DNA of 64,000 nt, taken from positions 1 through 64,000 of the forward strand of contig CALUFC010000010.1 of assembly GCA_944319885.1 (NCBI GenBank), read 5' to 3'. Of this stretch, positions 1 through 64,000 are shown piece after piece. Positions within the stretch are counted from its first letter, which is position 1, and the number at the start of each line of letters is the position of its first letter. Position numbers and translations under genes: made by a program. The notes under the pieces were generated by a model. It made no database searches, was not told where the DNA came from, and saw nothing but the letters and a program-made list of their open reading frames with translations. Source of the DNA: an uncultured Coriobacteriaceae bacterium (lineage in GTDB: Bacteria; Actinomycetota; Coriobacteriia; Coriobacteriales; Coriobacteriaceae).

Positions 1-813
1 GGGGTTGGGGAACACGAGCACGGTGGCATGGCCGGCAACCGTGCTTTCAGGAGCCTTGCGCTGCGCAACCTCGGGTACGATGGCGGCGTCGAGCTGCAGG
101 TCGCCATCGATGGCGAGTTCGGGTGCCTTCTCCTTGGCAAACGCGGTGGCCTCCTGGACCTTCTTGGCGGTATCGCCGCCGGCCGACCCCATCGTGGAGT
201 ACGAGAGCATGGCGACCTTGGGCTCGACATCACCCATGAACGTCTTGAAGGAGTTGGCGGAGGCGATGGCGATCTCGGAGAGCTCGTCGGAGGTCGGGGC
301 GATGTTGAGGCCGCAGTCGGCGAAAACGAGCGTGCCGTCGGCACCGAACTCAGGAGTCTGGGTGCACATGACCATGAATGCGGAGACGAGCTTCGTGCCC
401 GGAGCGGTCTTCAGGATCTGCAGCGCCGGACGCAGCGTGTTAGCCGTGGAGTGACAGGCTCCCGAGACGAGACCGTCGGCGTCGCCCATCTTCACCATCA
501 TGGTGCCGTAGTAGGTGGCGTCCATCATCTGCGCGCGCGCCTGCTCGATGGTGACGCCCTTCTTGGCGCGAAGCTCCGCGAACTTCTGGGCATAGGCTTC
601 GTGCTTGGGCGCGGTGGGGGAGGTCGGATCGATCACGGTAACGCCCTCGACGTCGATCTTGGCCGGATCGCCCAGGATAACGAGGTTGGCAAGGCCCTCG
701 GCGACGATCTTCTTCGCGGCCTCGATGGTGCGCGGATCCTCGCCTTCGGGCAGGACGATCGTCTTGACGTCGGCTTTGGCGGCGTCTTTCATGCGTGTCA
801 GGAAATCGCTCAT
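1..813 (-). CDS. pta: phosphate acetyltransferase, 3' part beyond window
   Basis: Pta converts acetyl-CoA and phosphate to acetyl phosphate plus CoA in the cytoplasm, the first step of the Pta-AckA acetate/ATP pathway. The reverse strand reads MSDFLTRMKDAAKADVK and continues without a stop to the window edge for 271 codons. Family signatures include VLPEGEDPRT near the N-terminus, GDADGLVSGACHSTANTLRP, and GDVEPKVAMLSYSTMGS. The start is the ATG at 811-813, with AAGGAG on the minus strand just upstream. The C-terminal part of the usual 320-330 residues is missing only because the window ends. An ackA gene downstream would be typical but cannot be seen. Confidence 0.95.
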   Translation of the reverse strand, partial: MSDFLTRMKDAAKADVKTIVLPEGEDPRTIEAAKKIVAEGLANLVILGDPAKIDVEGVTVIDPTSPTAPKHEAYAQKFAELRAKKGVTIEQARAQMMDATYYGTMMVKMGDADGLVSGACHSTANTLRPALQILKTAPGTKLVSAFMVMCTQTPEFGADGTLVFADCGLNIAPTSDELSEIAIASANSFKTFMGDVEPKVAMLSYSTMGSAGGDTAKKVQEATAFAKEKAPELAIDGDLQLDAAIVPEVAQRKAPESTVAGHATVLVFPNP

Positions 814-894
814 GATACTCCTTGAGATCACGCTCACGTGCGCGAACCGCCTGGTGCGGGCCGGCATGATGAGCTTTCCTTGTGTGGCATGTCT

Positions 895-919
895 ATTATA
901 GGCCGCTGAGCGCTATAAT
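895..919. promoter_or_regulatory. divergent -10 boxes between pta and glf
   Basis: Two perfect TATAAT hexamers face away from each other: one on the plus strand at 914-919 (toward glf) and one on the minus strand at 895-900 (toward pta). Together they form the inverted repeat ATTATAG/CTATAAT with 11 bases between. Neither has a clear -35 hexamer at 16-18 bases. Both face short leaders with good ribosome binding sites, so a divergent promoter pair is likely; joint control is an inference. Confidence 0.5.
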
Positions 920-995
920 CGCTCTGAACAATTCGGTGGTACATGCCGAGCTGGCTGGAAGTTCCATCGCGGGGCTTCCCGAATAAGGAGTGTCG

Positions 996-2198
996 ATGCA
1001 CATCACATCCGGTCTTCCCGAGACCTTCAATCCCGACTCGTATGACATGATCGTCGTGGGCGCTGGCTACGCTGGTTCCGTCTGTGCCCGCCGCCTCGCC
1101 GAGAGCGCGGGCTTCCGCGTCGCCGTGCTCGAGCGCCGTGATCACATCGCAGGCAACGCCTACGATTGCGAGAACGAGGACGGCATCCTTATTCACGTGT
1201 ACGGCCCGCACATCTACCACACCTTCGATGAGCGCGTGCACAACTTCCTGTCGCGCTTCACCAAGTGGACCGACTACCAGCACAAGGTGCTTGCGAACAT
1301 CCACGGCACGCTCATGCCCGTGCCCTTCAACCACACCTCGCTCAAGCTCGCCTTCGGCGACGAGCGCGGCGAGGAGCTCTACCGGAAGCTCGTGGAGACC
1401 TTCGGCGAGAACAAGAAGGTTCCCATCATGGAGCTGCGCAAGAAGAACGACCCCGATCTCCAGGAGGTCGCGGATTACGTCTACGAGAACGTGTTCCTGT
1501 ATTACACGATGAAGCAGTGGGGCCAGACACCCGACGAGATCGATCCTTCGGTCACGGGCCGCGTTCCGGTTTTCATCGGCGATGATGATCGCTACTTCCC
1601 GCAGGCACCGTTCCAGGGCATGCCCGCCGAGGGTTACACGAAGCTCTTCGAGCACATGCTCGATCACGACCTGATCGATGTCTTCCTCGATGTCGACGCG
1701 CGCGACATCTTCGAGATTACCGACACGAACGTGAACGTGTGCGGCAAGTGCTATGGCGGCGAGATCGTCTATACGGGTCCCCTCGACGAGCTGTTCGGGC
1801 TCGATCTGGGCGCGCTGCCGTACCGTACACTCGACATGGTGTTCGAAACCCTTGACGAGGATCAGTTCCAGCCCGTGGGTACCGTGAACTACACCACGAG
1901 CGAGGACTTTACGCGCATCACCGAGTTCAAGAACATGACCGGTCAGGTGGTTCCCGGCAAGACCACCATCATGAAGGAGTTCAGCCACGCCTACGAGCCC
2001 GGCAGCGGCCAGACGCCGTATTACGCCATCATCGACCCCGAGAATCAGGCGCTGTATGAGCGCTATCTCGAGCGCGTGCAGAACCTCACGAACTTCCATC
2101 CGGTGGGCCGTCTTGCCGAGTACCGCTACTACGATATGGACGCGGTGACGGCTTCTGCCCTCGACCTTTCGGATGAGATCATCGCCTGCCATGCATAA
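996..2198 (+). CDS. glf: UDP-galactopyranose mutase
   Basis: This FAD enzyme interconverts UDP-galactopyranose and UDP-galactofuranose, the donor for galactofuranose-containing surface glycans. The 400-residue product begins with a Rossmann FAD motif, DMIVVGAGYAGSVCARRLAE, at about residues 17-36, followed by YGPHIYHTFD, FLYYTMKQWG and a C-terminal GRLAEYRYYDMD segment, all typical of Glf. I chose ATG 996 because AAGGAG at 985-990 is five bases upstream; the in-frame GTG at 990 would overlap that site. The stop codon overlaps the next gene by 8 bases, so the two are translationally linked. Confidence 0.95.
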   Translation: MHITSGLPETFNPDSYDMIVVGAGYAGSVCARRLAESAGFRVAVLERRDHIAGNAYDCENEDGILIHVYGPHIYHTFDERVHNFLSRFTKWTDYQHKVLANIHGTLMPVPFNHTSLKLAFGDERGEELYRKLVETFGENKKVPIMELRKKNDPDLQEVADYVYENVFLYYTMKQWGQTPDEIDPSVTGRVPVFIGDDDRYFPQAPFQGMPAEGYTKLFEHMLDHDLIDVFLDVDARDIFEITDTNVNVCGKCYGGEIVYTGPLDELFGLDLGALPYRTLDMVFETLDEDQFQPVGTVNYTTSEDFTRITEFKNMTGQVVPGKTTIMKEFSHAYEPGSGQTPYYAIIDPENQALYERYLERVQNLTNFHPVGRLAEYRYYDMDAVTASALDLSDEIIACHA

Positions 2199-3222
2199 GA
2201 TCATCAGCTTCGGCATTCCGTGCTACAACTCTGCGGCAGACATGGACCACTGCATCACCTCGATCCTCGAGGGGTCGGGGTATGCGAGCGACATCGAGAT
2301 CATCATCGTCGATGACGGCAGCGTGGACGAGACCCCCGCGAAGGCAGACGAATGGGAGGCGCGCTGCCCCGGCATCATTCGCGCCGTGCACCAGGATAAC
2401 GGCGGGCACGGTATGGCGGTGCTCGCGGGGCTTCGCGAAGCGCAGGGCACCTATTACAAGGTCGTCGATTCCGATGACTGGCTCGATGCGACGGCACTCG
2501 CCACGATGCTCTCCATGCTGCGCGGGTTCGAGGAGCGCGATGTGCGCGTTGACCTTTTTATCTCGAACTACGTGTACGAAAAGGTCTACGAGAACAAGCG
2601 CAACGCGGTGAGCTACCGCTCGGCGCTGCCGCGCAAACGGGTGTTTGGCTGGGATGAGATCGGGCATTTCCGGCCCGATCAGAATCTGCTCATGCACAGC
2701 CTGTGCTACCGTACGGACGTGCTCCGCTCAGCCGAGCTTCCCATGCCGGCCCATACGTTCTACGTCGACAACATCTATGCCTACGTACCGCTGCCGCGCT
2801 GCAAGACGCTCTACTATGCGGATATCGACCTCTATCGGTATTTCATTGGGCGCGAGGGCCAGAGCGTCAACGAGGCGACGATGGTCAAGCGCCTCGACCA
2901 GCAGTTCCGTATCACACGCATCATGATGGAGTCGTATCATCTCTATACCGAGGTTGCCGAGCCGCGTCTGCGCTCGTACATGATGCATTACTTCACCATG
3001 ATGATGACGATCTGCTCGGTGTTCACCAAGCTATCCGATGACCCTGCGATGCCGGGGAATCTGCGCAAGCTCTGGGATGACCTCAAGCGGTTCGATGAGA
3101 AGATGTACCGCAAGGCCCGTTGGGGTCTGTTGGGCATCAGCACGAATCTTCCCACCAAGGCGGGGGAGAAGGTCACGCTGGGCGGCTATCATCTGGCCGA
3201 GAGGATCTTCAAGTTCAACTAA
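2191..3222 (+). CDS. family 2 glycosyltransferase
   Basis: A 343-residue GT-A fold glycosyltransferase. The N-terminal domain has GIPCYNSAADMDHCITSILE, then IEIIIVDDGSVDETP (nucleotide-sugar site) and KVVDSDDWLD, which carries the metal-binding DXD-type motif. I see no transmembrane segment, so it is probably cytoplasmic or membrane-peripheral. Translation likely starts at ATG 2191, inside the end of glf; an in-frame ATG at 2173 lies deeper in glf. Pairing with glf suggests it transfers galactofuranose or builds the same glycan, but the sequence does not fix the sugar. It ends tail-to-tail with the next gene, sharing bases 3219-3222. Confidence 0.88.
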   Translation: MHKIISFGIPCYNSAADMDHCITSILEGSGYASDIEIIIVDDGSVDETPAKADEWEARCPGIIRAVHQDNGGHGMAVLAGLREAQGTYYKVVDSDDWLDATALATMLSMLRGFEERDVRVDLFISNYVYEKVYENKRNAVSYRSALPRKRVFGWDEIGHFRPDQNLLMHSLCYRTDVLRSAELPMPAHTFYVDNIYAYVPLPRCKTLYYADIDLYRYFIGREGQSVNEATMVKRLDQQFRITRIMMESYHLYTEVAEPRLRSYMMHYFTMMMTICSVFTKLSDDPAMPGNLRKLWDDLKRFDEKMYRKARWGLLGISTNLPTKAGEKVTLGGYHLAERIFKFN

Positions 3223-4223
3223 GCGAGATCGCGGGCGGCGGGAATGCCGTGAAGCCCGGTTGCCTCGGTCACGCCTGCAATGAGCGCGTCCTCGAGGGTG
3301 CGGGTGGCGGCGATGCCCATGACGTCGAGCGGGACGGGCTTGTCGATCTCGCCGGACGCGAGCACGTAGATGGTGTCACCATCGTTGGTGGTATGCGTGG
3401 GGCGGATGACGTGCGCATAGGCGTCTGCTGCCATCTGCGCGACCTTTGTTGCCTGCGCCTTGGTAAGGCGTGCGTTGGTTACGATGCACGAGATGGTGGT
3501 GTTCGTACGGTCGAGTGGCATCTGGGCATGCGCGCCTGCGGCGAGCATAGCGTCTTCCATGTCGACGATTTCCCGTGATTCAGGTGTGCGGCGCATGCCG
3601 GCGATCGCGGCTCCCGTGGCGGGGTCGCAGATATTGCCGCAGGCGTTTACCACGGCGACGGCTCCGATTTTGAGCGCGTCGAGCCGATAGGCTCGTGCGC
3701 CGAGACCGCCTTTCATGGCGCACGCCGGTCCGTTGAACTTGCCCACCGTAGCACCGGTGCCAGCGCCTGTGCATCCTTCGGCGAGCGCGCTGTCCGACGG
3801 CCCGTCGAGCGCGGCGCGCGTTGCGGCAACCCCGTCTGCAACAGATGGACGCACATCGGCACGGCCGAATGCAAGATCGAAGATGCAGCTTGAGCAGACG
3901 ATGGGTACGAGCGCGGGGCCGGTGTCGAGCCCGATGCCGCGCTGCTCGAGCTCGCGTGCGACGCCAGACGCCGCTTCGAGTCCGTATGCCGATCCGCCCG
4001 AGAGGCACACGGCGTGGACGGCCTCGACCGTGTTCTCGGGGCGCAGCAAGTCGGTTTCTCGCGAGGCGGGAGCACCGCCGCGCACGTCCACGCCGGCAGC
4101 GGCGCCGCGGGGGGCGACGATGACCGTGCAGCCCGTGCCTGATTTGAGGTTGGTGGCATGGCCGAACGAGAATCCCTCAATCGAGGTAATGGGGATGGGT
4201 GTGAGCTGAGCTGATGCAGCCAT
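3219..4223 (-). CDS. P1 family peptidase (DmpA/S58-like)
   Basis: A 334-residue member of the P1/DmpA family, which includes self-processing aminopeptidases and amidases with an N-terminal nucleophile. Seen here are IEGFSFGHATNLKSGTGCTV at the N-terminus, the Gly-rich CLSGGSAYGLEAASGV segment, and DRTNTTISCIVTNARLTKAQ, where the conserved NTT marks the likely cleavage site and new N-terminal Thr. RPTHTTNDGDTIYVLASG follows. The start at 4223 has AAAGG seven bases upstream; longer in-frame versions run back into maf. The gene follows maf by 28 bases in a minus-strand operon. The substrate is unknown. Confidence 0.88.
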   Translation of the reverse strand: MAASAQLTPIPITSIEGFSFGHATNLKSGTGCTVIVAPRGAAAGVDVRGGAPASRETDLLRPENTVEAVHAVCLSGGSAYGLEAASGVARELEQRGIGLDTGPALVPIVCSSCIFDLAFGRADVRPSVADGVAATRAALDGPSDSALAEGCTGAGTGATVGKFNGPACAMKGGLGARAYRLDALKIGAVAVVNACGNICDPATGAAIAGMRRTPESREIVDMEDAMLAAGAHAQMPLDRTNTTISCIVTNARLTKAQATKVAQMAADAYAHVIRPTHTTNDGDTIYVLASGEIDKPVPLDVMGIAATRTLEDALIAGVTEATGLHGIPAARDLA

Positions 4224-4251
4224 GTCGCGACCTTTCATGCGTGGTACGAGC

Positions 4252-4833
4252 CTAAAAGCCGCCGAGATGAACGAGGCGGCGAATCTCGCGGTGGACTTTT
4301 GCGATGGGCAGGCCGACAACGTTGTAGAAGTCCCCGTTGATGCGCTCGACCAAGAGTCTGCCGCCTCTGCCCTGGATGCCATAGGCACCGGCCTTATCGA
4401 GCGGCTCGCCTGATCGGATATAGCTCGTCATCTCGTCTTCGGTGAGGGGGAAGAACGTGACATCGGAGATATCGGTGAACGAGCATGTTGGCAGCAGCTC
4501 GTTGCCGGTGGCGATGCAGACGCCCGTCGCCACCTGATGCGTTCTTCCGGAGAGCTGCCCCAGCATCGCGAGCGCCTCGTCCGCATCGGCCGGCTTGCCG
4601 AGCGAGCGGCCATCGATGCACACGATGGTGTCTGCCGCAAGCACGAGCTCGCCGGGAGCGGCGTGCGCCTCGCAGACGCAGTGTGCCTTCTCGTTGGCAA
4701 GGCGCCTCACGAGTGCGATGGGGTCTTCTTCCTCGTGAGGCGTTTCGTCGATATCAGCGGGAATGACGCGAAACGCATAACCCGCTTCGTGCATGAGCTC
4801 GATGCGTCGCGGGGACTGCGAGGCCAAGATCAT
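4252..4833 (-). CDS. maf: Maf-like nucleoside triphosphate pyrophosphatase
   Basis: Maf proteins hydrolyse dTTP/UTP or modified nucleotides to the monophosphates and have been linked to septum control in Bacillus. The 193-residue product shows the family pattern in order: ILASQSPRRIELM at the N-terminus, VLAADTIVCIDGR with the catalytic Asp, GRTHQVATGVC, and DKAGAYGIQGRGG followed by FYNVVGLPI. It lies between a DJ-1 gene and a P1 peptidase gene, and its first four bases overlap the DJ-1 stop (ATGA). Whether it is the dTTP/UTP type or the m7GTP type cannot be settled by eye. Confidence 0.93.
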   Translation of the reverse strand: MILASQSPRRIELMHEAGYAFRVIPADIDETPHEEEDPIALVRRLANEKAHCVCEAHAAPGELVLAADTIVCIDGRSLGKPADADEALAMLGQLSGRTHQVATGVCIATGNELLPTCSFTDISDVTFFPLTEDEMTSYIRSGEPLDKAGAYGIQGRGGRLLVERINGDFYNVVGLPIAKVHREIRRLVHLGGF

Positions 4834-5375
4834 AGCTGGATGCCCTCGCGCACCTTGGCGACGGCGGTCTTGCCGGCGATATCCTCGAGTACGGCGAGCG
4901 CGAACGGCAGCGCTTGCCCCATGGCCGACGCCGTGATGATGTTGCCGTCGACCACAACGGTCTTGCCGCCCGCATAGGTGCCGGCGGGGAAGGTCTGCTC
5001 GAAGCCGGGGAAGCAGGTGGCGCGACGTCCCACCAAAAGCCCGAGCTCGCCCAAGATAGAGGGCGCGGCACAGATGGCGGCCACGTGCTTGGTGGTGGCA
5101 AACTCGCTTACCAAGTCACAGACGCGCTGATTACGACGGAGATTGGTGGTGCCGGGAAGCCCTCCGGGCAGCACGATGTAGTCATATTCGTCGAAGTCGA
5201 CCTCGTCGAGCGTATAGTCGCACACGATGCTGATCTGCTGCGAGCTGATAGCGTCGCGCGTGGACATGGTTGAGACGAGCGCGACGCGAACGCCGCCCCT
5301 TCGAAGAACATCGACAATCGTTAGGCATTCGATGGTCTCGAAACCGTCGGCGACGAGCACGGCAACAGCGGACAT
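4830..5375 (-). CDS. DJ-1/PfpI family protein
   Basis: A 181-residue class I glutamine-amidotransferase-like protein of the DJ-1/YajL/ThiJ group. The nucleophile-elbow cysteine is in HVAAICAAPSILGELGLL, and the conserved acidic residue is in ADGFETIECL near the N-terminus; YDYIVLPGGLPGTTNL is the usual central motif. Relatives act as chaperones, glyoxalase/deglycase-type enzymes or oxidative-stress factors; the role here is not determined. ATG 5375 has AAAGGAAG upstream. It is the first gene of DJ-1-maf-P1 peptidase. Confidence 0.92.
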   Translation of the reverse strand: MSAVAVLVADGFETIECLTIVDVLRRGGVRVALVSTMSTRDAISSQQISIVCDYTLDEVDFDEYDYIVLPGGLPGTTNLRRNQRVCDLVSEFATTKHVAAICAAPSILGELGLLVGRRATCFPGFEQTFPAGTYAGGKTVVVDGNIITASAMGQALPFALAVLEDIAGKTAVAKVREGIQL

Positions 5376-5456
5376 GGGGCTTCCTTTCGCGCGCGTGCCC
5401 CAGATGGGGCGAGAAGTACGAACATCTTGGCTTATACCCCTGAACGCGGGCGGCTA

Positions 5457-6773
5457 TCAGCGCATGCGCTTGAGATGTCCCACGGTTTCGCAGTGGAAGG
5501 TCTGGGGGAACAGGTCGACGGGCGTGGCCGAGATGAGCCGGAACGTTCCCTCATCGTGGAAGCGCTTGATATCACGGGCGAACGTCGCGGGATCGCAGGA
5601 CACGTACGCCACATCGCGTGCGGAGGTCCCTGCGATGAGGCCGATCGCTTCCGGCGCGAGGCCCGCGCGCGGCGGGTCGACCACGAGCACGTCGATGTCC
5701 TGATCGGGAAATTCGCGTACCGCGTCGCCACCGATCACATCGACGTTATCAAGGCCGGCGAGATCGATGTTGCGCCTGAGGTCGCGCACGGATGGCCCGT
5801 ACGCCTCGACGGCAGACACGAACGCGGCGCGCCGCGCGAGCGGGATGGTGAACGTGCCGGCACCGCAGTAGAGATCGCAGGCGAGCTCATCGGCTTGAGG
5901 GTCGAGCGCCTCCATGACAAGTTCGATGAGTATCTCGGCGGCGGCGGTATTGACCTGGAAAAACGAAGGTGCCGAGATGCGCATGCGCTCGCCGGCGATG
6001 CGCTCTTCCCATGTGGGATTGCCCGCGAGCACCTCGAGCGCGCTCACGCGCCGCGCCGCCGCGTCTCCCTTGCTCATTACGCGCACCACGCTCGAAGGCG
6101 CCAGCGCGTCACCAAGCACACGCGCCACCTGCGCGCGCGGGAAGCCCCCGGTGGGTGTCCAGAGCGCCACTTGGAGCTGCCCGGTACGGCTGCTGGCGCG
6201 AATGCCCACGCGCTCAAGGGATAGATCGCGGGAGTTGCCCATATACGAGAGCGCGCCGGCAACGGATTTCACTGCGCGCGGGAACCGCTTCTCAAAGAGC
6301 GGACACCGGTCGACCTTGATGACCTGGTTTGCATCGTGGCCATGCATGCCGAGGGCGAACTTGCCGTTTGTCTCGATCGGCGAAAGCTCGACCTTGTTGC
6401 GATAGCCCCATGCAGCCTTTGCGTGGCGGAGCGGCTGCACGATCGAGGCAACCTCGGAGGTGCTGAGCTTGCCGGTTCGCTCGAGCGCGCTTGCGAGGTT
6501 CTCGGCTTTTGCCGCATGCTGAGCGGAGATGCTGAGCACACCCCACGGGCAGCCGCCGCACACGCCGATATAGGGACAGGGGGCGTCGGTACGCAGGCTC
6601 GATGGCTCGAGGACGGACGTGGCACGTGCACGGGCGTAATGCTTCTCCTCGCGGACGATTTCGGCGTCGACCACGTCGCCGGCAACGCCACCGGCGACGA
6701 AGACCGTCTTGCCGTCGTCGGTGTGCGCCAGCCCGTCGGGACCGTACACCATGCGTTCGATGGAAAGTCTCAT
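5457..6773 (-). CDS. class I SAM-dependent RNA (uracil-5-)-methyltransferase, TrmA/RlmD family
   Basis: A 438-residue enzyme that should methylate C5 of a uridine in 23S rRNA or tRNA. The N-terminus resembles a TRAM RNA-binding domain (MRLSIERMVYGPDGLAH...). CPYIGVCGGCPW supplies CX5CX2C and VDRCPLFEK a fourth Cys, as in the 4Fe-4S cluster of RumA. The SAM domain has CDLYCGAGTFTIPLA and VVDPPRAGL, and AYVSCDPATFARDI holds the catalytic Cys. ATG 6773 begins at the family N-terminus; the frame stays open upstream but without family similarity. RlmD, RlmCD and TrmA cannot be told apart by eye. Confidence 0.9.
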   Translation of the reverse strand: MRLSIERMVYGPDGLAHTDDGKTVFVAGGVAGDVVDAEIVREEKHYARARATSVLEPSSLRTDAPCPYIGVCGGCPWGVLSISAQHAAKAENLASALERTGKLSTSEVASIVQPLRHAKAAWGYRNKVELSPIETNGKFALGMHGHDANQVIKVDRCPLFEKRFPRAVKSVAGALSYMGNSRDLSLERVGIRASSRTGQLQVALWTPTGGFPRAQVARVLGDALAPSSVVRVMSKGDAAARRVSALEVLAGNPTWEERIAGERMRISAPSFFQVNTAAAEILIELVMEALDPQADELACDLYCGAGTFTIPLARRAAFVSAVEAYGPSVRDLRRNIDLAGLDNVDVIGGDAVREFPDQDIDVLVVDPPRAGLAPEAIGLIAGTSARDVAYVSCDPATFARDIKRFHDEGTFRLISATPVDLFPQTFHCETVGHLKRMR

Positions 6774-6854
6774 GAAACCCCCTGCGCCTGTCGTATCATC
6801 CGGTTCAGTGTAGCGGTTTTGCCCGCATCTGCATCCGCGTCCAAGCGATGTCTC

Positions 6855-6893
6855 CAAAATGACAGGACGCCCGTCTTGATGAGGGCGTCCTGT
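6855..6893 (-). terminator. likely rho-independent terminator of ppk
   Basis: A perfect 11-bp stem, ACAGGACGCCC (6862-6872) with GGGCGTCCTGT (6883-6893) and a 10-base loop, lies 28 bases after the ppk stop on the minus strand. It is followed in that direction by CATTTTGG, so the U-tract is short. Confidence 0.65.
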
Positions 6894-6920
6894 TGTGTGG
6901 ATAGGGGCATGAACACGCAG

Positions 6921-9506
6921 TTAGCGTTCGGTACGGTTGTCGCTCCCTTTGGTTCCGCGAACGAGCGTCTTGATCCCTAAGCCGATCAGCGCGAGTCCGG
7001 TGCGCAAGCGGCCGGCGGGTCGCTTGGCGAGGGTGCCGCGCCCGGCTGTCTGCGCAGGGCGATTCGCCGGCTGCTCAGCCCCGGCTGCGGGCGCCTCGGG
7101 CTCGATGATGGTTGGCTGCACCTGAATTTCGGCATCGCCAGCCGTGGTGGCGGGGGCGGCTTCTGCGCCCGTTGGTGCGGTTACCGCGGATGCAGGGGCA
7201 TCTTGGGTGAACGCGATTGCCTCCGCGGCTTCGTCGTTGGCACGCGCCCGCGTCTCATCGAGCGCAGCGTCGATGGTCTGCTGGGCGGCGATGGCCGCCT
7301 CCTCTTCGTGCTTCCGCACGTGCATATGCGCCGAGCCGCCGTGCGCGCGGCGTTTCCCAATCCCCGCTGCCTTCTCGTATGCCTGGGCGAGCAGGAACTC
7401 CTGGGAGTTGAATGGCTCGGTGCCGGGTTCTACCTTAACATGCTCCCAGGTTCCGCTGGGCGAAAGTTCGCGCGCCTTGACGTTGTCAGCGAGCTGCGCC
7501 TGGATGTAGCCCTGCACGAGGGCGCGGCAGGCGGGGTCGAGCACCGGGTAGGCAATCTCCACGCGGTGCTCGGTATTGCGCGTCATCATGTCTGCCGAGG
7601 AGAGGTAGATGAGGTCGGAATCGACGCCGAACGAGTACACGCGCGCATGCTCCAAGAACCTGCCCACGATGGAGCGGATGTGCACGTTCTCGGTTTTGCC
7701 GGGAATGCCGGGCAGCAGGCAGGAGATGCCGCGGATGATCATCTGGACCTCGACGCCCGCCGAGCTCGCCTCGGCGATCTTGTCGATGATCTCGCGATCG
7801 GTGAGCGAGTTCATCTTGAAGAACACCCGAGCCTTCTCGCCGGCGCGTGCGCGCTCGATCTCGCGGTTGAGACCGTTCATCACCATCGGCTTGAGGCCTG
7901 CCGGCGCCACGCCCAGGTAGCGGTAGTGGCCGCGCAGGTTGCCGAGCGCGAGGTTGCGGAAGAACGAGTTGGCGTCCTCGCCGATGCCGGGATGCGCCGT
8001 CATGAGCATGAAGTCCGAGTAGAGGCGCGCCGTCTTCTCGTTGAAGTTGCCGGTGCCGAGCAGCGTGATGCGGGTAAGCGCCATACCGTGGCGATAGGTG
8101 ATCTGGCAGATCTTGGAATGGACCTTGAATCCTTCGGAGCCGTAGATGACGGTGCAGCCCGCCTCCTCAAGGCGCTCTGCCCATTCGATGTTGTTCTGCT
8201 CGTCGAAGCGCGCGCGAAGCTCCATGAGGACGGTGACCTCTTTGCCGTTCTCGGCGGCATCGATGAGCGCCTCGCACAGACGCGATTGCTTTGCCACGCG
8301 GTACAGCGTGATGCGCATCGAGATGCAGGCATCGTCGAAGGCGGCCTCGTGCATGAGGTCGAGCAGGGGATTCATCGATTCGTACGGGTAGAACAGGAGC
8401 TTGTCGCCTTCGATGACCTGCTCGGAGAGGGGCCTGCCGGCCTCGAACATGGGGCTCGGCTGGGGGCGGAACGGCTTGAACAGCAACGCGCTGCGCGCCG
8501 CCTCGGGTACATGGCTTTCAAGCGAGTAGACATAACCAAGGTCGAGCGGGATGTCGCGCGTCATAACCGAGCGCGCGGCGAGTCCGAGCGACTTGCGAAT
8601 CATCTTGAGCGTGTCGGGTTCGAGGGTGCCGCAGACGTTCAGGCAGACCGGCTGAAGACGCAGGCGCTTCTTCAGGATCTTCTTCATATGCTGGCGGTAA
8701 TCTTCCTCTTCCTCGACGCCCTCGCCATCGGGGTCGATGTCGGCGTTGCGCGTGACGCGAATCACGGCGCGGTCGAGCGGCGTGAAGGAGCCGAAGCAGC
8801 TGGTGAGGCAGGTGAGGATGATGTCCTCAAGCAGGATGTAGCGATACGAGCCGGGTGTGCTGGGGATCTCGACCACGCGGCTCATCGAAGGGGGAATCTC
8901 AATGAGGCCCAGCAGCCGCCCCTCTTCTGCGCTATCGAGCGCGCACACCAGATAGAGCGCGCCGTTGCGCAGGTTGGGGAAGGGGTGGCGGGGATCGATG
9001 ACGAGCGGCGAGATGACGGGCGACACGTAGGACTGGAAATAGCGCTCAACGAACGTGCGCTCATCACCGGAAAGCTCGTCGGGACGCGCGCGTGACATCC
9101 CGTAGCCGTCGAGTGCCGTCTCGATGTCGTGGAAGACGGAGACGGCGCGATCCCACAGCGGCGGGAGCGTTTTGAACACGGCATCGATCTGCTCGGAAGG
9201 CGTGAGGTTGCTCTTGTTGTCCTGTGGCTGGTGCTTCAAGGTAGCGAGGTCTGAGAGGCCTCCGATGCGGATCATGAAGAACTCATCGAGGTTCGATTCG
9301 AAGATCGAGACGAACTTCATGCGTTCGAACAGCGGCACCTGCTCGTCGAACGCTTCGTCGAGCACGCGGTTGTCGAAACGCAGCCAGCTGAGCTCGCGAT
9401 TCTGCGTGTACGAGTAGTCGTAGCGATCGGAGCGCGCGATGCGCCGCCCCTGCTCTTTGCGCTTTTTCTTGCTCTTCTCTGCGTCTTTATCGTGTTTCGA
9501 TGCCAT
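6921..9506 (-). CDS. ppk1: polyphosphate kinase 1 with long C-terminal extension
   Basis: PPK1 reversibly polymerises the gamma-phosphate of ATP into inorganic polyphosphate. The N-terminal domain shows RELSWLRFDNRVLDEA; EGFKVHSKIC contains the autophosphorylated His, and NTEHRVEIAYPVLD the second conserved His. The catalytic protein ends near residue 700, the normal family length. About 150 further residues follow, rich in Ala, Glu and Pro, closing with a basic/hydrophobic segment, RPAGRLRTGLALIGLGIKTL. The N-terminus is very basic (KSKKKRKEQGRR). The gene seems monocistronic, with a terminator after it and argF divergent before it. Confidence 0.95.
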   Translation of the reverse strand: MASKHDKDAEKSKKKRKEQGRRIARSDRYDYSYTQNRELSWLRFDNRVLDEAFDEQVPLFERMKFVSIFESNLDEFFMIRIGGLSDLATLKHQPQDNKSNLTPSEQIDAVFKTLPPLWDRAVSVFHDIETALDGYGMSRARPDELSGDERTFVERYFQSYVSPVISPLVIDPRHPFPNLRNGALYLVCALDSAEEGRLLGLIEIPPSMSRVVEIPSTPGSYRYILLEDIILTCLTSCFGSFTPLDRAVIRVTRNADIDPDGEGVEEEEDYRQHMKKILKKRLRLQPVCLNVCGTLEPDTLKMIRKSLGLAARSVMTRDIPLDLGYVYSLESHVPEAARSALLFKPFRPQPSPMFEAGRPLSEQVIEGDKLLFYPYESMNPLLDLMHEAAFDDACISMRITLYRVAKQSRLCEALIDAAENGKEVTVLMELRARFDEQNNIEWAERLEEAGCTVIYGSEGFKVHSKICQITYRHGMALTRITLLGTGNFNEKTARLYSDFMLMTAHPGIGEDANSFFRNLALGNLRGHYRYLGVAPAGLKPMVMNGLNREIERARAGEKARVFFKMNSLTDREIIDKIAEASSAGVEVQMIIRGISCLLPGIPGKTENVHIRSIVGRFLEHARVYSFGVDSDLIYLSSADMMTRNTEHRVEIAYPVLDPACRALVQGYIQAQLADNVKARELSPSGTWEHVKVEPGTEPFNSQEFLLAQAYEKAAGIGKRRAHGGSAHMHVRKHEEEAAIAAQQTIDAALDETRARANDEAAEAIAFTQDAPASAVTAPTGAEAAPATTAGDAEIQVQPTIIEPEAPAAGAEQPANRPAQTAGRGTLAKRPAGRLRTGLALIGLGIKTLVRGTKGSDNRTER

Positions 9507-9833
9507 AGCGACCTCGTCTTCCCATCACGTGCTGCCAAGCGACGACCGCGACGTATTCGTATGTATCCAGTATATAAGCTCTCTAGTTATACGCGTGCCT
9601 CGATGCTGCCGCGACGGGGATGCGAAAGCTTTATCAACTCCTTACGAGTTGAAGGTGCGGGGCGCTGGCGCAGCCGCGCTTTGCGACGACCGATTGTTAC
9701 CATCCGCCTTCACGGCGACCATGCTGGCGGTGCGTGGTACGCTGTTGCGAACATGGCGCGCGACGCCGCCGCACCACACGTGCCGGCGCGCTTGTGCGCC
9801 TCTGTTGGCTGAACGGAAGAAAGGACGATGACG
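9507..9833. other. intergenic region between ppk1 and argF
   Basis: This 327-base divergent spacer must hold both promoters. On the minus strand a TATACT hexamer (about 9560-9565) could be a -10 for ppk1, but no convincing -35 is visible. I looked for an arginine-repressor-type box and found only an AT-rich patch at 9551-9592. No RNA gene or credible small ORF was recognised. Confidence 0.4.
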
Positions 9834-10829
9834 ATGGGCGTCAACCTCTCTGGTCGCAGCTTCTTGAAGCTGCTGGATTTCTCTACCGAGGAAATCGAGT
9901 ACCTGCTTGCGCTTTCCCGCAACTTCAAGGACCTCAAGCGCACGGGCACGCCGCATCGCTATCTCGAGGGCAAGAACATCGTGCTGCTGTTCCAGAAGAC
10001 CTCGACGCGCACTAGGTGTGCCTTCGAGGTGGGCGCGATGGATCTGGGTATGGGCGTCACCTATCTCGATCCCGGCTCGTCCCAGATGGGCAAAAAGGAG
10101 TCCATCGAGGACACCGCGCGCGTGCTCGGCCGCATGTACGACGGCATCGAGTTCCGCGGCTTCGCGCAAGAGGACGTCGAGGAGCTCGCCGCCAAGTCGG
10201 GCGTGCCGGTTTGGAACGGCCTCACCGATCTGTGGCATCCCACGCAGATGCTTGCCGACATCCTGACCGTCCAGGAGAACTTCAACTACGACATCAAGGG
10301 CAAGACGCTCGTATTTCTGGGTGATGCGAAAAACAATGTGGCTCGCTCGCTCATGGTGGTGTGCGCGAAGCTCGGCATGAACTACGTCGCCTGCGGACCT
10401 GAGGCATGCATGCCCGCCGCCGACGTTGTCGAGGCGTGCAAGCCCATCGCTGCCGAGAACGGTTGCACGATCACGCTGACGCAAGATGTCGAGGCGGCGT
10501 GCACCGGCGCGCATGTCATCTATACCGATGTGTGGGTCTCGATGGGCGAGCCCGACGAGGTATGGGCCGAGCGCATCGAGCAGCTTCAGCCCTACCGCGT
10601 TACCACGCAGGTTATGGAGCTGGCGGATCCCTCGGCGATCTTTTTGCATTGCCTGCCCAGCTTCCACGACACCAATACCACCATCGGCGCCGATATCGCC
10701 GCCAAGTTCGGCGTCACCGAGATGGAGGCCGAAGACGAGGTGTTCGAGTCGCGTCGCTCCAAGGTGTTCGACGAGGCGGAGAACCGCATGCACACCATCA
10801 AGGCCGTGATGTATGCCACGCTGAAATAA
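9834..10829 (+). CDS. argF: ornithine carbamoyltransferase
   Basis: This enzyme condenses ornithine and carbamoyl phosphate to citrulline, in arginine synthesis or, in reverse, in the arginine deiminase route. The 331-residue product has the carbamoyl-phosphate loop FQKTSTRTRCAFEV, the ornithine-side motif FLHCLPSFHD, and WHPTQMLADILTVQE, which distinguish it from aspartate carbamoyltransferase. AAGGA at 9821-9825 favours ATG 9834; the in-frame ATG 9828 is only two bases from that site. No other arginine gene is adjacent, so the sequence does not show whether it is anabolic (argF) or catabolic (arcB). Confidence 0.93.
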   Translation: MGVNLSGRSFLKLLDFSTEEIEYLLALSRNFKDLKRTGTPHRYLEGKNIVLLFQKTSTRTRCAFEVGAMDLGMGVTYLDPGSSQMGKKESIEDTARVLGRMYDGIEFRGFAQEDVEELAAKSGVPVWNGLTDLWHPTQMLADILTVQENFNYDIKGKTLVFLGDAKNNVARSLMVVCAKLGMNYVACGPEACMPAADVVEACKPIAAENGCTITLTQDVEAACTGAHVIYTDVWVSMGEPDEVWAERIEQLQPYRVTTQVMELADPSAIFLHCLPSFHDTNTTIGADIAAKFGVTEMEAEDEVFESRRSKVFDEAENRMHTIKAVMYATLK

Positions 10830-10878
10830 GCTGGGAAACGAAACGGCGCCCCCGCCGCAGCGAGCGCGCCGTCCACAC

Positions 10879-10917
10879 GAAGCGCCCGGGCCGGTATAGC
10901 CCGTGCGCTTCTTTTTT
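10879..10917 (+). terminator. rho-independent terminator after argF
   Basis: A 12-bp stem with one mismatch (10879-10890 with 10900-10911, GAAGCG...CGCTTC at the base) is followed by six Ts at 10912-10917. It lies 50 bases after the argF stop and just before the convergent DUF1846 stop. Confidence 0.85.
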
Positions 10918-10926
10918 GCTGCCTTG

Positions 10927-12408
10927 CTATTTGTGGTAGTAGCCGCTCCGCTCGAATTTGGGCTCGCAGCACACGTTGATGCCGAGGCGCTTGAGCAGCG
11001 CCTCATCGGTGGACGAGATGATCACCGAGAAGAACGCATCGCAGCCGCGCAGCTCGGGCAGGCCGGCGAGCACGCGCGCCGCCACCTCGCTGGTGGCTGA
11101 GGTGATGGAGAGCGCGATGAGCGTCTCATCGGGATGCAGACGCGGGTTGCGGCTCCCGAGCTGCTGGGTCTTGAGCCGACTGATCGGCTCGATCGCGTCG
11201 TCGCTGATAACCTCGAGCTCCATATCGACGCCGGTCACCGCCTTGAGGGCATTCATGAGAAGCGAGCTGGCGGCGCCGAGGCGCGTGGAGGTCTTGCCGG
11301 TCACAACATGGCCGTCGGGCAGGATCATCGCACCCACCGGCGAACCGGTGGTCTCCTCCTTGAGCAGCGCTGCCGAGCGGGCGGGCGAGTAGTCCTTGTC
11401 GACACCGGCTTTCTTCATGATGAGCTTGAGCTTGCTGACGTGATCCTGGCCGGTGCCCGTGCGCTTGACGTTGACCGCAGCGGTGAAGTAGCGCCGCACG
11501 ATCTCCATCTTCGCCGCCTCACGGCAGGCCTCATCGTCGGAGATGGCGAAGCCTACCATGTTCACGCCCATGTCGGTGGGGGATTGATAGGGGCTCTCAC
11601 CGAGGATCTTCTCCATGAGGGCGTGCACGACGGGGAAGGCCTCGACGTCGCGGTTGTAGTTCACGGTGGTTTCGCCGTGCGCCTCGAGGTGGAACGAGTC
11701 GATGATGTTCGAGTCGTCCAGATCGACCGTCGCCGCCTCGTAAGCGATGTTCACGGGGTGGTTGAGCGGGAGGTTCCACACCGGGAAGGTCTCGAATTTG
11801 GCGTATCCCGCCGCCACGCCGTGCTTGTGCTCGTGGTAGAGCTGGGAGAGGCAGGTGGCGAGCTTGCCCGAACCGGGGCCGGGGGCGGTTACCACGACGA
11901 GCGGGCGCGTCGTCTCAGCGAACTCGTTTTTGCCATAGCCCTCCTCGGAGACGATCGATTCGATGTCATGAGGATAGCCTTCGATGGGGAAATGCAGCTT
12001 GCAGGGGATGCCGAGCATCGCCAGACGCCGACGGAAGGCTTCGGCGGCGGGCTGGCCGGCATACTGCGTGAGCACCACCGCGGCGATTTTGAAGTCGTTG
12101 CTGCGGAAGATATCGGCAAGGCGCAGCACATCCTCATCATAGGTGATGCCCAGGTCTCCGCGCGCCTTGTTCTTCTCGATGTCGTTCGCGTTGATTGCGA
12201 TGATAACCTCGACGTCGTCGGAGAGGCTTTTCAGCATGCGGAACTTGCTGTCGGGCTCGAACCCGGGGAGCACGCGGCTGGCATGGTAGTCATCGAAGAG
12301 CTTGCCGCCGAATTCGAGGTAGAGCTTGCCGCCGAATTGCGCGATGCGCTCTTTGATGTGTGCTGCCTGGGAGGAGATGTAGCGGTCGTTATCGAACCCT
12401 TGACGCAT
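10927..12408 (-). CDS. DUF1846 family protein
   Basis: A 493-residue protein of the conserved DUF1846 family, whose biochemical role is not established as far as I know. Recognisable pieces are RQGFDNDRYISSQ at the N-terminus, KLYLEFGGKLFDDYHASRVL, the phosphate-loop-like VVTAPGPGSGKLATCLSQLY, and VNIAYEAATVDLDDSNIIDS. The loop suggests nucleotide binding, which is an inference. ATG 12408 has AAAGG seven bases upstream, whereas ATG 12414 is only one base from it. The frame stays open upstream to 13680, but that extension is antisense to proC and shows no family similarity. Confidence 0.85.
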   Translation of the reverse strand: MRQGFDNDRYISSQAAHIKERIAQFGGKLYLEFGGKLFDDYHASRVLPGFEPDSKFRMLKSLSDDVEVIIAINANDIEKNKARGDLGITYDEDVLRLADIFRSNDFKIAAVVLTQYAGQPAAEAFRRRLAMLGIPCKLHFPIEGYPHDIESIVSEEGYGKNEFAETTRPLVVVTAPGPGSGKLATCLSQLYHEHKHGVAAGYAKFETFPVWNLPLNHPVNIAYEAATVDLDDSNIIDSFHLEAHGETTVNYNRDVEAFPVVHALMEKILGESPYQSPTDMGVNMVGFAISDDEACREAAKMEIVRRYFTAAVNVKRTGTGQDHVSKLKLIMKKAGVDKDYSPARSAALLKEETTGSPVGAMILPDGHVVTGKTSTRLGAASSLLMNALKAVTGVDMELEVISDDAIEPISRLKTQQLGSRNPRLHPDETLIALSITSATSEVAARVLAGLPELRGCDAFFSVIISSTDEALLKRLGINVCCEPKFERSGYYHK

Positions 12409-12714
12409 ATGCATGCCTTTCTTGCTCGGCCAACAGACGGCAGATGCCGTAGGATCGTCGAAGCGGTCCCGCGGTGCGGGTCCAGCGGTCACAATTGTGC
12501 CACAACGAGGGTCCGCGAGCGCATTTTGCGCGAGAGTCACACGCAGCTGTTTGGTGCGGACGCACATGTTACAGTTTGCGCGGCGCTTGCGCGGGTTCGA
12601 CCCGGCGCCGCGCCATCTGCTACGATGCAAGCCATCGGCGTAGATGCCGGCTGCGCGACGACATCGTCGCCACATCCGGGGCACGCTATTGCTCATGTTG
12701 CAAGGAGGCTCGTC
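12409..12714. other. intergenic region between DUF1846 gene and proC
   Basis: A 306-base divergent spacer. Two short palindromes are visible: ACGGCAGATGCCGT (12437-12450) and CACAATTGTG (12490-12499), either of which could be an operator. TACGAT near 12619 is a possible -10 for proC, with only a weak TTCGAC 19 bases upstream. There is no T-box or other recognisable riboswitch. Confidence 0.35.
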
Positions 12715-13515
12715 ATGCAGAAGAAGCTCGCGCTTATCGGTTGCGGGAATATGGGTAGCGCCATCGTAAAGGGTGTCGTGTCGGCGGGGCTCATCGCGCC
12801 CCAAGAGATCGTGGTGTCCGATGTGTCCCGTGCATCGCAGGAGCGTCTCGCAGGTGAGCTGGGATGTGCGGGCACCTGCGATAACAGCGAGGCGGTCACC
12901 GGGGCCGCGATGGTTCTCATCGCGGTTAAACCCCAGTATCTTGACGAGGCGGTGGCAGCGTTCGCTCCCGTCCTCGACGCAGGCGTGCTGGTCGTTTCGA
13001 TCGCCGCCGGCGTCACGATGGCGCGGCTCGAGGGCCTTGTGGGGCAACATCGCAAAATCGTGCGCGTCATGCCCAACCTTCCTGCCATGGTTCTTGCCGG
13101 GATGAGTTCGCTCACGCCGAACAGCAACGTTTCGCCCGAGGAGATCGCTTACGTCAAGGAGCTGTTCGAGAGCTTTGGCCGCGCCGAGGTGGTGCCCGAA
13201 CACCTCATCGATGCGGTGATCGCGGCCTCCGGCAGCTCGCCCGCCTATGTATGCGTATTCATCGAGGCGCTCGCCGATGCGGCGGTTGCCGAGGGTATGC
13301 CGCGTGCCCAGGCGTACACCTTTGCCGAGCAGGCCGTGCTCGGCACGGCGAAGTATCTGCTCGAAACCGGTGTGCATCCAGCGGTACTTAAAGACATGGT
13401 ATCTTCGCCCGCGGGAACGACCATCGAGGCCGTTGCGGCGCTCGAGGCGGGCGGCATGCGTGCCGCGGTGATCGATGCGGCCCGCGCCGCGGCGCGGCGC
13501 AACCGCGGAATGTAG
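12715..13515 (+). CDS. proC: pyrroline-5-carboxylate reductase
   Basis: ProC performs the last step of proline synthesis, NAD(P)H-dependent reduction of pyrroline-5-carboxylate. The 266-residue product has the N-terminal dinucleotide motif LALIGCGNMGSAIVKGVV, the conserved VLIAVKPQYL, and the C-terminal signature MVSSPAGTTIEAVAALEAGG. Start ATG 12715 is preceded by AAGGAGG. The gene is followed by a hairpin and T-run, so it is probably transcribed alone. Confidence 0.95.
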   Translation: MQKKLALIGCGNMGSAIVKGVVSAGLIAPQEIVVSDVSRASQERLAGELGCAGTCDNSEAVTGAAMVLIAVKPQYLDEAVAAFAPVLDAGVLVVSIAAGVTMARLEGLVGQHRKIVRVMPNLPAMVLAGMSSLTPNSNVSPEEIAYVKELFESFGRAEVVPEHLIDAVIAASGSSPAYVCVFIEALADAAVAEGMPRAQAYTFAEQAVLGTAKYLLETGVHPAVLKDMVSSPAGTTIEAVAALEAGGMRAAVIDAARAAARRNRGM

Positions 13516-13565
13516 TCCGTCATGCGTGTTAGATACGGGCGCGGGTGGTCGCCAACGTGCTGCCT

Positions 13566-13599
13566 GCGCTTCGTTTCTCGTTGAACGAAATGCTTTTTT
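13566..13599 (+). terminator. probable terminator after proC
   Basis: The hairpin GCGCTTCGTT (13566-13575) with AACGAAATGC (13584-13593) contains a perfect 6-bp core plus a partly mismatched base. TTTTTT follows at 13594-13599, about 50 bases past the proC stop. Confidence 0.65.
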
Positions 13600-15539
<1,940 letters not shown>

Positions 15540-15548
15540 GCGGCGTTT

Positions 15549-16472
15549 GTGTCTGGCGTCTCGGGACACGACGGGCTCGGTCGCGCTGTAGGCGAGTACC
15601 TCGACTATCTTGCGGTCGAGCGCGGTCTTTCTGAGAACACGATCAAGGGGTACCGGCGCGATCTTGAGGCGTATGCGGCCTTTCTCCGCGCGCGCGGCAT
15701 CACCGATCCCGATGATGTCGCGCGCGGCGATATCGATGACTTCGTCGCCGATCGCCGACAGGGAGGCTATGCATCGAGCTCGATCGAGCGGTCGCTCTCT
15801 GCCATCAAGGGCTTCCACGCCCATCTGCTGCGCGAGGGCATCGCGCAGAATCAACCTGCCTCGCTCATCAAGCTGCCCAAGAAAGAGGAGCGTCTGCCCG
15901 ATTTCATAACCATCGATGAAGCGCGCGCCCTGCTCGACCAGGTGTTTCCCGCCTCGGCGGCGGGCGCGCGCGACCGCACCGAGCTCGAGGTCCTCTACGG
16001 GTGCGGGCTGCGTGTCAGCGAACTCTGCGGCCTCGACGTGCGCAATGTCTATCTCGACGAGGGATTTCTACGCGTGGTTGGCAAGGGTTCGAAAGAGCGC
16101 CTTGTGCCCATCTTGGGATCGGCGGCGCATGCGCTTGCAGACTACCTCGCTCATGCGCGCGCCGAGCTCTCTGCGCACGCGCGGGGCACCGGAGAAACCC
16201 CCGCGGTGTTTCTCAACAAGAACGGCGGGCGTATATCGCGTCAATCGGTGCATGCCATGTGCGAGCGCTACGGCCGCGCTGCGGGCGTCGAGGGACTTCA
16301 TCCGCACACGCTGCGTCACTCGTTTGCCACGCATATGCTCGCTGGCGGGGCCGACCTCCGCGTCCTGCAGGAGATCTTGGGTCACGCTGACATCTCGACA
16401 ACGCAGATCTACACCCACATCGACCGCACGCAGCTACGCGAGGTGTATCTCGCCGCACATCCGCGCGCATAG
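15549..16472 (+). CDS. xerD: site-specific tyrosine recombinase XerD-like
   Basis: XerC/XerD recombinases resolve chromosome dimers at dif during division. The 307-residue protein has an N-terminal SAM-like core-binding domain (LDYLAVERGLSENTIKGYRRD) and a catalytic domain with every expected residue: Arg in YGCGLRVSELCGL, Lys in VVGKGSKERLVP, His-x-x-Arg in PHTLRHSFATHMLAGGADL, and His and Tyr in LGHADISTTQIYTH. The start is GTG 15549, nine bases after pyrG. XerC, XerD or a single-enzyme XerA-type role cannot be separated by eye; chromosomal context without any mobile element favours the housekeeping role. Confidence 0.9.
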   Translation: MSGVSGHDGLGRAVGEYLDYLAVERGLSENTIKGYRRDLEAYAAFLRARGITDPDDVARGDIDDFVADRRQGGYASSSIERSLSAIKGFHAHLLREGIAQNQPASLIKLPKKEERLPDFITIDEARALLDQVFPASAAGARDRTELEVLYGCGLRVSELCGLDVRNVYLDEGFLRVVGKGSKERLVPILGSAAHALADYLAHARAELSAHARGTGETPAVFLNKNGGRISRQSVHAMCERYGRAAGVEGLHPHTLRHSFATHMLAGGADLRVLQEILGHADISTTQIYTHIDRTQLREVYLAAHPRA

Positions 16473-16770
16473 CTTGGCTGCGTCCTTCTGGCATGCCGGC
16501 GCACACGCCGCCGCGTCGCTCCAGAGCCTCATGCGTGGCCGGGCTGCTTGACGCGCCGCCAGACCATGGCGGCACGAGCCAGCTCCTGCGCTACCTGCGG
16601 CGTTCTTCGTTTCGACACAAACGAATGGCCATCCTCAAAAAACGGTTCAACCTCAGCTCGAAGGTTAGGGTTTGCCACCGGTCGCTCGACCGGTGGTGCC
16701 AACGTATGCCCTCAACACAACATCTTGTGTTGCCGCCTCGCCACGAATCGTCTCCCATACCGCGCCGCCG
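16473..16770. other. non-coding region upstream of the dcw operator
   Basis: Nothing here reads as a credible gene. Three inverted repeats stand out: TTCGTTT/AAACGAA (16606-16625, loop of 6), CCACCGGTCG/CGACCGGTGG (16675-16696, loop of 2) and CAACACAA/TTGTGTTG (16713-16732, loop of 4). None is followed by a clear T-run, so they are not obvious xerD terminators. They could be protein-binding sites or part of an untranslated RNA. Confidence 0.4.
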
Positions 16771-16842
16771 GTGGGTCGAATGAAGCCGGTGGGGGAGATG
16801 GTGGGAGAAAGTGTTGCGAAAAATCGCTTCGGCCCATAATAT
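16771..16842 (+). promoter_or_regulatory. mraZ promoter with MraZ-type GTGGG repeats
   Basis: TTGCGA (16814-16819) and TAATAT (16837-16842) with a 17-base spacer form a good promoter 75 bases before mraZ. Just upstream lie direct repeats of GTGGG at 16771, 16789 and 16801, with a degenerate fourth, GTGTT, at 16811. MraZ proteins are known to bind TGGGN direct repeats before their own gene, so autoregulation of the dcw operon is a reasonable inference. Spacings of 18, 12 and 10 bases are less regular than in E. coli. Confidence 0.6.
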
Positions 16843-16916
16843 GTAAATCGTCGACACCCGGGGTGGTTCCCCGTTCCTTGCCCGCACCGAGCAACCGAGA
16901 GGAGGGCGCAGCAGCT

Positions 16917-17345
16917 ATGTTGACCGGCACATTCGAGCGCAATCTCGACGCCAAGGGTCGCCTTTCGCTGCCTGCCGCCGTTCGCTCCGAGCTTTCCGAG
17001 CATGTGTACGTGTTGCCCGCACCGGATGTTGATGCCCTGTACGTGTTCTCGAAGGACGAGTTCGAGAAGTGGGTCCTGGGGCTCTTCGAGAAGCGCGGCG
17101 GCTTCAATGCCCGCTCGCGCGCCGATCAGGCGCTCATGCGCAAGGTCACGTCGAAGGCGACGCCCCTCGATATCGACTCCGCCTCTCGTATCGGCATCTC
17201 GGAGCAGCTCCGTGAGAAGGCCGGTCTCGTTCGCGAGGTGACCGTGGTTGGTAACTGGGATCACCTTGAGATCTGGGACCGTGACCGTTGGAATGCCGCC
17301 GAGGCCGAGGAGGACGACGATGCGAGCCTCTTCTTCGACGAGTAA
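16917..17345 (+). CDS. mraZ: transcriptional regulator MraZ
   Basis: MraZ is a DNA-binding repressor made of two AbrB-like SpoVT domains that controls the dcw operon. The 142-residue protein starts MLTGTFERNLDAKGRLSLPA, the typical first repeat, and the second repeat is seen in ATPLDIDSASRIGISEQLRE. The C-terminal tail is acidic (AEEDDDASLFFDE). GAGGAGGG lies about ten bases before ATG 16917. It is the first gene of the division and cell-wall cluster, directly downstream of GTGGG repeats it may bind. Confidence 0.95.
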   Translation: MLTGTFERNLDAKGRLSLPAAVRSELSEHVYVLPAPDVDALYVFSKDEFEKWVLGLFEKRGGFNARSRADQALMRKVTSKATPLDIDSASRIGISEQLREKAGLVREVTVVGNWDHLEIWDRDRWNAAEAEEDDDASLFFDE

Positions 17346-17370
17346 TCGAGACGCAAGGCAGGGTGGGACA

Positions 17371-18321
17371 TTGACACACGAATATCGGCATGAACCCGTG
17401 ATGCTCACGGAAGTACTCGAAGCGCTTCGCCTCCATGAGGGCTCCTGCGTGTGCGATTGCACGCTCGGCGGCGCCGGCCATTCCATTCATATGGCGCGCG
17501 CCATCGGCAGCGAGGGGCTGCTCATCGGCATCGATCAGGACGACATGGCGCTCGCTGCGGCATCGGCGCGCTTTGCGCGCGAGGCGCCGCAGGCCCGCAC
17601 CAAGCTCCTCAAGGGGAACTTTGGCGATCTTGATGAGCTCCTCTGCCAGGCGGAGGTGCCCGGCGTCGACGGCATCCTGTTCGATCTGGGCGTTTCGAGC
17701 CCGCAGCTCGATATCCCTGGAAGGGGCTTCTCCTATCACGAGGACGCCCCGCTCGACATGCGGATGGATTCGGGAAACAACACCCTAAACGCAGCTGAGG
17801 TCATCAACACCTATAACGAAGCCGACCTCGCCCGAATCCTTCGCGTCTATGGTGAGGAGAAGTACGCCCGGCAGATCGCACGCCAGATCGTGCGCCGTCG
17901 CGCCGAGCGCCCGATTCGCACCACCGGCGAGCTCGTCGAGGCGATCAAGGCGGGCATTCCCGCTTCCGCGCGCCGGCATGGACACCATCCAGCGCGCAAG
18001 AGCTTCCAGGCGATCCGCATCGAGGTGAACCATGAGCTCGATGTTCTTGAACGAGGGCTCGACGCCGCGATTCGCTGGCTTAACCCCGGCGGGCGCGTGT
18101 GTGTCATCAGCTATCACTCGCTGGAAGACCGCATCGTCAAGCATATGTTCCAGGAGCGCAGTCGCGGGTGCACCTGCCCACCGGATATCCCGGTGTGCGT
18201 GTGCGGCAACGTGCCGGTACTCAAGGTCATAACCCGAAAACCGCTGGTTGCATCTGCCGAGGAGGTGGAGCGCAATCCGCGGGCGAGATCGGCGAAGATA
18301 CGTGTCGCCGAACGACTATAG
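17371..18321 (+). CDS. rsmH: 16S rRNA (cytosine(1402)-N(4))-methyltransferase
   Basis: RsmH (MraW) methylates N4 of C1402 in the ribosomal P site. The 316-residue product begins LTHEYRHEPVMLTEVLEALR, aligned with the family start. SAM-binding CDCTLGGAGHSIHMA follows, then DGILFDLGVSSPQLDIPGRG and the C-terminal ISYHSLEDRIVKHMF. I chose TTG 17371, with AGGGTGGG upstream, because the family needs residues before HEPVML; the next in-frame ATG (17401) would remove them, and GTG/ATG codons upstream lie inside mraZ. Confidence 0.92.
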   Translation: MTHEYRHEPVMLTEVLEALRLHEGSCVCDCTLGGAGHSIHMARAIGSEGLLIGIDQDDMALAAASARFAREAPQARTKLLKGNFGDLDELLCQAEVPGVDGILFDLGVSSPQLDIPGRGFSYHEDAPLDMRMDSGNNTLNAAEVINTYNEADLARILRVYGEEKYARQIARQIVRRRAERPIRTTGELVEAIKAGIPASARRHGHHPARKSFQAIRIEVNHELDVLERGLDAAIRWLNPGGRVCVISYHSLEDRIVKHMFQERSRGCTCPPDIPVCVCGNVPVLKVITRKPLVASAEEVERNPRARSAKIRVAERL

Positions 18322-18429
18322 CCAAACGGCTAGAGTCTTCGAGACGCGCCATTCGAACCATCCCGCAGCAGCATGAACAGAGCTTAAACGAACTACCAAC
18401 ACACCCATGGGATGGGAGGCATGCATATC

Positions 18430-18852
18430 ATGGGCTACCACACCACAAACGCAGCTTATGCCTATGATATGCAGGCAGCCCCGTCACGCGCGCCGCGCGA
18501 GGTGTCTCGTCCTCGCTTCGATGTCTACACCGGCGAGGGCCGCGAGGCAAACCAGCAGGCAAGTCCTGCATTCGTACATGTCATCAAGCTATTCTGCGTG
18601 CTCGTGGCACTCTTCTGTGCCATCGGTCTTGCGCGCGTGACCATCGCCAGCTTCACGACCGCCGAGCTCAACGCCGGTGCCGAGGCGAGCACGAGCCTCA
18701 CGGCCGCGCGTGATGCGAGCTCCGAGCTCGAGGTTATGCGCTCCGTCTACGGCGCCGATTCGCGCATCTACGATCTTGCTACCGGGACGCTTGGCATGGT
18801 CGAGGCAAGCGAGACGGTCACGATCGATCTCGGCAGCTCCGCTGCCCGCTAG
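18430..18852 (+). CDS. ftsL: FtsL-like cell-division membrane protein
   Basis: A 140-residue bitopic protein in the usual ftsL position between rsmH and ftsI. After a cytoplasmic stretch of about 50 residues it has one membrane segment, VIKLFCVLVALFCAIGLARV, then a short extracytoplasmic helix-prone region. FtsL proteins are recognised mostly by size, topology and location, and it should bridge FtsB/DivIC-like proteins and FtsW-FtsI. GGGAGG at 18414-18419 fits ATG 18430 (ten bases); ATG 18412 and 18421 are in frame but poorly spaced. Primary-sequence similarity is weak, so the name rests largely on context. Confidence 0.75.
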   Translation: MGYHTTNAAYAYDMQAAPSRAPREVSRPRFDVYTGEGREANQQASPAFVHVIKLFCVLVALFCAIGLARVTIASFTTAELNAGAEASTSLTAARDASSELEVMRSVYGADSRIYDLATGTLGMVEASETVTIDLGSSAAR

Positions 18853-18872
18853 CATCGAGGGGCACGTTCGCC

Positions 18873-20669
18873 ATGGCACGCGATTCTAGGGATTCCCGCT
18901 ATCGTGATGGCGCCTCCTATCGGGGGCGCCCGTCTTCATCGCGCGGCTCCTCGGATGGTGCGCGGCGGGGCTGGGGAGGGCATGTACAGCCCGATCTTTT
19001 TCATAGCGATCTTGCGCATGAGCCGGTGTCGCGCCGCACGGTGGTGCTCGGCTTCATGGGCGTCGCATCGCTGTTCGGCATCGGTAAGCTCGCCGATTAT
19101 CAGGTTGTCAATGCGGGGACGTATCGCAAGCGCGCCGATGACCGCCGCGTATCGAGCCAGACCCTCTACGCGAAGCGCGGGACCATCTACGATCGCAACG
19201 GCAACGTGCTCGCTTCGAGCGCCGAGTGCCGCAACGTCTATGCCAATCCCAAGCTTATCGAGGATGTCGACGACGCGGTCGCCGCGCTTGTCGAGATCTT
19301 GGCGGTCGACGAGCAAGAGGTGCGTGAAAAGCTCGAGCGCGATACCACGTTCGTGTACATCAAGCGCCAGGTCGATATGGATGTGGCGGAGGAGCTGTCG
19401 GATCGCGAGATCGCGGGCATCGAGTTCGAGCAAGCCATCAAGCGCGTCTACCCCTATGGCAACCTGGCCTCGCAGATCATCGGCGTGGTGAACACGGACA
19501 ACAAGGGCGTCTCAGGCCTGGAGGCGTATTACGACGACGTACTCTCGGGCGTGAACGGCTCGCTTGTGCGCGAGCGCGCCCGCGACGGCTCGTTTATCGC
19601 CGGCGGTGCCTATGAGCGGGTGGATGCGCAGGACGGCACCGACATCATCCTCACCATCGACGCGAATATCCAGGCGGCGGCCGAGGAAGCGATGGCGCAG
19701 GCGGTGCAGGACATGAGCGCATCGTATGGCTCGGCATGCGTAACCGATCCGCGCACCGGCGAGATCCTCGCATGCTGCTCCAACCCCACCTACGATCAGA
19801 CCGACCTGGGCAATACGAGCGCCGAGGACATGAACCTCCGCGTGGTGACCGACTCCTACGAGCCGGGCTCGGTATTCAAGGCGCTCGTGTGCGGCATGGC
19901 GATCGATCTGGGGCTCGTGACGCCCGACACCACGTTTGAGGTGCCCGCCAAGATCGAGGTGGGCGATTACATGGTGGGTGATTCCGACCACCGCGACTAC
20001 GGCATGACCATGACCGTGCGCGAGATCATGCGCCGTTCATCGAACACCGGCATGGTGCTCGTGGGACGCAAGATCGGTGCCGAGGACTTCGCCAAGTACC
20101 TTGACACATATTGTATCGGTGAGCTCTCGGGCGTTGATTTCCCCGGCGAGTCGACCGGCACGGTGCGCGAGCTTGAGGACTGGGACGGCTCCTCGCTGGG
20201 TTCGATGTCGTTCGGTCAGGGCATCGCGGTCTCACCCATCGAGATCATGCGCGCCGTGGGTGCGATCGCGAACAAGGGCGTTATGCGCACGCCGCACTTT
20301 TTGCAGGCGAAGGGCGGCGAGGACGTGGCGTGGGACGATGAGGTGCGCGTGATCAGCGAGGAGGCCGCCGCCGAGGTCACCTCGATGATGGTCACCGTGG
20401 TCGACGAGGGTACCGGCGAGGAGGGCCAGGTAGCGGGCTACGACGTTGCCGGTAAGACGGGTACCGCGCAGCGCGCCAGCGAATCGGGCGGATACGCCGA
20501 GGGGGTCTACATGGCATCGTTCATGGGATTTGCCCCGGCGGCAGATCCGCGCGTGCAGGTGTACGTGACCCTCGATAAGACGCCCCAGGGCTCGAGTGCG
20601 GCGGCAATCCCGTTCCAGCGCATCATGTCGAGCGCCCTCTCGACGCTGCGCGTTCCCAAGACGCGTTAA
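18873..20669 (+). CDS. ftsI: FtsI-type class B penicillin-binding protein
   Basis: Septal peptidoglycan transpeptidase. The 598-residue protein has a basic, Ser/Arg-rich cytoplasmic tail of about 50 residues and a membrane anchor, RRTVVLGFMGVASLFGIGKL. The PBP dimerisation domain includes KRGTIYDRNGNVLASS. The transpeptidase domain carries the catalytic triads: SVFK in YEPGSVFKALVCG, SSN in MRRSSNTGMVLVG, and KTG in VAGKTGTAQRA. It lies 20 bases after ftsL. SRRTVVLGF before the anchor resembles a twin-arginine motif. There is no PASTA domain. Confidence 0.93.
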   Translation: MARDSRDSRYRDGASYRGRPSSSRGSSDGARRGWGGHVQPDLFHSDLAHEPVSRRTVVLGFMGVASLFGIGKLADYQVVNAGTYRKRADDRRVSSQTLYAKRGTIYDRNGNVLASSAECRNVYANPKLIEDVDDAVAALVEILAVDEQEVREKLERDTTFVYIKRQVDMDVAEELSDREIAGIEFEQAIKRVYPYGNLASQIIGVVNTDNKGVSGLEAYYDDVLSGVNGSLVRERARDGSFIAGGAYERVDAQDGTDIILTIDANIQAAAEEAMAQAVQDMSASYGSACVTDPRTGEILACCSNPTYDQTDLGNTSAEDMNLRVVTDSYEPGSVFKALVCGMAIDLGLVTPDTTFEVPAKIEVGDYMVGDSDHRDYGMTMTVREIMRRSSNTGMVLVGRKIGAEDFAKYLDTYCIGELSGVDFPGESTGTVRELEDWDGSSLGSMSFGQGIAVSPIEIMRAVGAIANKGVMRTPHFLQAKGGEDVAWDDEVRVISEEAAAEVTSMMVTVVDEGTGEEGQVAGYDVAGKTGTAQRASESGGYAEGVYMASFMGFAPAADPRVQVYVTLDKTPQGSSAAAIPFQRIMSSALSTLRVPKTR

Positions 20670-20752
20670 CTCCATAGGGACTGCATGCGCAAGGCGGGAT
20701 GCCTACGCTACAATCATACGTTGGCAAGGTAGGCCAACATGAAGGGGATCGC

Positions 20753-22201
20753 ATGGTAGAGATCGCCGTGAAGTATATCGAGGGGGTCACCGGTGCGCGG
20801 GGTGTCACGGGCGTCGCCGATCGCTTGTGCCGCGGTTGCGTGATCGACTCGCGCGCCGTGGATGAGGACGCCATCTTCGTCGCATTTCCGGGGGAGCGAG
20901 TAGACGGCAATGATTTTGCAGCGCAGGCCATCGATGCGGGGGCTGCCGCCGTGGTGATGACGCGCGAACCCGATCGCGCACTCATTCGTCTCGCCGACGA
21001 CCATGAGGCCGCGCTCTTTGTAACCGATGATCCAGAGGAATTCCTCCTCCGCTTGGCGCAGGGCTATCGCGCCCGCATGCGCTGCACGGTGGTGGGCGTG
21101 ACCGGCTCGATCGGCAAGACCACCACGAAGGACATCCTGGCGCGATTGCTTGCGAAGCGCTATCGCGTCCATGCCACCCGCGGTAACTACAACAACCTCA
21201 TCGGGCTTCCGCTCACCATCCTGGCTGCTCCAAAGGATACGCAGGTGATGGTGCTCGAGATGGGCATGGACGGTGCGGGCCAGATCGAGCGCCTCTCGCG
21301 CTGCGCGCAACCCACGTATGCCATCATCACCAAGATCGGAACCTCCCATATCGGCATGCTGGGCAGCCGCGAGAACATCGCGCGCGCCAAGGCGGAGATC
21401 ATCGCGGGCATGCCCGCGTCGAACGTCAATTTCGAGGGGCATCATGCCGCGCTCGTGCTCTCGGGCGAAGATGATTTCACCCCCTTCATCATCGAGCACT
21501 TCGCCCGGCCCGCCGGTATCGATGTTGTGCTCGCCGGCATGAATGCCGACGACGACGTATCGGCGCGCAACATCTCGATCGACGAGACGGGCTGCGCGAG
21601 CTTCGATATCATGCTCGAGAACGGTTCGCAGTACCGCACCGGCCTTTCGATCCCCGGGATGCCGGCGGTGCACAACGCGCTGCTCGCCGTTGCGGTGGCG
21701 CATCGCCTGGGCGTGCCGCAATTCGAGATGGACGAGGTGCTTCACGAGCTTGCGATCACCGATCGTCGCCAGCAGACGAGGGTCGCAGCGAGCGGTGCGC
21801 GCATCATCGATGATTCGTATAACGCGAGCCCCGAGTCGATGGCTGCCGGCCTCGACCTTCTTGCGGGGCTTAAGGCGGCTGGCTCGCGCATCGCCGTGCT
21901 GGGCGAGATGGGCGAGCTGGGCGACGAGGCGCCGCGCATGCACGCGCTCGTAGGCGCATACGCGGCGGCGAAGAAGCTCGATCTGCTCGTATGCGTGGGC
22001 GGCGAGCATGCGCGCGAGATGGCTGACGCCGCACGCCTGATGGGCATGGGCGACGATTGCATCGTGCATGTTCCCGATGCCGCGGCCGCGGTCCTGCGCC
22101 TTCGCGACGCGCTTGCCACCGGTGATGTGGTGCTCGTCAAGGCATCGCGCTTCATGGGTCTCGATCGCTTTGTCGAAGAGGTGTGCTCAGATGCTCGCTA
22201 A
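20753..22201 (+). CDS. murF: UDP-MurNAc-tripeptide--D-alanyl-D-alanine ligase
   Basis: MurF adds D-Ala-D-Ala to UDP-MurNAc-tripeptide, the last cytoplasmic step. The 482-residue product has the Mur ligase ATP loop VVGVTGSIGKTTTKDILA, RGNYNNLIGLPLTIL, and the family-specific IIDDSYNASPESMAAGL. I chose ATG 20753, with AAGGGGA upstream; the frame opens earlier at 20699. murE, normally just before murF, is absent: ftsI ends 83 bases upstream. The stop overlaps mraY by 11 bases. Confidence 0.94.
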   Translation: MVEIAVKYIEGVTGARGVTGVADRLCRGCVIDSRAVDEDAIFVAFPGERVDGNDFAAQAIDAGAAAVVMTREPDRALIRLADDHEAALFVTDDPEEFLLRLAQGYRARMRCTVVGVTGSIGKTTTKDILARLLAKRYRVHATRGNYNNLIGLPLTILAAPKDTQVMVLEMGMDGAGQIERLSRCAQPTYAIITKIGTSHIGMLGSRENIARAKAEIIAGMPASNVNFEGHHAALVLSGEDDFTPFIIEHFARPAGIDVVLAGMNADDDVSARNISIDETGCASFDIMLENGSQYRTGLSIPGMPAVHNALLAVAVAHRLGVPQFEMDEVLHELAITDRRQQTRVAASGARIIDDSYNASPESMAAGLDLLAGLKAAGSRIAVLGEMGELGDEAPRMHALVGAYAAAKKLDLLVCVGGEHAREMADAARLMGMGDDCIVHVPDAAAAVLRLRDALATGDVVLVKASRFMGLDRFVEEVCSDAR

Positions 22202-23222
22202 TCCGTCATACCCCACATTCACGGCCTTTCTTGCGCTCGGCATCGCCGCGGTGGTTGCCGCGCTGCTCATGCCGCTGTGGATTCACCTGCTGAAATACGA
22301 GGGTATCGGCCAGCAGGTTCGCGCTGACGGTCCGCAGCGCCATCTCGTCAAGCAGGGCACGCCGACGATGGGCGGCGTCATCATACTCATCGCAGTGCTC
22401 GTCTCGTGTCTCGTGGTGGGGCGCCTCACCACCGAGCTCGCGCTCGTGCTCGCCGCGACCATCGCGACCGGCGTGCTCGGCCTCATCGACGATGTCACAT
22501 CGGTGACGCACGGCCGCTCGCTCGGTCTCACGCCGCACGCCAAGATGATCGGTCTCACCATCATCTGCGTGCTGTTCTGCCTGCTCGCCGTCAATTGGTG
22601 CGACGTCGCCGCCGAGGTGCGCTTTCCGGGTGGTTTCGTGATCGATCTCGCGGTGTTCTCCACCACGCTTCAGATCGGCGGGGAGCCGTTTACCATTCCC
22701 TGGCTGTACGTCGTGTTCACCTGGCTGCTCATCGCCGGCCTTTCGAATGCCGTCAACCTCACCGACGGCCTTGACGGGCTTGCCGGCGGCACCTCCATGA
22801 TCGCCATGCTCATCATGGCGGGTATCGCGTTTTTGCACGGAGACGTGAACCTCGCGGTGTTTTCCGCATCCTGCGCCGGAGCGTGCCTGGGCTTTCTATG
22901 GTTCAACTGCTACCCGGCGAGCATCTTCATGGGCGATACCGGTTCGCTGGCGCTGGGCACGGCCTTCGCGTGCGTTGCCATCATGACCAACACCGAGATC
23001 GTCTCGCTCATCATCGGCGGCCTCTTTATCGCCGAGGCGCTTTCAGTCATGATTCAGGTGTTGAGCTTCAAGGCGACAGGGAAGCGCGTCTTCCTGATGG
23101 CGCCCATACACCATCATTTCGAGAAGATGGGCTGGGCCGAGACCAAGGTGGTCATTCGCTTCTGGATCATAGCCGCCGCGTTCGGCGCGCTCGGTCTTGC
23201 GTTGTTCTTCCAGTTGGGATAG
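22191..23222 (+). CDS. mraY: phospho-N-acetylmuramoyl-pentapeptide transferase
   Basis: MraY is the polytopic membrane enzyme that makes lipid I from UDP-MurNAc-pentapeptide and undecaprenyl phosphate. The 343-residue protein has around ten hydrophobic segments and the hallmark motifs KQGTPTMGGVIIL, GLIDDVTSV (acidic active-site pair), NAVNLTDGLDGLAGG, and MAPIHHHFEKMGW with the HHH loop. ATG 22191 lies within the end of murF, as is usual here for coupled translation; longer readings through murF are not credible. Confidence 0.95.
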   Translation: MLANPSYPTFTAFLALGIAAVVAALLMPLWIHLLKYEGIGQQVRADGPQRHLVKQGTPTMGGVIILIAVLVSCLVVGRLTTELALVLAATIATGVLGLIDDVTSVTHGRSLGLTPHAKMIGLTIICVLFCLLAVNWCDVAAEVRFPGGFVIDLAVFSTTLQIGGEPFTIPWLYVVFTWLLIAGLSNAVNLTDGLDGLAGGTSMIAMLIMAGIAFLHGDVNLAVFSASCAGACLGFLWFNCYPASIFMGDTGSLALGTAFACVAIMTNTEIVSLIIGGLFIAEALSVMIQVLSFKATGKRVFLMAPIHHHFEKMGWAETKVVIRFWIIAAAFGALGLALFFQLG

Positions 23223-23229
23223 TGAGAAC

Positions 23230-24645
23230 ATGACGTTACCGGATCATATGGATCTTTTGGTGCTGGGACAGGGGACCTCGGGGCTCGATGTCGTGCGCTG
23301 GGCGGTGCCTCATCTGGGCGAAGCCGTTGCCTCGGTTACCGTATACGGCGGGGCCGTCTCGGCGCCGTCCGATGCCACCCGTGCGCTCGAGGATGCCGGC
23401 GTGCGCTTCGTCTTTGGCACCGAGGATGTTGAGGGCGCGTACGATATCTGCGTGGCAAGCCCCGGCATCTCGGAGTTCTCGGCGTTCTTCGCGAGCGGTC
23501 GAGCGGCATCGCGCGAGATCATGGGCGAGCCCGAGTTCGCCTATCGGCTCTCGCCCGATCGCTGGGTGGGCATCACCGGCACGAACGGCAAGACCACGAC
23601 GACGGCGCTCACGACGCACCTGCTGCGCTCGGCCGGCATGGCGGCGTATGCGGTGGGCAATATCGGCGATACGCCGACGTCGCAGGTAGCCGTTCGCGAG
23701 CAGGGCTCATGGTTTGTCGCCGAGCTCTCGAGCTATCAGCTGGCGACATCGTCGACGTTGCACCCGCGCGTGGGCGTGCTGTTGAATATCACCCCCGACC
23801 ACCTTGCCTGGCATCGTACGCATGAGGCGTATGCCCTCGCCAAGTGCCGCCTGTTCTCGAATATGGGGTCGGGCGACCTCGCCATCGTGGATGTCGAGGA
23901 TCCAGGCGCCGCGTCGATGCTTGCCCACATCGTTCACGATGATGTGCGCATGCTCTCGCTCGGTATCGCCGATGCAGGCACCCGCGATGCCGCCTTCGTG
24001 CGCGATGACGTGCTCGTCGTGCGACTCGGCGGCGTGGAGACGCCGCTCGTTGCGATCGCGGAGCTTAAAATCGCCGGCCAGCATAACTGCATCAACGCCC
24101 TCGCCGCTGCGGCGACCGCGTTGTTTGTGGGAGCAGACGCCGAACGGGTGCGCGTGGGGCTCCGCTCGTTCGCGGCGCTCGAGCATCGTATCGAGCCCGT
24201 ATGCACGATCGATCATGTTCGCTTCTACAACGATTCCAAGGCAACGAACACCGATGCGGTCGAGAAGGCCCTCACCGCCTTTGCGGACGACGACGTCGTG
24301 CTGCTGCTGGGCGGTCACGATAAGGGGACGCCGCTCGCTGAGTTCGCGGCGCACGTCGTGGCAAGCACGGTGCGTGCGGTCGTGTGCTATGGCGAGGCGC
24401 GCGAGCGCTTCCTGCAGGCATTCGTCGATGCCAATCGTGCCGGCGACGTTGAGCTTGCAGAGGCGGAGAACATGCGCGACGCCGTGGATGTCGCACGCCG
24501 TCTGGCGCGGCGCGGCGATGTGGTGCTGCTCTCGCCGGCGTGTTCTTCGTTCGACGAGTTCTCAGGATTCGAGGAGCGCGGCGAGGCGTTCAAGGAGTAT
24601 CTCGCGGGTATCAGCGTGAGCGCCGATGATGAGGCTGGGGAGTAG
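23230..24645 (+). CDS. murD: UDP-MurNAc-L-alanine--D-glutamate ligase
   Basis: MurD adds D-glutamate to UDP-MurNAc-L-Ala. The 471-residue enzyme shows an N-terminal Rossmann-like domain (DLLVLGQGTSGLDVVRWA), the ATP loop WVGITGTNGKTTTTALT, the conserved FVAELSSYQL and LLNITPDHLAWH, the central ATPase residues in FYNDSKATNTDAV, and a C-terminal domain ending LLSPACSSFDEFSGFEERGE. It begins seven bases after mraY and ends two bases before the ftsW GTG. Confidence 0.95.
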   Translation: MTLPDHMDLLVLGQGTSGLDVVRWAVPHLGEAVASVTVYGGAVSAPSDATRALEDAGVRFVFGTEDVEGAYDICVASPGISEFSAFFASGRAASREIMGEPEFAYRLSPDRWVGITGTNGKTTTTALTTHLLRSAGMAAYAVGNIGDTPTSQVAVREQGSWFVAELSSYQLATSSTLHPRVGVLLNITPDHLAWHRTHEAYALAKCRLFSNMGSGDLAIVDVEDPGAASMLAHIVHDDVRMLSLGIADAGTRDAAFVRDDVLVVRLGGVETPLVAIAELKIAGQHNCINALAAAATALFVGADAERVRVGLRSFAALEHRIEPVCTIDHVRFYNDSKATNTDAVEKALTAFADDDVVLLLGGHDKGTPLAEFAAHVVASTVRAVVCYGEARERFLQAFVDANRAGDVELAEAENMRDAVDVARRLARRGDVVLLSPACSSFDEFSGFEERGEAFKEYLAGISVSADDEAGE

Positions 24646-24647
24646 CG

Positions 24648-26165
24648 GTGACGAGGGAGTCCCGCGCGAACGCGCGTGCCGCGTCCGGTAGACAGCGCGC
24701 CGCATCGCGCCAAACGCTCGAGGAGCGTTATATCGCTGGGGTGCCTGCGCGCATCATGCGCCCGCGCCTCGTGTTCCTGTCGTGCCTGGGTGCGCTGCTC
24801 GCTTTCGGCCTGCTCATGGTGTACTCGGCATCATCGGTCGAGGCATTGAAGGAGTACGGCAGTTCCACCTACTTCCTTGAGCGCCAGGCGTTTTTCATCC
24901 TCGTCGGCCTTGCGGTCATGGTTGCCATCTCGCGCGTGCCGCTCTATGTGATGCGCTCGCCGGCGATGTGGTGGATCTGGGCGACGACGCTCGTGGTGCT
25001 CATGCTCGTGCTGGTGGTGGGCACCGACGCCGGTGGTGCACGCCGCTGGATCGACATCGGCTTCACGCAGCTGCAGCCTTCCGAATTTGCCAAGTCGGTG
25101 GTCATCGTGACGGCGGCGAAGATCATGTATGAGTTCTATGAGGCGCGCTCCCTTGATGTGCAGTCCTTTCTCGTGCTGCTGCTCGCCTGCGTGGGCCTGC
25201 CGCTCATCTTCATCATGCTCGAGCCCGATTTCGGTAGCTGTGTGATCATCGCCGCCACGGTGTTCGTCATGTGCTACTTCGCAGGGTTCTCCTATAAGCT
25301 CATCGCGCTGCTCGTGGTGATCGGGGGCCTTGCGGCGGCGGTGCTCGTGCTGAGCTCGGGATACCGCTCGGCGCGCATCTTGACCGCGAGCGATCCCTGG
25401 GCAGATCCGTATGGCGATGGCTATCAGGCGGTGCTTGCCATCATGGCGTTCGCCTCGGGCGGTCTCACCGGCCGCGGTATCGGCAACTCGACGATGAAGT
25501 ACAACTATCTTCCCGAGGCGCACAACGACTATATCCTCGCCATCATCGGCGAGGAGCTTGGCTTCGTCGGCACGTTGATATTCTTCGCCGTTGTCGCCGG
25601 ACTGGTCATTTCGGCGTTTCACATCGCGTCGCAATCGCCTACGCTTCAAGGTAGGCTCATCGCGAGCGGTTCGGCCTTCCTGATCGCTCTGCAGTTCTTT
25701 ATCAACTCATTGGGCATTCTGGGCGTAACGCCCATGACGGGCAAGACGCTTCCGTTCATCTCATATGGTGGATCTTCGATGATCGCCTCGCTCGTCTTGA
25801 TGGGGCTCGTGCTGCGCGTCTCACTCGAGAGCTCGGCTGCGACCGTTCACGATGTGCGCCGCGAGAGCATCGAGCTTGTCGACGAGAGCACCGCGGGCGA
25901 GGTTCGCGTGCGGTCGGGTTCACGTGCCGGCTTCAGCGTGGTAGATGGCTCGCCCCGACCTACACCGTCTGCTCCGCCGTCGCGACGCGGCCGGGATGTC
26001 CGAACCTCCGCGCGCGGTGGCTCGGGAGGGTATGGACGCGTAAACCTTGGGTCGGACCCCGCAGATCGCCTGCGCAGCTCCGGTCCGCGCGTGAGCGCTG
26101 CTCGCATGGGGGAGGACCGTCCGCGCGGCGGTGCTCCAAGAGGGAGGAACCGAAATGGCAGATAA
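24648..26165 (+). CDS. ftsW: SEDS peptidoglycan polymerase FtsW
   Basis: FtsW is the septal glycan-strand polymerase partnered with FtsI. The 505-residue protein has about ten transmembrane segments with SEDS signatures MVYSASSVEALKEYG, GARRWIDIGFTQLQPSEFAK, GGLTGRGIGNSTMKYNYLPE, HNDYILAIIGEELGF and KTLPFISYGGSSMIAS. A cytoplasmic tail of roughly 110 residues, rich in Arg, Gly, Ser and Pro, follows the last helix and is longer than in many FtsW proteins. The start is GTG 24648, directly after murD. The end overlaps murG by 11 bases. Confidence 0.94.
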   Translation: MTRESRANARAASGRQRAASRQTLEERYIAGVPARIMRPRLVFLSCLGALLAFGLLMVYSASSVEALKEYGSSTYFLERQAFFILVGLAVMVAISRVPLYVMRSPAMWWIWATTLVVLMLVLVVGTDAGGARRWIDIGFTQLQPSEFAKSVVIVTAAKIMYEFYEARSLDVQSFLVLLLACVGLPLIFIMLEPDFGSCVIIAATVFVMCYFAGFSYKLIALLVVIGGLAAAVLVLSSGYRSARILTASDPWADPYGDGYQAVLAIMAFASGGLTGRGIGNSTMKYNYLPEAHNDYILAIIGEELGFVGTLIFFAVVAGLVISAFHIASQSPTLQGRLIASGSAFLIALQFFINSLGILGVTPMTGKTLPFISYGGSSMIASLVLMGLVLRVSLESSAATVHDVRRESIELVDESTAGEVRVRSGSRAGFSVVDGSPRPTPSAPPSRRGRDVRTSARGGSGGYGRVNLGSDPADRLRSSGPRVSAARMGEDRPRGGAPRGRNRNGR

Positions 26166-27285
26166 GCTCCAGATCGCAATTGCCGCCGGCGGCACGGCGG
26201 GGCACGTCAACCCGGCGCTGGCGCTCGCCGAGGAGCTGCGCGCCCGTGGGCACGAGGTTCGGTTCTTCGGCGAGGAGCGCCGGCTCGAGGGCACGCTTGT
26301 GCCGCAGGCGGGTTTTGCATTCTTCCCGGTTAACGTCACCGGGTTCGACCGCCAGCGCCCGTGGACGCTCGTGACGGCGCTTGCGCACCTCGCACACGAG
26401 GAGCGGCGCATTGTCCGCGCGTTTCGCGACGATCCTGCGCTCGCGCCCGATATCGCCATCGGGTTCGGTGCGTATGTCGAGCTACCGCTCATGCGCGCCG
26501 CGAAGCGCCTGGGCATCCCGCTCGCGCTTCACGAGCAGAATTCGGTGCCCGGTCTTGCCAACAAGCAGACCGCGCGCGATGCGGCGCTCATCGCCATCGC
26601 CCAGCCAAGTGTTGCGCGCGTGTTCGAGCGCGCGGGCGCCGCGCCCGATGTCATCACCCTCACGGGTAATCCGGTGCGCTCGTCGGTACTTGCCGGCAAC
26701 CGCTCGCGCGGCAGAGCGGGCCTGGGGGTCCCGGCCGATGCAACGGTGCTGCTGGTCTTCGGCGGATCGCTCGGCGCGCATCATCTCAACCAACGCCTGG
26801 CACAGCTCAAAGACCGTCTGCTCGCGGTCGAGGGGCTCTATGTGGTGCATTCAACGGGTGCGGAGGATTATGAGGATACGCGCGCCGCACTTGCTCTTTC
26901 CGATGACGAGGCGCGGCGCTATCACGTGATGCCCTACATCGATGACATGGGCGACATGCTCGCGGCTGCCGACCTTGTGCTCTCACGTTCCGGAGCCTCC
27001 TCGGTGGCCGAGATCGCCGCGCTTGCGGTGCCGGCAGTGCTGGTGCCGTATCCGTTCGCTACGGCGGACCATCAGACCACGAACGCGCGGTATCTCGTTG
27101 ATGCGGGTGCCGCCGTGCTCGTTGCCGATGCCGATATAGACGAAGAGGGCTTTGCGAAGACCTTGCTCGATCTTGTTGCGAACGGGGCGCGCCGCGATGA
27201 GATGCGCGCTGCCGCGCGCGGTCTGGGCCAGGATACCGCGGCGCAGAAGCTTGCCGATGCTCTCGAGGGGCTGGCGCGCGCGTAA
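26155..27285 (+). CDS. murG: UDP-GlcNAc--lipid I N-acetylglucosaminyltransferase
   Basis: MurG is the peripheral GT-B enzyme that converts lipid I to lipid II. The 376-residue protein has the Gly-rich N-terminal loop AIAAGGTAGHVNPALALAEE, LHEQNSVPGLANK, VFGGSLGAHHLNQ in the C-domain, and the sugar-nucleotide site SRSGASSVAEIAAL. GGGAGGA six bases before ATG 26155 sets the start, within the end of ftsW; the GTG at 26131 lacks such a site. Confidence 0.95.
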   Translation: MADKLQIAIAAGGTAGHVNPALALAEELRARGHEVRFFGEERRLEGTLVPQAGFAFFPVNVTGFDRQRPWTLVTALAHLAHEERRIVRAFRDDPALAPDIAIGFGAYVELPLMRAAKRLGIPLALHEQNSVPGLANKQTARDAALIAIAQPSVARVFERAGAAPDVITLTGNPVRSSVLAGNRSRGRAGLGVPADATVLLVFGGSLGAHHLNQRLAQLKDRLLAVEGLYVVHSTGAEDYEDTRAALALSDDEARRYHVMPYIDDMGDMLAAADLVLSRSGASSVAEIAALAVPAVLVPYPFATADHQTTNARYLVDAGAAVLVADADIDEEGFAKTLLDLVANGARRDEMRAAARGLGQDTAAQKLADALEGLARA

Positions 27286-27390
27286 GCGGCGCGTAAGCGC
27301 TTGGTTGCAACGCTTCGTCGCGGATACGGTCAAGTTGCGGTAAAGTTACTAGCATCTTTGGAACGAACCGCACAAGAGGAGATGTACGGC

Positions 27391-28809
27391 ATGACAGACA
27401 CTTCGACTTCCTCCGCCGCTCCGATGTTCAAGAAGGCGCACTTCATTGGTATCGGCGGTGCTGGCATGAGCGGCATTGCGCTCGTGCTGCACGAGCGCGG
27501 CTATGCGGTGAGCGGCTCCGATCTTAAGACATCGCGCTATATCCGGCAGCTCACGCGTGCCGGGGTTGATATCCATATCGGTCACCATGCGGAGACGATC
27601 GACGAGGTCGCTCCCGATGTCGTCGTGGTCTCCACTGCTATCCCCGAAACCAATCCAGAGCTGGTTCGCGCACGCGAGCTCGGGATTCCCGTCTGGCCGC
27701 GTGCGAAGATGCTCTCGGCGCTTGGCCATGGCTACACCACGGTGGCGATCGCCGGCACGCACGGCAAAACGACCACGTCGTCGATGTGCGCCACCATGCT
27801 CGATCGCATGGGGCTCTCGCCGAGCTTTCTGATCGGCGGCATCGTCGAGGGCTACGATACCAACGGCAAAAACGGCGAGGGATCGTATTTCGTTGCCGAG
27901 GCGGATGAGTCGGATAGCTCGTTTTTGTTCCTCGACCCCCATGTGGTCGTCGTCACCAACGTCGAGGCAGACCATCTCGACCATTACTCCTCGCTCGAGG
28001 AGATCGAGGAGACGTTCGTCAAGTTCATGAGCCTCGTGCCCGAGGACGGTACGGTCATTGTCTGCGGCGATAGCGCGCACCTGGCCGATCTGGCTCGTTC
28101 TACAGGGCGTCCGGTGGTCACCTACGGCTTCGACGAGGGCAACGACATCGTATGCGTCCCCGAGCAGCACGAGCGCTCGATCGAGACGCATTTCACGGTG
28201 CGCCTGCCCGAGGGCGGTACGTGCGCCGTGACGCTTTCGAGCAATCCTGGCTTGCACAACATGCTGAACGCAACGGCCTCGTTGGCGGTCGCGCGCGCCC
28301 TGGGGCTCGACGTAGATGCAGCCGCACGCGCCCTCTCCACGTTCGAAGGGGTTCGTCGGCGCTTCACGCACGTGGGCGATGTGCGCGACGTTACCGTTGT
28401 CGATGACTACGGCCATCATCCCACCGAGATCGCCGCGACGCTTTCCGCAGCCGCCGGTCTGGGGTTCAAGCATGTTGATGTCGTGTTCCAGCCGCATCGC
28501 TACTCGCGCCTGCAGGCGCTTGTCGACGATTTCGCCGATGCGTTTGCACATGCGGATCGTCTCGTGCTCATCGATGTATTCTCGGCCGGCGAGATGCCCA
28601 TTCCCGGTGTGACGAGCAAGATGCTCGCCGACGTGGTCCGCGCGCGCCATCCCGAGAAGGAGGTCGTCTACGCACCCGACCGCATGAGCCTCTACAAAAC
28701 GCTCGACGCGCTCGCCGAGCCGGGTGACCTGCTGATCACCATGGGTGCCGGCGACGTTACCACGGTGGGTCCTGACTATATCGATTACGTCTCCAAGCAG
28801 GGGGCATAA
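27391..28809 (+). CDS. murC: UDP-N-acetylmuramate--L-alanine ligase
   Basis: MurC adds L-Ala to UDP-MurNAc, the first amino-acid step. The 472-residue product starts with a nucleotide-sugar motif, HFIGIGGAGMSGIALVL, then the ATP loop VAIAGTHGKTTTSSM, EADESDSSFLFLDP, TNVEADHLDHY and VVDDYGHHPTEIAATL. AAGAGGAG (27374-27381) favours ATG 27391 over the in-frame ATG 27382, which is too close. A 105-base spacer after murG contains AT-rich patches but no promoter I can defend. Confidence 0.95.
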   Translation: MTDTSTSSAAPMFKKAHFIGIGGAGMSGIALVLHERGYAVSGSDLKTSRYIRQLTRAGVDIHIGHHAETIDEVAPDVVVVSTAIPETNPELVRARELGIPVWPRAKMLSALGHGYTTVAIAGTHGKTTTSSMCATMLDRMGLSPSFLIGGIVEGYDTNGKNGEGSYFVAEADESDSSFLFLDPHVVVVTNVEADHLDHYSSLEEIEETFVKFMSLVPEDGTVIVCGDSAHLADLARSTGRPVVTYGFDEGNDIVCVPEQHERSIETHFTVRLPEGGTCAVTLSSNPGLHNMLNATASLAVARALGLDVDAAARALSTFEGVRRRFTHVGDVRDVTVVDDYGHHPTEIAATLSAAAGLGFKHVDVVFQPHRYSRLQALVDDFADAFAHADRLVLIDVFSAGEMPIPGVTSKMLADVVRARHPEKEVVYAPDRMSLYKTLDALAEPGDLLITMGAGDVTTVGPDYIDYVSKQGA

Positions 28810-28815
28810 GGGGCC

Positions 28816-29727
28816 ATGGGTCTCTTCAACGCCGTGATGTCGCTGTCGGGCACCGCCGATACCGACGTGATCGAGAACGAGCGCCTTGCGCGCCATACGA
28901 GCTATCGTATCGGTGGCCGGGCGGCGCTGTTTATCGTCTGCCATAGCTATCATGCGCTGCGCCGCGCTGTCGATGTGCTCGAGGGGGAGCAGGTCCCCTG
29001 GGTCATCATCGGCAAGGGCTCGAATCTGCTTGTTTCCGATGAAGGGTATGACGGTGCGGTCATTTCGTTGGGCAGGGAGTTTTCTCGCACGGTGCTCGCC
29101 GATGACGGCTGCACCATCACCGCCGGCGCGGGGGTGATCCTCGCGCGGCTGGTGAACGAGACATTCACGCGCAGCATCAGCGGACTCGAGTTCGCCGTGG
29201 GTATCCCGGGTACCGTGGGCGGTGCGGTCTCCATGAACGCCGGCACGCGGGACGCGTGGATCGGGTCGCTCGTCACCGATGTGGTGACCTTCAAGGAGGG
29301 CCAGGGTATCAAGCACTATGCGCACGGCGATATCGACTGGGGCTACCGCACCTGCTCGCTGCCGCGTGACGAGATCGTGCTCGAGGCCACGCTCAAGCTC
29401 GAGGCGGGTTCAAAGTCGGAAATCCGCGCGAAGATGGAGCAGCTGCTGTCACGTCGACGTCGTACGCAGCCCATTGGATGTGCTACCTGCGGTTCGGTAT
29501 TCAAGAATCCACCGGGCAACAGTGTGGGAAAGATGATCGAGGACTGTGGATTGAAGGGTTTTTCCGTGGGCGGCGCCGAGGTCTCGCGTGTTCACGGTAA
29601 CTTTATCGTGAACACGGGTACCGCTACTGCAGCGGATGTCCTGGCGGTTATCAGGCACGTTCATGAAAAGATTCGGGAGGTATACGGCGTTGAACTCCAG
29701 CCGGAAGTCAAATTCCTCGGGTTCTAG
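28816..29727 (+). CDS. murB: UDP-N-acetylenolpyruvoylglucosamine reductase
   Basis: MurB reduces the enolpyruvyl group made by MurA, giving UDP-MurNAc, using NADPH and FAD. The 303-residue protein is of the short type II kind. It has RHTSYRIGGRAALF, the FAD-binding PWVIIGKGSNLLVSDEGYDG, the substrate segment GIPGTVGGAVSMNAG, the active-site Ser in CGSVFKNPPG, and the C-terminal ELQPEVKFLG. It starts six bases after murC and its end overlaps ftsQ. Confidence 0.95.
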   Translation: MGLFNAVMSLSGTADTDVIENERLARHTSYRIGGRAALFIVCHSYHALRRAVDVLEGEQVPWVIIGKGSNLLVSDEGYDGAVISLGREFSRTVLADDGCTITAGAGVILARLVNETFTRSISGLEFAVGIPGTVGGAVSMNAGTRDAWIGSLVTDVVTFKEGQGIKHYAHGDIDWGYRTCSLPRDEIVLEATLKLEAGSKSEIRAKMEQLLSRRRRTQPIGCATCGSVFKNPPGNSVGKMIEDCGLKGFSVGGAEVSRVHGNFIVNTGTATAADVLAVIRHVHEKIREVYGVELQPEVKFLGF

Positions 29728-31228
29728 CGCCTCGAAGCCCACGTTTCGTCGAGCGGGGGGTCGAGGTGCCCCGCGCGTTTCGCCCTCCCGTGCGCCGCGC
29801 GCATCGAGTGGCGCCTCCCGTGCTCCGCAGCGCAAGCCCATCAGCTCATATTCCTCTCCAACGAAAAGCACGCGTCGCAAGGCGGTGACGGCTCGTTCTG
29901 CATCGGGCATGGCACAGGCAAAGCCTGCGCCGCGAAAGATTGCCGTGCAGAAGGCGCCGAAGCCCCAGCGGGCTTCCACGCAACAGGCTGCCTCCATGCG
30001 TTCCGCCGGCGCCTCGCAGCCGAAGGCGCGTCCCACCAAGCGCAAGCCAACCGCCCATGCATCTGCGCCGGTACTCAAGAAGCGGACTACTCCACGCAGC
30101 GCGCCGGCGACATCGTTCGTCTCGGTTGCGGCTAAACCGCGCCCGGCGAAGGAGAAGCGCACCGCCAAAGGGACGCCATCCATCAAGGTGCCGCATATCG
30201 CCCTCCCGAGCATCGCGCTGCCCGGTGGCGTTATCGCCGCCGTCGTGGGCGCGGTGGCTGTAGTAGCCGTTCTTGTGATCGTTGTCATGAACGCGCCGAT
30301 CTTCGCGGCGACCAATATCCAGCTCAACGGAAGCCCGCACGTATCGCAGCATACCGTTGAGCAGCTTGCGCAGATTCCCGACGGTACAACCCTGCTCAAC
30401 GTGAACGCCGAAAAGATCACCGAGAGCCTCGAGTCGAATCCCTGGGTTGAGGGCGTCGATATCGAGCGACAATTCCCCAACACGCTCATCATCACACCCC
30501 ACGAGCGCACCATCGCCGCGATCGCGTATATCACGGCCGATGATATCGCATGGGCGATCAGTGACGACGGCACGTGGATCGCACCCATTTCGCTTGCCGT
30601 TACCGTGGACGCCGAGGGCAACGTGGTGGGGAGCGGTGCGGGCAATCCGGCGCCGGTCGATGAGAACAACGCTGCCGCCTCGGCGGGCGAACCGGCTGAT
30701 GCCGCGACAACCGATGGCGATGCGGGAACGGATGCCGCGGGGGATGCGGGCGGCGACGACGCAGCAAGCAGCAGCGATGCCTCTGATAGCGCCGGGGCGA
30801 CCGATGCCGCCGGGGAAGGCGATGCCGCCCAGCAGGTCCCGCAGGACGGCTCCCAGCAACTGAGCGGTCTCGACGCTGCGCTCGCGCTCGCGCGCCAGAA
30901 TGGCGTGCTGCTGTTTGCCGATGTGGCGGCAGATGTTGACCCCTCATCCAATCAGCCGGTGACCTCCGAGGTGATTCGCGCCGGCATCGATTACGCCAAC
31001 GGGTTCTCGGACGATTTCATCGCGCAGATTCAATATTTGTCGCTTCCCTCGATCGAGGCGATCACCGCGTACCTCACGTCCGGCGTCGAGGTTGCCCTGG
31101 GTGCACCCGAGGACATCCAGAGCAAGGAGCTCATCGTCATGCGCCTGCTCGAGCAGGAGCACGGTGTCACCTACATCAACGTTCGCACGCCCGACAGCTA
31201 TTCATTCAGAAGCGCGCCGGCGGAGTGA
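29690..31228 (+). CDS. ftsQ: FtsQ/DivIB-like division protein with acidic insertion
   Basis: FtsQ/DivIB organises the divisome at the septal membrane. The likely 512-residue product has about 175 basic, Ser/Pro/Arg-rich cytoplasmic residues and one membrane helix, VIAAVVGAVAVVAVLVIVVM. A POTRA domain follows (TNIQLNGSPHVSQHTVEQLA ... NPWVEGVDIERQFPNTLII). An Ala/Asp/Gly-rich stretch of about 80 residues (roughly 310-390) then precedes the C-terminal beta-type domain. GGGAGG at 29675-29680 is nine bases before TTG 29690; ATG 29663 is an alternative. Both overlap the end of murB. Low similarity outside the POTRA region is normal for the family. Confidence 0.82.
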   Translation: MNSSRKSNSSGSSASKPTFRRAGGRGAPRVSPSRAPRASSGASRAPQRKPISSYSSPTKSTRRKAVTARSASGMAQAKPAPRKIAVQKAPKPQRASTQQAASMRSAGASQPKARPTKRKPTAHASAPVLKKRTTPRSAPATSFVSVAAKPRPAKEKRTAKGTPSIKVPHIALPSIALPGGVIAAVVGAVAVVAVLVIVVMNAPIFAATNIQLNGSPHVSQHTVEQLAQIPDGTTLLNVNAEKITESLESNPWVEGVDIERQFPNTLIITPHERTIAAIAYITADDIAWAISDDGTWIAPISLAVTVDAEGNVVGSGAGNPAPVDENNAAASAGEPADAATTDGDAGTDAAGDAGGDDAASSSDASDSAGATDAAGEGDAAQQVPQDGSQQLSGLDAALALARQNGVLLFADVAADVDPSSNQPVTSEVIRAGIDYANGFSDDFIAQIQYLSLPSIEAITAYLTSGVEVALGAPEDIQSKELIVMRLLEQEHGVTYINVRTPDSYSFRSAPAE

Positions 31229-31312
31229 ACGGGGCGTACCACGGCTTCGGCGAACGGTTAAGGCATCTACCTGCGAATCTTTGTGCGTGTTCACAAATTG
31301 GACGTAGTCGAT

Positions 31313-31387
31313 TTGACTTTGACCTGCATTTTATGCAAACATATGCCGATTTACCTCGACGTTTAACGTGAACTTGAGGGTTATACT
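31313..31387 (+). promoter_or_regulatory. candidate ftsZ promoters
   Basis: The 195-base gap before ftsZ is AT-rich compared with its neighbours. TTGACC (31319-31324) with TATGCC (31342-31347) at 17 bases is one candidate; TATACT (31382-31387) is a good -10 hexamer further down without a matching -35. Separate ftsZ transcription inside dcw clusters is common in other bacteria, which supports the reading. Confidence 0.4.
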
Positions 31388-31423
31388 TAAGGCGTTCGAC
31401 AATCCATCAAGCGGAGGACCGAC

Positions 31424-32572
31424 ATGCACGAGAACGAGATCAACAACTATCTTGCCGTCATCAAGGTGGTCGGCGTCGGCGGCGGCGGAACCAACGCGGT
31501 CAACCGCATGATCGAAGAGGGCATCCGCGGCGTCGAGTTTGTGGCCATCAACACCGACGCGCAGGCGCTTGCGATCTCGGACGCCGACATCAAGGTGCAC
31601 ATCGGCACCGATCTCACGCGCGGTCTGGGCGCCGGCGCGAACCCCGAGATCGGCCGCAAAGCTGCCGACGAGAGTCGCGACGACATCCAGGAGGCGCTCG
31701 CCGGAGCCGATATGGTCTTCATCACCGCCGGTGAGGGCGGCGGCACCGGTACCGGCGCCGCACCCATCGTGGCCGATATCGCCATGAACGACATCGGCGC
31801 GCTTACCGTCGCGGTCGTCACCAAGCCCTTCACCTTCGAGGGGCGCAAGCGCAAGCAGGCCGCCGAGGAGGGCATCCGCACCCTCTCGCAGAGCGTCGAC
31901 ACCCTCATTGTCATCCCGAACGACCGTCTGCTCGCCACCGCTGAGAAGAAGACCACGATGCTCGAGGCGTTCTCCAACGCCGACGGCGTGCTTTCCCAGG
32001 GTACCCAGGGCATCACCGACCTCATCACGGTCCCCGGCGTCATCAACCTGGACTTCGCCGATGTGAAGACCATCATGAAGCAGGCCGGCACCGCCATGAT
32101 GGGCATCGGCACCGCCTCCGGCGACAACCGCTCCGTCGACGCGGCCCAGCAGGCAATCTCGAGCCCGTTGCTCGAGAGCTCCATCGACGGCGCCACGCGC
32201 GTCCTGCTCTCCATCGCCGGTTCCAAGGATCTGGGTATCCAGGAGATCAACGACGCCGCCGATCTCGTTGCCAACGCGGTCGATCCCGAGGCGAACATCA
32301 TCTTCGGTACCGTGGTCGATGAGTCGCTCGGCGACCAGGTTCGCATCACCGTCATCGCGACCGGCTTCTCCGATTCCAACGTCAATCGGCAGGACGATCT
32401 CTTCGCGGCCGCGCACGCTCCCAAGAGCTCCGAGCCGGTGGGTGCGCACAGCAACCAGCAGGCTTCTTCCGCTTCTACCTCCAGCAGCCGCAATATCGGC
32501 GGCACCGAGGTTCATAACTTCGGCAACGACCAGTTCGAGCTGCCTGATTTCCTCAAGCGCGGTAGCTTCTAG
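31424..32572 (+). CDS. ftsZ: cell division protein FtsZ
   Basis: FtsZ is the tubulin-like GTPase that forms the Z ring. The 382-residue protein starts with [18 protein letters not shown], has the tubulin signature [15 protein letters not shown], the T5-T7 region [14 protein letters not shown] and [14 protein letters not shown], then a Ser/Ala-rich linker and the conserved C-terminal peptide [12 protein letters not shown], which should bind partners such as SepF. No ftsA lies next to it, as in other Actinobacteria, where SepF can serve as the membrane anchor. Confidence 0.98.
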
Positions 32573-32614
32573 CCCGCGTGCCGCTGATGGGCGGCATAGG
32601 AACATGGTATACGC

Positions 32615-32647
32615 GAGGGCGCCTCATCGGGGCGCCCTCATTGTTTT
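32615..32647 (+). terminator. rho-independent terminator after ftsZ
   Basis: A perfect 9-bp stem, GAGGGCGCC (32615-32623) with GGCGCCCTC (32631-32639) and a 7-base loop, is followed by ATTGTTTT. It is 43 bases after the ftsZ stop and probably ends the dcw transcript. Confidence 0.85.
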
Positions 32648-32881
32648 GTGTGCGTCGCCTGCGCCGAGGTGCGCGCTCTCATCCTCTAAACGTGATGCTG
32701 CACGCAGTGACTTGCCCATGAGATCGAGAACACGTTTTTCTACGTACGCGGAGCGCTGCATCGTTCGAATCCGTGGTACATCGTGTGTTTGTGGCTCGCG
32801 ATGTGGTTCAAGGGGCGCGATGCGTCCAAGATGGGTACAACATGCTCGATGAGAAGCGGTGACGGGCGAAAGGGACGGCCT
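32648..32881. other. spacer between ftsZ terminator and yfiH
   Basis: No gene or RNA was recognised. TACAAC near 32838 could be a -10 for the next operon, but no -35 at a suitable distance is convincing. Confidence 0.3.
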
Positions 32882-33682
32882 ATGGAGCTCGAACACAAGA
32901 CATGTGCGAACGGCGTTGCGATGACGGGGATGTTCGAGGGGCCCGTCCGCTTTGGGTTCACCGAACGAACCGGTGGCGTCTCAGCGTCGCCGTATGCTTC
33001 GCTCAATCTTGGCTCGCATGTGGGCGATGATCCCGCAGCGGTTCGCGAGAACCGCCGCCGCGTGCTCGAGGCGCTCGGTGCGGCAGCAGAAGCGGATCGC
33101 CTGCTCGTTCCTCATCAGGTGCACGGCGATCATATCGTCTGCGTTCGCGACAACGGGCACGAGACGCTCGCCACGGTTCGCGATGAGATTGCCCAGGGCG
33201 CCGACGGTATCATCTGTACCGTACCCCATGTTCCCGTCATGCTGTGTTTCGCCGATTGCGTTCCCGTGGCCATAACGAGTCCTCATGGCTTCGCGGTTGT
33301 CCATTCGGGCTGGAAGGGAACGTATGCGGGTATCGCGGGCAAGGCCGCGCGCATGCTCATGGTGGAGACAGGCTGTTCTGCGGGCGACATCTCGGCGTTC
33401 ATCGGTCCCCATATCCTCGGCTCTGAATACGAGGTTTCCTGCGAGCTTATGGATCGCTTCCGGGAGCGCTTCGGCGCGATCTGCGCGGCGGGGGAGCGAC
33501 TGCTTGATCTTTCTGCGTGCATTCGCGCATCGCTCGCACGGGAGGGCGTGGCACCCGGTGCCATATGCGACCCCCAGCTTTCGACGATGGGACTCAACAA
33601 CCGGTTCTATTCATATCGCGCCGAGCACGGCACGTGCGGCAGGCATGCGGCGGTGGCTGTCATGGGGGCATCGACGTGGTAG
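32882..33682 (+). CDS. YfiH/LACC1 family protein (peptidoglycan editing factor or purine nucleoside phosphorylase)
   Basis: A 266-residue member of the Cu-oxidase_4/YfiH family. Relatives act on purine nucleosides or, as PgeF in E. coli, keep L-Ser out of peptidoglycan. Metal and active-site residues are seen in LVPHQVHGDHIVC, VMLCFADCVPVAI and AVVHSGWKGTYAGIAGKA, plus ISAFIGPHILGSEYEV. Start ATG 32882 has AAAGGGA upstream. Its place directly after ftsZ is common in Gram-positive bacteria. The true substrate is unsettled. Confidence 0.88.
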   Translation: MELEHKTCANGVAMTGMFEGPVRFGFTERTGGVSASPYASLNLGSHVGDDPAAVRENRRRVLEALGAAAEADRLLVPHQVHGDHIVCVRDNGHETLATVRDEIAQGADGIICTVPHVPVMLCFADCVPVAITSPHGFAVVHSGWKGTYAGIAGKAARMLMVETGCSAGDISAFIGPHILGSEYEVSCELMDRFRERFGAICAAGERLLDLSACIRASLAREGVAPGAICDPQLSTMGLNNRFYSYRAEHGTCGRHAAVAVMGASTW

Positions 33683-33919
33683 GCGCGGCGGCGACGGTGC
33701 TCCGTCGCTCGGCGGGCGCATGGCTTCAAGCCCGTGTGCCGCAGCCGTGATAATTCGCTTATCAATGCACGTCATTCCCTTTACAGCAAGCTTACGATGG
33801 GTTGTTAGACTGAACCGCGTTGTGGCAGGTTCGTGGTGCCTGTCAGCTGACGGCTGCGCCGCCAGCGCCTACCGGTTGCGGGACATGCGCGTCCCGCGGG
33901 CATCTGATTGGAGCTCTTT

Positions 33920-34771
33920 ATGCGCAAACTGTTCTCACGCCAGCTCATCGAGGCGCGGCACGAGATGCTGTCTATCTTCGAGGCGCTCGACCTGACGCTG
34001 CATGACGCCATCACGGCGTTCAATACGGGCGACAAGAAGCTTGCGAACAAGGCGAAGAAAAAGACGCTGCAGGTCGATGCGCGCTGCGCGAATCTCGAGG
34101 CGGTCTGCTACAACCTCATCGCCACCCAGTCGCCGGTTGCCTCGGATTTCCGGTTGCTGCAAACCATCATCTACGTGAACTTCAACCTCCAGCGCCTGAG
34201 CGACCACATCCGTTCGATAGCGCGCGGTGCCAAAGCGAAGGCCAAGGCCGAGGTGGAGATTCCTGCCGAGCTCATCGAGCTGATCGATCGCGAGGCGGGG
34301 TATGTCTACCGCGTCATGGGCGCTGCGATTTCTTGCCTCGTGAACAACGACCTTGCCGAGATGCGCGCCATGATCGCACTCGACGAGCCGGTGCACGACG
34401 TATACGAGGAGTTTTTCCGCGCCTACAATCGCATCGTGTCGGCCGACGATCCCGCGCCGGAAAACTACGACCATCTGCGCCGCGCTATCATGACATCGCG
34501 CTATCTCGAGCGCATTTCGAGCGTGTCGGTTGAGATCGCGACTCGTCTCACCTTCCTGCTCACCGGTCAGCGCCTGAGCGCCTCGGACATCATCGAGTCC
34601 GACGAGGATGAGCTCGAGAGCCTGCGCGTGCCTTCGGGCGAGGGCGTGATCCTCGAGCCGAAGACCGATGCGCGCTACGTAGCGGCGCTGCCGCTCGATG
34701 AGGTGGGCGAGGACCTCAAGCGTCTCATCGAGAGCGTCCAAAACGGCGACGACGATGAGGACGACGAGTAG
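33920..34771 (+). CDS. PhoU-family phosphate regulator
   Basis: A 283-residue all-helical protein with two PhoU-like repeats: RQLIEARHEMLSIFEALDLT and later LQTIIYVNFNLQRLSDHIRS for the first, and RRAIMTSRYLERISSVSVEI for the second, which carries the conserved helix. PhoU proteins restrain Pst phosphate uptake and PhoR signalling. The C-terminus is acidic (NGDDDEDDE). ATG 33920 has GGAG six bases upstream, and a TTG at 33908 is in frame. No pst or phoR gene is adjacent, which is unusual; a second phosphate locus (Pit/DUF47) lies 7 kb away. Confidence 0.82.
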   Translation: MRKLFSRQLIEARHEMLSIFEALDLTLHDAITAFNTGDKKLANKAKKKTLQVDARCANLEAVCYNLIATQSPVASDFRLLQTIIYVNFNLQRLSDHIRSIARGAKAKAKAEVEIPAELIELIDREAGYVYRVMGAAISCLVNNDLAEMRAMIALDEPVHDVYEEFFRAYNRIVSADDPAPENYDHLRRAIMTSRYLERISSVSVEIATRLTFLLTGQRLSASDIIESDEDELESLRVPSGEGVILEPKTDARYVAALPLDEVGEDLKRLIESVQNGDDDEDDE

Positions 34772-34808
34772 CTCACCGGCTCTGGTTCATTTGGGAAACT
34801 CTGGAAAA

Positions 34809-34843
34809 CGAACGCGGTCTCGTGATGTGCGGGGCCGCGTTCG
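34809..34843 (+). terminator. hairpin between PhoU gene and yggS
   Basis: A perfect 9-bp stem, CGAACGCGG (34809-34817) with CCGCGTTCG (34835-34843), lies 38 bases after the stop. No T-run follows, so terminator function is uncertain. Confidence 0.4.
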
Positions 34844-34885
34844 CGCTAGTATGGGTACATCATGACGCGATAAGAAGGTGTGCCC

Positions 34886-35623
34886 ATGGGTGGCTATGAA
34901 GATCAGATAAAACGGCGCCGCGAGGCAATTGAGGAGCGTGTGGAGGCGGCGCTTGCACGCAGCGGCCGTCCGCGTGACGCGGCGCGAATCATGGCGGTCT
35001 CAAAGACCGTAGGCATCCCCGAGGTCGTGGCGGCAATCGCTGCGGGATATCGGTTGTTTGGCGAGAACCGACCTCAGGAGCTGGTGCGCAAGCTTGAGGG
35101 GCTCGCACGCGAGCAGGGCCTGCCCGCGGTCCGCTTCGATATGATCGGCAATCTGCAGACCAACAAAATCAACGCGGTGCTGGGCCGTGCGAGCTGCATC
35201 CATTCGATCAGCTCGCTGCACTTGGCGAAGGCGGTGTCGTCACGCGTGGAACGCCGCATGGCGTCCGGCGATTGCGGTGCCGCCCAAGACGTGCTGCTCG
35301 AGGTGAATGTTTCAGGCGAGGCATCGAAATCCGGGTTCTCGCCCGATGAGCTGCGCGCCAGCCTCGATGAGCTGCGCACATATCGTGGAATTCATGTCAT
35401 CGGGCTTATGACCATGGCGCCCCAGGGGGATAAGAGCATCGCCCGCCGGACGTTTGCCGGTTTGCGCGAGCTGCGCGATGAGCTTGCTTCGCGCTGTCCC
35501 GAGCTCGATCTCGGCGAGCTGTCGTGCGGCATGAGCGAGGATTTCGAGGAGGCGCTCGAGGAGGGATCGACCTTGGTTCGCCTGGGGCGAGTGGTCTTCG
35601 ACCCGTCTTTTGAGCTAAAATAG
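34886..35623 (+). CDS. yggS: YggS family PLP-binding protein
   Basis: A single-domain alanine-racemase-like protein that binds pyridoxal phosphate and keeps its level balanced (YggS/PROSC/YlmE). The 245-residue sequence has the Schiff-base Lys in RIMAVSKTVGIPEV, the conserved FGENRPQELVRK, FDMIGNLQTNKI, and GELSCGMSEDFEEALEEGST near the end. AAGAAGG fits ATG 34886; the GTG at 34880 is in frame but too close. It is the first of yggS-sepF-yggT-divIVA, a classic division-linked order. Confidence 0.94.
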   Translation: MGGYEDQIKRRREAIEERVEAALARSGRPRDAARIMAVSKTVGIPEVVAAIAAGYRLFGENRPQELVRKLEGLAREQGLPAVRFDMIGNLQTNKINAVLGRASCIHSISSLHLAKAVSSRVERRMASGDCGAAQDVLLEVNVSGEASKSGFSPDELRASLDELRTYRGIHVIGLMTMAPQGDKSIARRTFAGLRELRDELASRCPELDLGELSCGMSEDFEEALEEGSTLVRLGRVVFDPSFELK

Positions 35624-35653
35624 GGTAAAACCGCCATGTAGAGAGGTTGCATC

Positions 35654-36376
35654 GTGAGCTTCTTGGATGACATCAAAAGCAGGCTGCCCTTTGGCCAGGC
35701 GCAGAACGGCTATGACGCCGATGACTACGGTCAGGACGGCTATGAAGACGACTATTACGAGGATGACGGCTATCAGGAGGGGTACGGCGAACCCGCCGAC
35801 GACTACACGCCCGCCGTTTCCGCCCACGACCCCACCAACGGCATGCTCGGCCAGACGCGTCGCGGCGAAGCTGAATCTGTTGCCGTCTACACGCGCTCCG
35901 GCCAGTTAGTGGGCGACGCCGATCGTCACGCGACCACATATAACCCACCCGCCCGTTCGCAAGACACGTATCGCCCCGGTGCCTATGATACGCCGTCGAG
36001 CTATGCCGCTCAGATGCGCGTGCACGCCGCGCAGGCGAGCGCGAGCACGCCCGCGTCCCAGGCGACCGAAACCCGGGCGAATGCCATCCTTACCTCGACA
36101 CCGCAGCTCCCCGCCTACGTGCTCCGTCCTGAGAGCTACGACGACGTGGAAACGGTCGTGCGCCGCGTGCGTACCAAGCAGCCCGTTGCGCTCGTGTTCG
36201 TAGGCGTGAGAACCGAGGTTGCCAAGCGCGTCCTCGACTTCAGCTACGGCTTTGCCTGCGGCTTGGGTGCCTCCGTGCGCGAGGTGGGCGATCGCGTCTT
36301 CATGGTGCTGCCTGCCGGATGCGAGGTTAAGGATTCCGATATTTCCAAGCTGCGTGCCGACGGCTATCTCAGCTAA
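35654..36376 (+). CDS. sepF: cell division protein SepF
   Basis: SepF polymerises into rings, binds the FtsZ C-terminal peptide, and can anchor FtsZ to the membrane through an N-terminal amphipathic helix (here MSFLDDIKSRLPFG). The 240-residue product has a long linker that begins very rich in Asp, Tyr and Gly (residues about 20-50) and a C-terminal SepF core, roughly residues 145-240, with RPESYDDVETVVRRVR and FSYGFACGLGASVREVGDRV. With ftsA absent from the cluster it may be the main Z-ring anchor. The start is GTG 35654. Confidence 0.93.
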   Translation: MSFLDDIKSRLPFGQAQNGYDADDYGQDGYEDDYYEDDGYQEGYGEPADDYTPAVSAHDPTNGMLGQTRRGEAESVAVYTRSGQLVGDADRHATTYNPPARSQDTYRPGAYDTPSSYAAQMRVHAAQASASTPASQATETRANAILTSTPQLPAYVLRPESYDDVETVVRRVRTKQPVALVFVGVRTEVAKRVLDFSYGFACGLGASVREVGDRVFMVLPAGCEVKDSDISKLRADGYLS

Positions 36377-36659
36377 CCCAGGGGCTCTGATCACTATTTA
36401 TCAACTTGCTCAGATCATCAGCACGCTCGTCGGCTTCTACGAGACGCTGATTCTTGTCTATGTTCTCATGTCGTGGTTTCCCATTCGCCAGGGAGGGCTC
36501 GTCTACGATATCGCGATGGTGCTTCGCTCGGTTTGCGAGCCCTGGCTGGGCATCTTCCGTAGATTTATCCCCCCGTTCGGCGGTATAGATTTCTCGCCGG
36601 TTATTGCTATTCTTGCGTTGAACGCGGCAGCTCGCTTGCTTATAGGTATACTTGTCTAA
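36354..36659 (+). CDS. YggT family membrane protein, start uncertain
   Basis: A small protein with two membrane segments (TLVGFYETLILVYVLMSWFP and VIAILALNAAARLLIGILV) flanking PWLGIFRRFIPPFGGIDFSP, the YggT signature. It sits in its usual place between sepF and divIVA; the family is linked to osmotic and division-site functions. The start is odd: no ATG precedes the first helix. Options are GTG 36354 inside sepF without a visible ribosome site, or a non-standard CTG 36387 or ATT 36396 after AGGGG (36380-36384). The coordinates use the GTG. Identity is firm; the N-terminus is not. Confidence 0.82.
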   Translation: MPTAISANPGALITIYQLAQIISTLVGFYETLILVYVLMSWFPIRQGGLVYDIAMVLRSVCEPWLGIFRRFIPPFGGIDFSPVIAILALNAAARLLIGILV

Positions 36660-36714
36660 ACGCATGGCCGGCCTGCATGGGGGCTCGGCCCAGGCGACGA
36701 AAAGGAGTTTCTAG

Positions 36715-37350
36715 ATGGCTATCACACCTGCAGACATCCAGGCCCAGACCTTCTCTGAGGCGAAGCGCGGCTATGATCCCGGCGAGGTTGACGTGTTCCT
36801 CGAGCAGCTGTCCGCTGAGGTCGATGCTATGCTGAACAAGATCGTCGACCTGAAGAACCGTCTCACCGCAACCGAGCAGCAGCTCGCTGAGGCCCAGGCA
36901 AAGCTTGCCGCCGGCCCCGCTGCCGCTCCTGCTGCTCCCGCGCAGCCGAGCTTCAATGCGTCCGAGCGCCAGATCTCTGCGGCGCTTATCGCTGCCCAGC
37001 AGACCGCCGAGGCCATCGTGAACGAGGCGCAGCAGAACGCCGAGCGCATCAGCAACGAGGCGGATGCCAAGGCCCGTGACGTCATTCGCCAGGCGCTTCA
37101 GGAGAAGCAGGAGGAGCTCAAGGAGATCGATCGTCTCAAGGCATCTCGCGAGGAATTCAAAGACGAGTACCTCAAGCTTCTGCAGCACTTCATGGATGAC
37201 GCTCAGAATTCCTTCCCGTCCGATCTGCTGTCCTCTACGCCTGTCGGATCTGCTGCCGCACAGCCCGCTCCCGCTCCGGCTCCCGAGCCCGCTCCGGTTG
37301 CTGATCCGTTCGCGCCGCTCGACAACTTTGGCATGGACGATCTCGACTAA
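36715..37350 (+). CDS. divIVA: DivIVA domain protein
   Basis: DivIVA proteins recognise curved membrane at poles and septa. The 211-residue protein begins with ITPADIQAQTFSEAKRGYDP and EVDVFLEQLSAEVDAML, the conserved lipid-binding N-domain and first coiled coil. An Ala/Pro linker, a longer coiled coil (ALIAAQQTAEAIVNEAQQNA onward) and an Ala/Pro-rich tail ending FGMDDLD follow. AAAGGAG lies before ATG 36715. It ends the yggS-sepF-yggT-divIVA run. Confidence 0.94.
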   Translation: MAITPADIQAQTFSEAKRGYDPGEVDVFLEQLSAEVDAMLNKIVDLKNRLTATEQQLAEAQAKLAAGPAAAPAAPAQPSFNASERQISAALIAAQQTAEAIVNEAQQNAERISNEADAKARDVIRQALQEKQEELKEIDRLKASREEFKDEYLKLLQHFMDDAQNSFPSDLLSSTPVGSAAAQPAPAPAPEPAPVADPFAPLDNFGMDDLD

Positions 37351-37413
37351 GCATTTTGCTACAACGCTCAGTTGAGGGCGTCGCCGTTGATCGTCATTGA
37401 TACCAGCCACAGT

Positions 37414-37450
37414 GAAAGGACCTCGTCTCGTACGGGGTCCTTTTCTATCT
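37414..37450 (+). terminator. terminator after divIVA
   Basis: AAAGGACC (37415-37422) pairs with GGTCCTTT (37436-37443), with CGT/ACG also able to pair inside, and a T-rich stretch (TTTTCTATCTTT) follows. Confidence 0.75.
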
Positions 37451-37494
37451 TTGGGTATACTGCAGCTACATTATGACGTTGGAAGGAGCGTGCC

Positions 37495-38607
37495 GTGGGC
37501 AGATCTGGAGGCGGAAGATCGGGCGGTGGTCGCAGCGGTGGCTTCTCCGGTGGTGGTAGATCGTTCGGCGGCTTCTCCGGTGGTGGTAGATCGTTCGGCG
37601 GTTTCTCCGGCGGCGGTGGCCGCGGCAGGAGTTTCGGAGGCGGCTTCGGCGGCTTCGGACGCAGGGGGCCGGCGCCACGGCCGCCCATGGGAGGCGGTTC
37701 GGGTAGCAGCTTCTGGCCATTTCTGACGGGCATGAGCTTGGGCCGTATGTTCTCGCGCTCTGTGTCGGCACCAGCGGAGGTTTCGGATGCACCGTCCACG
37801 GGGCGTCGAGGCCAGGCGGGCTGCTCGCTTGGCGGATGTCTGGGGCTTGCGGCCGCGTGTATCATCGTGGTGCTGCTGTTCTCGTTGCTCGGAAGCGTTT
37901 CCTCTTGCGACTCGTCCTTTTCTAACGGGATCGCCGCATCCACGGTTGAGCGCGAAGCGCTTCCTGCGGGCACTGCCCAGACGACGCCTCGTCATGTTAC
38001 CGACGAGGATGGCGGGTGGATTTCCGATAGCAATGTCTTTGAATCCGGCATGGACACATTTGCCGATCTCACCGGTGTCGAACCCTACGTCTACATCCTT
38101 CCAAACGGTTCGGTGACCTCGACTGCAGAACTTGGTTCGATTGCGCGGGCGACGTATGACGAGCTGTTCGATGACGAGGCGCATTTCCTGCTCGTCTTTT
38201 GCGATGATGGCGCGGGGTCGTTCAATTGCGGCTACGCGGTGGGAAGCCAGGCAAAGACCATCATGGACGACGAGGCGATCGGCATTTTGGCGGACTACCT
38301 CGATCGTTATTATCAGGATATGTCACTGAGCGAAGAAGAGATCTTCTCCAAGGCGTTTGCAGATACCGCCGAGCGCATCATGACGAAGACCGTCTCACCG
38401 CTTGCCTATATCGTGCCGGGCGTGGTGGTAGTGGTTGTTGCTGTGCTCGCATATGCGGGTGTGAAGCGCTATCGCGCATCGAAAGAGCGCGAGGCGAAGC
38501 GGGTGCAGGAGATCTTGGACACACCACTCGAGACCTTCGGCGATGCGGATATAGACGAGCGTGCAAAGAAGTATCAACGATCGTCTGAAGACGACGAGAG
38601 TTCGTGA
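37495..38607 (+). CDS. Gly/Phe/Arg-repeat two-helix membrane protein, TPM-like domain
   Basis: A 370-residue protein I do not recognise as a named gene. Residues 1-60 are low complexity, made of Gly, Arg, Ser and Phe, with the unit GFSGGGRSFG repeated. A membrane segment, LAAACIIVVLLFSLLGSV, follows near residue 120. An extracytoplasmic domain of about 170 residues (EPYVYILPNGSVTSTAELGS, HFLLVFCDDGAGSFNCGYAV) resembles TPM/YgcG domains. A second helix, YIVPGVVVVVVAVLAYAGV, then leads to a charged tail. GGAAGGA precedes GTG 37495. The Gly-rich end and tail should both face the cytoplasm. It is followed by a PspA-like gene. Confidence 0.7.
   Translation: MGRSGGGRSGGGRSGGFSGGGRSFGGFSGGGRSFGGFSGGGGRGRSFGGGFGGFGRRGPAPRPPMGGGSGSSFWPFLTGMSLGRMFSRSVSAPAEVSDAPSTGRRGQAGCSLGGCLGLAAACIIVVLLFSLLGSVSSCDSSFSNGIAASTVEREALPAGTAQTTPRHVTDEDGGWISDSNVFESGMDTFADLTGVEPYVYILPNGSVTSTAELGSIARATYDELFDDEAHFLLVFCDDGAGSFNCGYAVGSQAKTIMDDEAIGILADYLDRYYQDMSLSEEEIFSKAFADTAERIMTKTVSPLAYIVPGVVVVVVAVLAYAGVKRYRASKEREAKRVQEILDTPLETFGDADIDERAKKYQRSSEDDESS
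37541..37620 (+). repeat. 30-bp tandem repeat in coding sequence
   Basis: Two identical 30-base units (37541-37570 and 37571-37600) are followed by a partial third to 37620. Each encodes ten residues of the GFSGGGRSFG type. Such near-identical units can expand or contract by slippage. Confidence 0.85.
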
Positions 38608-38690
38608 TGCGCGCTGCAGGATAGGGTAGAACAAGTGCGACTGCGCATAGGGTGCGGTAGCAGGTTATGAGACAGCAAGGGAGCTTGATC

Positions 38691-39374
38691 ATGGGAATGC
38701 TCGACAGGTTTGCCGACATCGTTAAGGCCAATGTCAACGATTTGCTCGATCGCGCCGAGGATCCGGCGAAGATGGTCGATCAGTATCTACGCGATCTATC
38801 CGAATCGCTCGCCGAGATAAAACAAGAGACTGCCGGCGTTATGGCCGAGGAGACGCGTACCAAGCGCCTCGTGGAGGAGAATGCCGCCGAGATCGCCAAG
38901 TACGACGATCTTGCGCGCCAGGCGCTGAAGGCGGGCAACGAGGATGATGCGCGCGCCTTCCTTGCCAAGAAGCAGCAACTCGTCGCGAAAGGCGAAAGCT
39001 TGGCGCAGGCTCATGCTGCCGCCCACGAGAATGCATCCAAGATGCGCGAGATGCACGATAAGCTCGTCAACGATATCGAGACGCTCAAGGGCCGTCGTGA
39101 GGCGGTGAAAGCAAAGGTAGCTGTCGCGAAGACGCAGGATAAGGTGAACGATATCACCTCGGCAGGCGATCGCGCTGAAGGTGCCATGAGCGCGTTCGAC
39201 CGCATGGAGGCAAAGGCCGACGAGATGCTTGATCGCTCGAATGCTATGAGCGAGCTCAATGCTCGCGCGGTCGATACGACGGCCGAGCTCGAGAAGAAGT
39301 ACACCGAGGCAGGCTCCACCGCCGCCGTCGACGATGAGCTTGCGAAACTGAAGGCCGAGATGGGTATCTCATAA
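38691..39374 (+). CDS. PspA/IM30 (Vipp1-like) family protein
   Basis: A 227-residue, almost wholly coiled-coil protein of the PspA/IM30 (ESCRT-III-like) family that polymerises on membranes under envelope stress. It opens with MGMLDRFADIVKANVNDLLD, the amphipathic helix plus family signature, and has EDPAKMVDQYLRDLSESLAE and RAEGAMSAFDRMEAKADEML. AAGGGAG fits ATG 38691. It follows the Gly/Phe/Arg-repeat membrane protein by 83 bases, so the two may act together. No pspF-type regulator or PspC protein is nearby. Confidence 0.9.
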   Translation: MGMLDRFADIVKANVNDLLDRAEDPAKMVDQYLRDLSESLAEIKQETAGVMAEETRTKRLVEENAAEIAKYDDLARQALKAGNEDDARAFLAKKQQLVAKGESLAQAHAAAHENASKMREMHDKLVNDIETLKGRREAVKAKVAVAKTQDKVNDITSAGDRAEGAMSAFDRMEAKADEMLDRSNAMSELNARAVDTTAELEKKYTEAGSTAAVDDELAKLKAEMGIS

Positions 39375-39408
39375 TAATCGGTAATCGGCTCGATACATCG
39401 TGCGTCGA

Positions 39409-39445
39409 CGGGGCAGAAGCAGATGCTTCTGCCCCGTTCTCGATT
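39409..39445 (+). terminator. terminator after PspA gene
   Basis: A perfect 12-bp stem, CGGGGCAGAAGC (39409-39420) with GCTTCTGCCCCG (39425-39436) and a 4-base loop, is followed by TTCTCG and then a T-rich run at 39450-39460. Confidence 0.75.
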
Positions 39446-39465
39446 GAAGTTTTTCTTCTCTTCGT

Positions 39466-39673
39466 CATTATTTTGGCCAGTTAGTTCAGATTCCGGAGCG
39501 CATAAGGCGTGAATGGCATCTCGCTCGTCGAAAAAACGATATGACAACTCGAATAATATGCATATATACCTAAGTAATATGTCCTCATGCAATCACTTAT
39601 CCGATCATGATCGGCAACCGAGTGAATTCGGAGGGCAAAACGCTCCGGAATCTGAACTAACTGGCAATAATGA
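39466..39673. mobile_element. MITE-like element with 25-bp terminal inverted repeats
   Basis: A perfect 25-bp inverted repeat lies at 39476-39500 and 39641-39665, starting GCCAGTTAGTTCAGATT and enclosing 140 bases. Outside a 3-base gap on the left the match goes on: TCATTATT (39465-39472) and AATAATGA (39666-39673). The interior is strikingly AT-rich (18 G+C of 60 bases at 39541-39600) in a GC-rich chromosome and includes the palindrome CCGATCATGATCGG (39601-39614). No transposase or convincing ORF is inside, and no clear target-site duplication flanks it. Size and structure fit a miniature inverted-repeat element; a structured RNA is the alternative. Confidence 0.55.
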
Positions 39674-39721
39674 TGGCATTGCCCGAAAAAATGCATGCGG
39701 CTGCTGCCAAACCATATAAAA
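39674..39721. other. short spacer after MITE-like element
   Basis: AT-rich sequence with no gene. It ends in ATATAAAA, which on the minus strand is the T-run of the nitroreductase terminator. Confidence 0.4.
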
Positions 39722-39770
39722 GCGACGATGCGACGGACGCGTATCGCGCATACGTCAGTCGCATCGTCGC
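39716..39770 (-). terminator. terminator of the nitroreductase gene
   Basis: A 13-bp perfect stem, GCGACGATGCGAC (39722-39734) with GTCGCATCGTCGC (39758-39770), has further pairing inside. On the minus strand it is followed by TTTTATAT, 41 bases after the stop. Confidence 0.85.
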
Positions 39771-39811
39771 ATAGAGGTGGTACGCGTGTCGGGATAGCCC
39801 CGGCTTGTCGG

Positions 39812-40345
39812 TTAGCTCAGGCTGAGGAATTGCTCGCGTTTGATACAGCGCGCTTCTCGTGTTTCGGAATCGGCGATCGTGTCGGCAGGGTAACCTACGG
39901 TGAGCATCGACACAGGGAGAATGCCCTCTGGCATATTGAATTCCTTTCGCGCGATCTCGGGGTCGAACATGCAGACCCAGCAGGTGCCAAGGCCGAGCTC
40001 CGTCGCCTGCATCATCATGTGATCGACGACGATCGAGGTATCGATAAGCGAGGAGTTCATCTCGTCGTCCCGACGAACCCACGCATCGCCGGTGATGGCG
40101 CAGGCGATGAGTACAACGGGTGCCCCGAAAACGCTGCCTTTGCGTTCGAAACGATAGGCAGCTTTGGCCGCCTTTGCGCGCAGCTCGGGCGTATCGCAGA
40201 CGATGACGCGCGTGGGATGGTTGTTATGAGCGGAGGGCGCGATACGGCCCGCTTCGAGGATGAGATCGAGGCGATCTTGCTCGATCGGTTGATCTTCATA
40301 TGCGCGGCAGGAATAGCGTTTCCGGGCAAGGTCGATGAATGACAT
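39812..40345 (-). CDS. nitroreductase family protein
   Basis: A 177-residue FMN-dependent oxidoreductase of the short nitroreductase type. The N-terminus FIDLARKRYSCRAYEDQPIE is characteristic; AGRIAPSAHNNHPTRVIVCD contacts FMN, and LGLGTCWVCMFDPEIARKEF and VGYPAD close the fold. Family members reduce nitroaromatics, quinones or flavins; the natural substrate is unknown. ATG 40345 has GGGAG five bases upstream, and earlier in-frame ATGs lack family similarity. It is monocistronic, between rnpB and its own terminator. Confidence 0.9.
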   Translation of the reverse strand: MSFIDLARKRYSCRAYEDQPIEQDRLDLILEAGRIAPSAHNNHPTRVIVCDTPELRAKAAKAAYRFERKGSVFGAPVVLIACAITGDAWVRRDDEMNSSLIDTSIVVDHMMMQATELGLGTCWVCMFDPEIARKEFNMPEGILPVSMLTVGYPADTIADSETREARCIKREQFLSLS

Positions 40346-40431
40346 GGCAGCTCCCATCACGAAGTCGGCATTGCTGAGAACATTGTACCCGTCGCGATGG
40401 TGAGCGCGCGTTGCCGGTGAGGAGCAAAAAC

Positions 40432-40800
<369 letters not shown>

Positions 40801-40806
40801 CAGGCC

Positions 40807-40835
40807 ATTGTAGCACGAGCGCGCTTCGCTGTCCG
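40807..40835 (-). promoter_or_regulatory. rnpB promoter
   Basis: On the minus strand a TACAAT (40807-40812) lies about seven bases before the predicted RNA start, with CGGACA 17 bases upstream as a partial -35. Confidence 0.55.
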
Positions 40836-41126
40836 CGTTGCGGTCAAGGTGGAGCGCTGTCTGGGCTGCGGTGCGGCGCATATGGGGTTTCAGCAGCTAG
40901 AATGTCGTTAGATGCAAGTAAGCCGAATGTAAGGAGTTGGTAAGCTAGCATATAGCCTGATAGTAAAAGCGCAGATATATCGCTAGCAACGAAATCATAA
41001 TACCCGGAAAGCGTCATAAATATGTCAACTGAGCATAAGCGCGAGGTCAAGAACGGATAGAATGTTGACGTATTGTACGCGCGTACGCACGCGAAAGCAT
41101 GCGTATCGCAAGGGAAGCGAGAGATC
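40836..41126. other. AT-rich region before the Pit transporter gene
   Basis: This is clearly lower in G+C than its neighbours (24 of 60 at 40921-40980; 25 of 60 at 40981-41040). GCTAGC occurs twice (near 40943 and 40982), each beside TATA-rich sequence, and TTGACG lies near 41063. Several promoter-like hexamers are present but none is clearly best. It is the likely control region of the Pit-DUF47 operon. Confidence 0.35.
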
Positions 41127-42179
41127 TTGGACGTTTCGTTAGCGACTTTCGTGGCCCAGGTGGCGAGCAATCCTATCTTGGCCGTTACGGTACTGCTTAC
41201 GCTCGGGGTTATCTTCGTAAACGGTTGGACCGATGCTCCCAATGCCATTGCGACGTGCATCTCGACACGATGCTTGAACGTTCGCCCGGCAATCATCATG
41301 AGCGCCATCTTCAATTTCCTCGGGGTGCTCATCATGACGCATCTCAACGCATCGGTTGCATCCACCATCTCCAACATGGTCGATTTCGGCACGAACACGC
41401 ATGAGGCGCTCGTTGCGCTCTGCGCGGCGCTGTTCTCGATCGTGGTCTACAGCGTGGGCGCTTCGGTGTTTGGAATCCCTACCAGCGAGAGCCATAGCCT
41501 CATCGCCGGTCTCACCGGCGCTGCGTTGGCCATCCAGGGCGGCTTGGATGGCGTGAACGGTGCCGAGTGGGTCAAGGTGCTCTATGGCCTGGTGCTGAGT
41601 TTGGCGATCGGTTTTGCGCTCGGCTGGGGGCTTTGCAAGCTCATCACGATACTATGTGCCGGCATCGATCGAAGACATGCGAACGGGTTTTTCACCGGCG
41701 CTCAGATCTTTGGTGCCGCCTTCATGAGCTTCATGCACGGCGCGCAGGATGGCCAGAAGTTCATTGGCGTGCTGCTGCTGGGTGTCGCTTTCTGCAACGG
41801 ACAGCCCGATCTTACGAACGCCGTCATTCCGATCTGGCTCATGCTGCTGTGCTCGACGGTTATGGGCGTCGGTACCTCGGTGGGCGGCGAGAAGATCATT
41901 AAGTCCGTAGGCATGGATATGGTCAAGCTCGAGAAGTATCAGGGATTCTCCGCAGATCTCGCCGGTGCAATCTGCATCCTGCTTTCCACCTTGTTTGGTA
42001 TCCCCGTTTCCACCACCCACACCAAGACCAGCGCCATCATGGGCGTTGGCGCGGTGAAGCGTCTCTCGGCAATCAACTTCAGCGTGGTGCGCGACATGAT
42101 GCTCACCTGGATCTTCACGTTCCCCGGATGCGGGCTCATCAGTTTCGTCATGGCGAAGCTCTTCATGTTCGTGTTCTAG
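41127..42179 (+). CDS. pit: Pit-family inorganic phosphate transporter
   Basis: A low-affinity, cation-coupled phosphate transporter in the cytoplasmic membrane. The 350-residue protein has about ten helices and the duplicated family signature: GWTDAPNAIATCISTRCL with GIPTSESHSLIAGLTGAALA in the first half, and FMSFMHGAQDGQKFIGVLLL with GIPVSTTHTKTSAIMGVGAV in the second. I chose TTG 41127, where the hydrophobic family start begins; ORF extension to 41073 adds a Lys/Arg-rich stretch unlike the family. It is followed by a DUF47 gene, its usual partner. Confidence 0.92.
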   Translation: MDVSLATFVAQVASNPILAVTVLLTLGVIFVNGWTDAPNAIATCISTRCLNVRPAIIMSAIFNFLGVLIMTHLNASVASTISNMVDFGTNTHEALVALCAALFSIVVYSVGASVFGIPTSESHSLIAGLTGAALAIQGGLDGVNGAEWVKVLYGLVLSLAIGFALGWGLCKLITILCAGIDRRHANGFFTGAQIFGAAFMSFMHGAQDGQKFIGVLLLGVAFCNGQPDLTNAVIPIWLMLLCSTVMGVGTSVGGEKIIKSVGMDMVKLEKYQGFSADLAGAICILLSTLFGIPVSTTHTKTSAIMGVGAVKRLSAINFSVVRDMMLTWIFTFPGCGLISFVMAKLFMFVF

Positions 42180-42251
42180 GGAAACGTTCGCAGCGAATTG
42201 GCCAACGGGCCGTAACAAGATGCAGTGCCATCGACAGTTTGGAGATTGAAC

Positions 42252-42875
42252 ATGGCCAGGAAAAAGGATTCCTACTATTACGACACCTTCTGCGAGTGCG
42301 CTGATCTCTCGTATCAGGCGGCGCAGGTGCTTGCGGAGGTGATGCGCTCATTCGATCCGTCGCGCATCGGCGAGGCCATTGAGGCCATGCATGCAATTGA
42401 ACAGGCGGCGGACGAGAAGAAGCACGAGATGCATGACGCGCTCGTGACCGCCTTCGTGACGCCGATTGAGCGCGAGGACATCGCTGCGATGAGCGAGCAC
42501 CTCGACACCGTGACCGACCGCATCGAAGGCGTGCTGCATCGGATCTATTTCGATAACATCACCTCCATCCGCCCCGATGCGCTCGAGCTCGTCGACATGA
42601 TTGAGCGTTCGTGCAAGGAGATGCGCGCGCTGCTAGAGGAGCTTCCGCAGTTCAAGCGCTCCAAGACCCTGCGTCAGCATGTGATCGAGATCAACTCGAT
42701 CGAAGAGGAGGCTGATCACCTCTACATCAAGGCGATGCGCAACCTGCACACCACCTGCGATGATTTCCGCGAGGTGTTCGCATGGCACGAGGTCTACACG
42801 TTCCTCGAGTACTGCGTTGATTCCGTGGAGCACGTCGCCGATACCGTCGACAGCATCGTCATGAAGAACAGCTAA
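42252..42875 (+). CDS. DUF47 (PhoU-like) Pit accessory protein
   Basis: A 207-residue helical protein related to PhoU, encoded 72 bases after a Pit transporter gene, where DUF47 proteins are thought to regulate or assist phosphate uptake. It begins MARKKDSYYYDTFCECADLS and has EKKHEMHDALVTAFVTPIER and DIAAMSEHLDTVTDRIEGVL, the hallmark stretch with the conserved FVTPI-ER-D motif. The C-terminal SVEHVADTVDSIVM is also typical. A strong hairpin follows. Confidence 0.92.
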   Translation: MARKKDSYYYDTFCECADLSYQAAQVLAEVMRSFDPSRIGEAIEAMHAIEQAADEKKHEMHDALVTAFVTPIEREDIAAMSEHLDTVTDRIEGVLHRIYFDNITSIRPDALELVDMIERSCKEMRALLEELPQFKRSKTLRQHVIEINSIEEEADHLYIKAMRNLHTTCDDFREVFAWHEVYTFLEYCVDSVEHVADTVDSIVMKNS

Positions 42876-42898
42876 TCGGTCTGTTACACATCAGCGTG

Positions 42899-42940
42899 GC
42901 GCCCCAGCTTGCATTCCGATGCGGCTGGGGCGCTTTCGTT
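42899..42940 (+). terminator. terminator after DUF47 gene
   Basis: A 10-bp perfect stem, GCGCCCCAGC (42899-42908) with GCTGGGGCGC (42924-42933), is followed by TTTCGTTC. Confidence 0.75.
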
Positions 42941-43011
42941 CGATGATCGGCGCACTACGTTTTCGCTACTATAGTTGCTAGGGTTTACGACACGCAAAGG
43001 TGGATGGATTC

Positions 43012-43647
43012 GTGGAGAGATACATCACGATGCGCGCCGGGGCAGAGGCGACCGGTGAGTTTGTCGATCGCAAAAGCAGGTTTATCGCCCAGCTCGTGCA
43101 CGTGGAAACGCCGGAGGAGGCGACCGCGCACCAAGACGCCGTGCGCGCGCGGCATTATGATGCGCGCCACAACGTCCCGGCATGGATCCTCGCCGGCGGT
43201 AGCGAGCGCGCCAGCGACGATGGCGAGCCGCAGCGCACGAGCGGTATGCCGACGCTCGAGGTGCTGCGCGGCGCGGGGCTCAAAGACGTGTGCTGCGTGA
43301 CGACACGCTACTTCGGCGGGACGCTCCTGGGTCCAGGCGGGCTCGTGCGGGCGTATACCGCTGCGGCGCAGGCAGCCGTAGAGGCCGCGCGCGCCGCGGG
43401 TGATTTGGTCGAGATGACGCTGATCACTCCCATCGATATTTCTGTTGCGTATCCGTTGTTCGAGCAGGTGCACCGCGAGGTCGAGCAGCGCGGCGGCAAG
43501 ATCGCCTCGATAGATTTTACCGAGACCGTGATGATCCATGCCGTCTTCAAGACAGGGGAGGAGCAGCCGTTTCTGAGCTGGCTTCGCGAGATGATGGCAG
43601 GACGTGATTGCGCGACGGTGGGCCGGCCGAATTTTGGCGAATTCTAG
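43012..43647 (+). CDS. YigZ/IMPACT family protein (UPF0029)
   Basis: A 211-residue YigZ-type protein with an N-terminal ribosomal S5-fold domain and a C-terminal EF-G domain V-like domain; its role is not firmly known, though eukaryotic IMPACT affects translation control. Seen are FVDRKSRFIAQLVHVETPEE, SDDGEPQRTSGMPTLEVLRG and the signature VTTRYFGGTLLGPGGLVRAY. The start is probably GTG 43012 (VERYITMRAG); GTG 43000 overlaps the likely ribosome site AAAGG, and ATG 43030 is a shorter option. Confidence 0.88.
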   Translation: MERYITMRAGAEATGEFVDRKSRFIAQLVHVETPEEATAHQDAVRARHYDARHNVPAWILAGGSERASDDGEPQRTSGMPTLEVLRGAGLKDVCCVTTRYFGGTLLGPGGLVRAYTAAAQAAVEAARAAGDLVEMTLITPIDISVAYPLFEQVHREVEQRGGKIASIDFTETVMIHAVFKTGEEQPFLSWLREMMAGRDCATVGRPNFGEF

Positions 43648-43750
43648 ACTGCTTCGACGTGAGCCTTCGTGTACGCAAGGCCAATGTCGGCATCTCAGCG
43701 CACGGGTTGCGACAGCGGCGTTAAATATATCGGCGAGATTCGCATCGAGC

Positions 43751-43862
43751 TTACGGGCGATGAGGCGTTGCAGTATCCTTGAACGCGCATGTTGAAAGGA
43801 CGCGTCGCACGGCTGCGCGTCTCACCTCCGATTATTCGACTCGATGACCAAGGAGACCAGAT
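43751..43862 (+). promoter_or_regulatory. promoter and leader of the sulfhydrylase gene
   Basis: TTACGG (43751-43756) and TATCCT (43774-43779) with a 17-base spacer form a plausible promoter. The leader contains a hairpin, GACGCG/CGCGTC (around 43799-43821). It lacks the conserved core of a SAM-I (S-box) riboswitch. Confidence 0.45.
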
Positions 43863-45143
43863 ATGGCAGAGCGTATCGGAACCACCTGCGTTCAAGGCGG
43901 CTATCGTCCCGGTGACGGCGAGCCGCGCCAGGTGCCCATCTACCAGTCCACCACGTGGAAGTACGATACGTCGGAGCACATGGGCCGACTGTTCGATCTC
44001 GAGGAGGCAGGGTATTTCTATACGCGTCTCCAGAATCCCACCAACGACTACGTTGCCGCCAAGATCACGGAACTCGAGGGCGGCACGGCCGGCATGCTCA
44101 CCAGCTCAGGGCAGGCGGCAAACTTCTTCGCGCTCTTCAACATCGTGGGCGCGGGTGACCATGTGGTTGCAAGTTCGGCCATCTATGGCGGAACCTATAA
44201 CCTGATTGCGCACACCATGCGCCGCATGGGGGTTGAGAGTACGTTCGTGAAGCCCGATTGCACCGACGAGGAGCTCGAGGCGGCATTCAAGCCCAACACC
44301 CGTGCAGTTTTCGGTGAGACGGTTGCCAACCCCTCGCTCGACGTGCTCGATATCGAGCGTTTCGCCGCCGCCGCGCACGCCCACGGCGTCCCGCTCATCG
44401 TTGACAACACGTTCCCCACGCCCGTGCTTTGCCGTCCCATCGAGTGGGGCGCCGACATCGTGACGCACTCCACGACCAAGTACATGGACGGTCATGGTGC
44501 CTCGGTGGGCGGCGCGATCGTAGATTCGGGCAACTTCGACTGGGATGCGCATGCCGAAAAGTTCCCCGGCCTCACGACGCCCGACGAGACCTATCACGGC
44601 GTGATTTACACGCAGAAATTCGGGCAGGGTGCCGCCTTCATCACCAAAGCGACCTCGCAGCTCATGCGCGATCTCGGCTCCATCCAAAGCCCGCAAAACG
44701 CATTTTTGCTTAATATGGGCCTCGAGAGCCTGCATGTCCGCATGCCGCAGCATGTGAAGAACGGCCGTGCTGTGGCCGAGTTTTTGTCCGAGCATCCCAA
44801 GGTGCGCTTTGTGAAGTATCCCGGCCTTCCCGGCGACCGGTGGTATGAGCTTGCGCAGAAGTACCTGCCGCAGGGCACCTGCGGTGTGGTGAGCTTCGGC
44901 TTCGAGGGCGGGCGCGCCGCTGCGGAGACCTTCATGAAGAATCTCAAGGTCGCGCAGATCGCCACCCATGTTGCCGATGCGCGCACCTGCGTGCTGCATC
45001 CGGCAAATGCCACCCATCGTCAGATGAACGACGCCGAGCTCGAGGCATGCGGTATCGCGCCGGACATGGTGCGCCTCTCCTGCGGCATCGAGGACACCGA
45101 CGACCTCATCGCCGATGTCGCCCAGGCACTCGACGCGATCTAA
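43863..45143 (+). CDS. O-acetylhomoserine sulfhydrylase (homocysteine synthase)
   Basis: A 426-residue PLP enzyme of the Cys/Met metabolism family that should make homocysteine from O-acetylhomoserine and sulfide. The length and start (ERIGTTCVQGGYRPGDGEPR) fit the sulfhydrylase branch better than the roughly 390-residue MetB/MetC enzymes. It has YFYTRLQNPTNDYVAAKITE, SSGQAANFFALFNIVGAGDH, the PLP lysine in VTHSTTKYMDGHGASVGGAI, and VRLSCGIEDTDDLIADVAQA. AAGGAG precedes the ATG. Methionine gamma-lyase activity is possible but less likely. Confidence 0.88.
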   Translation: MAERIGTTCVQGGYRPGDGEPRQVPIYQSTTWKYDTSEHMGRLFDLEEAGYFYTRLQNPTNDYVAAKITELEGGTAGMLTSSGQAANFFALFNIVGAGDHVVASSAIYGGTYNLIAHTMRRMGVESTFVKPDCTDEELEAAFKPNTRAVFGETVANPSLDVLDIERFAAAAHAHGVPLIVDNTFPTPVLCRPIEWGADIVTHSTTKYMDGHGASVGGAIVDSGNFDWDAHAEKFPGLTTPDETYHGVIYTQKFGQGAAFITKATSQLMRDLGSIQSPQNAFLLNMGLESLHVRMPQHVKNGRAVAEFLSEHPKVRFVKYPGLPGDRWYELAQKYLPQGTCGVVSFGFEGGRAAAETFMKNLKVAQIATHVADARTCVLHPANATHRQMNDAELEACGIAPDMVRLSCGIEDTDDLIADVAQALDAI

Positions 45144-45176
45144 GCCTCGTTGCCAGCACACTTGTTATAGAGCCAT

Positions 45177-45214
45177 GAAAAAGCACCCGTCGACGCACGT
45201 CGGCGGGTGCTTCT
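45177..45214. terminator. bidirectional terminator between sulfhydrylase gene and mscL
   Basis: AAGCACCCG (45181-45189) pairs with CGGGTGCTT (45204-45212), with extra pairing in between (GTCGAC/GTCGG). On the minus strand a run of five Ts follows, serving mscL; on the plus strand the T-run is weak. Confidence 0.75.
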
Positions 45215-45238
45215 GCAAGGAATTGCTGTGAGAAGCGT

Positions 45239-45706
45239 TTACTCCAGTGTGTTCACGTAGCCCTCGAGCTTCGCGGTGCAGTGCGGGCAGCGGGTCGCAT
45301 CGTCGGCGATCTCCTGCTTGCAGTAGGGGCAGGTGCGCGGCTCAGGGGCAGCCTCCGCTTCGGCCTCCTTGGCAAGGCCCGCCTTGGCAAGCGCGGCCTC
45401 CTTCAGGTCGTTCAGGGTGTTCATGCCCTTGACGATGGCGAAGACGGCAGCGGCGGTGATGAGGAAGCTGATGACGGCGGAGATGAAGGCGCCGAAATCG
45501 ATAGTCTGGCCGTTGAGCACGAGCGCCATGCCCTTAACCTCGGGATTGCCGCCGATTGCGCTGATGACCGGCTGAATGAGATTGGTGACGAGCGAGTTCA
45601 CCACCGACGTGAACGCGCCGCCGATGATAACGCCGACGGCGAGGTCCATCACGTTGCCACGGCTGATAAACTCAACGAATTCCTGTACGATGCTCTTCTT
45701 CTCCAT
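45239..45706 (-). CDS. mscL: large-conductance mechanosensitive channel with C-terminal zinc ribbon
   Basis: MscL opens under membrane tension during hypo-osmotic shock. The 155-residue protein has the family N-terminus (VQEFVEFISRGNVMDLAVGV), the pore helix IIGGAFTSVVNSLVTNLIQP and a second helix, FISAVISFLITAAAVFAIVK. After an Ala/Glu-rich linker it ends with CPYCKQEIADDATRCPHC, two CXXC pairs that should bind zinc, instead of the usual plain helix bundle. ATG 45706 has GGGGGA three bases upstream. Confidence 0.93.
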   Translation of the reverse strand: MEKKSIVQEFVEFISRGNVMDLAVGVIIGGAFTSVVNSLVTNLIQPVISAIGGNPEVKGMALVLNGQTIDFGAFISAVISFLITAAAVFAIVKGMNTLNDLKEAALAKAGLAKEAEAEAAPEPRTCPYCKQEIADDATRCPHCTAKLEGYVNTLE

Positions 45707-45790
45707 GGGTCCCCCAAGTCGTATGTTGTGGTTCGAGATGCGAAAACGGCGCATTGCCAGCGGATATCATAGGCGCATCCGCGAGGCACC

Positions 45791-45820
45791 GCCACATGTG
45801 GCTTTTGCTTAAAGCAAGAG
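45791..45820. repeat. two adjacent palindromes upstream of mscL
   Basis: GCCACATGTGGC (45791-45802) is followed directly by CTTTTGCTTAAAGCAAGAG (45802-45820). They lie in the 153-base gap between the lipid kinase and mscL; on the minus strand TATGAT near 45766 could be an mscL -10. They could be an operator or hairpin; no T-run is present. Confidence 0.4.
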
Positions 45821-45859
45821 TTAAACCAACAGATCCGCCACGTCGAGGGTCCTGCGAGT

Positions 45860-46849
45860 CTACCGGCTTTGCTGCGGGCCTGTGGGATTTCGCGGTACCA
45901 GGACATTGAGCGCGTGCGGAAGGATCGAAACTGAGAGATGCCGCGCGTGCAGTTGCTCGCCGTCGGCCTGAATGGGATAGTCGCCCTCTTCAAGCTCAAG
46001 GTCGATGGTGGCGACGCGCGCGGTGTGCACGAATTTCGAGTTGACGTGATTGCCGTTTTTGGCGCGCAGGAAAAGCGGCACCGTGATCAGGCGCGGTGCG
46101 GGGCCTGCGGCGTAGCAGATATCGAACCATCCGTCTGCGGGGTCGGCGGCGGGGCAGATCGTGTAGCCGGATCCATAGGTGGGGCCAATCTGGACCGCGA
46201 TGAGATACGGCCTGATACGCTCGGCGGGCGCGCCGTCGAACGACGCCGTCATGGGATAGTCGCGATATCGCGTACCGAAAACCCTGAGTCCGCTCGCGGT
46301 GTACAGCGCGCTACCGCGCAGATGGGTCGATGCTCGCAGCTCATAGGTATCGATGGCGATGGCGGCATCGAGGCCGATGGAAAGCGTTTCGACGAAATAT
46401 TCCGTTGAGCCGCCCGCCTGTCCATCGATGCGGTCGATGTCCACGCGGCCCACATCGAGCGGGGTTGGAAGACTGGTGAGCAGCACCTCGAATGAATCCT
46501 CGCCGCGCTCGGTGATGCCCAGGGTGCGCGCGTAGTCGTTGCCCGATCCCACCGGTATGATGCCGAGCGTGGGGCGCGCGGAGCGGGGGTGTTGCATAAG
46601 TCCGGCGGCGACTTCGTGGATGACGCCATCGCCACCGAGCGCGACGACGGAATCGTAGCCCCGGCAGGTTGCGGCGAGTTCGGTGGCATGGCGCGGTCCT
46701 TCGGTGAACACCAGCTCGAAGGCATCGGGATCGTCGAGGTACATGCTCAGGAAGCGTTTGAGGCGTTTGGCCACCGCTTCGCCCGTACCGGATTGTGAGG
46801 CGGGGTTGGCGATGATGAGCGTCGTGCCCAAGGCATGGCGGCGATTCAT
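45860..46849 (-). CDS. diacylglycerol/sphingosine kinase-like lipid kinase (DagK/YegS family)
   Basis: A 329-residue soluble lipid kinase that probably phosphorylates diacylglycerol, recycling it for phospholipid synthesis. It has the DAGK catalytic pattern: TLIIANPASQSGTGEAV, DSVVALGGDGVIHEVAAGLM with the GGDG motif, LGIIPVGSGNDYARTLGI, and VETLSIGLDAAIAIDTYELR. Its ATG overlaps the stop of the upstream transporter gene by four bases, so the pair is co-transcribed. The lipid substrate is an inference. Confidence 0.9.
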   Translation of the reverse strand: MNRRHALGTTLIIANPASQSGTGEAVAKRLKRFLSMYLDDPDAFELVFTEGPRHATELAATCRGYDSVVALGGDGVIHEVAAGLMQHPRSARPTLGIIPVGSGNDYARTLGITERGEDSFEVLLTSLPTPLDVGRVDIDRIDGQAGGSTEYFVETLSIGLDAAIAIDTYELRASTHLRGSALYTASGLRVFGTRYRDYPMTASFDGAPAERIRPYLIAVQIGPTYGSGYTICPAADPADGWFDICYAAGPAPRLITVPLFLRAKNGNHVNSKFVHTARVATIDLELEEGDYPIQADGEQLHARHLSVSILPHALNVLVPRNPTGPQQSR

Positions 46850-48252
46850 GACGTATGTTCCTTATCTGCTTCGGCGATGCTGTGCCGGTGCTGCTCGATT
46901 GCCTCGTCGAGCGTAAGTCCGCTATCGCGAGCGAGCGATCGCCGCTTGGGCGTGACGATGCGTTGCGCGGCGTAGACGCCGCGGTGGCCCGCAACGAGAT
47001 AGCTCACGAATGCGACGATCACAAAATACGGGGCGCCCTGTCCGCCGAACATATCGATGCCGAGCATGATGGTCGTGATGGGCACGTTGAGTCCGGCGCC
47101 GAACACCCCGAGCAGCCCGAGGGCAGCCATGAAGGCAGCCGGCATGTCAAAGACGCTGCTCAGCCAGCCGCCGAGCGCTGCGCCGATGCCAAACAGCGGT
47201 GTGACCTCACCGCCTTGGAAACCGGCGCCGAGCGTGAGCGCGGTCATGATGAGCTTGAGCACCGCGTCACCCAGCGTGGTATCGCCGGAAAAGCCCGCAT
47301 CCACCAGCCATGTCGAGAGGCCGGCATAGCGCTCGAGGTGGCCTACAACAAAAACCGCGAGCACGACCAGCGATCCTACCAGGGCGGCAACGAGATAGTT
47401 GGTGATGCGATGGGCGTAGAAGCGTTTAAGCGCGCGAATAGCGAGTGAGAAAAGCCGCGCCGTCAGGCCGAATACGACCGCAGCGGCAACGGCGTACGCC
47501 ACCGTGCGCGGCTCGAGGTTGGGAATGATGCCGATGAGATGCTCGGCATGCTGCGTTCCCAGTGCTCGGGCAACAGCATCGCCGGTAAAGGACGCGATGA
47601 GGCAGTAGATGCCTGCGCTGTAGTTGAGCTTGCCCACGAAGCACATCTCCATGCCGAAGAACGCACCGGCGAGCGGCGTGCCAAACACGCCGCCAAATGC
47701 GGCAGAAATGCCGGCGTGCAGAAGGTCTTGGTGATCGCGGGGACCAAGCTGCAGGCGTCGGGCAAGGTTGTCGGCGATCGTGCCGCCGATCTGCACGGCG
47801 GTTCCCTCGCGACCGGCCGAGCCGCCCGCCAGGTGCGTGGCGACCGAGCAGCAGAAGGTAAACAGCGCCATGCGGGCGGGAATCGGCTTGCCGGTGAGCG
47901 TGCTATCGATGACCAGGTTGTTGCCGCGCGCGGCGTCGTTTCCATGCGTGCGGTAGAGCCACGCGGTGGCGATCCCCACGATGGGAAGAAGTGCAAAGCA
48001 CAACGGTTGCGCCGCGCGCACCGCGCTTACCGCATCGAGGCATGCGAGGAAGAGCCACGCGGCGGCGCCCATGGCGGTGGAGACGATGAGCACGAGTACG
48101 AGCAGCCACAGGCTTTCACGCGCATTGCGCAGATCACGCGTGGTGTCGGCGGCGAGCAGGCGCTCGCGTTGCAGCATGCTCGCGCTTGCTGTCTCGAAGG
48201 TGTTCGAGAGCGCGTCGAGGGACGTGGCGGTATGGGGTGGGTTGTCGTGCAC
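46846..48252 (-). CDS. CLC-family anion transporter, resembles CLC-F fluoride/H+ antiporters
   Basis: A 468-residue CLC protein with about ten or more hydrophobic segments. The gating-glutamate loop is GGSAGREGTAVQIGG, and the later loop is FQGGEVTPLFGIGAALGG. The chloride-type GSGIP is replaced by RGNNLVIDSTL. The GREGT and GGEVTPLF forms remind me of fluoride/proton antiporters (CLC-F) rather than chloride channels; that subfamily call is from memory. I set the start at GTG 48252, with GAAGGGA upstream; TTG 48270 is an alternative. No fluoride riboswitch is visible upstream. It is coupled to the lipid kinase gene. Confidence 0.85.
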   Translation of the reverse strand: MHDNPPHTATSLDALSNTFETASASMLQRERLLAADTTRDLRNARESLWLLVLVLIVSTAMGAAAWLFLACLDAVSAVRAAQPLCFALLPIVGIATAWLYRTHGNDAARGNNLVIDSTLTGKPIPARMALFTFCCSVATHLAGGSAGREGTAVQIGGTIADNLARRLQLGPRDHQDLLHAGISAAFGGVFGTPLAGAFFGMEMCFVGKLNYSAGIYCLIASFTGDAVARALGTQHAEHLIGIIPNLEPRTVAYAVAAAVVFGLTARLFSLAIRALKRFYAHRITNYLVAALVGSLVVLAVFVVGHLERYAGLSTWLVDAGFSGDTTLGDAVLKLIMTALTLGAGFQGGEVTPLFGIGAALGGWLSSVFDMPAAFMAALGLLGVFGAGLNVPITTIMLGIDMFGGQGAPYFVIVAFVSYLVAGHRGVYAAQRIVTPKRRSLARDSGLTLDEAIEQHRHSIAEADKEHTS

Positions 48253-48380
48253 AGTCGTCCCTTCATACAAAGTGGTTGGCGAGCTATGTTCTCGCGACGA
48301 GCGCTCTCATTCTAGTACGTGTTGTTGCACGTACTGACGAGATGATGCGGTGCGGTGCTGCTTGCAACGTCGTTGCGCAA

Positions 48381-48404
48381 TAAAAAAGCGCCCTGAAGGG
48401 CGCT
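48381..48404 (-). terminator. terminator of rpmB
   Basis: AGCGCCC (48387-48393) pairs with GGGCGCT (48398-48404) around a 4-base loop, with a run of six Ts on the minus strand. It lies about 48 bases after the rpmB stop. Confidence 0.88.
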
Positions 48405-48451
48405 CGTTGCATATGCAATGCACAGCATGAAGGGTATCTGAGGGGTGTCCC

Positions 48452-48640
48452 TTAGGAGCGAGCCACCTTGCCAGACTTGAGGCACGTGGTGCACACGTTC
48501 ATCTTGCGACGATGACCATCGACAACGCAGTAGACGCGCTGGATGTTGGGACGGAACTGACGGTTGGTGACGCGGTGGGAGTGGCTGATAGAGCGACCAG
48601 CAACAGGGTGCTTACCGCAGATCTCGCAAACTTTGGACAT
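48452..48640 (-). CDS. rpmB: 50S ribosomal protein L28
   Basis: A 62-residue large-subunit protein: MSKVCEICGKHPVAGRSISH, then RVTNRQFRPNIQRVYCVVDG and NVCTTCLKSGKVARS. The two CXXC pairs (CEIC and CTTC) make this the zinc-binding version. AAGGAGGG lies seven bases before ATG 48640. It is transcribed alone, with its own promoter and terminator. Confidence 0.97.
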   Translation of the reverse strand: MSKVCEICGKHPVAGRSISHSHRVTNRQFRPNIQRVYCVVDGHRRKMNVCTTCLKSGKVARS

Positions 48641-48694
48641 GACTAAACCCTCCTTGGGCGGTGTAGGCATAACCGCTTGAACAAACAGATAGGA

Positions 48695-48703
48695 ACTATA
48701 GCA
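48695..48703 (-). promoter_or_regulatory. rpmB promoter, extended -10
   Basis: On the minus strand TGCTATAGT gives a good -10 (TATAGT) with a TGn extension, 55 bases before the rpmB ATG. No strong -35 is needed for such promoters and none is obvious. Confidence 0.5.
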
Positions 48704-49048
48704 CACATTGCGTTTGCTACGTGCAATCTTCACATCGTTGCCGACAGAAGCAGGACCGCAGGCGCAGCGAGGGCTGCACGCAGGATGCCGGAACGATTGC
48801 AAAGCACGGCGCGTTCGCGGTGCGCCAGTGCATTATTGCAGGTGGCAAGCGGTATTGCAAGCGAGAAACGCGGTATTTGCACTGTTGGGCGCCCAACGGC
48901 GGCGCGTGTTGCCGAGGATGTCGATCATAAGGTGCCTTAAGGATGGATTTTGTATGCGCGACCGTACACGGCGGCCTTCCAGATGCTGTGCGCGGCGCGT
49001 TGGGGGAATAATCATCGCTCGTGTATATTTCCGGAAAGGGGATGCTCG
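48704..49048. other. intergenic region before the ABC exporter operon
   Basis: No gene was recognised. A perfect 14-bp palindrome, GTTGGGCGCCCAAC, lies at 48884-48897. Two near-identical stretches, CGGTATTGCAAG and CGGTATTTGCAC, lie just before it. TATATT (near 49023) with TTGGGG 18 bases upstream is a candidate promoter for the exporter. A longer in-frame reading from 48950 has no support. Confidence 0.4.
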
Positions 49049-51352
49049 GTGAAGATCTTCAGATTCATGAAGGGGCACGCCATCAATTTCCTCATCGCGT
49101 TGGTGCTGCTGTTCATGCAAGCCAACTGCGAGCTGATGCTGCCCGGGCTTATGAGCGACATTGTTGATGTGGGCATCAGTCAGGGCGGAATCGAAGGTTC
49201 CGTCCCCGATCAGATCACCGGGAACGATCTCGCCGATGTCGAGCTGTTCCTCGATACAGACGTTGCCGAGGATATTGATGCTCTCTATTCCGCGCCCGAT
49301 ACCGCGGGCGTTCGCTCGTTCACGGGCTCCAACGACGACGCCGCCCGGATCGAGGGCGACATGGCCAAGGCCGAGATGCTCGTCTATCAGATCAACCAGG
49401 GTATCCCGGTCGAAGATTTCGTAGGCGATGGGGACGCGGCCGCCGTGGCGGCAATCAAGGCCCGCTACGGCGATACGCTCGACCTCGATGAACTCGTCGA
49501 CATGGCGGAACAGTTCGCCTCCGCCGAGGCGGGGCAGGCCGTCACGTTTGGCCCGGGCAGTTTCGCCCCGATGCGCGAGCAGCTCGTAGGTAGCCTGGGA
49601 GACCAGGGCGACACCATCATCCAGAGCCGTGCCATCGAGTTTGTGAAGGGTGCCTACCGAAACGCCGGCATCGACTTGAACGACGTCCAAACGGGCTATC
49701 TCTTCCGCGAGGGCATGACCATGCTCGCCTTTGCGCTGTTCTCGGCGCTGTGCGCGGTGCTCGCGGCGTTCAACGCCTCAAAGACCTCCGCTGCCATCGC
49801 GCGCGATCTCCGCCACGAGCTCTATGCGCGCGTGCTCAGCTTCTCGCCGGCAGAAATGGAGAAGTTCTCGGCCGCCTCGCTCATCACCCGCGCCACGAAC
49901 GACATCCAGCAGATACAGATGGTGCTCGTGATGTGTCTGCGCATCGTTTTGTTCGCTCCGTGCATGGGGCTTGGCGCTGTTGTGCGCGTGCTCACGATGC
50001 CCACAGGGCTTGAGTGGATTCTCGTGGTGGCGATCCTTGCCATCGCGATCGCCATCGGCATCCTCATGGGTGTCACGATGCCCAAGTTCCGTCGCATGCA
50101 GAGCCTCGTTGATCGCAACAACCTGGTGGCGCGCGAGATCGTGACGGGTATCATGCCCATTCGCGCGTTCGGGCGTCAGGCGTACGAGCAGGAGCGCTAC
50201 GACCAAGCGAACCGTGAGCTCACGAACACCTATATCTTTACCAACCGCTGCATGTCGCTTCTCATGCCGGCCATGCTCATCGTGATGAACGCCACCACCG
50301 TCGGCATCGTGTGGTTCGGAGGGCAGGGCGTGGATTCCGGCGGCCTCATGGTGGGCGATCTCATGGCATACATCAACTACGTGATGCAGGTCATCATGAG
50401 CTTCATGATCCTCACCATGATCTCGGTGATGCTGCCGCGCGCCGATGTGGCTGCCGAGCGCGTGCAGGACGTACTGGCGTGCAGCACGAGCATCGCCGAC
50501 CCCGGACCTGAGCGTCGCGTGACGAGAGAGCGGGGCGAGGGCTGGCGAGGCACGATCGCCTATCACGATGTGACCTTTACCTATCCAGATGCCGACGAGC
50601 CCACGCTCGAGCACATCAGCTTCACGGCCATGCCCGGCAAGACGTGCGCCATCATTGGGTCGACGGGGTGCGGTAAATCGACCCTCGTATCGCTCATCCC
50701 GCGCCTTTACGATGTGACCGAGGGTTCCATCACGCTCGATGGCGTGGATATCCGCGACATCGGTTTGGAGGAGCTGCGCCGGGCCATTGGCTATGTGCCG
50801 CAGAAGCGCATGCTGTTCAGTGGCACCATCGAGAGCAACATCAAGTATGGCGATCCTTCCATGTCCGACGACGATATGCGTCGCGCCGCCGAGATCGCGC
50901 AGGCAACCGAGTTCATCGAGAGTAAGCCGGATGGGTTCTTAAGTCCCATCAGCCAGGGCGGATCGAATGTTTCGGGTGGGCAGAACCAGCGCCTTTCCAT
51001 CGCGCGCGCTCTTGCAGTGCGCCCGAAGGTGCTCGTGTTCGATGATTCGTTTAGCGCGCTCGATTACAAAACCGATGCCGTGTTGCGCGAGCAGCTCGCT
51101 CGGCAGGCGTCCGATGCGGCGGTGATCATCGTGGCCCAGCGCATCGCAACCATCATGCACGCCGATGAGATTCTGGTGCTCGATGACGGCCGCATCGTCG
51201 GGCGCGGTACCCATGAGGAGCTCCTGCGCAGCTGTCCCGAGTATGTGGAGATCGCGAAGAGCCAGCTCTCGGCCGAGGAGCTTGGGCTTGCGGGCGAGGA
51301 TGCGCGCGGTACAGCTGTACGCGCCGCCGTGCGGGAAGGGGGTGAGCGCTGA
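49049..51352 (+). CDS. ABC exporter subunit with large extracytoplasmic insertion and degenerate ATPase site
   Basis: A 767-residue fused membrane/ATPase half-transporter of the multidrug type. The first helix (NFLIALVLLFMQANCELMLP) is followed by about 175 acidic, soluble residues (roughly 40-215) before the second helix (MTMLAFALFSALCAVLAAF). The NBD has Walker A IGSTGCGKSTLVSLI near residue 537, signature GSNVSGGQNQRLSIARAL, and Walker B VLVFDDSFSALD with Asp in place of the catalytic Glu. That pattern marks the degenerate partner of a heterodimeric exporter. GGAAAGGGGA precedes GTG 49049. It overlaps the partner gene by one base. The substrate is unknown. Confidence 0.92.
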   Translation: MKIFRFMKGHAINFLIALVLLFMQANCELMLPGLMSDIVDVGISQGGIEGSVPDQITGNDLADVELFLDTDVAEDIDALYSAPDTAGVRSFTGSNDDAARIEGDMAKAEMLVYQINQGIPVEDFVGDGDAAAVAAIKARYGDTLDLDELVDMAEQFASAEAGQAVTFGPGSFAPMREQLVGSLGDQGDTIIQSRAIEFVKGAYRNAGIDLNDVQTGYLFREGMTMLAFALFSALCAVLAAFNASKTSAAIARDLRHELYARVLSFSPAEMEKFSAASLITRATNDIQQIQMVLVMCLRIVLFAPCMGLGAVVRVLTMPTGLEWILVVAILAIAIAIGILMGVTMPKFRRMQSLVDRNNLVAREIVTGIMPIRAFGRQAYEQERYDQANRELTNTYIFTNRCMSLLMPAMLIVMNATTVGIVWFGGQGVDSGGLMVGDLMAYINYVMQVIMSFMILTMISVMLPRADVAAERVQDVLACSTSIADPGPERRVTRERGEGWRGTIAYHDVTFTYPDADEPTLEHISFTAMPGKTCAIIGSTGCGKSTLVSLIPRLYDVTEGSITLDGVDIRDIGLEELRRAIGYVPQKRMLFSGTIESNIKYGDPSMSDDDMRRAAEIAQATEFIESKPDGFLSPISQGGSNVSGGQNQRLSIARALAVRPKVLVFDDSFSALDYKTDAVLREQLARQASDAAVIIVAQRIATIMHADEILVLDDGRIVGRGTHEELLRSCPEYVEIAKSQLSAEELGLAGEDARGTAVRAAVREGGER

Positions 51353-53169
51353 TGCCGGGCCCCATGGGACGCGGTCCTGCTGCCGAGCGCGCCAAGGACT
51401 TCAAGGGAACAATCAAGAAGCTCATCGTCTACATCGCACATGAGCGCATCGCGCTCATCATCGCCATCGCCTGCGCCATCGCCTCCGTGGTCTTCAACGT
51501 GCTGGGGCCGCGCATCTTGGGTCAGGCGACCACGGAGCTTTTCAACGGGCTCGCTGCCAAAGTTGCCGGGACGGGCTCGATCGACTTCACCAAGATCGGC
51601 TACATCTTGGCAGGGCTTCTCTGCCTCTATGCGACCGCGGCCGCGATGAACTTCGTTCAGGGATGGCTCATGACGGGCATCACCCAGCGTGTGTGCTATC
51701 GCATGCGGCGCGAGATCATCGAGAAGATCGATCGCATGCCGCTCGCGTATTTTGAAACCAACTCCGTGGGCGATGTCATGAGCCGTGTGACCAATGACGT
51801 CGATACACTTGGGCAGTCGCTCAATCAGAGTGTGACGCAGCTCATCACCTCGGTCACGCAGATCATCGGCGTCGCGGCCATGATGCTCTCCGTATCGTAT
51901 GCGCTCGCCGGCCTCACCTTCCTCACGGTACCCATCTCGCTTGTGCTCGTGGTCGTGGTGGTGCGCTCCTCGCAGCGTTATTTCCGTCGACAGCAGGTGA
52001 TCTTGGGACGCGTTGACGGCATCATCGAGGAGAGCTTCTCCGGTCAGAACGTCATCAAGGTGTTCAACCGCGAGGCGCGCGCCGTGGCCGATTTCGATGT
52101 GGAGAACCGCAGTCTGTACGAGAGCGGCTGGAAGTCGCAGTTTTTCAGCGGCCTCATGCAGCCGATCATGAACTTCGTCGCGAATCTCGCCTATGTGGGC
52201 GTTGTCATCGCGGGGGCGTTTCTGGCAATCGCAGGAGCTATCAACCTGGGTGATATTCAGGCGTTCATGCAGTACGTTCGCAATTTCACGCAGCCTATCA
52301 CCCAGCTTTCCCAGGTGTCGAACATGCTGCAGATGCTCTCGGCGGCAGCTGAGCGCGTGTTCGAGTTCTTGGACGAGTCCGAAGAAGATGCGGTGTTCGC
52401 GCCGCGTGCGCTGCCCGCCTGTCGGGGCGAGGTCGCATTCGATCATGTTCGTTTTGGCTACGTGCCTAATAAAACCATCATCCATGATTTCTCGTGCACG
52501 GTAGAGCCCGGACAGACGGTTGCCATCGTTGGCCCCACGGGCGCCGGCAAAACCACGCTCATGAAGCTGCTCATGCGCTTCTACGATGTGAACGCGGGCG
52601 CTATCCGCGTGGACGGGGTCGACGTGCGCGACTGCGCTCGCGACGATTTGCGCGCGAACTTCGCCATGGTGCTGCAGGACACCTGGCTGTTCAAGGGGAC
52701 CATTCGCGAGAACATCCGCTACGGCAGGTCCGATGCGAGCGATGACGAGGTGTACGCGGCCGCCCGTGCCGCGCTCGCCGACCACTTCATCCGCACGCTC
52801 CCCGGCGGGTACGATTTCGAGCTCAACGAGGATGCCTCCAATGTAAGCCAAGGACAGAAGCAGCTGCTCACCATCGCGCGCGCGTTCATCGCCGATCGGC
52901 CCATCCTCATTTTGGATGAGGCGACGTCGAACGTGGACACGCGCACCGAGGAGCGCATTCAACGCGCCATGGACGCCCTCATGCAGGGGCGCACGAGCTT
53001 CGTGATCGCGCACCGGCTCTCCACGATTCGGAATGCCGACGTGATCCTTGTGCTGCGCGATGGCGACATCGTGGAGTCGGGCACGCACGATGAGCTCCTC
53101 GCCGCGGGCGGCTTCTATGCCGAGCTCTATAACTCCCAGTTCGAGGATGTGGGTGCAGAGGGGGAGTAG
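51352..53169 (+). CDS. ABC exporter subunit with canonical ATPase site
   Basis: A 605-residue half-transporter, partner of the preceding gene. It has six membrane helices with the coupling region PLAYFETNSVGDVMSRVTND, then an NBD: Walker A IVGPTGAGKTTLMKLL near residue 394, signature NVSQGQKQLLTIARAF (GQ kept, SGG changed to SQG), Walker B PILILDEATSNVD with the catalytic Glu, and the switch His in VIAHRLSTIRN. Because the partner lacks that Glu while this one has it, the pair should work asymmetrically, as TM287/288 or BmrCD do. It probably exports drugs, lipids or peptides. Confidence 0.93.
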   Translation: MPGPMGRGPAAERAKDFKGTIKKLIVYIAHERIALIIAIACAIASVVFNVLGPRILGQATTELFNGLAAKVAGTGSIDFTKIGYILAGLLCLYATAAAMNFVQGWLMTGITQRVCYRMRREIIEKIDRMPLAYFETNSVGDVMSRVTNDVDTLGQSLNQSVTQLITSVTQIIGVAAMMLSVSYALAGLTFLTVPISLVLVVVVVRSSQRYFRRQQVILGRVDGIIEESFSGQNVIKVFNREARAVADFDVENRSLYESGWKSQFFSGLMQPIMNFVANLAYVGVVIAGAFLAIAGAINLGDIQAFMQYVRNFTQPITQLSQVSNMLQMLSAAAERVFEFLDESEEDAVFAPRALPACRGEVAFDHVRFGYVPNKTIIHDFSCTVEPGQTVAIVGPTGAGKTTLMKLLMRFYDVNAGAIRVDGVDVRDCARDDLRANFAMVLQDTWLFKGTIRENIRYGRSDASDDEVYAAARAALADHFIRTLPGGYDFELNEDASNVSQGQKQLLTIARAFIADRPILILDEATSNVDTRTEERIQRAMDALMQGRTSFVIAHRLSTIRNADVILVLRDGDIVESGTHDELLAAGGFYAELYNSQFEDVGAEGE

Positions 53170-53310
53170 GCGGTGGCACGCTTCGTGGGCCGTCTGTGGA
53201 CGCACGGAGCGCCGCCGCCGATTTTTCCTGCACCTGCGCGTCGCTCGTAGTAAAATGCAGCGGAATAACTCCCGTGTTGGATGCACAGCGCGCAAGAGAA
53301 GGAGATTCTA

Positions 53311-53664
53311 GTGTCTGAGACAATAGCCGGTAGCCTGAGCGTTTCGAACGATGTCATCGCCGATATCGCGGGATATGCCGCCCTTTCCTGCTACGGCGTC
53401 GTGGGTATGGCCGAGCAGCTCCAAGGGGCGGAGAGCGTTCGCTTGCTCGCGGGCCAGCGCTTGCGCAAGGGCGTGTTGGTTTCGAGCGATGAGTCGGGCC
53501 TGCGCGTCGATCTGCACGTGGTGCTCGAGAACGGGGTGAACATGAAGTCCGTGTGCGCCAACCTTTCGAGCGCGGTGGCCTTCACGCTTGCCGAGATCGC
53601 CCAGATCGATGCGTCCAAGCTTACGATCGGCATCCATATCGAAGCTCTCAAGAGCTACAACTAA
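53311..53664 (+). CDS. Asp23/Gls24 family protein
   Basis: A 117-residue Asp23/Gls24-type protein (alkaline-shock/envelope-stress family). It has ISNDVIADIAGYAALS-like sequence (here VSNDVIADIAGYAALSCYGV), GVLVSSDESGLRVDLHVVLE, and a C-terminal helix ending LKSYN. AAGGAG six bases before GTG 53311 fixes the start. As in many Gram-positive bacteria it precedes the FakA-like kinase gene; TAAAAT at 53251-53256 is a likely -10 for the asp23-fakA-recG operon. Confidence 0.9.
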   Translation: MSETIAGSLSVSNDVIADIAGYAALSCYGVVGMAEQLQGAESVRLLAGQRLRKGVLVSSDESGLRVDLHVVLENGVNMKSVCANLSSAVAFTLAEIAQIDASKLTIGIHIEALKSYN

Positions 53665-53700
53665 GAGCACTCGGATACTGAAGTTTTGGAGATCACCCTG

Positions 53701-55368
53701 ATGATTGCGAAGACCATTCGAACCTGCTTTCCCATCGCTGCTGCTGCGGTATCCGAGAAGGCCGAGGAAATCAATAAGCTGAACGTCTTTCCCGTGCCCG
53801 ATGGCGACACGGGCACGAATATGTCGCTCACGCTTTCCTCGGTGGTGAAGGAGCTGAGCACGCTTCCCGCCGATGCCGATATGGCGGACATCGCCGCTGC
53901 TATCACCCATGGCTCGCTCATGGGCGCGCGCGGCAACTCGGGCGTCATCACATCGCAGATCCTGCGCGGCGCCGCTGAGGGCCTTGTGGGTGCGACCGAT
54001 CCTGCCACCTCCGCCGATGTCGCCGCCGCGCTGCGCAACGCCGTGAAGGTGGCGTTCAAAGCGGTCCGCAAGCCCGTCGAGGGCACCATCCTCACGGTGC
54101 TGCGCGATATCTCCACGCGTGCCGACGCTTGCGCCAAAGCGCGCGATTCGGTGGAGGACGCGCTCGATGCCATCGTGGTCGAAGCCTATCAGTCCGTTGC
54201 GCGCACGCCCGATCTGCTGCCGGTGCTCAAGGAGAACGGCGTTGTTGACTCCGGCGCGTTCGGCTTCGCGATCTTTTTGGAGAACTTCGTAGCGGCTGCA
54301 CTTGGTCGCACCGCTAAGATCGAGGACTTCTCCGCCACCTTCGATGCCGATTCCGCATCGGCTCGCGAGGGCGCGCTCGCCCAGGTGAAGATCGAGGCGA
54401 ACGACGACTGGGAGGGCTCCGAGTATCGGTATTGCAACGAGTTCCTGTTCAAGGCGGATGCGCCGTTCGACGAGGATGAATGCCTTAAGTTCCTCGCCTC
54501 CATGGGCGATTGCGAGCTGCTCGTGGGCGCCTATCCCGATTACAAGATCCATGTGCACTCCAACACGCCCAACCTCGTGCTCGAGCATATGCTTCAGCTC
54601 GGACAGATCTACGAGGTGTTCATCCATAACATGGACATGGAGAGCGCCGAGCGTACCGCGAAGATCCATGAGGACGAGGATGCCGCGCCGGCCGAGCCGG
54701 CTAAGGCGCTGGGGTTCGTGGCGGTGGCCGCCGGTTCCGGCGAGGCTGAGATCCTTGAGTCGCTCGGGGTCGACGTGGTCGTTTCCGGCGGGCAGACCAT
54801 GAATCCCTCCACGGCGGATCTTCTGGATGCCGTATCGAAGGTGAATGCCGAAGCTGTCATCATCCTGCCCGACAACGGCAACATCCGCATGGCTGCCGAG
54901 GCCGCTGCGTCGGCGTGCGAGGACAAGCAGGTCGTGGTCGTCCCCACGAAGACGGTCCCGCAGGCATTCTCCGCGCTCTTCGCCGTGCTGCCCGATTCCT
55001 CGCTCGATGATGCCGTCGAGGCTATGACCGAGGCCATCGCCGAGGTTCGCGATGGCGAGATCACCTGTGCCGTGCGCGACTCGCAGGCGTCCGACGGTAC
55101 GCCCATCCATGCCGGCGACGTCATGGGCATCATCAACGATTCGATCGATATCGTGGGCAGCGACGTCAAGCAGGTCGCACTCGACTGCATCGCGCGCATG
55201 CAGGACGAGGAGGAGGGCGACGCGCTCACCATTCTTGCTGGCAAGGATTTCTCGGATGAGGACTTCGAAGACCTCATCGCCCGCATCGAAGAGGCGCAGC
55301 CCGATCTCGAGATCGACGCTCACCGTGGCGAGCAGCCGCTCTATCCGGTGATTTTCTCGATCGAGTAG
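53701..55368 (+). CDS. fakA: FakA-like DAK2 domain fatty acid kinase
   Basis: A 555-residue protein with an N-terminal DhaL-type ATP-binding domain: INKLNVFPVPDGDTGTNMSL holds the Mg-coordinating Asp residues, and GSLMGARGNSGVITSQILRG the Gly-rich loop. A middle region (RYCNEFLFKADAPFDEDECL) and a C-terminal DegV-like domain follow. FakA works with DegV-type FakB proteins to phosphorylate fatty acids for phospholipid synthesis. ATG 53701 has GGAG nine bases upstream; a TTG at 53686 overlaps that site. It lies between asp23 and recG, the usual Firmicute order. Confidence 0.93.
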   Translation: MIAKTIRTCFPIAAAAVSEKAEEINKLNVFPVPDGDTGTNMSLTLSSVVKELSTLPADADMADIAAAITHGSLMGARGNSGVITSQILRGAAEGLVGATDPATSADVAAALRNAVKVAFKAVRKPVEGTILTVLRDISTRADACAKARDSVEDALDAIVVEAYQSVARTPDLLPVLKENGVVDSGAFGFAIFLENFVAAALGRTAKIEDFSATFDADSASAREGALAQVKIEANDDWEGSEYRYCNEFLFKADAPFDEDECLKFLASMGDCELLVGAYPDYKIHVHSNTPNLVLEHMLQLGQIYEVFIHNMDMESAERTAKIHEDEDAAPAEPAKALGFVAVAAGSGEAEILESLGVDVVVSGGQTMNPSTADLLDAVSKVNAEAVIILPDNGNIRMAAEAAASACEDKQVVVVPTKTVPQAFSALFAVLPDSSLDDAVEAMTEAIAEVRDGEITCAVRDSQASDGTPIHAGDVMGIINDSIDIVGSDVKQVALDCIARMQDEEEGDALTILAGKDFSDEDFEDLIARIEEAQPDLEIDAHRGEQPLYPVIFSIE

Positions 55369-55379
55369 GCGGTTCGGCC

Positions 55380-57548
55380 GTGACGCGCGGCTGCACGCTT
55401 ACGCCTGCATCCACCCGGCTCGCATCGACCGCGATGCTCCAGGAGGATGTCGGCAGGCTTAAATATGTTTCCGGCGCACGTGAGGAGGCCCTCCGCCGGC
55501 TCGGTATCGAGCGGGTGGGGGACCTTCTGCTCCATATTCCGCGCCGCTACCTTGATTTCTCGCACGCGCTTACCATCGAGGAGGCTCCGCTCGGCGAGGT
55601 CTCGACCATCGTTGCGGTGGTCGACCGGGTGGTTGCGAAGCGCACGCGCTCGAGGATGAGTGTGGTCGAGGTGTCGCTGGTCGATACTACCGGCGTGCTC
55701 AATATCGCGTTTTTCAAGCAGCCTTGGATTGCGCAGCAACTCGAGCGCGGATGTCGTCTTGCCGTGATGGGCAAGGTCGAGTTTGCCTATGGGTTCAAGC
55801 AGATGTCGTCGCCGCATTTCGAGAAGCTCGATGATGCGGCCGCCTCGGGGACCCTGCTGCCGGTTCACGCCGTTGGCGAGGGCATCTCGGCGGCGTGGAT
55901 GCGCCGCATCGTCTCGAGCGCGCTCGAGTTGGTTGGGTCTATCGTCGATCCGCTGCCCGCCCGCCTGCGTGCCCGCCGTCAGCTCATGAGCGCCGCGCGC
56001 GCCGTACGTGCGATCCATTTTCCCGCGCAGGCGCACGAGGTGTCGAGCGCGCGCCGTCGCCTGGCCTACGACGAACTGCTCTATCTGCAGCTCGCGCTCC
56101 GGTTGCGCAACGATGTGAATCTGCTTGATGTGCCCGCGACGGCGCACCGCGTGCTCGATCATGTGCGCGCGCTCCGAGACGCGCTGCCCTTTGAGCTCAC
56201 GCGTGAGCAGGATGCCGCGGTTGCGGACATCTTGGGCGACATGGCAGATGGCTCGCGTGTCATGAACCGTCTGCTGCTGGGAGATGTCGGTACCGGCAAG
56301 ACCGCCGTGGCAGCCTGCGCGCTCGCCGCTGTCGCCGATACCGGCACGCAGGCGTGCGTCATGGCACCCACAAGCGTGCTTGCCCGCCAATATGCCGTGA
56401 AATGCGGCCCGCTGCTCGAGCGTGCGGGTATCTCATGGGCGCTTCTAACCGGCTCGACGCCGCCTGGTGAGCGTGCCGCTATCACCGCACGGCTTGCGGC
56501 GGGGGAGCTCACGGTGCTTTTTGGAACGCATGCCGTACTCTCCGACGACGTCGTCTTCTCGCGGCTGACCCTCGTGGTGATCGACGAGCAGCATCGTTTC
56601 GGCGTGGGCCAGCGCAATCAGCTGCGCGCCAAGGGTCCCGGTGCCGATCTGCTCGTGATGACGGCGACGCCGATCCCGCGCACGCTTGCGCTGTCGGTCT
56701 ACGGCGATCTCGATACGAGCTTCATCAGAACGCGCCCGGTCGCAGGGGCCGGCATCACGACCCGTGTGCTCTCAGAGCCCAATCGCGATATCGCCTACGG
56801 GGCAATCCGGGCAGCGCTGGAGCGCGGCGAGCGCGCCTACGTGGTCTGCCCGCTCGTAGAGGCCACCGATTCTGCGGATGAGCTCGAGGATGTTGTCGGA
56901 TCCTCCTCGGACGATGGCCCTGCTCGCGGTCCGCGCTTGCACGATGTCGCCTCGGAAGCCACTGAGCTGGCACGGATCTTCCCCGAGGCGCGCATCGGTG
57001 TGCTGCATGGGCGCATGCGCCCCCAGGAGAAGGATGCTGCCATCGAGGCGTTCAATGCGGGCGAGACGAACATCTTGGTCTCGACCACGGTTGTCGAGGT
57101 GGGCGTCGATGTGCCCGAGGCAACGGTGATGCTCATCGAGAACGGCGAGCGGTTCGGTCTGGCTACGCTTCACCAGCTGCGCGGGCGCGTGGGGCGCGGC
57201 AGCGCATCGGGCACCTGCTATGTGATGGCGCACACACCTGCTGGAGATGCCTCTGCAGCGGTGCAGCGGATGCAGGCGCTCGAGAAGATGTCGGACGGCT
57301 TCGCGCTGGCCGAGCTCGATCTCAAGCTCCGCCATGAAGGGGAGATCTTGGGGTTCAGGCAGCATGGCGGTGTGACGCTGCGATTCGTCGATTTGGAAAG
57401 CGATGTGGACATCGTTGAGGCCGTGCGGCGCGATGCGTGCGAGCTGCTACGATATTCCCGTGATTTGGGTACGATCGCTGTGCGCCCGTTGCGTATCGAG
57501 GTGGTACGGCGCTATGGCGATGTCTTCAAGGAGGTGAGCGGCGGATGA
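55380..57548 (+). CDS. recG: ATP-dependent DNA helicase RecG
   Basis: RecG remodels stalled replication forks and branched DNA. The 722-residue protein has an N-terminal wedge/OB domain (VGDLLLHIPRRYLDFSHALT). The helicase motifs are Walker A LLGDVGTGKTAVAACAL, motif Ia APTSVLARQY, DEQH in VVIDEQHRFGVGQR, TATPIPRTLALSVYGDLD, VSTTVVEVGVDVPEATVMLI and HQLRGRVGRGSASGTCYVM. The start is GTG 55380, 11 bases after fakA; ATG 55434 has no ribosome site. It overlaps rsmD by four bases. Confidence 0.96.
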   Translation: MTRGCTLTPASTRLASTAMLQEDVGRLKYVSGAREEALRRLGIERVGDLLLHIPRRYLDFSHALTIEEAPLGEVSTIVAVVDRVVAKRTRSRMSVVEVSLVDTTGVLNIAFFKQPWIAQQLERGCRLAVMGKVEFAYGFKQMSSPHFEKLDDAAASGTLLPVHAVGEGISAAWMRRIVSSALELVGSIVDPLPARLRARRQLMSAARAVRAIHFPAQAHEVSSARRRLAYDELLYLQLALRLRNDVNLLDVPATAHRVLDHVRALRDALPFELTREQDAAVADILGDMADGSRVMNRLLLGDVGTGKTAVAACALAAVADTGTQACVMAPTSVLARQYAVKCGPLLERAGISWALLTGSTPPGERAAITARLAAGELTVLFGTHAVLSDDVVFSRLTLVVIDEQHRFGVGQRNQLRAKGPGADLLVMTATPIPRTLALSVYGDLDTSFIRTRPVAGAGITTRVLSEPNRDIAYGAIRAALERGERAYVVCPLVEATDSADELEDVVGSSSDDGPARGPRLHDVASEATELARIFPEARIGVLHGRMRPQEKDAAIEAFNAGETNILVSTTVVEVGVDVPEATVMLIENGERFGLATLHQLRGRVGRGSASGTCYVMAHTPAGDASAAVQRMQALEKMSDGFALAELDLKLRHEGEILGFRQHGGVTLRFVDLESDVDIVEAVRRDACELLRYSRDLGTIAVRPLRIEVVRRYGDVFKEVSGG

Positions 57549-58132
57549 GGGTTGTTGGCGGCATGTGGCGCGGCAGGAAGATCGGCGAGCCCCGCGGCAA
57601 GGATGTGACGCGTCCTACAACCGATCGCGTGCGCGAAGCGTGCGCCTCGATGGTGCTCTCCGCGCTTGAGGACGGCATCGATGACACCTGCGTGCTCGAT
57701 GCGTTTGCCGGCTCGGGAGCGCTCGGCATCGAGATGCTTTCGCGTGGTGCCAAGCGCGCCGTGTTCTTTGATTCCGATCGCGGCGCGGCGGCACTCGTTC
57801 GCAGCAATCTTGAAACCCTTGGCGCGCCGCGGGATCGTTGGCGCGTGGTGCGCGGCGACGTCGTCGCCGCCGCCGAGCACGGCCGCATACCGGCGGGGCC
57901 GTTCGACCTCGTGCTGCTCGACCCTCCGTATGCCCTCGACGTCGCGCTCACCGAGCGCCTGCTCGAGGCGCTCGCGGCGCATGGTGCGCTGAGGCCCGGT
58001 GCGCTCGCGCTGCATGAGCACGCGTCGTCCGCGCCCGGCGCGCGTCCGCGCGCCTTCACGGTTGTGCGCGAGAAGCGCTACGGCATCACCGCGGTCGATC
58101 TTATCCGCTATACACCAAACCAGAACAGCTAA
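57545..58132 (+). CDS. rsmD: 16S rRNA (guanine(966)-N(2))-methyltransferase
   Basis: RsmD methylates G966 of 16S rRNA in the assembled 30S subunit. The 195-residue protein begins MRVVGGMWRGRKIGEPRGKD, followed by RPTTDRVREACASMVLS, the SAM site VLDAFAGSGALGIEMLSRGA, and the catalytic LVLLDPPYAL. It overlaps recG (ATGA) and is followed at once by coaD, the standard order rsmD-coaD. Confidence 0.95.
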   Translation: MRVVGGMWRGRKIGEPRGKDVTRPTTDRVREACASMVLSALEDGIDDTCVLDAFAGSGALGIEMLSRGAKRAVFFDSDRGAAALVRSNLETLGAPRDRWRVVRGDVVAAAEHGRIPAGPFDLVLLDPPYALDVALTERLLEALAAHGALRPGALALHEHASSAPGARPRAFTVVREKRYGITAVDLIRYTPNQNS

Positions 58133-58143
58133 GCGAGGACACC

Positions 58144-58644
58144 ATGACCGATTGCATCAACCATGTGCTGGTACCCGGCACGTTCGACCCCATTACCTAC
58201 GGGCATATCGATGTGGTGCGCCGCGCTCGCAGGATCTGCCCGCGGGTCACCGTCGCGGTGGCGCGCTCGCTGGGCAAAAACGGGGTGGGTACCACCTTTA
58301 CGCTCGAGGAGCGCGTTGCGTTTGCCCGTCGCGCCCTCAAGGGGCTCGACGGCGTCGACGTCCTGCCGTTCGACGGCCTGCTCGTCAACCTTGCCCGACA
58401 GGTTGGTGCCGGCGGGGTGGTTAAGGGCTTGCGTGCCATGACCGATTTCGAGTACGAGCTGCAGCAGGCCGATCTGAACTACCGGCTCGATCCCTCGATC
58501 GAGTCGATCTTCATCATGAGCAGCCCTGAGTATTCCTACCTTTCGTCCTCGGCGGTGCGCGAGATGGCCTCGTTCGGCGGCGATGTGACCGAGTTTGTGC
58601 CGCCGTGTGTTGCCGATGCGCTCCACCAGCGCTTCAACCGGTAA
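58144..58644 (+). CDS. coaD: phosphopantetheine adenylyltransferase
   Basis: CoaD makes dephospho-CoA from 4'-phosphopantetheine and ATP, the penultimate step of CoA synthesis. The 166-residue protein has the nucleotidyltransferase motif VPGTFDPITYGHIDVVRRAR (the T/HxGH equivalent), GLRAMTDFEYELQQADLNYR and YSYLSSSAVREMASFGGDV, all family hallmarks. It starts 11 bases after rsmD. Confidence 0.96.
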   Translation: MTDCINHVLVPGTFDPITYGHIDVVRRARRICPRVTVAVARSLGKNGVGTTFTLEERVAFARRALKGLDGVDVLPFDGLLVNLARQVGAGGVVKGLRAMTDFEYELQQADLNYRLDPSIESIFIMSSPEYSYLSSSAVREMASFGGDVTEFVPPCVADALHQRFNR

Positions 58645-58701
58645 CGAGCCGGCGATGTGGTACCATCGAACGATGATATGCACCCGATGAAAGGAGACGG
58701 G

Positions 58702-59202
58702 ATGCCGGGCGACATCTTTCCTGGCGAGCGAATCGAAAGCTTGGTAGACGAGCTCGAGGGCATCATTGAAGAGGCGAAGCCGCCGTTTGGCAAAAGCGCG
58801 CAGTTCAAGGTCATTGAGACCGAGGTCTTCTTCAACATCCTCGACGAGATTCGCATGAGCTATCCCGAAGAGTGGCAGAAGTCCCGTCGCATCCTGAAGG
58901 AGCGCGACGAGCTCATCGCCAGCGCCACCGCACAGGCCGATTCCATCATCGCCGACGCGCAGCAGCAGGCGCTCACCATCGCGGGCGAGCAGGAGATCGT
59001 GCGCTTGGCCCAGCAGCAGGCCGATGACATCCGCGATCGTGCCCAGCAGTACGAGCGCGAGACGCGCTACGCCGCCGAGGACTATGCCGAGCAGGTCTTC
59101 ACGCACCTCGAGGAGAACCTGAAGAGTCTCACCAACACGGTGACGCGCTGCCGCCAGCAGCTCAACGAGGGCGCGAACAATTCGCAGAACGGTGCCTGGT
59201 AA
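58702..59202 (+). CDS. conserved coiled-coil protein of unknown function
   Basis: A 166-residue soluble protein I cannot name. Residues 1-60 (ERIESLVDELEGIIEEAKPP, VIETEVFFNILDEIRMSYPE) suggest a helical start. Then a long heptad-rich helix follows, RRILKERDELIASATAQADS to QQQADDIRDRAQQYERETRY, which resembles DivIVA C-terminal coils or the ATP synthase b subunit; no membrane helix is present. AAAGGAG lies six bases before ATG 58702. It stands between coaD and yceD, where many Actinobacteria have a similar protein. A cell-division or scaffold role is only a guess. Confidence 0.8.
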   Translation: MPGDIFPGERIESLVDELEGIIEEAKPPFGKSAQFKVIETEVFFNILDEIRMSYPEEWQKSRRILKERDELIASATAQADSIIADAQQQALTIAGEQEIVRLAQQQADDIRDRAQQYERETRYAAEDYAEQVFTHLEENLKSLTNTVTRCRQQLNEGANNSQNGAW

Positions 59203-59203
59203 C

Positions 59204-59755
59204 ATGGCGTTCATCGATCCCGTCATCATCGAGCTGCGCGACCGCATCGAGAACCCGGGCGAGAGCCTTCAGCTCAAAGGAACGCTCGACGCCGGCGCCT
59301 ATACGGTGGGGGACAAGGAGTTCCAGCTGCCGCAGGGCATCGCCTACGATGTCGTGCTCACCAACGCCGGAGACGGCATCTTGGCGAGCGGTATGGTGCG
59401 CGCCCATGTGGAGGGCACGTGCGATCGCTGCCTCGAAACCGCCTCGTTCGATATCGCCGGCGAGATTCAGGAGTACTACCTGTTCCATGAGCCCGAAGAC
59501 GCCTCGGAAGACGAGGACTTCGAGCTGCTGGGCGCCGAGCGCACGATCGACCTCGCTGAGCCCATCTCGGATGCTGTTGTGATGGACATTCCGTTCGTGG
59601 TGCTGTGCCGTCCCGATTGCGCCGGCTTGTGTCCTGTCTGCGGATGCAATCTCAATCACGAGACATGCGATTGCGCGCAGCAGGCCGAGGAAGCCTGGGT
59701 GGAAAGCGACGAGAACCCGTTCGCCGCGCTCAAGCAGCTCAAGCTCGACAACTAA
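59204..59755 (+). CDS. yceD: DUF177/YceD family protein
   Basis: A 183-residue YceD (DUF177) protein. In bacteria and plants it is tied to 23S rRNA accumulation and nearly always precedes rpmF, as here. It has GTCDRCLETASFDIAGEIQE and DIPFVVLCRPDCAGLCPVCG followed by CNLNHETCDC, Cys pairs likely to bind zinc. ATG 59204 directly follows the previous stop; GTG 59192 is an in-frame alternative. Confidence 0.9.
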   Translation: MAFIDPVIIELRDRIENPGESLQLKGTLDAGAYTVGDKEFQLPQGIAYDVVLTNAGDGILASGMVRAHVEGTCDRCLETASFDIAGEIQEYYLFHEPEDASEDEDFELLGAERTIDLAEPISDAVVMDIPFVVLCRPDCAGLCPVCGCNLNHETCDCAQQAEEAWVESDENPFAALKQLKLDN

Positions 59756-59788
59756 TATGGTCAAGCGGTGAGCAGGCGGCATTTTTCC

Positions 59789-59818
59789 TGTACACGTCTC
59801 GGCTGTCTGTGCTAATAT
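59789..59818 (+). promoter_or_regulatory. rpmF promoter
   Basis: TAATAT (59813-59818) preceded by TGTGC forms an extended -10, with TGTACA (59789-59794) 18 bases upstream as -35. It lies about 50 bases before the rpmF ATG. Confidence 0.55.
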
Positions 59819-59870
59819 CGCTACTTGCGCATATTCGTACCTGTACGTTAGGTCTTAAAGGAAGGTCATC

Positions 59871-60050
59871 ATGCCAGTACCTAAGCAAAAGAAGGGCCGC
59901 GGGGCGACCCATTCCCGTCGTTCTGCCAACATGAAGATCGACGCCCCTTCGCGTTCCACCTGCCCCCGTTGCGGCGCTGTGAAGCTCCCGCATCACGTGT
60001 GCCCCAACTGCGGGTACTACAAGGACCGCGAGGTCATCGTCACCGAGTAG
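59871..60050 (+). CDS. rpmF: 50S ribosomal protein L32
   Basis: A 59-residue large-subunit protein: MPVPKQKKGRGATHSRRSAN, then a zinc ribbon with CPRCGAVKLPHHVCPNCG and a short tail, YYKDREVIVTE. Both CXXC pairs are present, so this is the zinc-binding form. AAAGGAAGG lies upstream of ATG 59871. It sits between yceD and plsX, the widespread order that links ribosome and lipid synthesis. Confidence 0.98.
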   Translation: MPVPKQKKGRGATHSRRSANMKIDAPSRSTCPRCGAVKLPHHVCPNCGYYKDREVIVTE

Positions 60051-60138
60051 CATGAAGACCCATCGGTGAGAGCTTAGCTTTTTGGGTAGTACGGGCCGGC
60101 TCGGTGAGTCGGCCCGTTCGCTTATGAGGGGAGCCGTT

Positions 60139-61155
60139 GTGAGCAAGGTTCGAGTAGTCGTAGATGTTATGGGTGGAGACGAGGAGCCCCAGGTGGTCCT
60201 CGATGGCATCGACGCCGCACTGGCAGCCGATGAGGACCTGGTCGTGCTCGCATGCGGGCCGGAGGAGCTTGTAGAGCCGTTCGCCAAGGAGCGCGAGCGG
60301 GTTGAGGCCCTTGTCGCCCCCGATGTCATCCGCATGGAGGATGATCCCATCAAGGCGGTCATGACGAAGCGCAAATCGAGCATCGTCATTGCCTGCCGCG
60401 CCGTGAAGCGCGGGAAGGCCGATGGCTTCTTCTCGGCGGGTGCCACCGGCGCCATCACGGCGGCGGCGACCGCCTACGTGACGCCGTTTCGGTATGAAGA
60501 GGACGGCGAGCGGCGGCCCATCCGTCCGTGCATCACCACCGCCATCCCGAACCGCTCGGGCTTCACGGTGCTCGCCGACATGGGGGCAAACCCCGATGTC
60601 GAGCCGGGAGACATCGTTCGCTTCGCCCAGATGGGCGCCGCATACGCCCGCGTGGTGTGCGGCGTGGCTGCCCCGCGCGTTGGCCTGCTTTCCAATGGCA
60701 CCGAGGACACCAAGGGCTCGCATTTCACCAAGGCGTGCTTCCCGCTCATGAAAGAGCAGGTGGAGGGCTTTGTGGGCAACTGTGAGGGCACCGATCTCAC
60801 CTCGGGCGATTTCGATGTGGTGGTGTGCGATGGTTTCGCCGGCAACATCGCGCTCAAAGCGACCGAGGGCGCGGCGAAGTTCTTCATGTCCGAGCTCAAG
60901 GGTGCGTTCATGAGCTCGCTCAAGACCAAGATCGCGGCGCTGCTGCTCAAAGACAAGCTTATGGGTATCAAGGAGAAGCTCTCGGGCGACTCGCATGGCG
61001 GTGCCATCCTGCTCGGCCTGCGCGGCGTGGTGCTCATCGGGCACGGCGCGACGTCGGTCGAGGCGGTAAAGAACGGCACGCTTGCCACGGCGCGCGCCGT
61101 TCGCGCCGGGCTCATCGAGAACGTCATCGAGTCGGTTGGTTGCATCGCCGAGTAG
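60139..61155 (+). CDS. plsX: phosphate acyltransferase PlsX
   Basis: PlsX makes acyl-phosphate from acyl-ACP for the PlsY step of phospholipid synthesis. The 338-residue protein starts VSKVRVVVDVMGGDEEPQVV and has SAGATGAITAAATAYV, RPCITTAIPN, LLSNGTEDTKGS and DGFAGNIALKATEGAAKFF, all PlsX hallmarks. AGGGGAG fits GTG 60139. It lies before acpP; no fabH or fabD follows, unlike the E. coli order. Confidence 0.95.
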   Translation: MSKVRVVVDVMGGDEEPQVVLDGIDAALAADEDLVVLACGPEELVEPFAKERERVEALVAPDVIRMEDDPIKAVMTKRKSSIVIACRAVKRGKADGFFSAGATGAITAAATAYVTPFRYEEDGERRPIRPCITTAIPNRSGFTVLADMGANPDVEPGDIVRFAQMGAAYARVVCGVAAPRVGLLSNGTEDTKGSHFTKACFPLMKEQVEGFVGNCEGTDLTSGDFDVVVCDGFAGNIALKATEGAAKFFMSELKGAFMSSLKTKIAALLLKDKLMGIKEKLSGDSHGGAILLGLRGVVLIGHGATSVEAVKNGTLATARAVRAGLIENVIESVGCIAE

Positions 61156-61229
61156 CCGTGTCTGCGCTTTGCGGGTAGAATCAAACCGTATCGCAGTATC
61201 GCATACGTATGCAGAGAGAGGAGAGCCCC

Positions 61230-61472
61230 ATGGAGCGCTCTGAGTTGTTTGCAAAGGTTGTCGAGGTCGTAAGCGACGTGCTTGGCATCAGCCCCGAGGA
61301 GATCACCGAGGAGACCACCTTCGATGAGCTCGATGCCGACTCCCTTGATCGTCTCCAGCTCGTCACCGCGTTCGAGGATGAGTTCGATATCGAGTTCAAC
61401 GAGGAGAACCTCGCCTCCATCACCTCGGTTGCCGATGCGCTCGATGCCATCGAGGCCACGCAGGAGGCTTAA
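61230..61472 (+). CDS. acpP: acyl carrier protein
   Basis: An 80-residue acidic carrier protein. The phosphopantetheine Ser is in ELDADSLDRLQLVTAFEDEF, and helix IV is SVADALDAIEATQ. GAGAGGAG precedes ATG 61230. Its place between plsX and rnc matches the common fatty-acid cluster, so it should serve lipid synthesis rather than a secondary pathway. Confidence 0.95.
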   Translation: MERSELFAKVVEVVSDVLGISPEEITEETTFDELDADSLDRLQLVTAFEDEFDIEFNEENLASITSVADALDAIEATQEA

Positions 61473-61479
61473 GCTACCC

Positions 61480-62205
61480 GTGCCAGGTTCGAATAAACTC
61501 GCGCGCGCGGAGGCGATCTGCGGCTATGAGTTCCATGATAAGAAGCTGCTGAGAAGCGCGCTCACGCATCCGTCCGCCGTCGAGGGCGAGCCGGTGTGGG
61601 CGTCGTATGAGCGCTTGGAGTTTCTGGGTGACTCCATTTTGGGTGCCATCGTGGCCAACGCGCTGTTCGATGCGTATCCGGAATTCGACGAGGGCAAGCT
61701 CACGCGACTCAAGGTATCGCTGGTGGCCGGCGCAACGCTTTCCGAGGTTGGCAATGAGCTCGGGCTGGGCGAATGCATCATCTTCGGTGCCTCGGAGACG
61801 GGGACGGGCGCGCGCGGCATGCATTCCGCGCTCGAGAACGTCTACGAAGCGCTCGTGGGCGCGATGTTCCTCGATGGCGGCCGCGCCCCTGCCGAGGCGT
61901 TCATCATCCGCACTCTGCGTCCGCATCTTGCGGCCGATCGCGCCGAGCACCCCGATAACCCGAAGTCCTATCTGCAGGAATGCGTGCAGGGAGACGGTGG
62001 CGAGCCACCGGCGTACAAGGTGATCGATACCGCGGGCCCCGCGCACGACCCCACGTTCACCGCGGTGGTGCTGGTAGGGGGCGCCCGCCAGGGCAAGGGC
62101 TGCGGATCATCTAAGAAGGAGGCCGAGGCGGCCGCCGCGCGCGATGCGCTCGAGCGTCTGGGCTACACGAAAGATGGCGTGATAACGCAGCAAAAACGCA
62201 GGTAA
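61480..62205 (+). CDS. rnc: ribonuclease III
   Basis: RNase III cuts double-stranded RNA, including rRNA precursors. The 241-residue enzyme has the signature YERLEFLGDSILGAIVANAL with catalytic Glu/Asp, the second acidic pair in LENVYEALVGAMFLDGG, and a C-terminal double-stranded RNA-binding domain (KSYLQECVQGDGG to GSSKKEAEAAAARDALERLG). The start is GTG 61480, with GGAGG 12 bases upstream, inside the end of acpP. Confidence 0.95.
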   Translation: MPGSNKLARAEAICGYEFHDKKLLRSALTHPSAVEGEPVWASYERLEFLGDSILGAIVANALFDAYPEFDEGKLTRLKVSLVAGATLSEVGNELGLGECIIFGASETGTGARGMHSALENVYEALVGAMFLDGGRAPAEAFIIRTLRPHLAADRAEHPDNPKSYLQECVQGDGGEPPAYKVIDTAGPAHDPTFTAVVLVGGARQGKGCGSSKKEAEAAAARDALERLGYTKDGVITQQKRR

Positions 62206-62215
62206 GCGAGGCATC

Positions 62216-64000
62216 GTGTATCTTAAGTCGCTCACGCTCAAAGGATTCAAATCGTTTGCCGATCGCGCCCACATGACGTTCGAGCCCGGTCTCACCGTCA
62301 TCGTGGGCCCCAACGGCTCGGGCAAATCGAACATCTCGGACGCCATCTTGTGGGTCTTGGGAGAGCAGAGCGCCAAGCAGCTGCGCGGGCAGGCGATGGA
62401 AGACGTCATCTTCTCGGGGTCGTCGGCCCGGAAGCCGGTGAGCGTCGCCGAGGTTACGCTTGTGCTTGATAACGCCGACCATGTGCTGCCGGTTGATTTC
62501 GACGAGGTCGCCATCACGCGGCGCATGTATCGCTCGGGTGAGAGCGAATACCTCATCAACCAGAGCCCCTGCCGCCTCATGGACATCCAGGACATTCTGC
62601 ATGATTCCGGCCTTGGCAAGGATACACATTCCATCATCAGCCAGGGAAAACTCGATTCCATCCTGCAGAGCCGCCCCGAGGAGCGCCGTGCGCTCATCGA
62701 AGAGGCTGCGGGCATCTCCAAGCACAAGCGCCGCAAGGAACGCGCTGCCCGGAAGATCCGCTCGATGGACGAGCATCTCACGCGCGCGCGCGATATCTCG
62801 CGCGAGATCACGCGCCAGCTGCGCCCGCTCGAGCGCCAGGTCGACCGCGCCCGCCGCTACAAGGAGCTATCCGCACGCGCCAACGAGCTCACGCAGATCC
62901 TCGCCGTCGATGAGCTGCGGAGCCTCCAGGCGGCGTGGAGCGAGCTCGAGACGCGCGCCAAAGAGAACGCGGCGAGCGTGGAGCTCGCGCGCTACCGCGT
63001 GTCCGAGAAGGAGCGCGAGCTTGAGAAACTGCAGGTCATGCTTGAAGAGAAGGGCCTGTTCGTAGGTGATCTGGGCGAGCAGCGCCGCCACATGCAGGAC
63101 ATCGTGGGGCGTATCGGGTCGGATATGCGCCTGCTGGAGGAGAAGGGCCATAACATGGTCACCCGTCTCTCCGAGATGCGTGGCACGCTGTCCGGCTCTG
63201 AGCACCAGCGTCGCCGTGTGACCGAAGAGCTCGAGGCCGCTCGCCGCCAGCTTGACGAGGCGAAAGCGACCTTCGACCTTGCCGAATCCGATGTCGCCGA
63301 GCTCGCACCTGCAGCCGATGAGTTGCATGACCGCCGCGTGGAGCTCGACGAGCAGATCTCGCGGCTCACCCGGGAGCAGCGCGAGGCGCAGCGCGCGGCG
63401 GACGATGCGTCGCTCAAGCTTGCGCGTATCAAGGAATCGCTCTCCAACGCTGAGCTCGAAGACTCCATGTACGCCGCGCGGCTCGAGCAGATCGAGTCGG
63501 GCATCGAAGAGGTTACCGCTTCGCTCGAGAGCAGGCGCGACCGCGCCGAAGAGCTCGAGACCCTGCTTGAGGACGCAAGGTCATCGCAGCAGTCGGCGCG
63601 CGAGGCGATCGAGGTTGCCGCGCGGGCGCTCGATGATCGGCGCTCCCGCGAATCCGAAGCGCGCCGCCACCTTGACGAGGTCACGTCCGAGCTCGCGAGC
63701 TTGAAGCGGCTCGATGAGCGCGCGGGCGACGCGTCTCCGCTCGTTGCTCGCATTCGCGCCGAGCACGAGATGGGCGTCGAGGCGCGCCTGGGCGATGTTA
63801 TCGAGGCACCGCAGGAGCTTGAACCGCTTGTCGAGGCGCTGCTTGCACAAGATATCGATGCGCTCGTTATGAGCGATGGTGATGCGCTTGCGCGTGCGGG
63901 CTCGTTTGCCCTGTCGCAGACATCGCTCGCGGGCGACGCGCTGCTTCTTGCTCGGGATATCTCATCCGACGCCCCCGCGGCGGATGCCGCCGGCTATCGG
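62216..64000 (+). CDS. smc: chromosome segregation protein SMC, 3' part beyond window
   Basis: SMC ATPase for chromosome compaction. The first 595 residues are present: the N-terminal ATPase head (YLKSLTLKGFKSFADRAHMT; Walker A VIVGPNGSGKSNISDAILWV; IISQGKLDSILQSRPEERRA; EEAAGISKHKRRKERA), a long coiled coil (about residues 170-500), and the beginning of the hinge (VEARLGDVIEAPQELEPLVE). The start is GTG 62216, 10 bases after rnc. It is cut only by the window edge. Confidence 0.96.
   Translation, partial: MYLKSLTLKGFKSFADRAHMTFEPGLTVIVGPNGSGKSNISDAILWVLGEQSAKQLRGQAMEDVIFSGSSARKPVSVAEVTLVLDNADHVLPVDFDEVAITRRMYRSGESEYLINQSPCRLMDIQDILHDSGLGKDTHSIISQGKLDSILQSRPEERRALIEEAAGISKHKRRKERAARKIRSMDEHLTRARDISREITRQLRPLERQVDRARRYKELSARANELTQILAVDELRSLQAAWSELETRAKENAASVELARYRVSEKERELEKLQVMLEEKGLFVGDLGEQRRHMQDIVGRIGSDMRLLEEKGHNMVTRLSEMRGTLSGSEHQRRRVTEELEAARRQLDEAKATFDLAESDVAELAPAADELHDRRVELDEQISRLTREQREAQRAADDASLKLARIKESLSNAELEDSMYAARLEQIESGIEEVTASLESRRDRAEELETLLEDARSSQQSAREAIEVAARALDDRRSRESEARRHLDEVTSELASLKRLDERAGDASPLVARIRAEHEMGVEARLGDVIEAPQELEPLVEALLAQDIDALVMSDGDALARAGSFALSQTSLAGDALLLARDISSDAPAADAAGYR

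Follow-up and report, generated by a model that had tools for sequence, protein, structure and literature searches.

Here, we describe a short intergenic element of an uncultured Coriobacteriaceae bacterium that is probably a dispersed, non-autonomous recognition site belonging to one of a set of nuclease/paired-arm repeat systems found throughout the Coriobacteriia, similar to REPIN-RAYT systems and built around a different enzyme. The element lies in a stretch of 64,000 nucleotides, hereafter called the window, and it represents one (family A) of several arm families in the same genome. A broader proposition is that these systems make up an undescribed class of bacterial repeats, in which a Vsr/EDxHD-like nuclease spreads its own two-arm, helically phased site, with several co-diverging lineages per genome and a wide distribution in the Coriobacteriia; on this proposition our judgement is evenly balanced, and the literature searched yielded no description of such elements. 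An abundant gene family is now linked to specific DNA sites, and each nuclease gains a readable candidate target. Its specificity thereby becomes directly testable, and natural collections in which a nuclease is matched to its long bipartite site are on offer. The proposed systems, if real, would show the REPIN-RAYT way of life for a second time, with an unrelated enzyme, and would bear on the persistence of such repeat populations in small genomes.

The original prediction of perfect 25-bp inverted ends around 140 AT-rich bases was confirmed. Positions 39476-39500 (+ strand) and 39641-39665 (- strand) form a perfect 25-bp inverted repeat (GCCAGTTAGTTCAGATTCCGGAGCG), in which each arm is the exact inverted match of the other and carries an 18-bp core (TTAGTTCAGATTCCGGAG), located at 39481-39498 in the left arm and at 39643-39660 in the right arm. 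The interior (39501-39640, 140 bp) has 41% G+C compared with 62% genome-wide, and a direct count gives 18 G+C at 39541-39600. The predicted continuation of the pairing outside the 25-bp repeat was also borne out, as it picks up again past a 3-base interruption to give extended arms of 35 nt that are 91% complementary. The repeat is more than chance: the window contains exactly two occurrences of the 25-bp arm where 0.02 would be expected, and the inverted pair scores 27.5, compared with a single pair of score 13 when the entire 263 kb of intergenic DNA was base-shuffled once. Further out, the left zone (39450-39475) has a T-tract (39450-39454) together with A/T blocks that keep helical phase with the arm, based on counts over 38 family A arms, and is mirrored by the right zone (39666-39691) with its A-tract at 39686-39691. 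The element sits between two convergent genes that lie outside it, with a terminator-like hairpin on either side. Both are open frames named by sequence alone, a PspA-like gene to the left (38667-39374, + strand), with an orthologue in 9/9 genomes of the genus, and a nitroreductase-like gene to the right (39812-40435, - strand). In agreement with the original prediction, no transposase is present locally and no target duplication was seen.

Searching for the family A arm in related genomes, as had been proposed, returned 10 dispersed intergenic inverted pairs in the own genome (G000) and 9 in a sister species (G003), with eight sites common to both. The G003 loci match the record CALUIM01 (uncultured Coriobacteriaceae), which was also the only source of family A pairs in a search of the GTDB collection, and no pair within 2 mismatches was found in the 63 genomes searched among the other members of the bacterial family. 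Without exception, family A arms occur as inverted pairs. The comparison with the sister species found the site of the window copy empty in G003, which means that presence varies; neither a target duplication nor a clean empty site was found for this copy in the sister species. Searches of phages, plasmids and viral contigs gave nothing relevant to the elements. Being present in many copies and missing from this site in the sister species, the element does not behave as a single-copy sequence held at the same place in all relatives with compensatory changes along its stem. Its multi-copy nature and the linked gene described below, located elsewhere in the genome, are things that a single window could not show.

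The arms are strikingly uniform. The 18-bp core is identical in 38/38 family A arms (19 copies from the two species), and at the eight shared sites all 288 of the 288 core positions compared are identical between G000 and G003. The interiors at these sites are about 66% identical and almost gap-free, with their length held to within 1 bp. Interior lengths in family A are 118-120, 128-129, 140-141 or 150-151 bp with nothing between, and the window copy falls into one of these four classes, which represent whole helical turns. Taken over families A, B and E, interior lengths show a phase of 10.5-10.75 bp, which none of 4000 uniform nulls equalled in strength. Among the 38 arms, TGTCA and A/T blocks near -27, -18 and -7 recur beyond the core, in a rhythm that would correspond to the helical-turn spacing typical of bent DNA. 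In many family A copies, the palindrome TCTAT-n5-ATAGA occupies the centre and its distances from the arms are quantised; it is not clearly present in the window copy, and at L018/L028 the total was kept at 140 bp though the palindrome had shifted by one turn. At each site, strong constraint acts on the arms and spacing of family A.

The original prediction had also named a gene for a structured RNA as a possible identity, and the folded strand of the window element does form a strong predicted hairpin (z = -9.7 against shuffles), a value that adds nothing beyond the inverted repeat because it restates the same repeat. On the other side, the core sequence is invariant and not compensated, base pairing at the variable arm positions does not exceed that of shuffled partners in families C, D and E (and does so slightly in A and B), the length steps fit duplex DNA, and Rfam gave no match for the window region or the scanned loci of other families. 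Given arms without stem-like covariation and the lack of an Rfam match, we consider a functional RNA hardly credible. Another reading is that of invertible DNA segments, such as phase-variable promoters, worked by a site-specific recombinase. The phasing would suit synapsis on short DNA, and at 1/8 shared sites (L016/L023) the interior is inverted relative to the flanks; at the remaining 7/8, however, it is not, several copies lie between convergent genes, a serine recombinase motif scan gave no hit, and G000 has only two tyrosine recombinases, both with counterparts throughout the genus. We regard this reading as very improbable, and a tyrosine recombinase was rejected as the mobiliser on the last of these grounds. 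A promoter or regulon function was likewise dismissed, as the gene contexts are inconsistent.

A de novo inverted-repeat scan covering 1.93 Mb of the own genome found at least six further families, with different arms and the same plan as family A. Family B (arm CATATGCGAAGTGTGGA) has 11 copies with interiors of 100-101 or 110-112 bp, family C (arm GCAAAATTGACGGTAGTGCACG) has 7 copies with interiors of 100-101 bp, family D (arm AAAATGTGGAGCACTTTTT) has 7 copies with interiors of 91-92 bp, and family E (arm TTTTTCAGNTNNNCAATGGTTTT) has 34 arm hits and interiors of 90 or 99-101 bp. One family E element lies in the window itself at 13595-13731, with left arm TTTTTCAGGTATGCAATGGTTTG, right arm TAAACCATTGCGTGCTTGCATTT, inner GAGTAG/CTAC motifs and an interior of 91 bp, in phase with the remaining E copies. 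Family F consists of arrays of TGGTCA-N-GGACCTATGGGT units at 52 bp spacing with inverted partners (C5:46837-47103 (L174), C2:39029-39274, C23:10812-11026 and C4:24827-25094 (L166)), and families G and H were also found by the scan. Family I is made up of TTGTCTGTGCAG units (C1:425253, C3:34202, C3:86567, C7:34044 and C7:35573), which are always 103 bp overall. Exactly 69 bp separate their outer arms, and a direct repeat lies on the inside, 22 bp away; a linked nuclease gene was not found for this family. Near mid-interval, a central YNGCAGG-type motif is present in 16/34 copies of families B-E against 0.39 expected. The copies of families A-D are intergenic with mixed orientations of the neighbouring genes, including several between convergent genes, and inspection of the arms of families A-E revealed no REP-type hairpin within an arm.

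Self-comparison of the own gene set picked out a paralogue cluster of nuclease-like genes, which was noticed because its members adjoin elements, and a profile of six members found a seventh beside a family A element. All seven have, within 1 kb, arms of exactly one family among A-G, and each family is used once; the nearest arm is 25-354 bp away, the gene beside one of the family F arrays being at 354 bp. The pairing of genes and families was recognised post hoc. Multiplied together, the single fractions give 10^-16.7, a value that has to be discounted on this account; with nine families to choose from for each gene, we estimate the discount at about 10^7 or less. The linkage could instead reflect regulation of the nuclease gene by the neighbouring sites. 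In the G000 assembly, the nuclease genes of families A and B are broken (frameshift, in-frame stop; C1:187109-187997 and C1:363612-364697) and their arms are intact. The frameshift in the family A gene beside intact sites counts against a nuclease-repeat relationship; in the sister species, the same gene (L064:4362-5480) is an intact frame of 373 codons, about 140 bp from its element.

The linked gene encodes a putative Vsr/EDxHD-like nuclease. In Pfam, the Vsr-like DUF559 and MTES_1575 families match 10/23 and 7/23 members, respectively, with matches of single members mostly below the curated cut-offs, and the proteins do not match Y1_Tnp. NCBIfam contained no relevant model, and PADLOC only a marginal one. 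A profile of the 23 members searched against the PDB had its best match in the catalytic region of 3r3p (E = 7e-4, a weak match that Pfam supports), which we take, from the entry name 'Mobile intron protein', to be I-Bth0305I. The genes described here are free-standing and chromosomal and stand by repeated intergenic sites, unlike I-Bth0305I, which is part of a phage group I intron and has a single gene as its homing target. According to a review, I-Bth0305I is a homing endonuclease of the EDxHD type and dimerises on a target nearly 60 bp long (PMC3943268). Residue D277 is invariant, and E288 and R306 are near-invariant among the nuclease-like proteins; a single-sequence AlphaFold model was unusable (pLDDT 36). 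Matches to the gene family occur in 129/196 sampled Coriobacteriia genomes, with up to 14 per genome. We know of no link of the DUF559 or MTES_1575 families to dispersed repeats.

The association extends well beyond the genome of the window. An inverted pair was found nearby at 46/55 nuclease loci, which come mostly from other genomes and are partly orthologous and hence not all independent, compared with 9/42 control loci (Fisher p = 6e-10), and several of the nine positive control loci are elements already known. Nuclease loci are often flanked on both sides by pairs with the same arm. Across genera, arm similarity tracks nuclease similarity (Mantel r = 0.53, 0/5000), and in genus g3 a relative of the family A nuclease lies between arms (GGACAGTTAGTTCAGATACGTAT) whose relationship to the family A arms is recognisable. 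From these systems it was predicted that the arm beside one nuclease of another, distant family, in genome G179, should recur as dispersed pairs. The search gave 17 hits, including 8 dispersed pairs at 133-134 bp, whereas two further genomes and a reversed control gave none. Five G179 solo copies were read, of which four have clearly related interiors (56-79% identity) and the fifth is 53% identical with one of them, and the homology ends about 29 bp beyond the arms. On the strength of the related interiors and of this boundary outside the arms, the solo copies were most likely made by copying of a unit of about 210 bp. Copying is not visible within family A, because the interiors of different family A sites in one genome are unrelated.

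These observations also bear on the possibility that the host has domesticated the elements as architectural or regulatory sites, with the Vsr-like protein or a partner using the paired arms to form loops that organise the chromosome, serve repair or regulate its own gene, and with the sites no longer mobile. The conservation of arms and spacing at each of the eight shared sites, the phased A/T tracts, which suggest bent or wrapped DNA, and the many genomes in which nuclease genes have sites on both sides would all suit such a role. Close species nevertheless differ in their sites, gene contexts are mixed, many independent arm families coexist, and the shared interiors of the G179 solo copies imply that these were copied; domestication is accordingly an unlikely explanation, if one worth keeping in mind.

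The closest known parallel is the REPIN-RAYT system, in which dispersed inverted doublets persist vertically and each repeat type has its own single-copy enzyme, with co-evolution of arm and enzyme (Bertels and Rainey 2011, PMC3116915). The elements described here are likewise conserved inverted doublets dispersed in intergenic DNA, and each repeat type adjoins its own single-copy enzyme gene. In contrast, RAYT is a Y1/HUH transposase and the enzyme here is Vsr/EDxHD-like by sequence, REP arms are short imperfect palindromes and the present arms are not palindromic, and arm spacing here amounts to whole helical turns over 90-150 bp. As enzyme and arm type differ, these systems work like REPIN-RAYT but are not REPIN-RAYT. 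Quantised lengths have a precedent in the internal eliminated sequences of Paramecium, whose lengths follow steps of about 10 bp and have been read as the sign of a DNA loop in a transpososome-like complex (PMC3464196). Those sequences also combine conserved ends with a variable interior; unlike family A, they are eukaryotic and are excised by a domesticated piggyBac transposase.

The MITE-like identity given in the original prediction has held only in part. MITEs such as Correia/NEMIS, ERIC and RUP are short, intergenic and non-coding with inverted ends, and family A agrees with them in its terminal inverted repeats, its lack of coding capacity and its multi-copy, dispersed nature. Their interiors, however, are common to the copies and their ends are of the transposase type, while a shared interior is absent in family A and present in most G179 solo copies. 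For a g3 solo copy, the g3 genomes searched revealed no target duplication and no clean empty site, and no transposase family linked to the elements was found in searches that did not cover the DDE families systematically. An ordinary family of MITEs depending on some DDE-type transposon, dispersed between genes with the nuclease genes as chance neighbours or cargo, would explain the inverted, non-coding copies. It fits poorly with seven nuclease genes out of seven adjoining seven different families, with arms that co-diverge with the nuclease, with family A interiors that are unrelated between sites yet phased in length, and with the target duplication not being seen at the sites examined, and we therefore hold it to be improbable.

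In the nuclease-based reading that we favour, each system would pair one nuclease gene with an inverted-arm site of about 150-240 bp, copies of which lie next to the gene and often on both sides of it; further copies would be scattered in intergenic DNA. Two or more nuclease subunits may bind both inverted arms, and possibly the centre, on the same face of the helix, and the stretch between the bound arms would be looped or wrapped. Cleavage at the looped complex, followed by break repair, could rarely copy the site to new places, and the same repair might occasionally invert the interior. Otherwise the sites would be passed on vertically, like REPINs, with selection on arms and spacing. The copying step is indicated by sequence relationships in one genome, and the chemistry is inferred.

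Some further observations concern the placement of the elements. Five of the ten family A copies are on the contig with dnaA and parS (C1:31k, 152k, 188k, 200k and 334k), where they span from 87 kb to the left to 216 kb to the right of dnaA/parS (C1:116-122k); an origin-proximal bias is possible, with the caveat that the other contigs could not be ordered. In the window, a bacterial RNase P class A RNA (40435-40797, - strand) adjoins the nitroreductase-like gene. In another species (G008), the same intergenic space beside pspA holds a different inverted pair, TAGCCAAAACGGACCG..TTTGCACGATT (L072:2353-2506), which suggests that this space is a favoured landing place.
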